Shown: positions 1 through 43,632 of the stretch, piece after piece | Layout: every line of letters starts with the position of its first letter | How positions within the stretch are numbered: the first letter of the stretch is position 1 | Source of the DNA: a virus | Reading direction: 5' to 3' (one strand) | Virus record (IMG/VR): IMGVR_UViG_3300021440_000008 | Coordinates: 1-43,632 of that record | Length of the DNA stretch: 43,632 nt | Notes under the pieces: generated by a model | What the model saw: only the letters and a program-made list of their open reading frames with translations | Told to the model about the DNA's origin: nothing | The model's database searches: none | Program-made: the position numbers and the translations under genes

Positions 1-22
1 CGCCGCAACGTACGACGCAACG
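1..22. repeat. Terminal overlap, left copy (identical to 43611-43632)
   Basis: The first 22 bases are identical to the last 22. Collapsing the two copies keeps the DUF6745 gene in frame; abutting the ends without overlap would shift the frame. The identity lies inside a tandem repeat, so it could be an assembly overlap, a collapsed repeat or true redundancy. No longer prefix/suffix match is present. Confidence 0.85.
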
Positions 23-199
23 ATAGCCGCAACGTACGCCGCAACGATAGACGCAACGGACGACGCAACGAGAGCCGCAACGTACGCCGCAACGAGAGAC
101 GCAACGAGAGCCGCAACGATAGACGCAACGAGAGACGCAACGTACGCCGCAACGTACGACGCAACGATAGCCGCAACGTACGCCGCAACGATAGACGCA
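1..199 (+). repeat. 12-bp coding tandem repeat, left half
   Basis: About 16 in-frame units of 12 bp with the invariant core GCAACG (Ala-Thr), then a variable codon (TAC, ATA, AGA or GAC here) and a codon that is GCC or GAC. Each unit encodes Z-X-Ala-Thr. The tract ends when the final ACG is replaced by AAA. It continues from 43465-43632 at the other window end. It is visibly GC-richer than the rest of the genome. Confidence 0.95.
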
Positions 200-952
200 A
201 AAAAGAAAATCTTTGATAAAAATTCTTACTTTAAATTAGATGTTAAAGGCATGGTTAATTTATCAGTGAGTTTGAATGTTTCAGATTTTGGTATTAAATG
301 TGCTGAGCTTGCATATAGATTTTATCAAGGTGGGAATTTTTGGTCTGGTTGGGTTTCAATGCTTAGTTTTTTTAGACATATAGCAAAGTTACCAATTGAT
401 TATTCAAAATTTGAACATTATGAAAAAGCTGCTATTCATGGTTCATTTAGATTTATCCATGAAGAATTTTGCATTATTTCAGACTTCCCTGTTAAGATTT
501 TACAAGATGAGCAACATCGAGGACACTGCTTTGATGGACCTTATATTGAATGGGCTGATGGGACAGGAATTTATCAAATTCATGGCATGAATGTACCAGC
601 TTGGATTTGCGAAACTAAGCGAGAAGACTTCACAAAAGAGATGATTTTAAGTTGTGAAAACGTAGACCATAGACGTTGTATTATTGAAAAATTAGGAATT
701 ACTCGTGCCATTGAGTTACTTGGTGCCGAAGTAGTTGATACTTATGATTCTCCAGTTGGCGGAAAGTACGAGCTTTTAATGATTGATTATACAAACACAG
801 GAGTTAAAAGACCTTATCTTAAAATGTCTAACCCTAGCTTAAAAGGTGTATTTCATATCGAGGGAGTTGGACCAAATGTCAAAACAGCTAAAGAAGCTAT
901 CATGTTTAGAAACGGGCTAAAAACTTTTATCGAACCAAAGGTATTATCATAA
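1..952 (+). CDS. DUF6745-like repeat protein, 3' part (gene continues from 43198 across the window ends)
   Basis: This is the C-terminal part of a gene that starts at 43198. The open frame runs from base 2 without a stop, so the ATG at 251 is internal. It holds the second half of the tetrapeptide repeat tract (to about 199), a Lys-rich exit, then a globular region of about 250 residues. That region carries GSFRFIHEEFCIISDFP, HRGHCFDGPYIEWADG and HGMNVPAWI, which I recognise as the DUF6745 family; no biochemical function is known to me. Joined through the 22-bp end overlap, the protein is about 454 residues. The stop overlaps the next ATG (TAATG at 949-954 region), so it is translationally coupled to the QQGDV partner. 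The family call is from memory of conserved motifs; the join is seen in the sequence. Confidence 0.8.
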   Translation, partial: AATYDATIAATYAATIDATDDATRAATYAATRDATRAATIDATRDATYAATYDATIAATYAATIDAKKKIFDKNSYFKLDVKGMVNLSVSLNVSDFGIKCAELAYRFYQGGNFWSGWVSMLSFFRHIAKLPIDYSKFEHYEKAAIHGSFRFIHEEFCIISDFPVKILQDEQHRGHCFDGPYIEWADGTGIYQIHGMNVPAWICETKREDFTKEMILSCENVDHRRCIIEKLGITRAIELLGAEVVDTYDSPVGGKYELLMIDYTNTGVKRPYLKMSNPSLKGVFHIEGVGPNVKTAKEAIMFRNGLKTFIEPKVLS

Positions 953-1317
953 TGGAAAATTTAATATATCAACAAGGTGATGTTATTTTAAAATCAATCG
1001 GTACATTCGGCATATTTGAAAAGGAATATGCTGAAATCCCAGAAGACTCAAAAGAAATCCAAGGGAACTTACTTCTTAAGGGTACTACAAATTCTCATGC
1101 TTTATATGGCGGCGAGTTTGTTCTATCTGAAAAAGATGGGGTATTATTTCTTGATGTGATTGAGCCAACTATTTTAGATCACGTTAAAGATCATCGGGTT
1201 GAATCACCGGAACACGCTGAGCACCATGCACAGATTATTGATGTGGGTCAATATTTCTTGGCTCCTCTCATGGAGTACGACCATTTAAAAGAAGAGTCTC
1301 GCCGGGTGGTGGACTAA
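952..1317 (+). CDS. QQGDV-type hypothetical protein, DUF6745 partner
   Basis: A 121-residue protein of unknown function. Residues 7-12 read QQGDVI. The C-terminal half has a His-rich stretch (SPEHAEHHAQI) followed by a glycine/tyrosine turn and EYDHLKEESRRVVD. I associate this QQGDV...HEEH...REY...RxVxD pattern with small proteins encoded next to DUF6745 genes in other genomes; this is recollection, not a search. The ATG overlaps the upstream stop, and the stop overlaps the next ATG (TAATG), so it sits in a tightly coupled operon. The clustered histidines could bind metal, but no catalytic motif is evident. Confidence 0.75.
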   Translation: MENLIYQQGDVILKSIGTFGIFEKEYAEIPEDSKEIQGNLLLKGTTNSHALYGGEFVLSEKDGVLFLDVIEPTILDHVKDHRVESPEHAEHHAQIIDVGQYFLAPLMEYDHLKEESRRVVD

Positions 1318-1718
1318 TGAGTGAGGTTAAAATATGGCACATTACAAATATGCCAACAGAAGCAGGTAGCGAGTTTGTTTCTAAAAGAACTTACGACGCT
1401 AAGGTGCGAGAGCTTGATGCGAAATTGCAGTCGAAGCATGAAGAATATATTCACGCGCAAACTGTTTACAAAAAGTCGAGAGATGAGTGTGTTACCCTCA
1501 AAGCCCATAACGAGAAGCTTAAAACATCAATTGAACTTTCATTACGCGCTCACGACAAATACAAAAAGCATGGTCTTACTCATTACGAAGATTGCGCGTT
1601 TTTAGAGTATGAAGAAAACGAAAATGACTGTGACTGTGGAGTTTTTGAAGATCACATAATGATTTGTGACGCTGCTAAACTCGCCCGTCAGGTGCTTAAA
1701 GAGTTGGGATTAAAATGA
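1317..1718 (+). CDS. Hypothetical coiled-coil, cysteine-containing protein
   Basis: Not recognised. It is 133 residues. Residues about 25-75 are charged and heptad-like (Lys/Glu-rich, ending in TLKAHNEKLKT), suggesting a coiled coil. The C-terminal third has a Cys-rich acidic patch (CAFLEYEENENDCDCG and a later C), which could bind metal. The same TLKA-type heptad recurs in the protein at 2603-3163, hinting at shared ancestry or convergent coiled coils. The start overlaps the upstream stop and the stop overlaps the next start (ATGA). An ORF on the other strand here (1314-1508) is a shadow. Confidence 0.75.
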   Translation: MSEVKIWHITNMPTEAGSEFVSKRTYDAKVRELDAKLQSKHEEYIHAQTVYKKSRDECVTLKAHNEKLKTSIELSLRAHDKYKKHGLTHYEDCAFLEYEENENDCDCGVFEDHIMICDAAKLARQVLKELGLK

Positions 1719-2419
1719 AATCGAAGTTAGAAGAAAAGAAATTAGAGTTGGCAGAAATTCACGCTCATAGACCAATGACTGACATTGAAAAGGCTGCTGT
1801 TGAAGCAGAACAGGGCAGCTTTGCTAGAGTTAGAAAGCTACTTGTGATTTGCTATAAGGAAGCATTCGACGCAGCTACCGACATAGTTATCAAAGAGCTT
1901 GCGAGCGGTGGGGAGTATGAAAGACGGTGGGTTCAGCTTGCAGATGAGAATTGTATCGAGTCTGTTTATCCGTTTGACCCGTCTACAGTAGGCTTACCAA
2001 GCATTTATTCCGATGATTGTGAAGAAATTGACGATAGACAAGCAATTGAATTTATTGAATCCACAGCCCTATCCGCAGAGCGTGCGAAGCGGATTGAGGC
2101 AGAAGAACGTGCTGATATAGCCGAAAATGCTATGCTTGAAATTGAAAGACAAAATGTTGAGTTACATCGAAGAATTGCAGACGAACAAAGTGGCATTCAA
2201 GATCGAACTTTAGAAAAGCACCTAAGATGGGAACTCTCAGCCTGCGAATCAAGGCTTAAAGAAGCGGAAAAGGTGATAAGTGAAATAGAGAAAGTTGACA
2301 GCAACGATTACTTAAAAGGCTTAGACAAACCCACCGACTTCGCAATTCAACAGGCTAAAGGTTTTGCTATCGGTACAATTAAAAACCTATCCAGACAATA
2401 CATGGAGAAAGTGAAATGA
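1715..2419 (+). CDS. Hypothetical coiled-coil protein
   Basis: Not recognised. It is 234 residues and very rich in Glu, Lys, Arg and Ala. A long helical, coiled-coil-like segment covers about residues 118-200. The N-terminal 60 residues are also helical and charged. No enzyme motif or membrane segment is visible. The ATG overlaps the preceding stop and the TGA overlaps the next ATG, so translation is coupled both ways. It lies in a run of small early-region genes that typically encode host-takeover or regulatory factors; that role is inference from position only. Confidence 0.75.
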   Translation: MKSKLEEKKLELAEIHAHRPMTDIEKAAVEAEQGSFARVRKLLVICYKEAFDAATDIVIKELASGGEYERRWVQLADENCIESVYPFDPSTVGLPSIYSDDCEEIDDRQAIEFIESTALSAERAKRIEAEERADIAENAMLEIERQNVELHRRIADEQSGIQDRTLEKHLRWELSACESRLKEAEKVISEIEKVDSNDYLKGLDKPTDFAIQQAKGFAIGTIKNLSRQYMEKVK

Positions 2420-2601
2420 TAAGAGTAGCTATTAACAAAAGAACTGCAAAGCTAGTTGAAGTAACCAGTTCATTTATGGGCGATGTTATCTGGTTAAAAG
2501 ATTATGGTACCATAGACCCGAGAGCTTTAGCTATATACCCGCTTGTTATTTATTCAGACGATAAAAGATTTAATGATTATGAAATTTTAGGGGAGTTGTG
2601 A
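2416..2601 (+). CDS. Hypothetical small protein
   Basis: Not recognised. It is 61 residues, starting MIRVAINKRTAKLVEVTSSF, with a predicted mixed alpha/beta composition and no Cys motif or membrane helix. The start overlaps the upstream stop by ATGA, and the following gene begins one base after its stop. Coding status rests on the perfectly packed position in the operon and an uninterrupted frame. Confidence 0.65.
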   Translation: MIRVAINKRTAKLVEVTSSFMGDVIWLKDYGTIDPRALAIYPLVIYSDDKRFNDYEILGEL

Positions 2602-2602
2602 A

Positions 2603-3163
2603 ATGAAAACAGATAAGCCGAGAGAGTTTTGGATAAGTTCTGATAATGGAGAAGCATGGGACGATAAGCCTAACGATTATGCAATTAAACAATTTGGTCC
2701 TTTTGCTCATGTTATAGAGTGTTTTGCCATCGAACAAAAAGTTGCGGAGATTACCTACGCTAAAAATGCGGAGATTGAGGATTTAAAAGCTGATTTCAAA
2801 AGAGTAGATAATATCAATAGGGAATTAAATAACAAACTCCTCTATCACGATAAAATCGTTGAGCACAATATCGACTTAAACATTAAGATAACTGGATTTG
2901 AAAGTGAAAACGCTACCCTCAAAGCCCAACTCAAAGAGCACGAAGACAAAGGACTTACTATCTATGGACGCAAGATCGAAGTCCTGCGAGGAACTATTGA
3001 CACTTTGGAAGCTGAAAACGCCACTCTGAAAGCTCAGTTGGAGAAGTGTAAGCAGCAGAGAGACAATTTAATAATGGTCCGAAGATACAAGCATAAAGAT
3101 AATGAGTTAATGATCGAGAATTGCAACGCCGAACTCGCCCAACTACAAAAGGACGGAGAATGA
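2603..3163 (+). CDS. Hypothetical coiled-coil protein with N-terminal PREFWI motif
   Basis: A 186-residue protein. The N-terminus has KPREFWISSDNG followed by an acidic, aromatic segment; a PREFWI-type start is something I associate with small phage proteins of unknown function. Residues about 45-180 are a long coiled coil. It contains an internal duplication: ENATLKAQLKEH and, about 40 residues later, ENATLKAQLEKC. The duplication is visible in the DNA as well (near 2910 and 3018). This suggests an elongated oligomeric protein. The stop overlaps the next start. Confidence 0.75.
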   Translation: MKTDKPREFWISSDNGEAWDDKPNDYAIKQFGPFAHVIECFAIEQKVAEITYAKNAEIEDLKADFKRVDNINRELNNKLLYHDKIVEHNIDLNIKITGFESENATLKAQLKEHEDKGLTIYGRKIEVLRGTIDTLEAENATLKAQLEKCKQQRDNLIMVRRYKHKDNELMIENCNAELAQLQKDGE

Positions 3164-3357
3164 AAAGCACACGAAAACCAATAACAGATTGGGAGCTAGG
3201 TAACGATATACTATTTAAAATTTTAGACAATTGCGGAGAACTAATTAAAGAATGTGAGCTAAAGAAAAGGCAAGACTTAGTTGATTATTTTCAAAGTATT
3301 TATGACAAAACCATTCCGATTTATCGGGAACTATCGGGAAATGAGGCATTAAAATGA
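3160..3357 (+). CDS. Hypothetical small protein
   Basis: Not recognised. It is 65 residues from the ATG at 3160, which overlaps the upstream TGA (ATGA) and is preceded by GGACGGAG. A longer frame from 3121 exists, but it would overlap the upstream gene by over 40 bases and has no better ribosome site. The product is helical and charged (ELIKECELKKRQDLVDYF), with no membrane segment. The stop overlaps the next ATG. Confidence 0.7.
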   Translation: MKSTRKPITDWELGNDILFKILDNCGELIKECELKKRQDLVDYFQSIYDKTIPIYRELSGNEALK

Positions 3358-3800
3358 ATGAACGTAGAGCACTTAAACCAGACGCACAGGCGTTTGACGA
3401 AATTAGAATTAAAACAATTCCGAGATTTAAGGATAGTTATTTGTCGGGATCAGAGTGGCGCATTCATGCTGAGACTGAGTTTTACCGAAAAGGTAAACTA
3501 ATAAAATCTATAGGATGTTCTAATATTGAAAATGCTTGTTATCTTGTTGGAGCTAAGCACATGGAAGCTTGTGATAACGCCTATGGATTTTTCGCAGGTG
3601 AGGGAAATATTTGCGATCAGGAAGGCTGCTGTGAAATAGCTAAATATAAAATGAATAAAAAATTTGATTATTGTAGTGATGGCCATAAATCAGAGAACCC
3701 ATCAGACGCATATAGATTATTTTGCGAGCAACATAAGACAAGAGGCGATAGTGGTTATGATGATGCCGATTCTAACTATATCATTGAGGAGTTAAAATGA
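3354..3800 (+). CDS. Hypothetical cysteine-rich protein
   Basis: Not recognised. It is 148 residues. The first half looks like a beta-rich domain (FYRKGKLIKSIGCSNIENACY). The second half holds a Cys/His cluster: CDQEGCCEIAKYK, FDYCSDGHK and FCEQHK. The CxxxxCC...C...H...CxxH spacing suggests a structural zinc site resembling small treble-clef or zinc-binding folds. ATGA overlaps at both ends couple it to its neighbours. A DNA- or protein-binding role is possible but not shown. Confidence 0.7.
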   Translation: MNERRALKPDAQAFDEIRIKTIPRFKDSYLSGSEWRIHAETEFYRKGKLIKSIGCSNIENACYLVGAKHMEACDNAYGFFAGEGNICDQEGCCEIAKYKMNKKFDYCSDGHKSENPSDAYRLFCEQHKTRGDSGYDDADSNYIIEELK

Positions 3801-3895
3801 TGATAGCACTATATTACCTAAGCTGGTTTATAGGAGCAGGGAGTTTGGTTGTTTTTGGTCCTGTGACTGTGTTGTGTTTGATGGAGGGGTTATGA
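3797..3895 (+). CDS. Small membrane protein
   Basis: A 32-residue frame that starts at an ATG overlapping the upstream TGA. It consists almost wholly of one hydrophobic segment (residues 2-30, including YYLSWFIGAGSLVVFG). Its stop overlaps the ATG of the M15 peptidase. Its position immediately before a peptidoglycan peptidase makes a lysis-helper (holin-like) role conceivable, but a single short transmembrane segment is not diagnostic. The support is packing, membrane character and coupling. Confidence 0.55.
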   Translation: MMIALYYLSWFIGAGSLVVFGPVTVLCLMEGL

Positions 3896-4299
3896 TCTTA
3901 AAAAAAGACCTATTCAAAAGACCATTTAAAATATCAGATGAACACGAAGCTAATGTCGAGCAGCTACTTATCAATGTTAATAAGCTCATGCTTATATACG
4001 GACATGATTTTACTGTAACTTCTGGATATAGAACATTACCGGAACATTTAGCCATTTATAAAGCCAAGGGTATAACAGATCAGTCTAAAATACCGATGAA
4101 GTCTTTGCACCTAAGCGGTCAAGCTGTGGACGTTGTTCCTCATGGATTGCGAGTTAGTGATTTACAAAGCTATATAAAAGATCATATCAGAGTGTGCGAA
4201 GAAATCGGACTTTGGTTTGAAGATTTCAAATACACACCGACATGGGTTCATATTCAGATAGTACCGCCAAAGTCGGGTAATAGGTTCTTTGTACCGTGA
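3892..4299 (+). CDS. M15-family peptidase (endolysin-type, VanY/L-alanyl-D-glutamate peptidase fold)
   Basis: A 135-residue zinc peptidase that would cleave peptide cross-links of peptidoglycan, acting in the periplasm at lysis. Family hallmarks are visible: SGYRT at 44-48, zinc ligands His73 and Asp80 in SLHLSGQAVD, and a WVHIQ motif with His120. The start at 3892 is chosen because it overlaps the upstream TGA and has GAGGGG in front; an in-frame ATG at 3874 lies within the upstream minigene. No signal peptide is visible, so release would need a holin. Length suits a single-domain phage M15 lysin. It is encoded far from the late membrane-protein cluster at 36119-36975. Confidence 0.85.
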   Translation: MILKKDLFKRPFKISDEHEANVEQLLINVNKLMLIYGHDFTVTSGYRTLPEHLAIYKAKGITDQSKIPMKSLHLSGQAVDVVPHGLRVSDLQSYIKDHIRVCEEIGLWFEDFKYTPTWVHIQIVPPKSGNRFFVP

Positions 4300-4314
4300 A
4301 AAATTCATGCAATA

Positions 4315-4578
4315 ATGACAGAAATGGCGAAAAGAATGAGACATAATAAGATACTCCATCAGGATTTCAAAAAAGAATTTCAAGTAGGTGATGTTGTCGA
4401 GGCTCATTCAACTGATAAGCTTTATTACATTACAGCTATCGGAAAGAAACGATGGTTAGGAATGGATAGACGAGGCGTAGAGGCAGTTAGAACTATAATC
4501 GGAACTAATGAATGGCGAAAGCCTGACAACGCAAGAAAAGAAGCGTTTGTTGCTTTTATGAAATCGAGTTATTTATGA
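4315..4578 (+). CDS. Hypothetical small basic protein
   Basis: Not recognised. It is 87 residues and Lys/Arg-rich. The central segment FQVGDVVEAHSTDKLYYITAIGKKRWLG looks like a small beta-barrel (SH3/KOW-like) fold by hydrophobic pattern only. The start is uncertain: ATG at 4315, 4324 and 4336 are all in frame and none has a strong ribosome site. The stop overlaps the next ATG. A nucleic-acid-binding role would fit the charge but is not demonstrated. Confidence 0.65.
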   Translation: MTEMAKRMRHNKILHQDFKKEFQVGDVVEAHSTDKLYYITAIGKKRWLGMDRRGVEAVRTIIGTNEWRKPDNARKEAFVAFMKSSYL

Positions 4579-5156
4579 TCTTCGAAAACGGATACCCAAG
4601 AGTAAATGGATCGAGTGATTTTGAGGACAGCTCACACTTAGCTGGCATATTGGCCATAACTAATTACGAAAACACTGCTGATTGTAGAAGGTATATAAAG
4701 ACTGAGTATGGTGTACTTCAAAAGCATACATATGTACGCTGTGAGAATACAAAATATGATTTCAGTCGAGATCAATTTATACTTTTAGCCGCTGGACTTA
4801 TCAAACAAGGTTATGGTGATTTAGTTGATTTAGATTACGTCACAGGCCGCGATATTATGCCGCCAAGTGTTCGAGGTGTTGCAAGAATCGCAACAGGTAA
4901 AAAAGCGTGGTGGTTCCAAGGGTTATGGCTCAAAGCTGAAATCCTATGGCACTCATACGTTCAGCCTTTAGAAGAATCGAATCAGATTATAGCTTTATGC
5001 TCTGTCTATGGTGATGAGTATTTAAAGCTTTGGACGAAGCATAACAAGCTTTGGAAGTGGTCTATCTATCGCTATTGGAGCCAGCTCGATGGGTCTTGGC
5101 GAGATGAGAAAGAATTATCTGAACACGTTATTAAATATGTTGAGAATAAGATATGA
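4575..5156 (+). CDS. Hypothetical protein
   Basis: Not recognised. It is 193 residues, aromatic-rich (WWFQGLWLKAEILWHSY and many Tyr), with a mixed alpha/beta pattern and no membrane segment or clear catalytic motif. Several Cys residues (37, 56, about 143) are not arranged as a zinc site. ATGA overlaps link it to both neighbours in the operon that ends at 5392. Confidence 0.7.
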   Translation: MIFENGYPRVNGSSDFEDSSHLAGILAITNYENTADCRRYIKTEYGVLQKHTYVRCENTKYDFSRDQFILLAAGLIKQGYGDLVDLDYVTGRDIMPPSVRGVARIATGKKAWWFQGLWLKAEILWHSYVQPLEESNQIIALCSVYGDEYLKLWTKHNKLWKWSIYRYWSQLDGSWRDEKELSEHVIKYVENKI

Positions 5157-5392
5157 TTTCAATGTGGCATAAGAAAGATATGCGTGAAGGTAGATGCGGA
5201 AGAGGTAGGGCTGAGATAAATCAAGGACCTGACAAGTATTGCCCTAAGTGCAAGAACGTTAAACCAAGATCGAAGTTTCAAACTGATAGATCAAGAACAG
5301 ATCAACTCTGTGGGTATTGTTCAGATTGCAATACTAAGAGATCGAAAGCATATCAGATGAAACTAAAAGATGATCTTACACGTATATACTAG
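5153..5392 (+). CDS. Zinc-ribbon protein
   Basis: A 79-residue basic protein with two CxxC knuckles, CPKCKNVKPRSKF and CGYCSDCNTKRSKAY, about 18 residues apart. This CxxC...KPxSxF...CxxC arrangement resembles the zinc-binding part of endonuclease VII/HNH-like phage proteins, but no HNH catalytic His-Asn-His follows, so I call only a zinc ribbon. It overlaps the upstream gene by ATGA and is the last gene of its operon; a 54-base promoter-bearing gap follows. Confidence 0.7.
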   Translation: MISMWHKKDMREGRCGRGRAEINQGPDKYCPKCKNVKPRSKFQTDRSRTDQLCGYCSDCNTKRSKAYQMKLKDDLTRIY

Positions 5393-5410
5393 ACCTAGCC
5401 TGTTAGAATT

Positions 5411-5439
5411 TTGACATAATATCAGTCTGGCACAATAAT
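5411..5439 (+). promoter_or_regulatory. Sigma70-like promoter, predicted to give a leaderless mRNA
   Basis: TTGACA at 5411-5416, a 17-base spacer and AATAAT at 5434-5439. The next start codon is at 5447, only 7 bases past the -10 box, with no Shine-Dalgarno sequence, so transcription would begin at or beside the AUG. It would drive the operon from the metallophosphoesterase through the primase. Confidence 0.7.
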
Positions 5440-5446
5440 ATGGTTA

Positions 5447-6226
5447 ATGAACAAACCACTCCGCATTGTTCTTTTAATTCCTGATACTCATCGACCATAT
5501 CACGACCGCAAAGCGTACTCTCTAATGATCAGATCATTCCAAGATGTAGTTAAGAAGTATTATCTGATAGCTGAATTTGAAATAGTTATCTTAGGTGACT
5601 ATGGTGATTTCTACTCAACATCAGGGCATGAGAAACACCCGATGATTCAACAGAATTTAGTCGCAGAAGTAGAAGATGTAATTGCCGGGCTTGATGAGTT
5701 AGACACTTTATTCCCATTTGCGAAGAAAGTTTTCATCGAGGGCAATCACGAATACAGACTTGAAAGATACCTCATTAACAAAGCACCGGCACTTTTTGGA
5801 ATTACTTCAACAGAACATATACTTCGAATCAATCAGCGTTCTAATTGGCAATTCATACATTATGGGCCTAATCAATCGTATAACGTGGGCGGTAGCGTTC
5901 TAAGAGCAAGACATGAGCCTCTGGCATCATCAGCCAAAGCAACAGCATCTAAGGCTATTTGCTCGCTTGTATATGGTCACATTCACCGCTTAGAAGAGTC
6001 TCACGTTGTGGGTCTCGATGGTACTAATCATGTTTGCTTTTCAGTGGGTTGGTTAGGTGATAAACGAAATGACCGCATCTTTGGTTATGTTAAAGGCCAT
6101 CATCAGTGGCAATTGGGATTTGGACTTATCTTTGTCGATACGTCTACTAATTACTTTTACCACGAGAAAGTACACATATTAGATAACTATTCATGCATGG
6201 CTGCTGGCAAGGTTTATAAGGAATGA
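5447..6226 (+). CDS. Calcineurin-like metallophosphoesterase
   Basis: A 259-residue enzyme expected to hydrolyse phosphoester bonds at a two-metal centre in the cytoplasm; the substrate is unknown. The ordered motifs are all present: PDTHRPYHD (Asp13, His15), GDYGD (Asp51), GNHE (Asn100, His101) and GHIHR (His178, His180). It is the first gene after the promoter at 5411 and starts without a ribosome site. Its position ahead of nuclease and primase genes suggests a DNA-repair or nucleotide-related role, but phage members of this family are rarely characterised. The stop overlaps the next minigene's ATG. Confidence 0.88.
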   Translation: MNKPLRIVLLIPDTHRPYHDRKAYSLMIRSFQDVVKKYYLIAEFEIVILGDYGDFYSTSGHEKHPMIQQNLVAEVEDVIAGLDELDTLFPFAKKVFIEGNHEYRLERYLINKAPALFGITSTEHILRINQRSNWQFIHYGPNQSYNVGGSVLRARHEPLASSAKATASKAICSLVYGHIHRLEESHVVGLDGTNHVCFSVGWLGDKRNDRIFGYVKGHHQWQLGFGLIFVDTSTNYFYHEKVHILDNYSCMAAGKVYKE

Positions 6227-6318
6227 ACAACAAAGAGTTTGAAGGATTATTAGTTGTGTGTTGGTTGTTAGTAGCATTTACGCTTGTTTATATTTATGAA
6301 GATCAAACAAAGGAGTAA
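6223..6318 (+). CDS. Small membrane protein
   Basis: A 31-residue frame whose ATG overlaps the stop of the metallophosphoesterase gene. The middle (residues 8-25, LLVVCWLLVAFTLVYIY) is one clear transmembrane segment flanked by acidic ends. It terminates in AAGGAG, which serves as the ribosome site for the next gene, starting three bases after the stop. No family is recognised. Confidence 0.55.
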   Translation: MNNKEFEGLLVVCWLLVAFTLVYIYEDQTKE

Positions 6319-6320
6319 TC

Positions 6321-6473
6321 ATGGAATTCTTAGATCAAGTTCAACTACTTTTTTTCTTATTCTCGGCTTTATATTATTATCTATTGCTACCTGTATTCTT
6401 ATATTATGCAGCCATCAAGTTAATAAGAGAATGGAAAAGCAAAGGCGTTCAATTAAAACACAAGAAGAGATAA
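6321..6473 (+). CDS. Small membrane protein
   Basis: A 50-residue frame preceded by a strong AAGGAG ribosome site. It has a hydrophobic, aromatic stretch (residues 8-32, including LFFLFSALYYYLLLP) and a basic C-terminus (KLIREWKSKGVQLKHKKR), consistent with an N-out/C-in inner-membrane anchor. A competing frame (6284-6514) is longer, but its starts lack a ribosome site and it overlaps both neighbours. Function is unknown. Confidence 0.55.
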   Translation: MEFLDQVQLLFFLFSALYYYLLLPVFLYYAAIKLIREWKSKGVQLKHKKR

Positions 6474-6477
6474 ACAG

Positions 6478-6717
6478 ATGGGCGGTTTCAAGCGTGGACA
6501 ATTTGAAATCGTAATATCTCCAGACGATACTGTCGATTTACACGACATATCAGATCCACAAGTTTATGCTCAAATTAAAATCATGGTACAACATCTAGTC
6601 AAATCAGGCACTGTTGCTGATGTCGGACTAGCATATATAGCGGCTGCAATTACTTTCATCATGGATCGTCAATTACTCATTGGAGAATATGATCCAGACG
6701 TTGATTTATTTCATTGA
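6478..6717 (+). CDS. Hypothetical protein
   Basis: Not recognised. It is 79 residues, acidic, with an N-terminal beta-like segment (FEIVISPDDTVDLHD) and a helical C-terminal half (VADVGLAYIAAAITFIMDRQLL). It starts five bases after the preceding minigene, within the replication operon. A short non-coding gap of 57 bases follows before the nuclease gene. It could be a small accessory factor; nothing more can be supported. Confidence 0.65.
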   Translation: MGGFKRGQFEIVISPDDTVDLHDISDPQVYAQIKIMVQHLVKSGTVADVGLAYIAAAITFIMDRQLLIGEYDPDVDLFH

Positions 6718-6774
6718 CCCAAGTCCTACAATTCCACAACATGGGTATATAACGAACAAACAATCAGAGGAAAG

Positions 6775-7200
6775 ATGTCAGAGAAATCCATTCTCAATAA
6801 ATTACAGCTATATGCATCATCTCTCGGTCATAGATTATTTCGCAACAACTCCGGTGCTGCGTGGGCTGGCAAAGCGATTCAGCTTGCAAATGGTGACGTA
6901 CTAGTTAAACAAGCAAGACTTGTCAAATACGGTATTGGCACTGGATCAGGTGATTTGATAGGTGGCACTGTAATCAACATAACTTCTGATATGGTTGGAC
7001 GTAATATATTGGTATTTACCAATTACGAAGTTAAAGCTAACCGAACACCTATAACTAAAGAACAACAAGCATTCCATGAAGCTATTACCAAATTGGGTGG
7101 TATTAGCGTCATTGACAGATTTAAAGATACTGATATTGGGGAGAACACATATGTCGAAAGCATCAATCAATTTCGAGCTGCTAGCTTCGGAGTTAAATAA
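6775..7200 (+). CDS. VRR-NUC domain nuclease
   Basis: A 141-residue protein with the VRR-NUC (PD-(D/E)XK superfamily) layout: RNNSGAAW at 23-30, GIGTGSGDLIG with the putative metal-binding Asp60, and NYEVKANR with Glu85 and Lys87, followed by a Gln-containing helix (KEQQAFHEAI). Such stand-alone phage nucleases are thought to act on structured or branched DNA. The ribosome site AGAGGAAAG precedes the ATG. It overlaps the primase gene by 50 bases, so both are probably co-translated and serve replication or recombination. Confidence 0.85.
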   Translation: MSEKSILNKLQLYASSLGHRLFRNNSGAAWAGKAIQLANGDVLVKQARLVKYGIGTGSGDLIGGTVINITSDMVGRNILVFTNYEVKANRTPITKEQQAFHEAITKLGGISVIDRFKDTDIGENTYVESINQFRAASFGVK

Positions 7201-9448
7201 CTATATTACTTCATTCGTTCCGCGTTGGATATCTGGCGGCGAGCAGAAGGGAAACGAGTATCACGCAGCATCTATCTATGGTGGCAAAGGTGATTCGTTC
7301 CGTATTAACTTATCAACCGGCAAGTGGTCTGATTTTGCTAACGATGATCACAAAGGACATAATCTTATTCAGCTTTATGCAGCAATTAATAATGTAAAAC
7401 CATCATTTGCCGCCGCAACTCTAGCTGAGATGATAGGATTTCAGTCAACTCACCCTGATAACTTATCTGACAAGCTGCCTAATATGATTTCGTCTAAGCA
7501 TGGTAAGCCTACTAAACACTGGATTTATAGGTCTAAGCGAGGATTTCCATGCGCTTTAGTTGTTAGGTATGATCCGCCACAGGAGCGAAAGCAATTCACT
7601 CAATGGCATTTCTCGCAAACTGAGCAGAAATGGATTCCAAAGGCTCACCCTGATTTAAGGCCATTATATCAACTAGATAAGCTTGATCGTAATCCTTCGC
7701 TGCCTGTTGTTGTGTGTGAGGGCGAGAAAGCCGCAGATGCTTGTCAATCATTATACGGAGATACAGCGATTGCTACGTGCTGGTTAGGTGGATCTCAGGC
7801 CTTATCTAAAACAGACTTCTCACCTTTATATGGCAGGTCTGTAACATTGTGGCCAGACAATGATGAAGCCGGTATAATGGCCATGACTAAACTTTCAAAG
7901 CTTATTGTTTTAAGGGTTTCAAGTCTTTTTTGCATCAATCCAGACAAACAAGACCCTGAGAAATTCGATGCTGATGATCTTCTTTTGAAGGCTCCATCAA
8001 TACACGAGTTCTCGACATACTTATCAACACGAACTAAAGTTATTAAAGCCATCTCATCAGCGTCTTCCCCTGCGGTCGTCTCCCCGACTAATAATGAAGA
8101 CTCCCAAACTGGTGAGATGGCTCCTATTCATGGCATAGCTGAGCCATATTCCGAAGATGATCAAGAACTAGCTATCTTAAACGATTCAAGAGTCATGGTT
8201 AAGTGGGAGAAACTAGGGCTTATGATGAAGTCAGAAACAAAGGTTTATCAGAACGAAACAAACGTCATTAAGATACTACAACAAACGCCTAAGTTTAAGG
8301 CATCAGTATATTATGACGATTTTTTTAAGTCATATATGTCAACATTTGGATCAACCAAGCCAGAATCGTTCTCTGATATTACGTTTACGCGCTTTAAATT
8401 AGCCGTACAAAGCGAATATGGCATGGGGGATATCAGTACTGCCACTATCAAAGAAGCTCTGCGCTATTACGCTTCTGGCGTTATTAGGAACGAAGTATCA
8501 GACTATCTAAAAACACTTAAATGGGATGGACAACCGAGAATCGAAAGCTTTATGAATCTGATATATGGAGCTGATAACTCGCCATACAACTCAGCCGTAT
8601 CACGAATATTTTGGTTATCATTAGCGGCTAGGATATTAGACCCGGGTTGCAAAGCCGATATCATGGTTATATTAGAGGGTGGGCAGGGCATACAGAAATC
8701 TAGCTCATTAGAAGAAATAGGCTCACTATTGGGCCGAGATTTCTACTCAGTAGCCGGCAAAAAGCTTGATAACAAAGACTTTTACATTGGCTTACAAGGT
8801 AAATTCATCGTCGAGATGGGTGAAATCAACGCAATCCTTAAGAACTCAGACGAAGATATCAAAGAAATGCTGTCTACCAGAATTGATAACTATCGAATCC
8901 CATACGCCACAGAATCAACTCCTAATTCAAGGACCAATATATTCGTAGGTACAACGAATCAGGAGAACTATCTAAGAGACGAAACAGGCTCACGTAGGTT
9001 TTTACCAGTTAAATGTTCAGAGGTTAATATGGACCTATTGCGCGACAATAAGCTCCAATTCTTTGCCGAAGCTGTGCACAGAAAACTATCGGGTGAAGAT
9101 CATTGGGAGTTCCCAAAGGATTTGGCTAAGATTGAAACAGAAAAAAGAATGGAAATAGAAGATCCTTGGTTTGATTATGTAGAAGAATTCTGTTCGGGAC
9201 TTAAGAACGTACGAACAATTGATGTTATGTATCATTTACAACTTGAGCCAAAAAGACAAGAAAGAAAAGAAGCCAACAGAATTGCTAAAATTTTAAAAAA
9301 ACTTAAGTATGAAGTTGTTAAAAAAAGAGTAAATGGAGAGCCAACTTGGATATTCGAAAACAACAATATCAACTCAAATAATACATCTTGGGAAAAAGTT
9401 GATAAGATTAAAAAAGAAGCAAATTATGGCCTATTTAGACAATCTTAA
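7151..9448 (+). CDS. Primase-helicase: TOPRIM-type N-terminal region with VapE (virulence-associated E) ATPase
   Basis: A 765-residue replication protein. The N-terminal region has a TOPRIM-like core: VVVCEGEKAADA (Glu190) and WPDNDEAG (Asp236, Asp238). The C-terminal half matches virulence-associated E proteins: LKWDGQPRIESFM, Walker A GGQGIQKSS (Lys516), a FIVEMGEIN Walker-B-like strand and GTTNQENYLRDETGSRRFLP. It would prime and unwind DNA and load host replication proteins. The start at 7151 follows GGGGAG; the frame is open further upstream, inside the nuclease gene, but without such a site. It directly precedes the palindrome-rich candidate origin. No phage DNA polymerase is present. 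Confidence 0.9.
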   Translation: MSKASINFELLASELNNYITSFVPRWISGGEQKGNEYHAASIYGGKGDSFRINLSTGKWSDFANDDHKGHNLIQLYAAINNVKPSFAAATLAEMIGFQSTHPDNLSDKLPNMISSKHGKPTKHWIYRSKRGFPCALVVRYDPPQERKQFTQWHFSQTEQKWIPKAHPDLRPLYQLDKLDRNPSLPVVVCEGEKAADACQSLYGDTAIATCWLGGSQALSKTDFSPLYGRSVTLWPDNDEAGIMAMTKLSKLIVLRVSSLFCINPDKQDPEKFDADDLLLKAPSIHEFSTYLSTRTKVIKAISSASSPAVVSPTNNEDSQTGEMAPIHGIAEPYSEDDQELAILNDSRVMVKWEKLGLMMKSETKVYQNETNVIKILQQTPKFKASVYYDDFFKSYMSTFGSTKPESFSDITFTRFKLAVQSEYGMGDISTATIKEALRYYASGVIRNEVSDYLKTLKWDGQPRIESFMNLIYGADNSPYNSAVSRIFWLSLAARILDPGCKADIMVILEGGQGIQKSSSLEEIGSLLGRDFYSVAGKKLDNKDFYIGLQGKFIVEMGEINAILKNSDEDIKEMLSTRIDNYRIPYATESTPNSRTNIFVGTTNQENYLRDETGSRRFLPVKCSEVNMDLLRDNKLQFFAEAVHRKLSGEDHWEFPKDLAKIETEKRMEIEDPWFDYVEEFCSGLKNVRTIDVMYHLQLEPKRQERKEANRIAKILKKLKYEVVKKRVNGEPTWIFENNNINSNNTSWEKVDKIKKEANYGLFRQS

Positions 9449-9467
9449 AAGTGACAATTTGCGCGAG

Positions 9468-9739
9468 CGTTCCATAAGAAATGATGGAACTTTTAAATTC
9501 TTATGGAACGACTTAAGTTATTGTAATTCATTGAATATATTAAAAGTGTTCCGTTGTTCCATAATATATTGTATAAGTATATTGTTATATATATATATGA
9601 ATTTACATATAATTTACATATACATTTACATAAAATATAGGAAGGTCTTTAAAACGCTATTTCTTATGGAACGTTACGGAACATTTTAATATTACTTAAT
9701 GAAAACAATAACTTAACCGTTCCATAAGGCTTATGGAAC
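9468..9739. other. Candidate replication origin / initiator-binding cluster
   Basis: The 412-base non-coding stretch 9449-9860 contains repeated CTTATGGAAC elements in both orientations. Full copies lie at 9469-9478 (inverted), 9500-9509, 9663-9672, 9719-9728 (inverted) and 9730-9739. Variants lie at 9484-9490, 9548-9552, 9556-9565 and 9674-9682. The pair 9468-9480/9498-9510 has perfect 13-base inverted arms, and 9719-9739 is a 21-base palindrome with 10-base arms. Between the clusters is a very AT-rich core with three direct copies of ATTTACATA (9601, 9612, 9624). Location just after the primase-helicase gene favours an origin; an operator array is the alternative. The remainder (9740-9803) is featureless AT-rich DNA. 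Confidence 0.6.
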
Positions 9740-9803
9740 ACTAAACAATTTAGTATTTGCTTCAAATAGCTTTAAAATTAAGCAAAATGCACATAAATAA
9801 AAA

Positions 9804-9829
9804 AAGGCAGACCTACTAAAATCTGCCTT
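9804..9829 (-). terminator. Rho-independent terminator of the SSB operon
   Basis: Arms AAGGCAGA (9804-9811) and TCTGCCTT (9822-9829) form a perfect 8-bp stem with a 10-base loop. Read on the minus strand the stem is followed by a run of T residues, so it ends minus-strand transcripts coming from 10909-9861. It also insulates the origin region. Confidence 0.8.
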
Positions 9830-9860
9830 AACGCCTTTTATTTAACTGATATATAAATAA

Positions 9861-10034
9861 TTATTTTTTAGCTGTTTTTGTTTTTTTCTTAACTTTCTTC
9901 TTTGCCATTTTACTCCCTTTCTTTGCTGTTGATAGCGCGATTGCTACCGCTTGTTTTTGTGGTCTGCCGGAACTAACCAGCTCTTTTATGTTGCTTGATA
10001 TTGTGGCACGACTCATGCCTTTCTTGATCGGCAT
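9861..10034 (-). CDS. DUF6496-like protein with Lys-rich tail
   Basis: A 57-residue protein, start [19 protein letters not shown], then [18 protein letters not shown], and a strongly basic tail built of Lys/Ala/Thr. The MPIKKGMS...IxxNIKEL...[12 protein letters not shown] pattern is one I recognise as the DUF6496 family, common in phage and environmental genomes and of unknown function. A basic, compact helix-loop-helix with a histone-like tail suggests nucleic-acid binding (inference). Its ATG overlaps the SSB stop (TAATG on the minus strand). It is the last gene before the terminator. Confidence 0.8.
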
Positions 10035-10408
10035 TAGAACGGCACATCTTCGGATTGACCAAAATCTGATACTGGACCAGAATCCTGAGTTTGCTGTACT
10101 TTGCTTAAGAACTGAACAGTGTTTGCAATAATAGATGTGCTGTATTTTGTAACGCCATCTTTCTCGTACTTATCGGTTTGAAGCTTACCCTCAATATAAA
10201 CCGATGAGCCTTTCTTAAGATACTGAGAGCATATGTCTGCAAGCTTACCAAACGTCACCACATTGGACCATTCGGTACGGCTTTGATCATTACCTTCTTT
10301 ATCCTTCCACTTCTCACTGGTAGCCACTGAGAACTTTACAGCTGGTCCAGATCTTTCTGGGTCTTTACCTAAATTGCCTACTAATATAACTTTGTTTACT
10401 GATGCCAT
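10034..10408 (-). CDS. ssb: Single-stranded DNA-binding protein
   Basis: A 124-residue OB-fold SSB that coats single-stranded DNA during replication and recombination. It begins [17 protein letters not shown] after the start Met, the standard SSB N-terminus, and contains [22 protein letters not shown]. It ends SEDVPF, the acidic-Pro-Phe tip that recruits partner proteins. The start at 10408 is chosen because it matches the family N-terminus and overlaps the upstream stop; the frame extends 24 codons further without support. The linker is short compared with E. coli SSB, as usual in phages. It pairs functionally with the Sak4-like ATPase at 39665-40717. Confidence 0.95.
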
Positions 10409-10707
10409 TATAATATCTCCGATTGTTGTTGTGTTGTTTGTGTATCTTGTTTGCGCATATCTAAAATAGCCTCTCTCCATATTAACCTGATACGCTCTTG
10501 CATAGCCGGTGGTGCATTAGCTAGCCGCTTATTCATCTCAGCGAAACTATCTAGCAAACCCATGTCTGCTGCTGATTCATGGTCTAGTTTGCGTTCGAGC
10601 ATCTTCTCGAGCACTTCAACATTAGACTCCGATCGTATGACAACTTCATACTTCTCAGGGTTTCGGCGAATCAATCTCCGCGCAAACCTATTTAACTTAC
10701 CTAACAT
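10408..10707 (-). CDS. Hypothetical basic protein
   Basis: Not recognised. It is 99 residues, starting MLGKLNRFARRLIRRNPEKYE. A basic N-terminal helix is followed by charged helical segments and a Gln/Thr-rich C-terminus. The start at 10707 is chosen because AAGGA lies just upstream on the minus strand and the neighbour's stop is adjacent; the frame extends to 10752 inside the upstream gene. It is in the SSB operon, with its stop overlapping the SSB start. A DNA-replication accessory role is inferred only from context. Confidence 0.65.
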   Translation of the reverse strand: MLGKLNRFARRLIRRNPEKYEVVIRSESNVEVLEKMLERKLDHESAADMGLLDSFAEMNKRLANAPPAMQERIRLIWREAILDMRKQDTQTTQQQSEIL

Positions 10708-10708
10708 T

Positions 10709-10909
10709 CTATCCTTCTTTCTTTGAGCCACTCGGCCCAATGTTAAATTCAATGGCTGATATGTCTACGATCTGTAAACGTCTACCAATCTCATTGATAA
10801 TCTCTCTTATTCTTAAATTACTCGACTTTGTTCTTGACTCGCTACAAAGGAATTGCAGCTCGGCGTGGAGTTTAGCCAACTCCTCAAGGTGATACTTTAT
10901 TGATTTCAT
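10709..10909 (-). CDS. Hypothetical small helical protein
   Basis: Not recognised. It is 66 residues from ATG 10909 (72 from GTG 10927); neither start has a clear ribosome site. The sequence is helical (YHLEELAKLHAELQFLC and REIINEIGRRLQ) and ends in a GSKKEG tail. It is the first gene of the minus operon that reads toward the origin and lies divergent from the terminase operon. A TTGACA sits at 10946-10941 on this strand, but no good -10 box is placed to match it. Confidence 0.6.
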   Translation of the reverse strand: MKSIKYHLEELAKLHAELQFLCSESRTKSSNLRIREIINEIGRRLQIVDISAIEFNIGPSGSKKEG

Positions 10910-10952
10910 ATAATGTAAGACAAACACAGATAGAATGTGCTGTCAATTATGG

Positions 10953-10980
10953 TTGATAATCCGAGACTATACGCTAGCAT
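10953..10980 (+). promoter_or_regulatory. Possible promoter for the packaging/virion operon
   Basis: In the 10928-10986 divergent gap, TTGATA (10953-10958), a 16-base spacer and TAGCAT (10975-10980) precede the ATG at 10987. The -10 match is only moderate. As at 5447, the start codon lies about 7 bases after the -10 box without a Shine-Dalgarno, which would again give a leaderless mRNA. Confidence 0.4.
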
Positions 10981-10986
10981 TTAATT

Positions 10987-11505
10987 ATGTCTGATATAGT
11001 TCCAATTGCTAAATTAAAATCATTTGAGTTGGTTAAGTCCAATCCTGACATGATCATAGACCACATAGCAAATGGTGGAAGCCTTACAAACCTAGCAAAG
11101 ATGATTAAGTGCGATTACTCCGAGATAATGAAACTTATCAGATCAGATGAATCACTACATAAAAGATACATGGCGGCTTTAGAAGATCGAAAAGAATGGG
11201 CTAAGGAGCGCATCTTCGAAGAACTTAAGTATATGTCTGCATACAACATTCAAGATGCGGTTAGACCAGATGGAACGCTTAAAACTATTCAAGAATTACC
11301 GGAAGACTTAGCCAGATCAATCAAAGAGGTTGATGCTGATGGCGGTCTTAAATTCTCTGATAAGCTTAAAGCATTAGATCAAAAACAAAAGCTTCTTGGA
11401 ATATCGACAGAGAAAATTGAAATAACAGGCAAATTAACATTAGAAGATTTAATAAAACAATCAATGAAAGAGGAAGAAGATGTCAATAAAACAACGAGCA
11501 TTTGA
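10987..11505 (+). CDS. terS: Terminase small subunit
   Basis: A 172-residue DNA-recognition subunit of the packaging motor. It has an N-terminal helix-turn-helix-like region (GGSLTNLAKMIKCDYSEIMKLI), a central helical segment (DRKEWAKERIFEEL), and the hallmark LKALDQKQKLLGISTEKIEI near the C-terminus. This lysine-rich 'K-x-LLG' block is characteristic of small terminases of podoviruses and siphoviruses. It begins the rightward late operon. Unusually, four virion-type genes separate it from the large subunit at 14621. Its end overlaps the next gene by 26 bases. Confidence 0.85.
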   Translation: MSDIVPIAKLKSFELVKSNPDMIIDHIANGGSLTNLAKMIKCDYSEIMKLIRSDESLHKRYMAALEDRKEWAKERIFEELKYMSAYNIQDAVRPDGTLKTIQELPEDLARSIKEVDADGGLKFSDKLKALDQKQKLLGISTEKIEITGKLTLEDLIKQSMKEEEDVNKTTSI

Positions 11506-11845
11506 TGCTGGTGGGTCTTTATCAATAAAGCTAAGTCTTACAACAACTGCCGCAACTGGACTAGCAGTCGTTAGAACAATGCAAGGTAATGCTGATGGAC
11601 AAGTTAGAATAGCCAATGCTGGATCATCAGCTTGCTTCTATTCGTACAGCGTAGTTGATGCAGCAACAGCGCAAGCAAATGCAGTATTGCCAACAGGCGC
11701 AGGAGCCAACTCTAAGGCGTGTTATTACTTACCTGCTGGCGCAGTAGAAGTTATATCGGTCCCTAGTGTTGCTACGATATATTTCTCAGGCATTACAATT
11801 GCCGGTACTTGCGACTTATACATCTGCTCAGGTAGTGGTTTATGA
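11480..11845 (+). CDS. Putative virion surface protein
   Basis: A 121-residue protein rich in Ala, Ser, Thr and Gly with an all-beta pattern and almost no charged residues in the central part. It resembles phage decoration or fibre-associated proteins in composition, but no family is recognised. GAGGAAGAAG precedes the ATG, which lies inside the end of terS. It is the first of four consecutive surface-type genes between terS and terL. The stop overlaps the next ATG. Confidence 0.65.
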   Translation: MSIKQRAFDAGGSLSIKLSLTTTAATGLAVVRTMQGNADGQVRIANAGSSACFYSYSVVDAATAQANAVLPTGAGANSKACYYLPAGAVEVISVPSVATIYFSGITIAGTCDLYICSGSGL

Positions 11846-12246
11846 TTAAAACAGGAGGTCCAGTAGATGCGTCAAGTATGCAGCAATTGCTGTTTGTTGG
11901 GCGATCTTTAAATATGACATTAACGACAGATCAGGCGCTATCAAAGATGGCCGCTGGTACAAACTACGTGGTAACTAAAGTTGTTGCAGTTAGAAAGACT
12001 GGTGCATTTGGAACTGCGTGTGCTGGTGGTGTTTATACAACAACATCAAAAGGTGGCTCTGCATTAGTAGCTGCTGGCCAGTCTTATGCAAACTTAACTG
12101 GTGCTGGCAAGATAGTTGATGCAACTGTAGCAGCAGTTAATGGAACAGATGCACAATCTGCTGCAACATTATATCTAAGTTTAACAACAGGGAATACAGG
12201 GGCATTAACTGCTGATGTATTCGTATATGGGACAATAATTGACTAA
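11842..12246 (+). CDS. Putative virion surface protein
   Basis: A 134-residue beta-rich, Ala/Thr/Gly-rich protein with very few acidic residues in its core, beginning MIKTGGPVDASSMQQLLFVG. It looks like a small receptor- or capsid-decoration-type protein, by composition and context only. The start overlaps the upstream stop (ATGA) and the stop overlaps the next start (TAATG), so the cluster 11480-14620 appears to be made as a set. Confidence 0.6.
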   Translation: MIKTGGPVDASSMQQLLFVGRSLNMTLTTDQALSKMAAGTNYVVTKVVAVRKTGAFGTACAGGVYTTTSKGGSALVAAGQSYANLTGAGKIVDATVAAVNGTDAQSAATLYLSLTTGNTGALTADVFVYGTIID

Positions 12247-14150
12247 TGGCTGGACAAAATACAGCGAATAATAAAACAGATGGTTATTCGATAACTGGTA
12301 CAACATCAGGAGATAAAAGAGGTCTTGATGTTGCTATCGTTGCCGGGTCATTAACTATTGATACGTCTGCATTAGCTACAGAGGCAACATTAGCAGAGGT
12401 GGCTGTATCTGCTGATAATATAGACGTAACCGCTCAGAATATTGCAAATACACAAACCGATGGAAACCAAAAATCTATTGTTCGAGGTGGATCTAAGGGT
12501 GCAACATCTGCTGCCGATGTAACAAGTACTGCTTCTGGTGCTAATCACCAACCTTTAGATGTTGCAATTTATGATGCATCTGGGAATCAGATAACTAGTT
12601 TTGGCGGTGGTACTCAATATGCCGATGGTTCGGCGAGAGGTGCAGCTACAGGCACACTGTTAATGGTTGACGATGGAACAAATATTCAGTCTGCATTAGG
12701 GACTACAGCTGGTGTATTGAAAGTTGATCTAAGCGCAACTACAGCAAATGCTACAGCAATTAAAGTAGATAACTCTGCTGTTACTCAACCCATTAGCGGA
12801 TCAGTTACAGTCACCCAATCCACTGGTACAAATTTACATACTGTTATTGACTCTGGTACTGTAACAAATTTATCACAACTTGGTGGTTCTGCTATTGCAA
12901 TGAATACTGGCGTTCGTTCTGCTGGTACTCAACGAGTAACTATTGCCACAGATGATGTTGTTCCTGCATCTCAATCTGGTACTTGGAATATAACTAACGT
13001 ATCTGGTACTGTATCACTACCAACAGGAGCCGCTACATCTGCAAACCAATCATCTGAACTAACTTTGATAGGTGCTGTTACCGAGACAGCCCCGGCAAAT
13101 GATACTGCATCGTCTGGTCTAAATGGAAGATTGCAGCGAATAGCTCAGAGAATTACGAGTTTAATAGCTCAAATACCTGCTGTTCTTGGCCAGACTACTA
13201 TGGCTAATAGTATGTCTGTAGTTATAGCATCGAATCAGTCTGCTGTTCCTATATCTCAAGCGGCTGTGCTTACATCAGGAAATATTACTACTCAGAACTT
13301 AGTTCCTGCTGGTACGGCTACTGCTGGATCTGCGGTTGAAGCAACAATCACAACTCAAGGTATGGCAACAGTTCAAGTAACTGGTACATATACAGGTGCA
13401 TTATCTTTACAATATACTATAGATGGATCTACTTGGGTTACTCATGCAACGGGTAATGATGCTGCATTCTTTAACGTAAACGCCGGTACATTCGCATTTA
13501 CCATAGCCTCAGCCACAACTGGAATATTCCGAATTCCTACTGCTGGTGCAGTTAAGGTTCGTATTACTGCTTTAGCTGCTGTAACTGGTACTGCTGTTGT
13601 AACTATCAATGCAGCTCAGGCAGCAATTCCTGCTCCGTCTAGTCAAAATATAAATCAAAACTTAGTTGGTGGTGCAACAATAACTGTCAATAACGGAGTT
13701 GCTGGATCTGGTACTCAAAGAGTTGTTATTGCTTCTGATCAAACAGCTTATTCTGTAAATGCGACACTAGGAACTGAGACTACTAAAGTTATAGGAGTTA
13801 TAGGTCACGTTCCAAGCGCAGTATCTACGAATGGATTATCAAGTGCCGCATCAACTGCTGCCGCTACTAACTTGGTGGTTAAGGCTTCTGCTGGTAGACT
13901 ATATACACTTACTGGATATAATGGTCGGACATCTTCTCAGTTTATTCAGATTCACAATACAACGTCATTACCTGTTGATACGGCTGTGCCAATCTACAGC
14001 TTCATAGTTCCTGCTCAATCTAATTTCTCGCTTGATTATGGAGTTTATGGAAGGGTTTATGGAACAGGTATAACAGTTTGTAATTCATCAACACAAGCAA
14101 CCAAGACAGTCGGATCTGCTGATTGCTGGTTCAATGCGGAGTATTTATAA
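12246..14150 (+). CDS. Large beta-rich putative surface/adhesin protein
   Basis: A 634-residue protein low in charge, dominated by Ser, Thr, Ala, Val and Gly. It contains internal degenerate repeats: GTQRVTIATD near residue 230 and GTQRVVIASDQ near 490, plus VVIASNQSAVPIS near 325. Such GTxRVxIASDQ modules recur in virion proteins of uncultured phages (my recollection). The C-terminal about 130 residues look like a separate folded beta domain. A structural fibre or adhesin is the likeliest role. It is coupled to both neighbours by TAATG overlaps, and the following gene encodes a domain shared with the tail fibre. Confidence 0.65.
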   Translation: MAGQNTANNKTDGYSITGTTSGDKRGLDVAIVAGSLTIDTSALATEATLAEVAVSADNIDVTAQNIANTQTDGNQKSIVRGGSKGATSAADVTSTASGANHQPLDVAIYDASGNQITSFGGGTQYADGSARGAATGTLLMVDDGTNIQSALGTTAGVLKVDLSATTANATAIKVDNSAVTQPISGSVTVTQSTGTNLHTVIDSGTVTNLSQLGGSAIAMNTGVRSAGTQRVTIATDDVVPASQSGTWNITNVSGTVSLPTGAATSANQSSELTLIGAVTETAPANDTASSGLNGRLQRIAQRITSLIAQIPAVLGQTTMANSMSVVIASNQSAVPISQAAVLTSGNITTQNLVPAGTATAGSAVEATITTQGMATVQVTGTYTGALSLQYTIDGSTWVTHATGNDAAFFNVNAGTFAFTIASATTGIFRIPTAGAVKVRITALAAVTGTAVVTINAAQAAIPAPSSQNINQNLVGGATITVNNGVAGSGTQRVVIASDQTAYSVNATLGTETTKVIGVIGHVPSAVSTNGLSSAASTAAATNLVVKASAGRLYTLTGYNGRTSSQFIQIHNTTSLPVDTAVPIYSFIVPAQSNFSLDYGVYGRVYGTGITVCNSSTQATKTVGSADCWFNAEYL

Positions 14151-14620
14151 TGGGTCTATATGTACCAAATCCTTACGTTCAAAAAAATATTCTTACTTGC
14201 ACATCTGGGACAAAAACTCCATCTGCAACAAACAATTACCATTCTCTAACAACAAACTCTGTAACAATAACTCCGGGAACATGGGAGCTTACAGGATATG
14301 CAAGCTTCTCATTTAGTGGATCTGCGCTTTATACTGATGTTGGTGTAGGTTTTTATGGAACTAATGGAGCAGATACGTCATCGGCTCCAACAACTGCGTT
14401 ATCTGGTATTGCTAATTTAACTGTTGATTCTGCTGTTACTGGAAACAATACAACATATTTAAATACAGCAAGTACGTTTGCCGCAATCACAATACCTTGT
14501 GTAACAACATGGGTTAGTTGTACGGCCGATTCAACAATATATATAGTTACATACGCTCTAATGACTACAGCGGCAAACTCTCGAATAACTGCAAGAATGT
14601 CAGTAAAGAAAATATATTAA
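14150..14620 (+). CDS. Surface protein sharing the tail-fibre C-terminal domain
   Basis: A 156-residue protein from the ATG at 14150, which overlaps the preceding stop. Residues about 17-156 align along their whole length with the last about 140 residues of the tail fibre at 34839-36119. Shared blocks include TSGxKTP, YHxLTTNS, GVGFYG and YIVTY, and both end in a run of Lys/Arg followed by Leu/Ile-Tyr. Roughly half of the residues match by eye. It therefore looks like a stand-alone copy of a receptor-binding or trimerising head domain. A longer frame from 14123 is not preferred. The terminase gene starts directly after its stop. Confidence 0.75.
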   Translation: MGLYVPNPYVQKNILTCTSGTKTPSATNNYHSLTTNSVTITPGTWELTGYASFSFSGSALYTDVGVGFYGTNGADTSSAPTTALSGIANLTVDSAVTGNNTTYLNTASTFAAITIPCVTTWVSCTADSTIYIVTYALMTTAANSRITARMSVKKIY

Positions 14621-16081
14621 ATGAAAGACATAGCTTCTCGAATGACTATATGGAGAAAGGACCCGGTAAAATTTGTTACCGATGTTTTCGATATAGTACC
14701 TGATGAGTGGCAAAAAGATGCGCTGATAGCTATATCAAAGAATCAACGTGTTGCCATGAAAGCATCTAAAGGTGTTGGTAAGACTGCGATTCTAGCCATG
14801 TCTTCTTGGTGGTTTTTGACCACAAGACTTGACGCAAAGGTTATTGCGACTTCAATTAGTTGGGATAATTTATCAGACGGATTATGGGCTGAGATGAGTA
14901 AGTTTCAGCAAAAATCTGAATTCCTTAAAGAACAATTTACTTGGACTAAGACTAGAATTCAAAGCAACGATAAGCCAGAGACTTGGTTTATGTCAGCACG
15001 TACTTGGTCAAAGTCGTCAAGTTCAGATCAGCAGGCTAATACATTAGCTGGACTTCATGCTGATAATATTATGTTCGTATTAGATGAGTCTGGTGGCATT
15101 CCAAGTGCTGTTATGGCTGCTGCTGATGCGGCGTTAGCGAATGATATTAGGAACGATACAGATGCAAAGATTATCCAAGCTGGTAATCCTACACACTTAT
15201 CTGGGCCATTGTATGAGGCGAGCACTAGAGATCGAGCTATGTGGCACGTTATCGAGATTAGTTCTGATCCTGACAATCCTAAACGATCTCCGCGTGTATC
15301 TATTGAATGGTCTAAACAACAGATTGAAAAGTACGGACGAGATAACCCTTGGGTATTGGTTAACGTATTTGGAGAGTTCCCACCAGCTTCTTTAAATTCA
15401 TTGTTTGGATATGAAAAAGTTAGAGCTGCTATGCATAGAACAATACCAACTGAGAACTTTAATTACTCCCAAAAGCGTATTGGAGTTGACGTTGCAAGAC
15501 AAGGTGATGATTCAACTGTTCTATTCCCGAGGCAGGGACTTATGGCATTTCATCCTGTAGTTATGCGTAATGCGAAGAACACAGATGTTGCATCTCGCGT
15601 GATAATGGCAAAGAACAAGTGGAATTCAGAGGTTGAATACGTTGATGGTACTGGTGGTTTTGGTGGTGGCGTAATAGATATTATGTTGCAACGAGGACAT
15701 AGCCCACAGGAAATACACTTCTCAAGTAAAGCTACTGATCCAAGATACGCAAACAAAAGAGCTGAGATGTATTTCAGAGCTGCCGAGTGGATTGATCGCG
15801 GTGGTTGCTTACCAAAAGATGATGATTTACTTCGAGAGTTGCCGGTTATTGAGTACACGTTTGATAATAAAGGTAGGCTGCTTATTGAGCCAAAGGACGA
15901 GATTAAACTTAAGTTATCAGGAGCAAGTCCTGACAAATCAGATGCTTTCGTATTGACGTTTGCAGATGTTGAAATGGCTTCGAATTTAGGTGAAATTGGA
16001 GTAATCAATAGACTTGCTGCAAACGAGCACAAGAGTAAGAATGTTGGTGAGTATGATCCATTGGACCCAAGTCGATTATGA
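14621..16081 (+). CDS. terL: Terminase large subunit
   Basis: A 486-residue packaging motor that couples ATP hydrolysis to DNA translocation and cuts concatemers. The ATPase has a Walker A-like KASKGVGKT at 47-55 and Walker B IMFVLDE with Asp155/Glu156. The RNase H-like nuclease has the expected acidic triad: GVDVA (Asp290), EYVDGTGG (Asp342) and DKSDAF (Asp441). Length is normal for the family. It follows the shared-domain protein without a gap and overlaps a 35-codon minigene at its end (ATGA). Confidence 0.95.
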   Translation: MKDIASRMTIWRKDPVKFVTDVFDIVPDEWQKDALIAISKNQRVAMKASKGVGKTAILAMSSWWFLTTRLDAKVIATSISWDNLSDGLWAEMSKFQQKSEFLKEQFTWTKTRIQSNDKPETWFMSARTWSKSSSSDQQANTLAGLHADNIMFVLDESGGIPSAVMAAADAALANDIRNDTDAKIIQAGNPTHLSGPLYEASTRDRAMWHVIEISSDPDNPKRSPRVSIEWSKQQIEKYGRDNPWVLVNVFGEFPPASLNSLFGYEKVRAAMHRTIPTENFNYSQKRIGVDVARQGDDSTVLFPRQGLMAFHPVVMRNAKNTDVASRVIMAKNKWNSEVEYVDGTGGFGGGVIDIMLQRGHSPQEIHFSSKATDPRYANKRAEMYFRAAEWIDRGGCLPKDDDLLRELPVIEYTFDNKGRLLIEPKDEIKLKLSGASPDKSDAFVLTFADVEMASNLGEIGVINRLAANEHKSKNVGEYDPLDPSRL

Positions 16082-16185
16082 TTGCTTTACCGACGCTATT
16101 AGATAGCATTTATTTAAAGGCACAAGCTAGCAAATCAGTTCTGATGTTCCAAAATTTAGTGCCAAGGTGGGTTGGGTGGGTATAG
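16078..16185 (+). CDS. Possible minigene between terL and the acetyltransferase
   Basis: A 35-residue frame, starting MIALPTLLDSIYLKAQASKS, whose ATG overlaps the terL stop (ATGA). It ends TRP-Val-Gly-Trp-Val, overlapping the GTG start region of the next gene in another frame. No family is recognised. Support is position and coupling only; without it a gap of about 85 bases would be unoccupied in an otherwise packed operon. Confidence 0.4.
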   Translation: MIALPTLLDSIYLKAQASKSVLMFQNLVPRWVGWV

Positions 16186-16625
16186 TTCTTAGAGATGCCG
16201 TTGTTTCAGATATAGATTGGATACTCGTAGAATTGAAGCAGTTTGCTGAGTTCTATGCATCTAGCCATAGTTTGTTCTCTGATGACGATGGATATAATAG
16301 AACTGTTCTAAAACAATTGATTGAGGGGCATTACTTCATAGTTTCAGAGAACGATGGTATCGTGTCTGGGTTTATTGCTGGCATGATATCGAAGCATTTG
16401 TTTAATCCAAAGATTAGCACAATTACGGAATTGTTTTGGTGGGTTAAGCCAGAATATAGAAGATCTGGTGCCGGTGGTTTGTTACTTCAAGAGTTTACTG
16501 AGTTTGGAAAACAATTTACATGGGTTATTATGACGTTAGAAAACGACTCGCCTGTTAAGCCTGCGTCCATTGTGAAGATGGGATACAAGTTTAAAGAGCA
16601 GAGTTTTATTAAGGAGAATATATAA
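16167..16625 (+). CDS. GNAT-family N-acetyltransferase
   Basis: A 152-residue acetyl-CoA-dependent transferase; the substrate is unknown. The acetyl-CoA-binding motif is visible as VKPEYRRSGAGGLLL (consensus Q/RxxGxG/A), with a preceding beta strand and a C-terminal GYKFKEQSFIK block typical of the fold. There is no ATG start: GTG at 16167 and GTG at 16176 are candidates, the second having AAGG about 8 bases upstream. GNAT genes beside packaging genes are known in several phages and may modify phage or host proteins. The stop overlaps the next start. Confidence 0.85.
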   Translation: MGWVGIVLRDAVVSDIDWILVELKQFAEFYASSHSLFSDDDGYNRTVLKQLIEGHYFIVSENDGIVSGFIAGMISKHLFNPKISTITELFWWVKPEYRRSGAGGLLLQEFTEFGKQFTWVIMTLENDSPVKPASIVKMGYKFKEQSFIKENI

Positions 16626-16951
16626 TGGCTGCGGCATTAGCTGGACCACTTAGTTTGTTATCTGAGAGCTTGAGACGTGCTGGAGAGTTTGCTATGGCTC
16701 CAGAAGAACAACGTCAAAAAGATGATTTAAAGAAAAAAGAAGATGCTGTATTGGCTGAACAAAAGCGTCAGCAAGATGAGCTTGCAGGAATTAAAGCTGC
16801 AAAAGAAACCAAAGACGCTCAAGACGCTATGATTGCAGATAAAAAGAAACTAGCATCTGAAAACTCAGGAAGATCTAGCACATTGTTGGGTGTGTTAAAT
16901 CCAGCAACTAGCGTAGCTCCAACTAAAATTAAAACACTTCTAGGAGAATAG
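16625..16951 (+). CDS. Small coiled-coil protein upstream of portal
   Basis: A 108-residue protein with a long charged helix (residues about 25-75, rich in Lys, Glu, Gln) and a Ser/Thr-rich C-terminus ending in TKIKTLLGE. No family is recognised. The gene fits exactly between the acetyltransferase and the portal, a slot that in related podoviruses holds small head-assembly proteins. A packaging or portal-accessory role is inferred. The short spacer GGAGAATAG before 16952 supplies the portal ribosome site. Confidence 0.65.
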   Translation: MAAALAGPLSLLSESLRRAGEFAMAPEEQRQKDDLKKKEDAVLAEQKRQQDELAGIKAAKETKDAQDAMIADKKKLASENSGRSSTLLGVLNPATSVAPTKIKTLLGE

Positions 16952-18646
16952 ATGCAGCAATCAAAGCGTGAAAAAATAGATTTGCAAGTTGCACAAATGG
17001 AGACTGAGAGATCTAGCTTCATATCTCATTGGAGAGATGTTGCTAAATTCACATCACCTAGAACTGAAAGAATAGACTCATTTGATGTAAATCAGGGTGA
17101 AAAAAGAAATCAAAACATCATTGATGGTTCTGCTGTATTGGCGCTTAGAACTCTTGGTGCTGGCATGATGAGCGGCATTACAAGTCCAGCAAGACCTTGG
17201 TTTCGATTAACTACTCCTGATCCAATGCTATCAGAAATTGAATCAGTTAAGTATTGGTTAGACGATACAGCGAACAGAATGAGATCTGTATATTTAAGAT
17301 CTAATCTGTATAAGGTTTTACCTATTACATATAAAGGGATTGGCAGTTATGCAACTAATGCGTTCTTGGTTGAAGAGGACGAAAGAGAAGTTGTTAGGTT
17401 TGTTCCATTTCTTATTGGCAGTTATTCTATTGCCCAGAATGAGAAAATGGTTGTTGATGTATGGCATCGAAAATTCAGAATGACAGCTAGACAGATCGTT
17501 CAGAAGTTTGGAATGGTTGCAGATAGTCCTAAGTCAATCAATTGGGACAATATCTCAGTTGAGGTTAAGCAAGCATGGGATAACAACAACAAAGAGACAT
17601 GGTTTGATATTGGTCACATTATCCAACCTAATGAGGATTATATTGTTGGCAATCCTCTTGCTAAGTATAAGAAATATTCATCTACATATTACGAGTATGG
17701 TTCACAAGGCTCGACAGGTAGAGATAAGTTCTTATTAGAAGATGGATATGACTACTTCCCGGTATTAGTTCCAAGATGGGAAGTTAACGGAGAGGATAGT
17801 TGGGGCACTAACTGCCCAGCTATGGAAGCGTTAGGAGATAACCAGCAGCTTCAAACTGGCGAGAAGAGATCTCTACAGGCTATTGAGAAGATGATTAACC
17901 CACCAATGATAGCACCTACATCTATGCAGAATAAGCGTATTAGCGCGATTGCAGGAGATATTACATACTCTGATATCAGAGAAGGGCAGTCAGGGATTAG
18001 ATCTATATATGATATCAAGTTTGACATAAATCAACTTGAACAAAAACAACAACAAGTTAGACAGCGTATCTCTAGGTACTTCTTTGAAGACTTGTTCTTG
18101 ATGTTATCTAACTCCGATAGAAGAGAGATTACAGCTCGCGAGATCGAAGAGAGACATGAGGAGAAGTTGTTAGCATTGGGACCAGTGCTTGAGCAATTGA
18201 ATCAAGATCTGTTAGATCCATTGGTTCAGATTACATTTGCAATTATGAACAAAAGAAAGATGTTGCCACCAGCTCCACCGGAGTTACAAGGTCAGGACCT
18301 ACAGATCGAGTATGTGTCGGTAATGGCTCAGGCTCAAAAGCTTGTTGGACTTGGAAGCTTAGAGCGATTTGGTACGATTGTGGCCAATGCTGCTCAGGTT
18401 AATCCATCTATAACTGATAAAGTTGATGGAGATCAGTACATTGATGAAGCTGCAAACATATTAAGTATCCCATCAAGGGTTGTTAAGTCTGACGAGGTAG
18501 TTGCTGGGATTAGAGCGCAGAGACAACAACAAGCTCAAGCTCAAGCTCAAGCTGAACAGATGAAGATGAATGCATCAGCAGCTAAGGACTTAGCACAAAC
18601 TACTCCTAATGATGGTAGTATTCTTAAACAGGTATTGGGGCAATAA
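16952..18646 (+). CDS. Portal (head-to-tail connecting) protein
   Basis: A 564-residue portal that forms the dodecameric DNA gateway at one capsid vertex. It has the sequence character of the podovirus head-tail connector family: an N-terminal FxxxWRDVAKFTSPR segment, an LGAGMMSGITSPARPWF block and a Gln-rich helical region QKQQQVRQRISRYFFEDLF near residue 360. The length is close to T7 gp8 (536). The C-terminus contains a QAQAQAQAEQ tract encoded by a short tandem repeat near 18532-18557. The stop overlaps the Bbp19-like gene start. Confidence 0.92.
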   Translation: MQQSKREKIDLQVAQMETERSSFISHWRDVAKFTSPRTERIDSFDVNQGEKRNQNIIDGSAVLALRTLGAGMMSGITSPARPWFRLTTPDPMLSEIESVKYWLDDTANRMRSVYLRSNLYKVLPITYKGIGSYATNAFLVEEDEREVVRFVPFLIGSYSIAQNEKMVVDVWHRKFRMTARQIVQKFGMVADSPKSINWDNISVEVKQAWDNNNKETWFDIGHIIQPNEDYIVGNPLAKYKKYSSTYYEYGSQGSTGRDKFLLEDGYDYFPVLVPRWEVNGEDSWGTNCPAMEALGDNQQLQTGEKRSLQAIEKMINPPMIAPTSMQNKRISAIAGDITYSDIREGQSGIRSIYDIKFDINQLEQKQQQVRQRISRYFFEDLFLMLSNSDRREITAREIEERHEEKLLALGPVLEQLNQDLLDPLVQITFAIMNKRKMLPPAPPELQGQDLQIEYVSVMAQAQKLVGLGSLERFGTIVANAAQVNPSITDKVDGDQYIDEAANILSIPSRVVKSDEVVAGIRAQRQQQAQAQAQAEQMKMNASAAKDLAQTTPNDGSILKQVLGQ

Positions 18647-18906
18647 TGAGAAAGAACTTAAGTCCAGATGAGATTAAGCAATTAGATCAAGAGGGATTGA
18701 GATTTTTGCTTGAAAATCCGCATGGCAGACGTATCCTATGGAAAGTGATAAGTATGTGTGGTGTCTACAAAAGAAGTGCTGATAACTCTGGTAGTTGGAC
18801 GTATTTCAATGAAGGCGCTAGAAGTGTTGGGCTTAATTTGATAGCTGAGATCTGCGAGGCAAATCCAGAAGGATACATAAAGCTACAACAAGATAATTTA
18901 AAGTAA
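18646..18906 (+). CDS. Bbp19-like virion protein
   Basis: An 86-residue protein matching the family typified by Bordetella phage BPP-1 Bbp19: FLLENPHGRRILWKVI, then SWTYFNEGARSVGL and an EANPEGYIKLQ end. In BPP-1 and relatives this gene likewise follows the portal. The function is not firmly known; a head or neck role is assumed. TAATG coupling with the portal supports co-production. Confidence 0.85.
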   Translation: MRKNLSPDEIKQLDQEGLRFLLENPHGRRILWKVISMCGVYKRSADNSGSWTYFNEGARSVGLNLIAEICEANPEGYIKLQQDNLK

Positions 18907-18926
18907 TGTTTTAGGAGTTAAATAAA

Positions 18927-19601
18927 ATGGTAGATCAAATCATCGAAGACAAAGATAACAAACAAGTTGTAGATGACAATGCTGTTAAGGTTGAAGATAA
19001 ATCCGCTGAGGAAGTTCTCTATCCAGACAAGGACGTTAAGGTAGAAGAAAAGCCAGATGCTAAGGTTGAAGATAAAGCCGAAATAGTTAAGGACGAAGTA
19101 GTTAAAGAAGATAAACCAGAAGCTCAGAAAGTTGATGATGAATTAAAACTCACTGTCAAAGAAGGCTCTGCTCTATCTGAAACTGACATTAGCGCGGTGA
19201 AAGAGTTTGCAAAAGCAAATAAGCTATCGCAGGAGTCAGCTCAGAAGATGTTAGACGAGCGAGAAGGTTTAGTATCTAAGGCTGTTGAATCCATAGTCAC
19301 TAAACAAAACGCCGACCTCAAAGCTAAGACCGATGGCTGGCTAAGTGAGATTAAACAAATCAAATCATTTGATGAAGATTTGAAATTCAATCAACAAGTA
19401 TTAACAGAATACTTTGATCCGGATTTTAAAAAGTTATTGAATGAAACTGGTTTAGGGAATCACCCTTCGCTTTTCAAAGGATTTGCAAAGCTAGGTAAGG
19501 CGATGAATCCACAAAAGTTTGTGAAAGCTCCGCGAGATGCGTCAGCTCCCAAGCTTGAAGACTGGGAAGTATTCTATGGCCCAGACAAAAAATCTAGCTA
19601 A
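18927..19601 (+). CDS. Scaffold protein (putative)
   Basis: A 224-residue, highly charged, acidic protein lying directly before the major capsid gene. The first about 75 residues are low-complexity Glu/Asp/Lys/Val (repeating VEDK/EDKPE motifs). The middle is helical (AVKEFAKANKLSQESAQKML), and the C-terminus (NPQKFVKAPRDASAPKLEDWEVFYG) is like capsid-scaffold tails. Composition, size and position fit an assembly scaffold that is absent from mature heads. No protease motif is visible. Confidence 0.8.
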   Translation: MVDQIIEDKDNKQVVDDNAVKVEDKSAEEVLYPDKDVKVEEKPDAKVEDKAEIVKDEVVKEDKPEAQKVDDELKLTVKEGSALSETDISAVKEFAKANKLSQESAQKMLDEREGLVSKAVESIVTKQNADLKAKTDGWLSEIKQIKSFDEDLKFNQQVLTEYFDPDFKKLLNETGLGNHPSLFKGFAKLGKAMNPQKFVKAPRDASAPKLEDWEVFYGPDKKSS

Positions 19602-19672
19602 CATGGTGTGAGTTAGATTTAAAATTTAATAATATTTTTCTTGCTCCATAACTAGGAGCCGAAAGGTGCAAA

Positions 19673-20668
19673 ATGGCTACTTTAGGTACAAAGAATAATC
19701 TTTTGGACGTTGCTAAGAGATTAGATCCAGATGGTAAGATCGCAAAGATCGTTGAGCTTTTAGCTCAAACAAACGAAATTTTAATGGACATTCCGTTCAA
19801 GGAAGCGAATGAGATGACCTCTCATGTGACTACTGTGCGAACTGGTTTGCCATCAGTTTACTGGCGTAATATCAATCAAGGCGTACAACCTTCTAAATCT
19901 ACAACTGCTCAGGTAAAAGAGGGCATTGGTATGTTAGAGGCTTGGTCTGAGTGCGATATCAAGCTTGCTCAGTTGTCTGGTAACGAGAAAGCATATCGTT
20001 TATCAGAAGCTCAAGCGTTCCTTGAGGCTATGAATCAAGAAGCTGCTCAAACTATCTTCTACGGAAATGCTGCTACAGCTACCGAAGAATTCAATGGTTT
20101 AGCAATTCGTTATTCTAGCTTATCAGCTAATAACGCTCAAAACATTATCGACGCTGGTGGTACTGGTTCAGATAACTCATCTGTTTACTTAGTATGCTGG
20201 GGCGAGAACACTGTCCATGGTGTTTATCCGAAGGGTTCTAAGGCTGGTATCTCTCACGAGGACTTAGGCGCTCAGACCATCGAAAATGCTGGTGGTGTTA
20301 CTGGTGCTCGTATGCGCGTGTATCAGGATAAGTTTAATTGGGATTTAGGTATTGCATTAAAGGACTGGCGCTATGTAGTTCGTATCTGTAATATTGATAT
20401 CTCTAACTTGGTTGCTGGATCTGGTGCAGATTTGTCAAACCAACTTATCAAAGCAGTTCACAGAATCTTTAACAAGAATATGGGCCGATGTGTGTTTTAC
20501 ATGAATCGTACAGTGTTTGAATATCTTGATATTCAGCGCCGCGATGATGTGACTGCTGGTGGTCAATTATCTTATGACTTGGTAGATGGTAAAGCAGTTT
20601 ATGACTTTCGCGGTATCCCTGTGAAGATCGTAGATGCGTTACTTGAAACCGAAGCGCGTGTAACTTAA
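19673..20668 (+). CDS. Major capsid protein (BPP-1/GP7 type)
   Basis: A 331-residue HK97-fold shell protein of the group found in Bordetella phage BPP-1 and relatives. Characteristic blocks include EANEMTSHVTTVRTGLPSVYWR, IYYG-like TIFYGNAATATEEFNGLA, and the conserved AVYDFRGIPVKIVDALLETE end. The 71-base leader (19602-19672) has an AT-rich stretch, a 5-bp hairpin GCTCC/GGAGC (19643-19659) and a downstream GAAAGGTG ribosome site. That leader could aid high expression or RNA processing. The adjacent cement gene and terminator fit a highly expressed capsid unit. Confidence 0.92.
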   Translation: MATLGTKNNLLDVAKRLDPDGKIAKIVELLAQTNEILMDIPFKEANEMTSHVTTVRTGLPSVYWRNINQGVQPSKSTTAQVKEGIGMLEAWSECDIKLAQLSGNEKAYRLSEAQAFLEAMNQEAAQTIFYGNAATATEEFNGLAIRYSSLSANNAQNIIDAGGTGSDNSSVYLVCWGENTVHGVYPKGSKAGISHEDLGAQTIENAGGVTGARMRVYQDKFNWDLGIALKDWRYVVRICNIDISNLVAGSGADLSNQLIKAVHRIFNKNMGRCVFYMNRTVFEYLDIQRRDDVTAGGQLSYDLVDGKAVYDFRGIPVKIVDALLETEARVT

Positions 20669-20697
20669 TAACAATTTAATAAGGAAAGAGGATTAAA

Positions 20698-21114
20698 ATG
20701 ATTTTAGATGCAGACTTACAATTTTCAGATGCTCAGGTAGTTACGGCTACCGCAGCGTCTACAAATTTAATTGATATGGGTTCTATTCGTGATGTGGCTG
20801 TTGGTAAGCCGATGTATGTTATTATCAGTGTTACAACTGCTTTAACAAATACCGGCACTGTCACCATTACTGTTGAGTCAGACGATAACTCTGGTTTCTC
20901 GTCAGCAACAACTCAGCAAACTATTGGTGTGTTGCAAACATCTGCAGCTGGTACGCAGTTGATTGCTCCATTGTATCCAGCAGACAACAATGAGCGATAT
21001 ATGCGCTTAAAGTACACTGTTTCTGGCACTGTATCTACTGGTAACGTAGATGCGTTCTTGTCGGATTCTTACGAGTATGTACCTCACTACGCTGATGCAG
21101 TAGTTATTTCTTAA
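20698..21114 (+). CDS. Capsid cement/decoration protein (Bbp16-like)
   Basis: A 138-residue beta-sandwich-type protein following the capsid gene, as Bbp16 does in BPP-1. Family-like features are an N-terminal FSDAQ segment, VGKPMYVIISV, TVESDDNSGFSSATT and YMRLKYTVSGTVSTGNVDAFLS. It would stabilise the shell from outside as a cement protein. GGAAAGAGG is the ribosome site. A hairpin terminator follows immediately, closing the capsid-cement segment. Confidence 0.85.
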   Translation: MILDADLQFSDAQVVTATAASTNLIDMGSIRDVAVGKPMYVIISVTTALTNTGTVTITVESDDNSGFSSATTQQTIGVLQTSAAGTQLIAPLYPADNNERYMRLKYTVSGTVSTGNVDAFLSDSYEYVPHYADAVVIS

Positions 21115-21119
21115 TAATG

Positions 21120-21152
21120 ATGCGCCGATGGCTTAGGTTGTCGGCGCATTTT
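21120..21152 (+). terminator. Rho-independent terminator after the capsid genes
   Basis: ATGCGCCGA and TCGGCGCAT form a 9-bp perfect GC-rich stem around a 12-base loop, followed by TTTT. It lies between the cement gene stop and the gene at 21172. It could be partial, limiting expression of the downstream tail genes relative to capsid. Confidence 0.85.
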
Positions 21153-21171
21153 AACAACAAATGGAGTTAAA

Positions 21172-21459
21172 ATGTTAGTTAAGGCGCTTAGAATGGGTTA
21201 TTACAATGAGAAGAGGCAACCTGCTGATTCTATATTCAAGTTGGTTGACAAGAAAGTATTTAAACTAGTTGAAGAAAAAAACAAGAAAACTGGTAAGCTT
21301 GAAAAAGTAAAGAAGTTTGAAGTATTAAAAGCATCAGCTCAGTTCTCTGAAAAGTGGATGGAAGCAGTTGATGAATCAGATGTTAAAAAAGAAGTTGTTG
21401 AGAGAGCAGAAGCTTTTGCTGAATCTCAAGCAGCTATTCAAAATGCAGATGTAATCTAG
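21172..21459 (+). CDS. Hypothetical head-tail region protein
   Basis: A 95-residue protein rich in Lys and Glu. The first 40 residues look like a beta domain (VKALRMGYYNEKRQPADSIF), similar in style to short phage proteins that follow the capsid module. The middle has KKTGKLEKVKKFEV, and the C-terminus is helical and acidic. It lies just after the terminator and before the T7 gp11-like gene. Function is unknown; a virion or assembly role is inferred from position. Confidence 0.65.
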   Translation: MLVKALRMGYYNEKRQPADSIFKLVDKKVFKLVEEKNKKTGKLEKVKKFEVLKASAQFSEKWMEAVDESDVKKEVVERAEAFAESQAAIQNADVI

Positions 21460-21476
21460 CAAAGATAGGGGGTTGA

Positions 21477-22082
21477 ATGTCATTCAATACAGAAGTTGGA
21501 AATTTAGCCCTCGGTCATATTGGCGTTAATTACGAAGTAGCTGATTTAGATACTGAGCAATCAAGAGAAGCTAAAGCTATTAGACGTTATTATGATACTT
21601 GTCTTGCTAGTGTGTTGAGAGACTTCCCTTGGGGGTTCTCTACGAAAGTTGCTGATCTGTTGTTGATCGAAGAAGATCCAAACACAGACTGGCTATTTTC
21701 GTATAGATATCCTTCTGATTGTTTGCTTGCTAGAAAGATATTAAGTGGCGTTAATATCACGACAAAGAATGATACGATTGATTTCAAGTTATCGCGAGAT
21801 GTTGGTGGTCGTTTGATAATGACCAATCAAGAAGATGCGGTACTTGAATACACGATGTTAAATACTACGTTCAGCCAAATGCCAGCAGATTTCAAGCTTG
21901 CGTTTAGTTATGCTCTTGCTGTGCTGATAGCTCCTTCGTTAACATCAGGAGATCCGTTTAAAATTAGAAAAGATTGTCAAGCTATGTACGAATCTGAAAT
22001 GTCAAAGGCTAAGGCTAACTCTGCAAATGAGGAAACTATAGGCCCATTGTATGATTCGGAATTTGAAAGAAGTAGGGTGTAA
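21477..22082 (+). CDS. Tail tubular protein A-like (T7 gp11-like adaptor)
   Basis: A 201-residue adaptor, close in length to T7 gp11 (196), that would ring the portal and start the tail. Recognisable features are NLALGHIGV at the N-terminus, YYDTCLASVLRDFPWGF (the conserved AxxxFPW block), YPSDCLLAR, and a helical end with MPADFKLAFSYALAVLIAP. AGGGGG precedes the start. It lies before the staple and nozzle genes, in the usual podovirus order. Confidence 0.85.
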   Translation: MSFNTEVGNLALGHIGVNYEVADLDTEQSREAKAIRRYYDTCLASVLRDFPWGFSTKVADLLLIEEDPNTDWLFSYRYPSDCLLARKILSGVNITTKNDTIDFKLSRDVGGRLIMTNQEDAVLEYTMLNTTFSQMPADFKLAFSYALAVLIAPSLTSGDPFKIRKDCQAMYESEMSKAKANSANEETIGPLYDSEFERSRV

Positions 22083-22083
22083 T

Positions 22084-22392
22084 ATGGTAGATATGAAATT
22101 ATCAGAGATGGATAAAAAAGAAGAGATGCAGGATTCTGTACTCGAGCAGCCTAATTATCCTTACGGATTACGTTTATACATTGATTCTGAAACATACAAA
22201 AAACTTGGACTTAAAGACTGTCAGATAGGCGAGAAGCTACTTATCTCAGGTGTTGGTATGGTTATGTCCGTATCAGCAGAAGAGATGAAGGGTGACGTTA
22301 AAGAAGTATCTGTAAGCGTTCAGATTGTTGATCTAAGTATGGAAAAAGAAAAGTCTGCAAGGTCTAGCGAGTCTGTAATATACGGAGACTAA
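22084..22392 (+). CDS. Capsid staple-like protein
   Basis: A 102-residue protein, start MVDMKLSEMDKKE, with the family block YPYGLRLYIDSE and KLGL, then a beta-rich segment ending SVQIVDLSM. These match proteins annotated as capsid staple in BPP-1-like podoviruses, as I recall them, which bridge neighbouring capsomers. The start at 22084 follows the upstream stop by one base. An earlier in-frame ATG at 22051 lies inside the gp11-like gene and gives a non-family extension. The next gene starts right after its stop. Confidence 0.8.
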   Translation: MVDMKLSEMDKKEEMQDSVLEQPNYPYGLRLYIDSETYKKLGLKDCQIGEKLLISGVGMVMSVSAEEMKGDVKEVSVSVQIVDLSMEKEKSARSSESVIYGD

Positions 22393-25143
22393 ATGAGCAC
22401 TGTTTCGCAAAGAGCTTTCTCATCTGGTGAATTAGACCCGGCCTTACATGGTAGGACTGATTTCAATAAATACTATACTGGTTTAAAACTACTCAATAAC
22501 TTTGTCGTTAAGAAACAAGGTGGTATTGAGAATAGAGCCGGTACTAGATTCGTTGACTACGCTCCTGTAGATGGTGCTGCTAGGGTTATCCCATTCGATG
22601 CTGGCTCAGGCGCTAGATATATGTTGGTGTTTGCTGAGAACGCTATTCTTGTTATAAAAGATGGCGCATACCTAACGAGCAACACTCAATATGTGACTGA
22701 TATAACTGTTGATTCATCAAGTCCATATAATATGTTAGTTACATATTCTGGGGCTGATTCGTATGTGGCTGGTGATTATGTTCAATTCAATGACTTCCCT
22801 GATGCCGATGATGAAATTGGAAATAAAATAAATGGACTATATGGCAGAGTTGTATCAGTTGATACTGCTTTAAATATACTTGAGATAGAGAACTTAGCAG
22901 CAGATACGTTTGCTGTTTATGCATTCTTAGCTGGTGGAACTGTTAGTAAGATAGTTTCAATAGCTACAACATACTTAGAATCTGAATTGTTTGATATTCA
23001 ATATGCTCAGTCTGTTGATGTGATGACGCTGGTTCACCCAAGTCACCCGATCAAGGAACTGTCAAGACTATCAGATACTTCGTGGACCATAGCTACGGCT
23101 GATTTGAGTGGAGATACTAATGCTGAGATAGCATCTTCAACAGCATCGCAAGTTGGAGTTGCCGGAGTTGTTGGATATTCCTATGGGATAACCACAGTTG
23201 ATAGTAATGGTAGAGAATCTATATTGATTGCTGCTGGCGAGTGCAGCGTTGCAACAGGTAATGCTACACTTAGTTCATCAAATTGGAATAAGGTTGAGTG
23301 GACTTCTACAGGTAGCCCTATTTATTATAACGTTTATAGGAAAGACTCATCTCAGTCTCAATATGGGTTTATAGGCTCATCTAATACTTTAATATTCTCA
23401 GATATTGGGTACACTCCTGATTTCTCAGTTAGGCCGCCAGTATCATTTACTGAACTTGGATCTTCTGATAACTATCCTTCATGTGTATCTTATGCTCAAC
23501 AAAGACGTTTCTTTGCAAATACAAACTCTGAGAAAGAAACTGTCTGGGGATCAAAGACAGGTGACTATTCTGGTTTTATGACTGGTGGGGCTGACGACAA
23601 CGAATCTATTAAATTCAGAGCTGCTAATAAGAAATTTAATCCAGTTAAGCACATACTTGATCTATCTATTATGGTTCTAATGACTGAGAATGGTGAATTG
23701 GCAGTTAATCCAGACGGATCTCCAATACTACCAACAAACATAAATATTAAGACTCAAACATATAATGGGTCTAGCGGTGTTTCGCCTATAGTTATTAATG
23801 ACAATGCTTTGTATGTAGATTCAAGCGGATCGACTGTTAGAGACTTGTTGTTTGATTATCAGGTTGATGGGTTCTCTGGCAATGATATCAGTTTATTCGC
23901 AAAGCATTTATTTGATGGATATACTATAGTAGATTGGTGTTATCAAAAAAGTCCTGATTCAATTGTATGGTTAGTTAGATCTGATGGACTTGTATTGTCG
24001 TTAACGTATCTAAGAGAGCAGCAAGTTATAGCATGGGCAAGACACAACTTCTCTGGGAATATAAACTCATATTATAATGGATTAAGCTTCGAACTAAGTG
24101 CAGTAGAATCTTGTGCATCTGTTAGAAATGATGATAATGGAGAAGATGAGGTATACTTCGTAGTTAAAAGAAGTAATCCAATTGAAGCGTCTACTGCCGG
24201 TACTCAAAGATGGAGATATATAGAACGCCTATCATCTAGAACTTTTCAAGAGATAAAAAATGTTGATTATAGTTTGGCTGGATCAAATGGAAGAACTCAG
24301 AAACATGGAGTTGTTGATTTATTGATGGTTGATGCTGGACTTACTTATGACGGAAGAAATACAGATTTATCAGTGACAGTTACAACTACTGACAATGGAA
24401 ATGGCACTTTTAACATTGAGATATCAGATGCTTCATTTGTATCTAGTCTTGTTGGTAAGCAGATCCATATAGGACCAAATGGATATACCGATACTGTTGT
24501 TAAATTCTTGATAACTGATTTCATTGATACAAGTAACATAACGTGCTCAGTTGTTAACAAACCTATTGATTACGCTGAGACAGTAACTGCAACATCAGAC
24601 TTTGGAATAGCTGTTAATAAGGTTTATGGGGTTAGACATCTAACGAATCAAGCAGGTGGGAATCCAACTGTTATTGCTGATGGATTCGTTGTCTATTCTT
24701 ACTTTAGAGACTCTGGATCATCTAATCCAACTGATTTTGATGTAGATACAGGCTCTATTACTCTTCAAGATTTCTATTGTGTTATCCATGTCGGACTTGG
24801 ATATATGTCAGAGATGCAGACACTCAATATAGATACATCACAAGGAGAGACTTTAATTGACAAGAAAATAAATATTCAAAAGGTAACTTTGCTTCTTAAT
24901 AAAACAAGAGGTCTTAGTGCTGGTAGAGATAATGATGATGATGAACTAGTTCTAATTAGGCCAAGAGACGCAACGGCTAGTGAATCTTATAACTCTCCAT
25001 CTCCTTTGATAAATGGTGCTGCTGATGTAGTTATTGAATCATCATGGAACTCGACAGGTTCAGTTTATGTTCGACAAGATTATCCATTACCAGCTAACAT
25101 ATTAAGTATACACGTATCTGGTTATATACCGACGAGAGGTTAA
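22393..25143 (+). CDS. Tail tubular protein B-like (T7 gp12-like nozzle)
   Basis: A 916-residue tail nozzle protein, longer than T7 gp12 (794). It begins SQRAFSSGELDPALHGRTDF, followed by NFVVKKQGGIENRAGTRFV, a widely conserved podovirus nozzle N-terminus. Residues about 250-350 look like an inserted fibronectin-III-like domain (YSYGITTVDSNGRES ... YYNVYRKDSS). The rest is beta-rich and includes FFANTNSEKETVWGSKTGDYSGF. It would form the distal hexameric tail tube. The insertion probably accounts for the extra length. Confidence 0.88.
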   Translation: MSTVSQRAFSSGELDPALHGRTDFNKYYTGLKLLNNFVVKKQGGIENRAGTRFVDYAPVDGAARVIPFDAGSGARYMLVFAENAILVIKDGAYLTSNTQYVTDITVDSSSPYNMLVTYSGADSYVAGDYVQFNDFPDADDEIGNKINGLYGRVVSVDTALNILEIENLAADTFAVYAFLAGGTVSKIVSIATTYLESELFDIQYAQSVDVMTLVHPSHPIKELSRLSDTSWTIATADLSGDTNAEIASSTASQVGVAGVVGYSYGITTVDSNGRESILIAAGECSVATGNATLSSSNWNKVEWTSTGSPIYYNVYRKDSSQSQYGFIGSSNTLIFSDIGYTPDFSVRPPVSFTELGSSDNYPSCVSYAQQRRFFANTNSEKETVWGSKTGDYSGFMTGGADDNESIKFRAANKKFNPVKHILDLSIMVLMTENGELAVNPDGSPILPTNINIKTQTYNGSSGVSPIVINDNALYVDSSGSTVRDLLFDYQVDGFSGNDISLFAKHLFDGYTIVDWCYQKSPDSIVWLVRSDGLVLSLTYLREQQVIAWARHNFSGNINSYYNGLSFELSAVESCASVRNDDNGEDEVYFVVKRSNPIEASTAGTQRWRYIERLSSRTFQEIKNVDYSLAGSNGRTQKHGVVDLLMVDAGLTYDGRNTDLSVTVTTTDNGNGTFNIEISDASFVSSLVGKQIHIGPNGYTDTVVKFLITDFIDTSNITCSVVNKPIDYAETVTATSDFGIAVNKVYGVRHLTNQAGGNPTVIADGFVVYSYFRDSGSSNPTDFDVDTGSITLQDFYCVIHVGLGYMSEMQTLNIDTSQGETLIDKKINIQKVTLLLNKTRGLSAGRDNDDDELVLIRPRDATASESYNSPSPLINGAADVVIESSWNSTGSVYVRQDYPLPANILSIHVSGYIPTRG

Positions 25144-25146
25144 TAA

Positions 25147-25701
25147 ATGGCAGCAGCGGCAGTATTAGCAGGACTTAGTTTAGCAGGGGCCTATCAGGAT
25201 TCTGTAGCTCTGTCTCAACAGGCTGCTAATGAAAAGTTAAAAGCTCTATCAGATGCAGAAGTGTTGAAAGTAAATTCAGATTTAAAATTACAATCTGGAC
25301 AAGAAGAATATAATGCTTTCTTAAAGAAGTCTAAAAAGATGCTTGGCGGTCAATTGGCTGCTCAGGCTAGCGGTGGTGTTGATGTTAGTTATGGAACTCC
25401 AGCTAGTGTTCGTGCTAACGCTGAATTTGATATACAATTAGACGCGAATCGAATTAAGAACAATGCGACACTTGAGGCTTTTGGACTTAGAAACAAAGCG
25501 GCTCAATCTATAATGCAAGGAGAGTCAAACGCTCAAGCATTGAGAAACAGAGCAGGTGCTACTCTACTTGGCGGTGTATTGACTGCCGGTGCTTATGGAT
25601 TTCAAGGCATGGGTAAAATTACTGTACCAGTTTCAGAGGAAACTGGGTCTGGATATGGATCAAGAAGATCCGGTAAATATTATGATACGAGTGGGGAATA
25701 A
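25147..25701 (+). CDS. Internal virion protein A (T7 gp14-like)
   Basis: A 184-residue protein with a hydrophobic Ala/Gly-rich start (AAAAVLAGLSLAGAYQDS) and a long helical body. ASGGVDVSYGTPASVRANAEFD is a block typical of gp14-like core proteins of podoviruses. A second Gly/Ala-rich segment (GATLLGGVLTAGAYGF) lies at about 138-155. T7 gp14 (196 residues) is ejected into the outer membrane to start the DNA channel; the same role is inferred here. It is the first of three core genes. Confidence 0.8.
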   Translation: MAAAAVLAGLSLAGAYQDSVALSQQAANEKLKALSDAEVLKVNSDLKLQSGQEEYNAFLKKSKKMLGGQLAAQASGGVDVSYGTPASVRANAEFDIQLDANRIKNNATLEAFGLRNKAAQSIMQGESNAQALRNRAGATLLGGVLTAGAYGFQGMGKITVPVSEETGSGYGSRRSGKYYDTSGE

Positions 25702-27345
25702 ATGAAGGTTCCAATTTACGAATCAAATCAAGTTAAATCATCTGACTCGGTTGGTATAGGTTCTAGCGTTAGCACAAGTGTTGAAAACTATGGTGGCGGA
25801 GCTGCTAACAAAACAGAAGTTATATCAAAGGCTGCTGGAGTTATTAACAACATATATCAAGAACAAAAAAGAAAAGCCGACGAAATAAATGTAACAGATG
25901 CTCAAGCAAAACTCACTGAATTCTCAAATAGAATGATGTCATCTAAAGATGGAGCTTTAAGTAAAAAAGGTAAAAACTCGTTTGATTTGCTTGATACGTT
26001 CCCAGAAGATTATAAAAAGGGACTATCTGATATTGAAAAGAATCTAACAAACGATGAGCAAAAGTTCATGTTTAGTAAGTATGCAAATCAGCAGAAGCTT
26101 AGTATGGAGAAACAGCTTCAAGAGCACGTTGCTCAAGAGACTATTAGATACGATAATGAGGCTACTAAGTCATTCATTGATAACAAGAACAATGAGATAT
26201 CTGAGATGGCTCTTAGGGATTTGCAGGGTGTTGATAATGGTATTGCTGAAATTCAAAAGAAGTTAGAAGAACACGCCGATAGAAACGGATTCGATGATGA
26301 AACTAAGAAAAATCTGATAGACAAGGCTGTATCTAATTCATACGAAAATGCCATATCTCAGATGATATCTAACGATAAAGAAGAAGTTGCAAAAGAATAC
26401 TTTAAATTCCAAAAAGACAAGATCAAAGATGCTAATGCGCTAGAGCGTATTCAGAAGATGGTTGATGATGGGTCTAATCGTAAGATGGCTCAAGTTGCTG
26501 TTGATGGATATATGGGTAAGGGGTTGTCTGAGTCTGCTGCATACAAAGAAGCTGCAAAGATTGATGATGCCAAGCTTAGAGAGCAAACCGAGAATCGCAT
26601 TAACTTATCTTATTCTCGAAGAGATGCGGCCATTAGAGATGGCAAAGAGAAGCAATTTGAATACTACTTAAATGCTGCATACAAGACTGGTGAGCCTACT
26701 AAGGTTAAGGGTTGGGATAACTTAGATGAGATTACTAAAAAGAAAATACTTATTGCAGCAACGAACAGATCAATGGGTGATGAGACTATTACAAAGCCAG
26801 ATGTTTATAAGAAGCTTAAGTCACTAGCTATAAACCCAGAGACTAGAAACGATTTCAATAAAACAATATTGCTTGATTATGTAAATGATCTTAGTCCTGC
26901 TGACTACACACAGTTAAAGAGCTGGCAGACTCAAGCGCGAAAAGGAAATCAAGAAGATCTTGATGGAGTATTAACTGAAACTCAGGCTATTAAGAACTCA
27001 ATATCTGCTGCGGGCTTAACGAAAAAAGAGGCCGACAGGTATGAGAACAAGATCAACTTGTTAGTATCTAATCATCAAAAAGCTCTTGGGCGAAAATTAA
27101 CATCTACTGAGATATCTAAGTTGTCTGATGAGTTCTTATCTGAAAGCATAGTTATTAATGCATTATCTAACCAGAGACCGATTGACTTGACGCCAGAGGA
27201 AGTTAAAAATATTAACTATGAGCAGATTCCTAAAACAGATGTAACTCGTATTGAAACGAAGTTAAAATCTCGCGGATTGCCGGTAACAGATCAAAGAGTT
27301 AGAGAGTTGTATCAGTTAGAGTTAAACAAATCGCTAGGGTTCTAG
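25702..27345 (+). CDS. Internal virion protein B (T7 gp15-like)
   Basis: A 547-residue, almost wholly helical, charged protein placed between the gp14-like and giant gp16-like genes, as gp15 is in T7 (747 residues). It has an Asn/Ser/Gly-rich N-terminus, then long Lys/Glu helices without hydrophobic membrane segments. No enzymatic motif is evident. It would line the periplasmic part of the ejection channel (inferred from order and composition). It starts right after the preceding stop. Confidence 0.75.
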   Translation: MKVPIYESNQVKSSDSVGIGSSVSTSVENYGGGAANKTEVISKAAGVINNIYQEQKRKADEINVTDAQAKLTEFSNRMMSSKDGALSKKGKNSFDLLDTFPEDYKKGLSDIEKNLTNDEQKFMFSKYANQQKLSMEKQLQEHVAQETIRYDNEATKSFIDNKNNEISEMALRDLQGVDNGIAEIQKKLEEHADRNGFDDETKKNLIDKAVSNSYENAISQMISNDKEEVAKEYFKFQKDKIKDANALERIQKMVDDGSNRKMAQVAVDGYMGKGLSESAAYKEAAKIDDAKLREQTENRINLSYSRRDAAIRDGKEKQFEYYLNAAYKTGEPTKVKGWDNLDEITKKKILIAATNRSMGDETITKPDVYKKLKSLAINPETRNDFNKTILLDYVNDLSPADYTQLKSWQTQARKGNQEDLDGVLTETQAIKNSISAAGLTKKEADRYENKINLLVSNHQKALGRKLTSTEISKLSDEFLSESIVINALSNQRPIDLTPEEVKNINYEQIPKTDVTRIETKLKSRGLPVTDQRVRELYQLELNKSLGF

Positions 27346-27365
27346 TGTAAAATCGGGAGATATAA

Positions 27366-30300
27366 GTGGCTGATTTCTTAGATGAGGTTCTTGATTCGGA
27401 ACTAGATAATCAAGCTGAAAAATTTAATCAATCAATGTTTACAGCAAATCAATCAAATCCAGACCAATATGCTAAGGTCTTGGAGCTTGCTAAAAAACGT
27501 AATCTAAATCCTCAATTCGTAGAGAATAACTATAATGCTTTGGCTCCGTTAAATGAGGACTATTCTGGTTATCACGATTTGCAATCTCGAGCTCCAATAT
27601 CGGCTGAATGGTTATCAAATCCAGAGAACGCTAAAGTTGCTAAAGATGATATTGCTAATCTGGCTGGATTAGAGTCCGTTGTATATGGTTCGACTAGATG
27701 GGGTGATGTATATAATTTGATTGTTGGTGGAACAATTCAAATGGCTGAAAACTTGGCTAAATCACCTGCCTTGATCTTTAATGATTCTGGAATATTTGGT
27801 GATGACTATTATAAACCTAGCGATTATCAGCCAAAATCAAAGCAAGCTTACGAACAATTATATAAAAATCCTGTAACTAATTATTTATCAAAAGCTGCCG
27901 AGCCTTACGATGTTAAAAGAGATCGAACTGATATATGGAAGAACGCCGCAAATGGTAACTTGTGGCCGTTAGCTTATGGATCAATACATACAGCTCCAAA
28001 TTTACTATTGTTATTGGTTCCGGAAATTGGACTACCTGTGCTCGGTATGGGCGCTGCCGCAGAAAAGAACGCGCAGCTATTACAAAAAGGTGTTAAGCCA
28101 GAAACAGCAGCTATGAGTGCTGCTGCAACTGGTGCATTTGAAGTTTTAACAGAACAGTTGGGCGGTATTGCTGAGGGTGGTAAGTCGTTTAAAGCACTTA
28201 TCAAAGAAGGCGTTGCAGAGATGGGTGAGGCTGGTTTTAAAGCCACATTCACCAAAGCCATGAAAAACATTTTAAAAACTGGCAAAGAAGAATTTGGCGA
28301 AGAATATTTAAATGAATGGGCAAGTGGTATTGTCGACTGGGGTTTGGGTGTTAGTGATTTAACTCCAGATCAGTTGTCAATGAACGCTATTGAGTCAGGT
28401 CTAGTTGGATTTGCGTCTGGTGTTGGCTTGTCTGCTGGTGGCCATGCTATTGCTCGTGGTATTGATATAGTTGCACACAATGAAGACCTAAAGAGTCGTA
28501 TGCAAACAGCGTATGGCGCTGATCTGTGGACTAATATAGGTGGTTATTTAGACCAAGGAAAACTAAACAAAAGATCTGCTGATAAGAGTAAAGACTTCCT
28601 TGATAAAACATTAAATGGATCTGGTGCTGAAAACTCTTATATCCCAACATCAGACTTTGATGAGTATTATCAGTCTAAAAAGATAGATCCAGTTGATGCG
28701 GCTAAGTCGTTAGGCATCTCAAGAGAGTATGAGCAGGCTAAAGAAACTGGCACAGATATTAAATTAAACTCTGCAAATCTGATGGTAGAGACTAAGAAAT
28801 CGGGTGACTACGATGCTATTAGAGATATATCGCGTATGTCAGAAGATGGCTTATCTGTTAAAGAGTTGAAAGCTCAGCAAGAGCAGCAAGCCAAAGAACA
28901 AAAAGAACTTAAGAAATTTGTTGATGAGCAGTTAAAACTAAACGAAAAGTCTGGTGATGCAGTTATCGAAGATGTTGTAAAGCAACTAGTTGATACTGGT
29001 ATGCCAAAGCGTCAAGCGAGAGAGCAAGCTATCATATATAGATTCTTCCAAGTTCAAGCCGAGAAAGTTGGAACTACAGCAGAAGAATTATACAAGCGAT
29101 ATGGAATGAAGGTTATTAAACCAAAACCTAATATTGGTGGTATTGTTCAGAATATACCAGAAGATTTAATGGCTCAGCCTGTTTTAACTCGTAATGAGTT
29201 TGGTGAGTATGACTATCGAGACGAAGATTTAAAGACAATGCTTGCTGGCCTTAAGCGAGGCGCTGCTCCTGTTGAGTCATATAATCCTATTACGAAAAAG
29301 AAATATAATACCGGAAGTACGTTCCCATCTTGGTTTAAGAATCAAGGCGAGAAGTCTCAGAAGGTTACAGAAGTATTAACAAAACAAATCAATGGCGAGA
29401 AGTTAACTAAAGTCGAAAAAGAAATACTCGCTAAAATGTATGAGAACTATCAGGATTCGTTGGGGCGTGGGGAGTTGTTTCAGAGTGGAAATAAGCCTGA
29501 AATGTTCTCACAACTAATTAAAACAGTTGAGTCAAAAATACCTAATAACGCGACACCTAGTCAGATACTTGCCACGCTGAAAGATTTAAAGCCAGAAGAA
29601 ATTGAATGGTCCGGTATCAAATCATTCCTTGATAGAAAAGAAAAAGTTAATAAAGCTGAATTGGTTGAATACTTAAAAGCTAATCAGTTGAATGTTCAAG
29701 ATGTTACTCTTGGATCAAAAGGAAAGCCAAAGAAGATAGATAAACAGCAAGCTATTGATTATATAAACGCTGGTTGGAATGTCTTTTATTACTATGAAGA
29801 TGAGGGTGATTTTTCACAAAGAGCTATCACTATTGATGAAATCACAATAGCGCCAGACGATGCTATGTTTGGAGTCGGTGAAACTGAATACATAGATGAT
29901 ACTAAATATAGTAAATATACATTGCCATCAGGAGAGAACTATCGAGAGGTTTTGTTTACGTTGCCTGAGTCTAAGCCGCATAAGCCTAATTACGAAGTTA
30001 AGTACGATAGTAAGTCTGGATATTATCAGGTTAAAAATGGAGATGTTGTTGTTGGTTCGTTTACAAGCTCAACTGCTGCAAATGCGGCTATTGAAGAATA
30101 CGACAATCTATATGAAAAATACGGAACTGTTCGAGGAGATGAAACGGCTAAGCAGTCATATAGATCATCTCACTTCTCTCAACCAAACATTCTTGCCCAC
30201 ACTCGCCTAACCGATAGAACAGATACCGATGGGAAAAAAGTTTTATTTGTTGAGGAGATTCAGTCTGATTGGCATCAGGCTGGTAGGAAGAAAGGGTATA

Positions 30301-33300
30301 AATTAAACCCTAAGCGAGAGGCTGAATTAAAAGCCAAAATCAAAGAAATTGAAGCAATAGGGAAAGAAGCGACGCCAGAGCAAAAAGATGAATGGGTTGC
30401 GGCCATGAATGAGCTGCAACCACAAAAAGCCACGTCTTCAGTTCCAAATGCCCCTTTCAAAAAAACATGGCATGAGTTTGCTTTTAAGAAAATCTTAATG
30501 ATGGCCGTTGATGGTGGTTACGACAAGGTTGCATGGACTACTGGAGAGCAACAGGCTGAGAGATTTGATTTGAGTAAGCAGATCGGAGCCATAGAGGCGA
30601 CTAAAAATAAAGACGCAACTTATGATGTGTCTGCGTTTAAAGATGACGCAGCTCTTGGCCGAAACAGAAATCCTTTAATAGAAAAAAAATCAGTAACAGC
30701 AGAAGAATTATCAGATTTAATCGGAAAAGATTTAGCTGAAAAGATAACTAAAGATGTTGGATATTATGAAACTAAAAAATACTCTGGACTAGATCTCAAA
30801 GTCGGCGGCGAGGGCATGAAAGGATTTTATGATAAAATCCTAGTTGATTATGCGAATAAGGTGGGTAAGAAGTTTGGGGCTAAGGCTAAAGATATTTATC
30901 TACAAAACGACAATCAGCTACTTGCAAACGATAACGCTGCTTCGGCGGCGGCTATTGGAGCAGCCCCGGTTCATGCGCTAGAAGTAACTTCCGATATGGC
31001 AAAGTCTATAGCAGAATCAGGTCTTCCATTATTCCAAAACAACCAAGGCTCATACAACCGACAAACAAGAGTTATCTCTTTGTTTAAGTCTTCCGATAGA
31101 TCGACATTCTTGCATGAATCAGCCCACTTCTTTTTTGATGTGCTAGCTGATTTATCTAAAACTAGCCCAAAAGTTAAAACAGATTTTGATAAGATCTTAT
31201 CTTGGGTTGGTGCTGAAAATGCTGAATCAGTTACAAGAGAGCAGCATGAGAAGTTTTCGCGTGGATTTGAGGCTTATCTGCTAGAGGGTAAAGCTCCAAC
31301 AAGATTATTACAAAAAGCTTTTAATACATTTAAGGTTTGGTTAACTGGTATATATAGAAACTACGCAGGACTTGAGCGACAGGCTGGACAATCTCTTGGT
31401 CTAACCGATGAGATTCGTCAAGTTATGGACAGAATGTTAGCCACAGAAGAAGAAATAAATGCAGCAGAAGAAGTTGCAGCATTTAAGCCTTTAATGCTTG
31501 ATGAGACTAAGGATAAACTTGAAGATGCTAGAATTTCCGCAGAAGCTCGTTTAAATCGAAAGTTGTTAGAATCAGCTGAGCGCAAGAAAAACTCTGATTA
31601 CAAAACCGAAACAGCAAGAGCACAGCTTCAAAAGCTACCGATATACAATGCTATATCAGTATTAAGAACAGGCTCAACAATAGCTGGTCAAGTTGTTGGA
31701 AATGTTAAGATCAATGCTGATACCATCAAAGAAAAATACGGCGAGGATATGCTAAAATCTATGCCGCGCGGAACAGTCGCACCGGCATCGAATGAGTACG
31801 CTTTACCTGTCGATGTAGTGGCCGAGATGATGGGCTACGCTGATGCTGATGTGTTCTTATCAGAGATAACAACTGTTGAGCCATTAGATCAAGCAGCTCG
31901 CAAGCAAGCTAATCAAATTATTAAACGAGAATACCCAGACTTGCTAGAGTCTGCTGAGATCAAGCAAGAAGCTATGTCGGCATTACATAACGAGAAACGT
32001 GGAACATTACTTAAATATGAATATGAGCACTTGTTTAACAAAGCTCGCGGAGAGTTCAATACTCTTGCTCGTCGAATGATATCTCGTATGCCTATTGAGA
32101 TGGTTGTTAAAGAGCAGGCCGCTAGATACGTTGATAAGCTTAAAGCGTCTGAGCTTAAGCCTTATCTGTACTTAAGAGCTGAGAGACAACACTCAAGAGA
32201 TGCCGCAAGGTTATTTACTGCCGGTGATTTCAAGGGTGCTTTAGAGTCAAAGCGTAAGGAATATTTAAACTTTGAAATATACCGAGAAGTGACTAAAGCA
32301 AAAGAGAATGTTGATAAATTCTCTAAATGGTCTAAGCGCGTATTTGAAAAGAAAGAAGATCTTGCAAAGAAGCGCGATATAGATTTAGTCAATGCCGCAA
32401 GACTTGTATTAAGTAAGTATGGCATTGGCCCACAAATAGCCGAGCAAATCGAATTAGATCTGAACAATTTAAAAGAATACAACGAATCATCTTATAACAA
32501 TATATCTTCAATGATTGCAGATGTTTTAACAAGAGCTACTCCAAATGTTGATGATACGATGTACGACAATTTCAAATCAATGGCTGATACTGTTAAAATT
32601 CTTTGGGATATGTCTAAGGATAATAAAACAGCAGAGCTTGATGGTAAGCGTGAACTTGTTGAAGATATTGTAAAACAAATATCTGATGTGGTTATAACTT
32701 TAACAACTGATAAGAAATCAAAGAAACAGTACGATGAGGCATCTAGTAAATTTGATGAATTTAAAACTGATGCTTTAGATTACTTTGCATCTCGAACAAG
32801 AATAAATCAATGGGCCAACACTATGGACCTTGGTGTTCGCGGAGTGTTTAGAAAACTATTTGTTGAGAAAACAGAAGACGCGAGTGCCAAGTTTAGACTT
32901 GAGCATAGAGATGTTGTTGCTAAGCTTGAGGCTATATTTAAGAAATATGAGGATATATTCACACTTGATAAAATAGTATTCTCAGGAATTGCAAACGTTG
33001 ATACCAATCAAGAGTTTAGATTCCAAGATAAGACAGAACTTCTTATGATGCTTTTAAACATTGGTAACGAAAGCAATAAGTTCAAGCTTCTTGCTGGTTA
33101 CAAATGGGGTGGCTTAAATGAACAAGGTGTTTTAGATGATGCCAAGTTTGATGAGGCCGTTGAGGGGCTTATTAGCAAAGGCATTTTAACTGTTAAAGAC
33201 TTTCAATTCTTAACTGATATCTGGGCGCTCAATGAATCACTCAAGCCAGCAGCTCAGAAAGCCCATAAATATACTCAAGGTTTTTACTTTGATGAGATTA

Positions 33301-34823
33301 CTGCAAAGCCATTTACTAACTCATTAGGTACATGGGCCGGTGGTTATGTTCCTGCTAGGTATGACAAGGGTAAGAATGTTGATGCCAAGGCTAGAGAGGA
33401 ACGTAGACAGATTGAGGAGTCAGATATTACTCGTCAATTCCCGATGCCTAACAAGGGATTCTCAAAGAAGCGCGTTAGCAACTATGCAGCTCCGTTAGAT
33501 CTCGATATTACCAATCTGCAATCTCATTTAGTCGATGTGCTTAAATTCTCTAATTTTGAGCCTGCCGTTGCGGATATTCGCAAGGTTGTGCTTAATAAGA
33601 AATTCAGCGCGATTATGAACGATTTTAACAGTGGGCTTATTAGTCGTGTTATTATTCCAAATCTTCAAACTATATCGACACAGAGAACGACTAAGTATGA
33701 TAACCATACTTTTAAAATGCTTAATAGTTTTGCTTCGTATTTAAGAGGTACGTCTAGCATGATGGTTATGGCTAACAACGTGACTAACTTCTTTCAAGAT
33801 CATTTCTCGGCTATGGCTGCATTAACTAAAGTAAAGTCAAAACATTTAGGGTCTGCACTTGTAAGTTATCTTACAGACCATAATAAATCTATTGATCTGA
33901 TAAGATCTGAGCCGTTCATGGCTTCTATCAATGACGATAATACTAGAGACCTGATTCATTCAATCAATCAAATAGCAGGAGATTCGAACTACTTTAAAGA
34001 CTTTAGACACTTTACGCAGAAGCAAGGTGCGTTCTTGCAAGAGTTCTCATCTGCATATATCAAGAACATAGTGTGGCTTGGGTCTTATAATCAAAGCATA
34101 TCAAGTGGTATGGACGATGCCAGCGCAAGGCGCGAGGCCAATCTAACAGTTAAGATAACCCAGCATACTCAGTTGCCAGAAGTGGTTTCAAGCTCCGAAA
34201 CTGGTACGCCTCTTTATATGTTAATGAATCAGTTTGCTGGATTCTTTAATAACATTTATAACCTAAACGAGTCTGAATATACTATCGCTTATCGCAAGAT
34301 GGGCCTTAAAAAAGCCTTACCTAGAATGATGTATGTGTATGGTATGAGCGTAATGGCTGTTGCTATATCTGGACAACTAATAGCCAACCTTATGCGTGGA
34401 GATGGTTTTGACGATGATGGAGATGGGGACACAGATATCAATGATATATTGTCGTTGTTCTTCACATCTCAGTTTAAGTTCTTAACTGCATCATTCCCTA
34501 TTGTTGGTCCAACTGTTAATACAATAGCAAACAGATATAACCATAAGTTCTATGATGATAAGTTGCAGGTAATGCCATCAATGGCGGTTCTTGAAAGTGC
34601 TGCTGGTGCTGCTTATTCTTTAACTCCTTTTATTGATAGAGAATTTAAGAAAAAAGACATCAAAGACGTACTAAATCTATTGGGTCTTATGACTGGTTTA
34701 CCAACTACAATGTTGTCAAAACCAGCAGGGTATTTGTTTGATGTTAACTCTGGCAAAGCTAATCCATCTGGTCCTATTGATTTCACTAGAGGGTTGCTTT
34801 CTGGGCAGTCTGGTACAAAATAA
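27366..34823 (+). CDS. Giant internal virion / polyvalent ejection protein (T7 gp16-like position)
   Basis: A 2485-residue protein starting at GTG with GGGAGA upstream, about twice the length of T7 gp16 (1318). Visible regions: an N-terminal helical part with a Gly/Ala hydrophobic stretch near residues 215-265; polyvalent-protein blocks EEIQSDWHQ (963-971) and GEGMKGFYDK (from about 1148), typical of large polyvalent protein-associated domains; a zincin-like HESAH motif (His1250-Glu1251-His1254); a coiled-coil centre; GYVPARYDKGKN near 1993; and a hydrophobic helix near 2321-2343 followed by an acidic DDDGDGDTDIND loop. It probably enters the host with the DNA and may carry cargo enzymes. No lytic transglycosylase motif was recognised. 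Confidence 0.85.
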   Translation: MADFLDEVLDSELDNQAEKFNQSMFTANQSNPDQYAKVLELAKKRNLNPQFVENNYNALAPLNEDYSGYHDLQSRAPISAEWLSNPENAKVAKDDIANLAGLESVVYGSTRWGDVYNLIVGGTIQMAENLAKSPALIFNDSGIFGDDYYKPSDYQPKSKQAYEQLYKNPVTNYLSKAAEPYDVKRDRTDIWKNAANGNLWPLAYGSIHTAPNLLLLLVPEIGLPVLGMGAAAEKNAQLLQKGVKPETAAMSAAATGAFEVLTEQLGGIAEGGKSFKALIKEGVAEMGEAGFKATFTKAMKNILKTGKEEFGEEYLNEWASGIVDWGLGVSDLTPDQLSMNAIESGLVGFASGVGLSAGGHAIARGIDIVAHNEDLKSRMQTAYGADLWTNIGGYLDQGKLNKRSADKSKDFLDKTLNGSGAENSYIPTSDFDEYYQSKKIDPVDAAKSLGISREYEQAKETGTDIKLNSANLMVETKKSGDYDAIRDISRMSEDGLSVKELKAQQEQQAKEQKELKKFVDEQLKLNEKSGDAVIEDVVKQLVDTGMPKRQAREQAIIYRFFQVQAEKVGTTAEELYKRYGMKVIKPKPNIGGIVQNIPEDLMAQPVLTRNEFGEYDYRDEDLKTMLAGLKRGAAPVESYNPITKKKYNTGSTFPSWFKNQGEKSQKVTEVLTKQINGEKLTKVEKEILAKMYENYQDSLGRGELFQSGNKPEMFSQLIKTVESKIPNNATPSQILATLKDLKPEEIEWSGIKSFLDRKEKVNKAELVEYLKANQLNVQDVTLGSKGKPKKIDKQQAIDYINAGWNVFYYYEDEGDFSQRAITIDEITIAPDDAMFGVGETEYIDDTKYSKYTLPSGENYREVLFTLPESKPHKPNYEVKYDSKSGYYQVKNGDVVVGSFTSSTAANAAIEEYDNLYEKYGTVRGDETAKQSYRSSHFSQPNILAHTRLTDRTDTDGKKVLFVEEIQSDWHQAGRKKGYKLNPKREAELKAKIKEIEAIGKEATPEQKDEWVAAMNELQPQKATSSVPNAPFKKTWHEFAFKKILMMAVDGGYDKVAWTTGEQQAERFDLSKQIGAIEATKNKDATYDVSAFKDDAALGRNRNPLIEKKSVTAEELSDLIGKDLAEKITKDVGYYETKKYSGLDLKVGGEGMKGFYDKILVDYANKVGKKFGAKAKDIYLQNDNQLLANDNAASAAAIGAAPVHALEVTSDMAKSIAESGLPLFQNNQGSYNRQTRVISLFKSSDRSTFLHESAHFFFDVLADLSKTSPKVKTDFDKILSWVGAENAESVTREQHEKFSRGFEAYLLEGKAPTRLLQKAFNTFKVWLTGIYRNYAGLERQAGQSLGLTDEIRQVMDRMLATEEEINAAEEVAAFKPLMLDETKDKLEDARISAEARLNRKLLESAERKKNSDYKTETARAQLQKLPIYNAISVLRTGSTIAGQVVGNVKINADTIKEKYGEDMLKSMPRGTVAPASNEYALPVDVVAEMMGYADADVFLSEITTVEPLDQAARKQANQIIKREYPDLLESAEIKQEAMSALHNEKRGTLLKYEYEHLFNKARGEFNTLARRMISRMPIEMVVKEQAARYVDKLKASELKPYLYLRAERQHSRDAARLFTAGDFKGALESKRKEYLNFEIYREVTKAKENVDKFSKWSKRVFEKKEDLAKKRDIDLVNAARLVLSKYGIGPQIAEQIELDLNNLKEYNESSYNNISSMIADVLTRATPNVDDTMYDNFKSMADTVKILWDMSKDNKTAELDGKRELVEDIVKQISDVVITLTTDKKSKKQYDEASSKFDEFKTDALDYFASRTRINQWANTMDLGVRGVFRKLFVEKTEDASAKFRLEHRDVVAKLEAIFKKYEDIFTLDKIVFSGIANVDTNQEFRFQDKTELLMMLLNIGNESNKFKLLAGYKWGGLNEQGVLDDAKFDEAVEGLISKGILTVKDFQFLTDIWALNESLKPAAQKAHKYTQGFYFDEITAKPFTNSLGTWAGGYVPARYDKGKNVDAKAREERRQIEESDITRQFPMPNKGFSKKRVSNYAAPLDLDITNLQSHLVDVLKFSNFEPAVADIRKVVLNKKFSAIMNDFNSGLISRVIIPNLQTISTQRTTKYDNHTFKMLNSFASYLRGTSSMMVMANNVTNFFQDHFSAMAALTKVKSKHLGSALVSYLTDHNKSIDLIRSEPFMASINDDNTRDLIHSINQIAGDSNYFKDFRHFTQKQGAFLQEFSSAYIKNIVWLGSYNQSISSGMDDASARREANLTVKITQHTQLPEVVSSSETGTPLYMLMNQFAGFFNNIYNLNESEYTIAYRKMGLKKALPRMMYVYGMSVMAVAISGQLIANLMRGDGFDDDGDGDTDINDILSLFFTSQFKFLTASFPIVGPTVNTIANRYNHKFYDDKLQVMPSMAVLESAAGAAYSLTPFIDREFKKKDIKDVLNLLGLMTGLPTTMLSKPAGYLFDVNSGKANPSGPIDFTRGLLSGQSGTK

Positions 34824-34838
34824 AAACATGGGGGATTT

Positions 34839-36119
34839 ATGCTAGATTTAGATTTATCCAAGAATTATTATGAGGGTTCTGATGATACATTATCATACTC
34901 TTATGATTTTAAAGTATTTCAATCTTCTCATTTGCGAGTTGTTGTTAGAGTTATCGCGACTGGTGCTGAATCTATTTTAACATTAGATACTGACTACTCT
35001 GTTACTGGCGCTGGAGCAACTAGCGGAACTATCGAATTGATAGACGCTAATCAGGCGTGGATTACATCTGGTGGGTTTCTTTCAAGTAGTTATGCCCTTG
35101 TTATAATGCGCGTACTTCCTATCGAGCAAAGCACTTCTATAAAGGGACAAGGTTCTTATTATCCAGAATTGCATGAGAATCAATTTGATAAGCAAGTTAT
35201 GATAGATCAACAATTGCATGAAGAGATAAACCGATCTGTCAAATTAGCAGAATCAGCAGATACCGCATCTATTAACATGACCATACCAGCAAGTTACATT
35301 GGATCAAACAAGCCAGTCTTGATGCTTAATAGTAGCGGAGATGGGTTTGTTGATCCGCCAGTTACTTACTCTGAGCTGGCTGCTGCAATAACAACTGCTG
35401 GCGGTACTTACACAGCTTCTAGGGCCTTAGTCTCTAGCGGTGCTGGTGTTGCTACAGCTTCGGGAGTTACATCTACAGAGCTTGGATATGTATCAGGTGT
35501 GACAAGTGCGATTCAAACCCAACTAGCAGCAAAGCAATTAAGATCTGTTCTAACTACAAAGGGAGATCTATATGTTGCAACTGCTTCTGATACAGTAGCA
35601 AGACAAGCTGTAGGAACAGATGGATATGCATTGGTTGCTGATTCAGCACAGACTAATGGAATTAAATATGCTAATATTGGAGTTGTTAAAACAATAACGA
35701 CTGTAACATCTGGGATTAAAACACCGGGTGGTACTAATAGATATCACACATTAACAACAAACTCTCTAACACTAACTGCTGGCACATATGAATTATCTGG
35801 GTACGCAACATTCTTAAACTCTGGCACTACTCCAACATATACTGATGCTGGCGTTGGATTCTATGGGGCGAATGGTGCTGATAGTTCTAGTGTTCCTGCT
35901 GCCTTATCAACTGTTGTAACTGTTGAATCTGGATATCCTGTTAGTAATGGTTCATATCTTAATACGACTGCAACATTCGATGCTCTAAGTATGCCGACAT
36001 TACCAGTATTAGTAACAGTCGCATCTAGTGCTACTGTTTATATAGTAACGTACTCGAATCAAACTACGTCAGCAAACGCTAGAATTACGGCATCAATGAC
36101 TGCGCGGAGACTTTACTAA
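34839..36119 (+). CDS. Tail fibre protein (T7 gp17-like N-terminus)
   Basis: A 426-residue fibre. Residues 1-150 resemble the T7-type tail-attachment domain: an N-terminal SYDFKVFQSSHLRVVV, DTDYSVTGAGATSGTI and the helix HENQFDKQVMIDQQLHEEINRSV. The middle is Ala/Thr-rich with a TELGYVSGVTSAIQTQLAAK shaft-like motif common in phage fibres. The last about 140 residues form the domain shared with the protein at 14150-14620 and would bind the receptor or trimerise. GGGGG precedes the ATG. The stop overlaps the next ATG. Confidence 0.9.
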   Translation: MLDLDLSKNYYEGSDDTLSYSYDFKVFQSSHLRVVVRVIATGAESILTLDTDYSVTGAGATSGTIELIDANQAWITSGGFLSSSYALVIMRVLPIEQSTSIKGQGSYYPELHENQFDKQVMIDQQLHEEINRSVKLAESADTASINMTIPASYIGSNKPVLMLNSSGDGFVDPPVTYSELAAAITTAGGTYTASRALVSSGAGVATASGVTSTELGYVSGVTSAIQTQLAAKQLRSVLTTKGDLYVATASDTVARQAVGTDGYALVADSAQTNGIKYANIGVVKTITTVTSGIKTPGGTNRYHTLTTNSLTLTAGTYELSGYATFLNSGTTPTYTDAGVGFYGANGADSSSVPAALSTVVTVESGYPVSNGSYLNTTATFDALSMPTLPVLVTVASSATVYIVTYSNQTTSANARITASMTARRLY

Positions 36120-36328
36120 TGGGATTAGTTCAATGGCTTAAAGAGAACTTCGAGATCATTGGCGCATCAATGGTTGGTATATTTGGAGCTGGCGGAATAG
36201 TTATCACTCAGCAAGAACATACCAAGAAAATAGAAAAGCTTGAAGATTGCCATGTTGAAGTGAAAGAAAACTTAAGCGAAATTAAGGGTGATATTAAAAC
36301 TCTATTAGAAAGAACAAAGCATTTATGA
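36119..36328 (+). CDS. Holin-like small membrane protein
   Basis: A 69-residue protein with one membrane segment (about residues 12-31, IIGASMVGIFGAGGIVI) and a C-terminal charged coiled coil (KIEKLEDCHVEVKENLSEIKGDIKTLLER). This layout resembles single-span holins or XhlA-like lysis proteins. It is the first of four small membrane/secreted genes after the tail fibre, a classical lysis position. ATGA and TAATG overlaps couple the set. The endolysin candidate, however, is at 3892. Confidence 0.6.
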   Translation: MGLVQWLKENFEIIGASMVGIFGAGGIVITQQEHTKKIEKLEDCHVEVKENLSEIKGDIKTLLERTKHL

Positions 36329-36447
36329 AGTATTTATTTGCCATATTAGTTCTTGGCGGATATGTGGCGGAGAAGCCAACAAAGCAAACTGTAACTGTGT
36401 GTGATGCTAATGGGTGCTACGAGGTAGTAGTTGTTGGTGCTCTGTGA
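36325..36447 (+). CDS. Small exported or membrane-anchored peptide
   Basis: A 40-residue frame overlapping the upstream stop (ATGA). It has a short hydrophobic N-terminus (KYLFAILVLGGYVA) and a small Cys-containing remainder (TVTVCDANGCYEVVVV) with a CxxxxC pair that could form a disulfide after export. The stop overlaps the GTG start of the next gene. No family is recognised. Confidence 0.5.
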   Translation: MKYLFAILVLGGYVAEKPTKQTVTVCDANGCYEVVVVGAL

Positions 36448-36614
36448 AAAAAATATTTAGCTGCCGAAGATCAAGCCTTGGACTGATAGGAATGTTTCTA
36501 TTGTTTAGTCTTGGATATGTTAAAGGCGCAGATGTTTCTTTGGCTATATCAGGGATAGTTTTATCTATTGCTGGTAGTAACGCATACGAGAAGAAAGGTA
36601 ATCCAGTTGAGTAA
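36444..36614 (+). CDS. Small two-span membrane protein (possible holin)
   Basis: A 56-residue product from GTG 36444, which overlaps the upstream stop (GTGA). It has a basic N-terminus (KKIFSCRRSS), a first hydrophobic span (LGLIGMFLLFSLGYV), a short turn with KGADVS and a second span (LAISGIVLSIAGSNA), ending in charged residues. Two short spans, a basic end and position after the fibre are compatible with a class II holin. A frame starting at 36414 exists but lies within the previous gene. Confidence 0.6.
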   Translation: MKKIFSCRRSSLGLIGMFLLFSLGYVKGADVSLAISGIVLSIAGSNAYEKKGNPVE

Positions 36615-36975
36615 ATCATTACTGATATTCGAACTTATGAAGGGTTGCATATTTATGCTTATAGGTGCATTTTTATGCACTCATTATGCGCCAACTCCAA
36701 AACCAGAGGTTCAACAAGTATCTCAAGTGCAAACTAGTAAGTGTAAGGTTGTTACAACTAAGCGTCAAAATGGAGACGAGATTACTGAATTTCTTGCAGA
36801 GAACTCACAAAAGCAAGAGATTAAGGTCAATGAAAAAAACCATTCAATTGGTATCATACCGAAATACAATTTTAATAATAACTCTAGTGATGTTGCTGGC
36901 TTTTATTCTTATAAAGGCTTAGGCGTATATCTATCTAAGAGCGAAATCGGGTTAGTATTTTCTAAATCATTTTAA
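36607..36975 (+). CDS. Membrane-anchored periplasmic protein, possible lysis accessory
   Basis: About 122 residues from TTG 36607, which has AAAGG eight bases upstream; ATG 36637 is an alternative. It has an N-terminal membrane segment (CIFMLIGAFLCTHYA), a Pro-rich linker (PTPKPEVQQV), then a polar region and a beta-like C-terminus ending VFSKSF. The anchor-linker-domain layout could fit a spanin-like protein, but neither a lipobox with confidence nor a coiled coil is seen. It overlaps the two-span protein by 8 bases. Start and role are uncertain. Confidence 0.5.
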   Translation: MSKSLLIFELMKGCIFMLIGAFLCTHYAPTPKPEVQQVSQVQTSKCKVVTTKRQNGDEITEFLAENSQKQEIKVNEKNHSIGIIPKYNFNNNSSDVAGFYSYKGLGVYLSKSEIGLVFSKSF

Positions 36976-36984
36976 GGGGGATTT

Positions 36985-37377
36985 ATGGCATTAGCTTTCT
37001 CAACAACTTTAAGGAATTCAAGACTTGATCAAATCACGTCAGCGGTTGGCGCTTCGGGATTCTTACGAATTTACGATGGCACAAGACCTGCCACTGGTGG
37101 CACAGCAACAACTTTGCTGGCAGAGTTAACGTGTAATGCTACCTTTGCTCCTGCTGCTTCTGGTGGTGTATTGACATTAAATGCAATCACTCAAGACTCG
37201 AGCGCAAATGCCACAGGTACCGCGACTTGGTTTAGGTTAGTAACATCTGGCGGTACGTTTGTTGTCGATGGTAACGTAGGGACATCGGGATCTGATCTAA
37301 ACTTAAATACAACTTCGATTGTAACGGCTGCTGCGGTTTCAGTTACATCGTTTACAATAACAGAAGCAAACTCATAA
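36985..37377 (+). CDS. Putative minor virion protein
   Basis: A 130-residue, Thr/Ala/Ser-rich beta protein: LRIYDGTRPATGGTATTLLAEL, then ATWFRLVTSGGTFVVDGNVGTSGSDLNLN. I associate this RIYDG...P......L.......ATWFRV....G....DG.VG pattern with small structural proteins of many phages, without an agreed function. AAGGGGG precedes the ATG. It starts a string of four surface-type genes after the lysis cluster. Confidence 0.7.
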   Translation: MALAFSTTLRNSRLDQITSAVGASGFLRIYDGTRPATGGTATTLLAELTCNATFAPAASGGVLTLNAITQDSSANATGTATWFRLVTSGGTFVVDGNVGTSGSDLNLNTTSIVTAAAVSVTSFTITEANS

Positions 37378-37391
37378 CAAGGGAGAATTAA

Positions 37392-37964
37392 ATGGGTATT
37401 CAAACATTTCACGAAACATTAGTTCAAAGTGTTACAGATGGTCCAACATTAACGGCAGCAGCAAGAGCATCTTGCATACCAACTGCAAATAGAATTGTAT
37501 TGCCGAATAACTACTTCTATGTTGGAAAGACTTTGAGATTTGCTTTATCTGGTAGAATAAGCTCAGCGATAACTACACCGGGTACTGCTAGATTTGATAT
37601 ATGTATGGGTTCCGCTGGTACTACCATTGTATTTGATTCGCTAGCAATATTGCTTGATACTGTTCCGACAACAACTACAGTTGCATGGTTTCTTGATGTT
37701 GAATTAGTTTGTCGTGCCGTTGGTGCAACAACTCTAACAACATTCTTCCCATCTAAAGCAACATGGACTTGTATAGATATTTTAGGTCAAGCTGCTACGC
37801 CGCCGAAAGGTGTTTTAACTGCCGTACTTCCTTGGAATACCGCTCCTGTCATTGGTGCTGGTATGGATAACACTGCGGCATCTGCTCTTGATGTTTTCTT
37901 TACTCAGACTGTTGCAACTGGTTCTTTAACTGTTCACAACTACAGAGTGGACGCTTTGAATTAA
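37392..37964 (+). CDS. Putative virion surface/decoration protein
   Basis: A 190-residue beta-rich protein with low charge and many Thr/Ala residues (FYVGKTLRFALSGRISSAI; TARFDICMGSAGTTIVFDS; TQTVATGSLTVHNYRV). The pattern is that of jelly-roll-like phage structural proteins. No family is named. The ribosome site AGGGAG is good. It lies among other surface-type genes, so a decoration or fibre-accessory role is inferred. Confidence 0.65.
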   Translation: MGIQTFHETLVQSVTDGPTLTAAARASCIPTANRIVLPNNYFYVGKTLRFALSGRISSAITTPGTARFDICMGSAGTTIVFDSLAILLDTVPTTTTVAWFLDVELVCRAVGATTLTTFFPSKATWTCIDILGQAATPPKGVLTAVLPWNTAPVIGAGMDNTAASALDVFFTQTVATGSLTVHNYRVDALN

Positions 37965-37975
37965 AGGCGGTTTTT

Positions 37976-38368
37976 GTGCCTATATTTAGCGGAGCAAAAG
38001 GGCGTATGGGCTTCATATCAATGCCATCTAATACAAATGGTAGCGTTCGCGGCGTTCGCGGCGTTCGCGGTGCAAATAGCGTGCGCGGTGAAAGTGGTCT
38101 AATGTATTTCAGATCGACTGTATTCTCAACTGCTCAACTCAATCTGTCTGGTGTAACTAAAGACTCAACGGGTGCAATACTAGGTAGCTGCGTTGTTGAG
38201 CTATATGTTACCAGTAGCGACAGAGTAGTTGGTAAAACAATATCTGATGCAACAACGGGAGCATATACTTTTTCTATAACATTCTCTGGGCCGTTCTACA
38301 TAGTCGCATACAAAGCAGGATCTCCAGACTTGGCAGGTACTACAGTCAATACCCTAACAGGGTCTTAG
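37976..38368 (+). CDS. Carboxypeptidase-regulatory-like surface protein with short VRG repeat
   Basis: A 130-residue product from GTG 37976 (AAAGGCGG upstream). The N-terminus contains three tandem Val-Arg-Gly units encoded by a 9-bp DNA repeat at 38045-38071, giving a Gly/Arg-rich linker. The C-terminal about 80 residues resemble a carboxypeptidase-regulatory/transthyretin-like fold (LSGVTKDSTGAILGSCVVEL ... SDATTGAYTFSI ... FYIVAYKAG), a module common in secreted and virion adhesins. The next gene starts one base after the stop. Confidence 0.65.
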   Translation: MPIFSGAKGRMGFISMPSNTNGSVRGVRGVRGANSVRGESGLMYFRSTVFSTAQLNLSGVTKDSTGAILGSCVVELYVTSSDRVVGKTISDATTGAYTFSITFSGPFYIVAYKAGSPDLAGTTVNTLTGS

Positions 38369-38369
38369 T

Positions 38370-39458
38370 ATGGTTGATGTTTACCTTTATCAAGGTGAAT
38401 CAAACCCTAATGATATAAAGCTTCGTGACCCAACCACTATTGCTAGTGGCGGATCTGTAACTGGTACAGTTGCGGTAACTCTTGGCGCTGCAACATCATC
38501 TGCATCTGGTATAGAAACTATATCAGGAACGTCTAACCAGACTCTTTCAAATACTACATCAAGCGTAACTGCTTTAGAAATATTCACGGGCTCAGTATCT
38601 GTATCTCTTGTATCGGCTACATCTACGGCTTCGGCTTTAGAGACTTTCGCTGGCACTGTATCTGTGACACTAGGATCTGCTACATCTACGGCATCAGGGC
38701 TTGAGACGATAATAGGTACATCGAGTCAGTCTTTGTCTAATGCAACATCTAGTGTTGTTGCTGTTGAGACAATTACCGGAACTGTAGCATCTACGCTAAG
38801 TCCTGCAACTTCGAGCGTAGTCGCTGTTGAGACAATATCTGGTACTGCTTCAGTAACACTCGCTGCTGCTACGTCAGCGGCGTCTGGTATCGAGACCATA
38901 ACTGGTACATCATCACAAACTTTGTCTAATGCGACTAGTTCAGTGGTGGCCATTGAAACGATATCGGGGTCTGTTTCTTCTTTATTATCGAATGCGACAT
39001 CATCTGTAGTCGCATTAGAGACTATTACAGGTACACTATCTAAAACTCTTTCAAATGCAACTAGCTCATCGACTGGCATTGAAACAATAACTGGCACTGT
39101 AAACTTAACTTTACAGTCTGCAACTAGCTCCGTATCTGGATTAGAGACAATAACAGGAACAGTTAGTAAGTCATTACAGGACGCTACATCGTCAGCTAGT
39201 GGAACAGTAACATCATCTGCTGTTAGTGGGACTGTCGCAGTTACTTTGCAGAATGCTACATCATCAGCAAGCGGATTAGTTTCAATTAATGTTTCTGGTA
39301 CTTCTGCCGTAGTTCTAGTTAATGCAATAAGCTCTGGTGCTGGATCAGTTACATCGGTAGGATCTGGCGCAATATCTTTTAGACGAAGATCTTCTCAACC
39401 AAGTTCAGACATTCAATACAGATGGATAAAACGGCGCAGACAGAGAAGATTCTACTAG
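38370..39458 (+). CDS. Repeat-rich surface protein with 21-residue repeats and Arg-rich C-terminus
   Basis: A 362-residue protein. After a 31-residue head (VDVYLYQGESNPNDIKLRDP) it has eleven exact-length 21-residue repeats from residue 32, then three to four drifting ones. The repeat reads roughly G-T-[VS]-x-x-[TS]-L-x-x-A-T-S-S-x-x-x-x-E-T-I-[TS], mostly Ser/Thr/Ala, suggesting stacked beta strands in a fibre or stalk. The end switches abruptly to a basic tail, RRRSSQPSSDIQYRW and KRRRQRRFY. Long antisense frames here are an effect of the repeat. It is the last late gene before the convergent terminator. Confidence 0.75.
   Translation: MVDVYLYQGESNPNDIKLRDPTTIASGGSVTGTVAVTLGAATSSASGIETISGTSNQTLSNTTSSVTALEIFTGSVSVSLVSATSTASALETFAGTVSVTLGSATSTASGLETIIGTSSQSLSNATSSVVAVETITGTVASTLSPATSSVVAVETISGTASVTLAAATSAASGIETITGTSSQTLSNATSSVVAIETISGSVSSLLSNATSSVVALETITGTLSKTLSNATSSSTGIETITGTVNLTLQSATSSVSGLETITGTVSKSLQDATSSASGTVTSSAVSGTVAVTLQNATSSASGLVSINVSGTSAVVLVNAISSGAGSVTSVGSGAISFRRRSSQPSSDIQYRWIKRRRQRRFY
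38463..39155 (+). repeat. 63-bp tandem repeats (11 units)
   Basis: Eleven consecutive 63-base units in frame encode the 21-residue repeats; the spacing is exact between 38463 and 39155. Units after 39156 vary in length. Unlike the 12-bp tract at the window ends, these units differ at many synonymous positions, so they are older or more diverged. Confidence 0.85.
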
Positions 39459-39465
39459 TCTGCGC
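39434..39465. terminator. Bidirectional terminator between convergent operons
   Basis: GCGCAGAC (39434-39441) and GTCTGCGC (39458-39465) form a perfect 8-bp stem with a 16-base loop. The loop contains the end of the repeat-protein gene and its stop codon. Minus-strand reading is followed by a CGTTTT tract; plus-strand reading is followed by AT-rich sequence. It separates the late operon from the HTH/ATPase operon. Confidence 0.65.
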
Positions 39466-39473
39466 TATTATAT

Positions 39474-39665
39474 CTAAACGATAATATTATTTTGCTTTTC
39501 GTAGGTCTTTATATCACTAAGTTTATATAATACTTTTCCAAAGTTCTTTACAAACTTTGGACCTTTGCTAACTGTCTCGACTCTCCAATTTGCAAGAGTT
39601 CCAACTGATACTCCCCATCTTGCAGATAACTGCTCAGGTGTTAATGTTTGATTTGATTGTGCCAT
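39474..39665 (-). CDS. Small helix-turn-helix DNA-binding protein (excisionase/AlpA-like)
   Basis: A 63-residue protein: TPEQLSARWGVSVGTLANWR is a winged-HTH/MerR-like recognition unit, followed by GPKFVKNFGKVLYKLSDIKTYE, the typical wing of HTH_17/excisionase-like proteins. It would bind DNA as a regulator or architectural factor. Its start overlaps the stop of the upstream ATPase gene (TAATG on the minus strand). No integrase is present, so an excision role is unlikely; transcriptional control or origin binding is more plausible. Confidence 0.8.
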   Translation of the reverse strand: MAQSNQTLTPEQLSARWGVSVGTLANWRVETVSKGPKFVKNFGKVLYKLSDIKTYEKQNNIIV

Positions 39666-40717
39666 TATTTTATCTCCTCTGTATCGTTTGTTTTTGGTAA
39701 CGGAAACTCCTCTGGCTTAACTAATCCAAGATCAGTCCTAAGAGCTAGTAGTCCAGACTCAAGATCTTCCATCTTTAAATTCTCAATGAACGTCTTACCG
39801 CTACCGCCAAAGTGTTTAATAAGCAACTCTGTACGCTTCTTTGTAGCATCTGCGCTTCGGCCTTCCATATCTCCCAATGTGAGAGCTTCTTGAATTCCTT
39901 CAATCGCTATCTCTTTACGTTTCTTTCGATCTTCATATGACCAGTCTGGTCTGTCAAATATTTGAGTGGTGTCAGACTGTGTTGGAATGCCAGCGTGTTC
40001 GCCGCCAATGTTTAAGAAATCAAAGAACGATTTAAATGATGCAAATTTAGGGTTATCAATAGATTTTCCGTTAAGTGTATCGGTACGATCTTTAACTATC
40101 CATGCTCTATTGATAATGCCAGTAGGTTGCTCGATGCGCTCCATCTCAATTAGTAGGTCAGGTTCAAATCCAGTCTCTCCCTCTACTTTCATTTTAGTAC
40201 CGGACTTAACCATCTCTTGCTTGCCAGTATCGTCATTTGTGTTTGTTTCGTATTCGTTACCAGCTCGGCCAAGCATTAGAATGTGGATAGGTGTATTGAT
40301 ATAAGCATCTGTATAGTCCTTCCATTGGCCCTTTAAGATGCCCCAATCCATCATTGTGAAATACTTACGGCCTTTAGTTTTAAGGTAGCTATCGCATAGA
40401 TCGCGCCAAACGTGAGATATTGAGTCGATGATTACAACTTCGATACCTTCTGCTTGAACTTCTTTTAAGAACTGTAGCATATCCTTAAACGATTTACCTT
40501 TGTGCGTAAATAGCTCTACTCCTGCTTTATTTGCGAGAGGAATCATAAAGTCAGATCCCTTCTCAGTATCAAAGAAGGCTATCGCTTTCTTTTTTGATTT
40601 TGCTGCTAAGCCCAATGCTATCTCAAACGACGTTCTTGTTTTACCACTGCCGGCAAATCCAAAAATACCGATTTTTGCGTAAGCCGTTCCCATAACTGCT
40701 TTTTTTAATAATGACAT
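39665..40717 (-). CDS. Sak4-like RecA-fold ATPase (single-strand annealing recombinase)
   Basis: A 350-residue P-loop ATPase. Walker A is GFAGSGKT (20-27), followed by FFDTEKGSD (50-56) and a Walker B strand EVVIIDSISH (Asp98). The layout and length match phage Sak4-type RecA-core proteins, which promote annealing/recombination with a cognate SSB. An SSB is encoded at 10034-10408. The C-terminal region (KKRTELLIKHFGGSGKTFIENL) is helical. It is the middle gene of a minus-strand operon; the start follows GGGAGAAAG. Other RecA-like AAA ATPases are possible, but the fold call is solid. Confidence 0.8.
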   Translation of the reverse strand: MSLLKKAVMGTAYAKIGIFGFAGSGKTRTSFEIALGLAAKSKKKAIAFFDTEKGSDFMIPLANKAGVELFTHKGKSFKDMLQFLKEVQAEGIEVVIIDSISHVWRDLCDSYLKTKGRKYFTMMDWGILKGQWKDYTDAYINTPIHILMLGRAGNEYETNTNDDTGKQEMVKSGTKMKVEGETGFEPDLLIEMERIEQPTGIINRAWIVKDRTDTLNGKSIDNPKFASFKSFFDFLNIGGEHAGIPTQSDTTQIFDRPDWSYEDRKKRKEIAIEGIQEALTLGDMEGRSADATKKRTELLIKHFGGSGKTFIENLKMEDLESGLLALRTDLGLVKPEEFPLPKTNDTEEIK

Positions 40718-40737
40718 TTCTTTCTCCCTTGTTGTTG

Positions 40738-40974
40738 TTATTGATTATTAGAGTGATCGCGCTTCATTACGCGGTCTTCATCTATTAGTCTATTTACTTC
40801 TTTATCTAAAGCTTCTGATTCTACTTCTGTAACGTCCAGCCAATCATCTACTGCTGGTGAATATACACTAACCAAAGTTACATTAAGATATTCAACTGAT
40901 GGCACGTTTGCATATTCTCTTGTCTTCTGAATGGTGTACTCAATTTCTATGTCGTCGGTTTCTATTGTTGGCAT
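40738..40974 (-). CDS. Hypothetical small acidic protein
   Basis: Not recognised. It is 78 residues, strongly acidic (MPTIETDDIEIEYTIQK ... DDWLDVTEVESEALDKEV), and starts a minus-strand operon with AGAAAGG upstream of the ATG. The first half appears beta-rich and the second helical. Acidic small proteins beside recombination genes may be nuclease inhibitors or DNA mimics, but nothing here proves it. Confidence 0.6.
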   Translation of the reverse strand: MPTIETDDIEIEYTIQKTREYANVPSVEYLNVTLVSVYSPAVDDWLDVTEVESEALDKEVNRLIDEDRVMKRDHSNNQ

Positions 40975-41012
40975 TTATTAAGACCTTTCTTTTTTTTGTT
41001 GCATGAAGAAAA

Positions 41013-41039
41013 ATTATAGTTAATGATCTGGGCTGTCAA
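41013..41039 (-). promoter_or_regulatory. Promoter of the minus-strand ATPase operon
   Basis: On the minus strand, TTGACA (41039-41034) and TATAAT (41018-41013) are separated by 15 bases; TTGTTG three bases upstream would give an 18-base spacer. Transcription would start about 30 bases before the ATG at 40974. The plus strand of the same gap also has a TATAAT (41050-41055) before the helicase gene, without a clear -35 box. Confidence 0.6.
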
Positions 41040-41067
41040 CAACTAAAATTATAATAAATGAGGCAGC

Positions 41068-42456
41068 GTGATAATACTTAGACCATATCAAGAGAAACTA
41101 ATCTCAGACGTTAGGCTTGAATTGCAGCGCGGTAATCGTGGCGTACTTATGCAATCTGCTACCGGCTCGGGCAAGACCGCAACAACTGCTTATATGATAT
41201 CAGAAGCATTTAAGCGTGGTAAGTCTGTATGGTTCATAGTTCATAGAGAAGAGCTAATAAAACAGTCTAGCCTTGCATTTGAAAAAATAAATCTTTCGCA
41301 TGGAATAGTAGCCGCTGGTTGGCCTACTAACTATAAATCTAAAATACAAATATGCTCTATTATGACATTAAAGAACAGACTTCATATGCTATCAAGACCT
41401 GACATGATTGTATATGACGAATGTCAATACATGGGTGCTGATACGTGGGATTACATATTTGGCGAAAACCCAAACGCATATCACATTGGCCTTAGCGCAA
41501 CGCCTTGGCGTTTAGATGGTAAAGGTTTTAGAAAATATTTTCAGTCAATGGTTAAAGGCCCTTCTGTTAAATGGCTTATAGATAATAAGTATTTATCTGA
41601 CTATACGATATTTGCACCGACAAATTTTGATGCGTCTCAGTTTTCTATATCTAAGGGAGATTATGACTCTAAAGAAGTTAGCGAGTTCATGGAGAAACCA
41701 ACAATAGTAGGAGATTGCTATGAGAAGTGGGCCAAGTACGCTTATGGGAAGAAAACAATAGCGTTTGCGCCAAGTGTTCAGTTCTCTAAGAACTTAGTCG
41801 AGTCGTTTCAATCTCGCGGAATATCAGCTAGACACTTAGATGGTAATACCGACTCATACGAGCGTGATAAAGCCATTAGAGAATATGCAAGTGGTGATGT
41901 AATGCTTCTGTCTAACTGTAACTTATTTGTTGAAGGGTTCGATGTTCCATCGGTTGAGGCTATGCTTAACTGCAAACCGACCAAATCACTAGCTCGTTAT
42001 TTACAGGCAATAGGTAGAGTTCTTAGGCCATCAGAAGGAAAAGAAAAAGCAATTATCATAGATCAAGTTAATGCTTGCATGGAGCATGGATTTCCAAGAG
42101 ACGAAATAGAATGGTCATTAGATGAGCGCGAAAAGAAACGCGCAAAGAAAGGAGATAAACCAGAATCACCAACCAAAGTCTGCGGAACTTGTCTGTGCGC
42201 GAATCATGCGGCGCATAGGTTCTGTGATAACTGTGGGGCAGCTTTTGAAATAAAAGAAAGATCTGGACCTGATCAAATAGATGGTGACTTGGAAGAAGTG
42301 AATGAGGCAGAATTTAAAAAACGTAGGAAATTAGAAGAAAAAAACGTCAAGTCATTGGAAGAAGCAATACAGCTTGGTGTACAGCGTGGCTATAAGAATC
42401 CGCGATGGTGGGCTGAAAACAAATATAGATATAAGAAATGGGGAGAGTCAAAGTGA
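41068..42456 (+). CDS. Superfamily 2 DEAD/DEAH-type helicase with C-terminal zinc ribbon
   Basis: A 462-residue helicase that would unwind or remodel DNA using ATP. Motifs are RPYQ (Q-motif-like, 5-8), Walker A SATGSGKT (30-37), DECQ (117-120, in place of DEAH), LSATPWR (142-148) and QAIGRVLRP (motif VI, from 313). A four-cysteine ribbon follows (Cys372, Cys375, Cys386, Cys389), then a charged tail. This UvsW/RecG-like small type is frequent in phages lacking a DNA polymerase. The start is GTG with GAGG upstream. It overlaps the next gene by GTGA and heads the operon that runs through the circle junction. Confidence 0.92.
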   Translation: MIILRPYQEKLISDVRLELQRGNRGVLMQSATGSGKTATTAYMISEAFKRGKSVWFIVHREELIKQSSLAFEKINLSHGIVAAGWPTNYKSKIQICSIMTLKNRLHMLSRPDMIVYDECQYMGADTWDYIFGENPNAYHIGLSATPWRLDGKGFRKYFQSMVKGPSVKWLIDNKYLSDYTIFAPTNFDASQFSISKGDYDSKEVSEFMEKPTIVGDCYEKWAKYAYGKKTIAFAPSVQFSKNLVESFQSRGISARHLDGNTDSYERDKAIREYASGDVMLLSNCNLFVEGFDVPSVEAMLNCKPTKSLARYLQAIGRVLRPSEGKEKAIIIDQVNACMEHGFPRDEIEWSLDEREKKRAKKGDKPESPTKVCGTCLCANHAAHRFCDNCGAAFEIKERSGPDQIDGDLEEVNEAEFKKRRKLEEKNVKSLEEAIQLGVQRGYKNPRWWAENKYRYKKWGESK

Positions 42457-42905
42457 AAGAAGTAATACCAATTTTCGAGGAAGTTGAGATAACACATTTT
42501 AATACAACAAGCTTGATATCAAAAGCAGAAGCGGCTTGCTTGTATATGATGTTAAACAATTATTATTCAGCCGATGTGTTATTTGAGGATTTAATTACAA
42601 AGCCATCAAATGATCCCGAGTATCAGACAATGCTTGCCCTGTTCGTGTTGCATGTTGAATCTTTTAAGGCAAAAGAGATGCAATCATTTCAGTATTTGCA
42701 TCTGATAATCCGGTCACGCAAATATTGGTGGGCTTATCCTTTGCTTTACGTTTTAGATTGGAATATTAAGACAAGAGTTGAGGCTATGTTTTGCAGATCT
42801 AAATACTCAACTTTTATTGCTGTTGGAAGACAGACTCCATATGCTGATATAAAACTAAACCAAGACCTTTACCGCAAGATGTTAAATATTAGTGTTGCAA
42901 AGTGA
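42453..42905 (+). CDS. Hypothetical protein
   Basis: Not recognised. It is 150 residues from GTG 42453, which overlaps the helicase stop and has GGGGAGAG upstream; an ATG at 42438 inside the helicase gene is in frame but less likely. It is helical with many aromatic residues (EAACLYMMLNNYYSADVLFEDL; KYWWAYPLLYVLDW). Hydrophobic parts look like buried helices rather than membrane spans. Function is unknown; it is co-translated with the helicase. Confidence 0.65.
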   Translation: MKEVIPIFEEVEITHFNTTSLISKAEAACLYMMLNNYYSADVLFEDLITKPSNDPEYQTMLALFVLHVESFKAKEMQSFQYLHLIIRSRKYWWAYPLLYVLDWNIKTRVEAMFCRSKYSTFIAVGRQTPYADIKLNQDLYRKMLNISVAK

Positions 42906-42921
42906 ATTGGAGTGAATTATC

Positions 42922-43098
42922 GTGAGTTCAAGTAAAAACAGAATCAAGGAAGATGCTGAGATCTCTCGACTTAGAAGACGTTGTGGATTGCCACCAATAA
43001 GAAAAGGTACAATCAGATGTCTATGTTGTGAGGTTAAATTTAAATCAAAAGATCTAGCAAGGGAGAAAACGTGCGAGAATTGCAGGAGAGAGAAATGA
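42922..43098 (+). CDS. Small zinc-finger protein
   Basis: A 58-residue basic protein from GTG 42922. It contains RCLCCEVKFKSKD and, 13 residues on, CENCRREK, giving a CxxC...CxxC type zinc finger with a basic N-terminus (SRLRRRCGLPP). This C-x-C-C-x-x-x-F-x-S-x-D...C-x-x-C-R arrangement is common in short phage proteins likely to bind nucleic acid. Its stop overlaps the next minigene's ATG. Confidence 0.65.
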   Translation: MSSSKNRIKEDAEISRLRRRCGLPPIRKGTIRCLCCEVKFKSKDLAREKTCENCRREK

Positions 43099-43175
43099 GT
43101 AAGCCAATGAGTGTATTAGTTATAGCCATCTGGCTAATATTCGTCTGCGTGTATTTTGGAACAGTTTTAATTTAA
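43095..43175 (+). CDS. Small membrane peptide
   Basis: A 26-residue frame beginning MSKPMS, followed by one hydrophobic span (VLVIAIWLIFVCVYFG) to its end. The ATG overlaps the stop of the zinc-finger gene. It resembles the other one-span minigenes at 3797 and 6223. Support is coupling and membrane character only. Confidence 0.45.
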   Translation: MSKPMSVLVIAIWLIFVCVYFGTVLI

Positions 43176-43197
43176 TAAATAACAAAGGGAGAAGATA

Positions 43198-43632
43198 ATG
43201 AAAAAATATGAATTAACAGAAGAACATCGAGCACAACTTAAACCTTGGGCTGATAAATGGATAGAAAATGGTCTACGAACTAGGTCTATGGACGATATAG
43301 ATAAAAGTGAAATGGTAAAGGCTATAAATGGAATGTATGAGGCTGCTGGTAAAAAAGCACCGAGAGTAGTTTTTACACCAAGTCCTTTCGTTGCAAGATT
43401 CGCTACCGGATTTGCTGCCGCTATATGGTGGAAAAGAAAAAATCCAAAAAGCACTTTATCAACGGACGACGCAACGTACGCCGCAACGAGAGCCGCAACG
43501 ATAGCCGCAACGGACGCCGCAACGAGAGCCGCAACGTACGACGCAACGAGAGCCGCAACGTACGACGCAACGAGAGCCGCAACGTACGCCGCAACGAGAG
43601 ACGCAACGAACGCCGCAACGTACGACGCAACG
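43198..43632 (+). CDS. DUF6745-like repeat protein, 5' part (continues at base 1)
   Basis: The true start of the junction-spanning gene: ATG 43198 with GGGAGAAG upstream. The first about 80 residues (ELTEEHRAQLKPWADKWIENGL, then a short acidic helix, NGMYEAAGKKAPRVVFTPSP) match the N-terminus I recall for DUF6745 proteins, where an LTxEQ...KW...GL...T start precedes a 'YxxxGxxxP...SP' block. After NPKSTLST the Z-X-Ala-Thr repeats begin at residue 90. No stop occurs before the window end; the last codon is ACG. With the part at 1-952 the protein is about 454 residues, with repeats at about 90-205. Family members I recall also carry long, hypervariable four-residue repeats at this position. Confidence 0.85.
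   Translation, partial: MKKYELTEEHRAQLKPWADKWIENGLRTRSMDDIDKSEMVKAINGMYEAAGKKAPRVVFTPSPFVARFATGFAAAIWWKRKNPKSTLSTDDATYAATRAATIAATDAATRAATYDATRAATYDATRAATYAATRDATNAATYDAT
43465..43632 (+). repeat. 12-bp coding tandem repeat, right half
   Basis: Fourteen in-frame 12-bp units (Z-X-Ala-Thr) before the window end. The Z codon is TAC, AGA, ATA, GAC or AAC; the X codon is GCC or GAC; GCA and ACG never vary. The last two units overlap the first two at the left end (22 identical bases). Confidence 0.95.
43611..43632. repeat. Terminal overlap, right copy (identical to 1-22)
   Basis: Identical to the first 22 bases. See the left copy: collapsing both yields a circle of about 43,610 bp and one uninterrupted DUF6745-like gene. 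Confidence 0.85.

Follow-up and report, generated by a model that had tools for sequence, protein, structure and literature searches.

A rapidly changing four-residue repeat array in a DUF6745 phage protein, very probably reshuffled by recombination under amino-acid selection

A 43,632-nucleotide stretch of viral DNA (IMG/VR record IMGVR_UViG_3300021440_000008; hereafter the window) ends within a 12-bp coding repeat whose units read Z-X-Ala-Thr, Z and X being variable residues. The initial annotation proposed that this locus is hypervariable, raising the questions of how such an array changes and what its variants might serve. The array is real: 14 units, its 5′ half, occupy window positions 43465-43632 on the plus strand, and the same frame is resumed at window 1-199, where the 3′ part of the array (2-199, plus strand) lies. 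The window begins and ends with the same 22 bases, an exact overlap common to both contig ends (CGCCGCAACGTACGACGCAACG) and positioned inside the array. Overlapping the ends by these 22 bp yields a single ORF encoding an N-terminal domain (N-domain; 43198-43464), the (Z-X-Ala-Thr)n array and a DUF6745 domain (to 952); abutting the ends without the overlap breaks the frame. By codon count the joined ORF contains 28 clean units and a degenerate 29th ending in Ala-Lys (IDAK), matching the roughly 29 units first estimated across the junction, with the reservation that unit number and order are as assembled and, since the assembly ends within the array, provisional. Within the 28 clean units the Z codons are TAC (10), AGA (9), ATA (5), GAC (3) and AAC (1), the X codons are GCC (17) and GAC (11), and the fixed pair is invariably GCA for Ala and ACG for Thr (28/28 each); the earlier counts of six Ile at Z and twelve Asp at X hold once the degenerate last unit is included. 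The minus strand (43167-43631) is also open through the array, encoding 154 aa with Val-Ala-Ala/Ser repeats, a frame that probably arises simply because the units lack stop codons.

The N-domain (plus strand, start ATG 43198) spans about 89 aa, contains the motif RVVFTPSPFVARFATGFAAAIW and shows 33-67% identity across an alignment with seven relatives; in one of them (L108) it is predicted by AF2 to be mostly helical, with pLDDT ~90-96. Downstream of the array, a linker and the DUF6745 domain (200-952, plus strand, stop codon 950-952) were recognized by PF20530 (E=1.7e-13) and phrog_31813 (E=3.5e-15), the C-terminal region scoring 50.8 bits against the curated Pfam cut-off of 27. The DUF6745 stop codon is overlapped at window 952 by the ATG of a partner gene (952-1317, plus strand) encoding a His-rich protein of 121 aa. 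Its family, whose members are mostly ~100-140 aa, lies next to the array gene at 81 of the loci compared, and the alignment shows histidines, and an Asp at the C terminus, that never vary. AF2 predicts a mainly or entirely beta fold plus a C-terminal helix (pLDDT 85). The partner matched no Pfam family, and its HxH...H pattern allows only a guess at a metal-binding, cupin-like role. Neither the DUF6745 fold nor the partner fold matched the PDB at E<=0.001, and in BFVD at the same threshold the matches were confined to DUF6745 and uncharacterised phage proteins.

The genome is that of a ~43-kb tailed phage whose terminase is 52% identical to those of Xanthomonas CP2-type phages. Upstream of the array gene lies a DNA helicase gene (41068-42456, plus strand; phrog_16, E=6.5e-98), which puts the array gene with the replication/early genes and apart from the virion genes. 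The minus strand encodes a single-strand DNA binding protein (SSB; 10034-10480, phrog_44, E=4.2e-42) and a Sak4-like ssDNA annealing protein (39665-40717, phrog_124, E=6.2e-15), the latter a candidate, judged from its sequence, for a recombination function of this phage. The array protein had no credible match among the defence models of PADLOC.

The absence of silent variation that first drew attention to the locus is correct for the window array but is weak evidence alone. The array contains six minor nucleotides, and 10 of the 34 possible non-stop single changes in a unit are silent, so that no silent change would be expected with a probability of ~0.12. Nor does silent invariance in one array show the diversifying selection originally read from it, because rapid homogenisation also erases silent variation. 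The case for a hypervariable array is carried by the family data, not by the window array. An IMG/VR alignment search gave 207 relatives, of which 80 were retrieved, and a genome search found 16; DUF6745 is carried by 2 of 385 Alphaproteobacteria genomes and is thus uncommon among the cellular genomes sampled. Most of the retrieved phage relatives have a Z-X-Ala-Thr array at the same position, sharing the four-residue plan that the initial annotation had attributed, in similar form, to bacterial family members, and complete arrays range from 6 to 94 units. The fixed pairs Gln-Leu, Ser-Leu and Gln-Val also occur within the DUF6745 family itself. Six candidates suggested by DNA pattern (L010, L016-L019, L021) were rejected as relatives, being unrelated low-complexity proteins. 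At the array end of L007 and L045 (about L007 3840-3935) there is an apparent frameshift before DUF6745, after which the register becomes Arg-Ala-Thr-Gln and the ORF stops.

Diversity statistics were calculated from 68 arrays with 15 units or more. Per nucleotide, diversity was 0.62 at unit position 1, 0.49 at position 2 and 0.39 at position 5, and 0.01-0.14 elsewhere. Third bases are near-fixed inside each array and different from array to array, and any two Ala/Thr codons match with a probability of 0.958 within an array versus 0.34/0.38 between arrays, a combination that indicates concerted evolution. Hypervariability at Z and X, as proposed from the window, is therefore a property of these arrays, and it is accompanied by concerted evolution. 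Silent variants in the family are rare, not absent (minor alleles at 90 of 626 silent opportunities versus 447 of 1540 replacement opportunities). In L099 and L130 the DUF6745 domains are 97% identical, with a pS of 0.30, yet every array unit differs: all X residues are Ala and all Thr codons ACC in L099, and Asn and ACG in L130. Z stays diverse in the arrays while X and the Ala/Thr codons are homogenised. DUF6745 itself, with pN.02 versus pS.30, is under purifying selection. A conserved DNA-level site, GCAACG, was rejected as an explanation, relatives using GCC ACT, GCG ACC, GCT ACA and others.

How rapidly the array changes is evident from four contig pairs that have identical 3′ flanks (3.7-4.7 kb) and different arrays. 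L006 and L093 show no mismatch in 4714 bp of flank, whereas 312 bp of aligned array contain 12 substitutions (Fisher p=2.7e-15); all 12 are replacements, none silent, in 26 aligned units, and 11 units besides are unpaired, some unpaired units in these pair alignments being contig ends rather than true indels. L099 and L101 likewise have no mismatch in 3719 bp of flank versus 9 in 264 array bp (p=2.2e-11), again all replacements with none silent. L098 and L100 share 3847 identical flank bases, with divergence beyond, and their arrays differ by 12 substitutions in 444 bp (11 replacement, 1 silent). L064 and L068, which look like isolate genomes from the format of their IMG identifiers, are identical over 4597/4597 flank positions and carry arrays of 27+ and 21 units. 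On the 5′ side, L073, L074 and L075 are identical over 1500/1500 flank positions and have arrays 2-5 units apart. Different arrays at identical flanks mean that the array turns over far faster than its surroundings, the reverse of the identical arrays that, according to the initial annotation, would argue against active diversification.

The arrays were compared as assembled contigs, most of them built from short metagenomic reads, and the array is where many of these contigs stop, among them the window and 32 of the 79 viral contigs with such arrays. The arrays could thus be real while the differences between contigs arose from wrong short-read graph paths through the repeats. We consider this quite improbable, as the longest internal repeats of complete arrays are 19-104 nt, within usual read lengths, and the differences lie directly beside unique flank (L006/L093, L099/L101) and involve unit types, not order alone. 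Moreover, the same pattern is seen in the cultured Tweety-group phages described below.

Between near-identical contigs, two-base unit changes (GAC to CGC, TGG to GAG) swap existing unit types, which together with shared multi-unit words points to shuffling of units rather than point mutation. This fits recombination or slippage, the mechanisms suggested at the outset. On the other side, unit order is near-random, with identical neighbours slightly rarer than expected, a pattern that single-unit slippage alone would not produce. Repeated multi-unit runs beyond chance were detected in only 18 of 62 arrays, a count that may be lowered by the failure of arrays with long internal repeats to assemble. 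In the 76-unit array of L114, Asp-Ala-Ala-Thr and Ser-Ala-Ala-Thr units follow each other in almost perfect alternation for ~50 units, whereas other arrays are near-random in order; this array is possibly a very recent expansion.

A dedicated targeted mutator, such as a diversity-generating retroelement (DGR), could instead rewrite nucleotides 1, 2 and 5. It would account for the confinement of variation mainly to three nucleotides per unit, and the array resembles DGR targets in varying at few codon positions and in its stop-proof codons; as in the variable codons of DGRs, most Z codons are NNC and most X codons G-N-C. However, no reverse transcriptase was found in the phage's own record (PF00078 search), in agreement with the initial annotation, and a tandem-repeat scan revealed no other array copy that might act as a template. 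Furthermore, adenines in the fixed Ala-Thr codons almost never change, Lys accounts for 0.8% in NNG arrays where an adenine template would favour it, and the two-base changes exchange existing unit types. The array also departs from DGRs in its tandem arrangement and in changing by whole-unit replacement and indels. A DGR was rejected on the absent reverse transcriptase, the absent template and the wrong substitution spectrum, and a targeted mutator of any kind appears extremely unlikely.

When the third base of the Z codon is C, Z is mainly Arg, Asp or Tyr; when it is G, mainly Trp, Arg or Glu. The classes encoded by these differing codon sets are nevertheless alike (NNC versus NNG: aromatic.21/.27, acidic.25/.23, basic.30/.28; Pro ~0), which indicates selection on the amino acid. 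Rapid turnover of the array through recombination, coupled to selection on the residue at Z, is very probable. Another reading holds that the array is a structural spacer, either a long helix rich in Ala or a disordered linker, nearly neutral in length and order, subject to minisatellite drift and silently invariant through homogenisation. Concerted evolution alone would account for the silent invariance, array lengths span the full 6 to 94 units, and AF2 renders the L108 array as a low-confidence helix (pLDDT ~37-70) beside a confident DUF6745 domain. Opposite charges at neighbouring Z positions are enriched 1.2x (339 versus 283 expected), compatible with i,i+4 salt bridges, and in the Tweety gp54 protein the repeat number has been proposed to determine how the termini are positioned relative to each other. 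A neutral spacer is difficult to reconcile with the same aromatic, acidic and basic mixture at Z under different third bases, with the avoidance of Pro and aliphatics, or with Z remaining diverse while X and the Ala/Thr codons homogenise. In addition, separate small array ORFs occur beside array-less DUF6745 genes in L033 (4705-5217 and 5686-6147) and L056 (2762-3385), so the array need not join two domains and is probably a module, not only a linker. On this evidence we judge the spacer unlikely and favour selection at Z, with the array likely to form a changeable interaction surface; the "combinatorial binding surface" of the initial annotation is an inference. A beta-solenoid with fixed units per turn was unsupported, autocorrelation of Z being absent at lags 1-15.

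A comparable array is known from mycobacteriophage Tweety, whose gp54 has an array of 48 tetrapeptide units in which the silent bases are fixed (PMC2884959). Like the window protein, gp54 has conserved N- and C-terminal parts around an array of 12-bp units, in each of which two positions hold fixed small residues and two vary, the variation falling at first and second codon positions; it differs in its fixed pair, Ala-Ala, and its variable pair, [G/W/Q/E/R][S/Y]. Across four isolates of the Tweety group the 426-nt 5′ part of the gene is identical and the arrays comprise 49, 31, 17 and 39 units (including the final boundary unit), with no silent variation. This resemblance is not membership of the gp54 family (phrog_3416, including Che8 gp57 and PMC gp51): no homology of gp54 to the N-domain, DUF6745 or the partner was detected (hhalign probability 0.1%, no HMM match), and the likeness is in working, not descent. 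According to reviews (PMC9262239, PMC8549241), gp54 mutants with altered repeat number adjust counter-defence directed at the Phrann and MichelleMyBell prophages; counter-defence has been shown for Tweety only. Within the DUF6745 family, gp38 of the Mycobacterium prophage prophiGD102-1 carries 46 units of [G/R/W][D/G]-Gln-Leu with no silent variation and the partner gene upstream; its fixed pair, Gln-Leu, differs from the Ala-Thr of the window. Bordetella phage BMP-1 bbp36 VR2, as cited in PMC2884959, is also a coding repeat array whose number varies between isolates, but its element is 24 bp.

Taken together, these results favour, as on balance probable, a model of a fast-evolving array in an early phage protein that is driven by recombination, selected at Z as a changeable interaction surface and tuned for counter-defence. 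The protein, encoded together with its small His-rich partner, would consist of the N-domain, [Z-X-Ala-Thr]n and DUF6745. Recombination between tandem repeats (slippage, unequal exchange, short unit-to-unit conversion), perhaps assisted by the phage Sak4 and SSB, would add, delete and replace whole 12-bp units, homogenising silent positions per phage while redistributing existing Z/X variants. Selection would hold Z at an aromatic/basic/acidic mixture, providing a changeable surface on fixed domains. The most likely use of such a surface would be to retune the protein as the host or prophage factors it faces vary, as with the repeat changes of Tweety gp54, and counter-defence, by this analogy, is plausible though somewhat short of an even chance. 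More doubtful still is the wider proposal that phages use the array as a general module for diversification without a DGR, attached to early proteins that are not related to one another (DUF6745, Tweety gp54, stand-alone array ORFs), in which fast replacement of units would keep re-sorting an alphabet of three residue classes (aromatic, acidic, basic) to suit changing host or prophage targets.

An array style known from one mycobacteriophage group also occurs in another phage protein family, an unrelated and widespread one with its own partner gene, and near-identical phages differing chiefly in the array offer a clean system for retroelement-free hypervariation. If the Tweety analogy is true, natural array states may record the defences recently met by phages, and the partner gene and DUF6745 would be concrete counter-defence candidates.

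Among the papers searched, nothing was found on DUF6745. Bacterial DUF6745 proteins have this C-terminal domain too, together with the partner gene, located upstream; the partner is present at the bacterial DUF6745 loci examined, including those of Streptomyces, Deinococcus, Methylobacterium and a Nocardia plasmid. The copies of Streptomyces, Deinococcus, Methylobacterium and Nonomuraea are without an array, and those of the first three genera adjoin STM4011-4015 genes, radical-SAM proteins among them; given these array-less bacterial copies beside radical-SAM clusters, the core function may be other than counter-defence. In L022, L023, L024 and L124, bacterial DUF6745 and partner genes neighbour STM4011-4015 genes (radical SAM, hydrolase), and the array is replaced by LRR-like or other N-termini. 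The Nocardia farcinica plasmid protein carries a [R/W/G/E][A/D]-Gln-Val array. L146 and L147 (Nocardia farcinica NCTC11134 plasmids 3 and 2) are one locus present twice, differing by five single-base gaps; on plasmid 3 the array copy has a frameshift that probably stems from sequencing errors.

Follow-up and report, generated by a model that had tools for sequence, protein, structure and literature searches.

How does a short coding repeat come to vary in two of its residues while its silent bases remain uniform? This question is raised by the window analysed here, a 43,632-nucleotide stretch of viral DNA (IMG/VR record IMGVR_UViG_3300021440_000008, positions 1 to 43,632), in which one gene on the plus strand runs off the end of the contig and is taken up again at its start. 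An N-terminal domain of 89 amino acids, opening with the ATG at 43198 (43198-43464, 27-63% identity to the N-terminal domain of relatives), is followed by 14 in-register 12-bp units encoding Z-X-Ala-Thr (43465-43632), and at the opposite contig end by 15 such units (11-190), a terminal IDAK (191-202) and a C-terminal DUF6745 domain (209-952), all on the plus strand. The overlap common to both contig ends comprises exactly 22 bases, CGCCGCAACGTACGACGCAACG, which open the contig (positions 1-22, plus strand), recur at its very end and are situated inside the array. The reading frame across the junction is lost by plain concatenation and restored when the overlap is merged, and joining the contig ends within the array is plausible. 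The merged array consists of 28 ZXAT units plus IDAK, or 29 in all, a number made uncertain by the position of the overlap within the repeat, by a 48-base match between the two halves and by the linear class given to the record in IMG/VR.

Once the overlap was merged, the composition given in an earlier note on this DNA, which had listed about 29 units, was recovered exactly (Z: Tyr 10, Arg 9, Ile 6, Asp 3 and Asn 1; X: Ala 17 and Asp 12). Each half of the array contains eight unit types and is readily scored by Tandem Repeats Finder (up to 263 and 224 for the two halves). A single codon serves each residue at Z (Tyr TAC, Arg AGA, Ile ATA, Asp GAC and Asn AAC), X is GCC or GAC, the third codon is GCA throughout and the fourth is ACG throughout until IDAK. 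Consistent with the earlier claim that the units lack synonymous variation, no silent differences were found among them when all codons were compared. Taken alone, this absence is weak evidence, since few independent mutations suffice for the unit types of the window array. Codon bias was rejected as the cause of the silent uniformity in the window, as the array uses codons that are rare in the phage (ACG accounts for 9.6% of Thr codons and GCC for 12.8% of Ala codons) and has a GC content of 62% (43465-43632 and 1-200) against 39% for the phage genome. Silent sites of the arrays were GC-rich even in AT-rich phages (mean 0.78), and such a GC-rich, rare-codon array could reflect a donor origin or GC-biased conversion.

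The array is placed between two conserved domains, of which the C-terminal one belongs to DUF6745 (PF20530, E = 1.7e-13, match at about 413-751; PHROG 31813, E = 1.6e-15), with the window scoring 50.8 bits against a gathering cut-off of 27 and relatives reaching 115.8 bits. We found no mention of DUF6745 in the literature searched. Directly downstream on the plus strand (952-1317) lies a small gene encoding a divergent member of a family marked by the motifs QGDV, GHxH, HxEH and QREY, whose conserved histidines could bind a metal. A QGDV-type small gene adjoins the DUF6745 gene in many relatives, including Microcystis phage LMM01 (gp175, 1545-1916 of contig L009), a Mycobacterium abscessus prophage and contig L034 (about 3016-3324). 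By a strict motif rule, adjacency was recorded at 51 of 126 loci, a figure in which some contigs are counted twice and divergent copies are missed. The window copy had no match in Pfam or PHROG, and two members of the partner family had none in Pfam. As judged by gene order, the structural-gene block of the window spans about 14.6 to 39.5 kb, and because the repeat gene lies outside this block a receptor-binding role for its product is without support. The portal protein (16952-18646) is 43% identical to that of Salmonella phage epsilon15, which places the window phage in that wider group of podoviruses. The window also encodes a 2,485-residue ORF (27366-34823) matching PHROG 9880, of unknown function, and an internally repetitive ORF (38370-39458) with repeats of about 20 residues around SATSxxSGLETITGT and a tandem repeat at 38571-38692.

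To place the gene among its relatives, we used a repeat pattern scan, which returned 13 viral stretches, mostly the repeat gene itself, and small alignments of the two flanking domains, which returned 70 and 59 viral loci plus five bacterial contigs. Searching viral_contigs with the window C-terminal protein alone gave no matches, nor did a DNA search of phages with the window sequence, and none of our searches found a close relative of the window itself. Among 100 related contigs, 58 terminate in the repeat-gene ORF; metagenome assemblies break there, and intact copies are under-reported. By rule, the A-T type of array was absent from 12 of the 100 contigs (window included), and an array is truly absent from contigs L049, L054 and L055 and from gp174 of LMM01. 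The array of L145 has an A-V backbone, and outside the A-T group the same position holds units of other kinds, namely SSL (L010), QL (L011), QV (L154) and QA-T/V (L161 and L162). The SSL, QL and QV arrays also have a variable first residue and silently invariant third and fourth codons, and the QV and QL arrays match the bacterial relatives with other residues in a four-residue pattern that the earlier note had mentioned. In the taxonomic order of the L159 genome, only two of 399 sampled genomes carried the family, one of them being that of L159 itself, a rarity in line with a mobile gene. Individual relatives showed further peculiarities. In L012 (3720-3883) the frame changes within the array, leaving the N-terminal and DUF6745 halves in different frames, for which assembly error, a broken gene and a switch cannot be told apart. 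In L044 (2627-4639) a higher-order unit, YHETVDAI, is embedded among ZXAT units. The array of L163 (3609-5678, Hansschlegelia) is mostly a strict alternation of DAAT and SAAT with a mixed end, and looks like a fresh 24-bp expansion.

Tandem repeats usually gather silent and non-silent changes alike. The variation was quantified across 80 arrays of at least eight units each (2,305 units in total), drawn from widely differing phages and mostly from metagenome assemblies, in which repeats may be collapsed or chimeric. With codon bases numbered after their residue, within-array heterozygosity was 0.62 at Z1, 0.51 at Z2 and 0.40 at X2, against 0.105 at Z3, 0.042 at X3 and 0.033 and 0.032 at the fourfold sites A3 and T3; only units with Ala-Thr at positions 3-4 were counted, which sets variation at A1, A2, T1 and T2 to zero by construction and leaves the silent sites unaffected. 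Between arrays, the same fourfold sites were highly variable (0.59 at A3 and 0.58 at T3). All 80 arrays varied at Z1 and 73 at X2, compared with 11 and 13 at the two silent sites; both fourfold sites were invariant in 57 of the 80 arrays, whilst none was invariant at both Z1 and Z2. Where two units of an array shared a residue at Z or X, they seldom differed in codon (663 of 33,719 pairs). Arrays closed within their contigs display the pattern too, as do those of isolate genomes (L159 and L163) and of finished phage or plasmid sequences (L010, L011 and L154). Alignment of the gene across related phages thus revealed arrays that are neither identical nor equal in silent change, with uniform silent sites and diverse Z and X, and the recent expansion with variation at two residues proposed from the window alone is supported across the 80 arrays. 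Variation at amino-acid-changing bases within silently uniform arrays is an unusually clean signature of selection on within-protein diversity. On a tree of 71 domains, the dominant silent codon type of the arrays underwent 36 changes at a minimum, which suggests to us that whole arrays have repeatedly been founded anew.

Near-identical phages revealed how arrays change over short intervals. Over 8.57 kb, L088 and L089 differ solely by 24 bp of array, the arrays of L057 and L071 differ by 16 substitutions and 24 gap columns with an unchanged flank of about 4.5 kb, and that of L046 is rearranged relative to L047 with about 4.7 kb of flank unchanged. Between L087 and L089 there are four changes inside the array and one in the flank; L081 and L083 differ in unit number or order too, and have a divergent stretch far from the repeat gene. 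In L088/L089, L057/L071, L046/L047 and L081/L083 the array behaves as a minisatellite (VNTR). Across four pairs, the 32 substitutions within arrays fell without exception at Z1, Z2, X1 or X2, and nearly all units of one pair member were types found in the array of its partner. The arrays of near-identical phages thus differ by unit number, by order and by exchange of existing types, as expected of the recombination or slippage that the earlier note had suggested, and this reuse of units suggests that recombination generates the variation. An assembler's choice of path through mixed arrays could mimic such differences, and even then the arrays would usually vary within the population. A further pair, L153 and L154 from Nocardia farcinica, was dropped owing to single-base gaps that appeared to be sequencing error.

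The residues at Z form a restricted alphabet. Arrays with mostly C-ending Z codons favour R (26%), D (23%) and Y (18%) and those with G-ending Z codons favour R (30%), W (24%) and E (20%), so that two codon classes reach the same basic, acidic and aromatic mix, and this suggests that selection acts on the residue; all three residue classes were present in 65 of the 80 arrays. Between neighbouring Z residues (i, i+4), opposite charges were enriched (z = 4.9) and like charges depleted (z = -2.8), and at lag 9, where the same helix face is met again, Z residues showed no correlation (z = -0.4). Structure prediction, proposed in the earlier note as a check, returned a helical array at low to moderate confidence (pLDDT about 41-71 over both models). 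In the AlphaFold model of the C-terminal half of the window protein the array is a single unbroken helix (pLDDT about 55-70), and in that of L034 it is helical between a confidently predicted N-terminal helical domain and a confidently predicted DUF6745 domain. Predictions tend to make a helix of any repetitive, Ala-rich sequence; with that tendency in mind, these models suggest that the array may form a helix. Neither Foldseek (best E = 1.4) nor a PDB profile search (best E = 0.4) gave a convincing match, and the best hit of VIA-align, a type I antifreeze helix (Z = 4.7), was likewise unconvincing and probably mirrors the common Ala-rich helix.

The explanation that we narrowly favour, with real reservations, is that the array is a coding minisatellite within a phage DUF6745 protein, turned over by recombination or slippage and subject to selection for a mixed Z in a helical rod. 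Each 12-bp unit would contribute one Z-X-Ala-Thr step to a long, exposed, length-variable alpha-helical rod joining the N-terminal helical domain to the DUF6745 domain. Recombination or replication slippage would add, delete and rearrange units in frame and exchange them in part, a turnover that would repeatedly purge silent variants, whilst selection at the protein level would keep Ala-Thr fixed and hold X to A/D or another small set. At Z, selection would maintain the mixture of basic, acidic and aromatic residues, as residue usage in the arrays suggests.

A different function for the same variability would be a combinatorial binding surface, in which the Z and X side chains touch a host or competitor molecule that itself changes, shuffling supplies combinations and diversifying selection retains them. 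The confinement of all variation to amino-acid-changing bases at two residues, the different arrays of near-identical phages and the prominence of Y, R, D, W, S, H and N, residues common in interfaces, would all fit. However, distant phages and arrays on the SSL, QL and QV backbones draw on one and the same small alphabet, Z residues lack the lag-9 correlation, the gene sits in a non-structural region and some family members have no array, so that we regard a binding surface as somewhat unlikely. The concentrated variation described in the earlier note has stood; the binding surface that it suggested, like selection for novelty, is conjectural, and a requirement for a mixed charged and aromatic helix would yield the same statistics. 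The bolder proposal of a template-free combinatorial recognition array, built of tetrapeptides with two variable residues, shuffled by recombination and diversified by selection, appears to us rather doubtful. If true, phages and mobile elements would own a modular binding rod that could be re-sorted within few generations.

Two further explanations were weighed. If repeats were collapsed or chimeric, or the array merely young and neutral, missing silent change would reflect recent expansion; the frequent ending of contigs in the repeat ORF, the uncertain unit number of the window and the few independent mutations needed for any one array agree with this. Recent expansion from one unit would nevertheless leave no more variety at Z and X than at the silent sites, whereas Z1 varies in every array, and contig-closed, isolate and finished sequences carry the pattern as well, which makes artefact or youth improbable. 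Targeted mutagenesis, by a diversity-generating retroelement or a mutator rewriting Z and X codons, is suggested by the NNC form of Z and GNC form of X in most arrays, which resemble adenine-directed change of AAC and GAC. Yet the A of the Thr codon shows no comparable change, arrays of the NNG class (TGG, CGG, GAG and GGG) are incompatible with an AAC template, and close pairs differ by recycling existing unit types. In agreement with the earlier note, which had seen no reverse transcriptase, the RVT_1 domain was detected in none of 30 records, namely the window and 29 related records, some possibly fragments, so a diversity-generating retroelement is unlikely and targeted mutagenesis as a whole is, in our judgement, very improbable.

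Among known systems, TAL effector repeats are near-identical DNA units differing at two adjacent residues and shuffled by recombination, each a helix-loop-helix of 33-35 residues. The array resembles them, by analogy, only in its two variable residues and in its shuffling; its units have four residues (12 bp), no relation of sequence or fold was seen and it is not a TAL repeat. Targets of diversity-generating retroelements vary at chosen residues, often through NNC codons, with a reverse transcriptase and a template repeat nearby; the array shares this focused variation but spreads it over tandem units instead of confining it to one variable region, and lacks RVT_1 in the records searched. Pentapeptide-repeat proteins have a five-residue period with fixed and free positions and fold as a beta-helix, and although their repeats are similarly short, the array has a period of four throughout, an Ala-Thr backbone and a predicted helical structure, and lies outside that class. 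Single alpha-helix (ER/K-type) rods are stable isolated helices stabilised by salt bridges between residues i and i+4; for the array, a putative candidate for this class, a helix is predicted at low to moderate confidence and opposite charges at i, i+4 are enriched. Amino-acid tandem repeats of Borgs are reported to consist of perfect units without SNPs and to be commonly disordered (PMC9879509). Like these and like coding minisatellites or VNTRs, the array has in-frame units that differ in number between close relatives and an origin attributable to slippage or recombination; unlike Borg repeats, its units are not perfect copies, as they vary at two set positions and nearly always in bases that change the amino acid. 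Other DUF6745 proteins (LMM01 gp174, M. abscessus prophage GD102-1 gp38 and that of N. farcinica) share the C-terminal and usually the N-terminal domain, and whilst, unlike the window, gp174 and several of the phage proteins are without an array, many carry a four-residue array at the corresponding position, whose first residue varies and whose backbone differs from the A-T found here. Ultimately, such arrays are a trait of the family rather than a peculiarity of the window.
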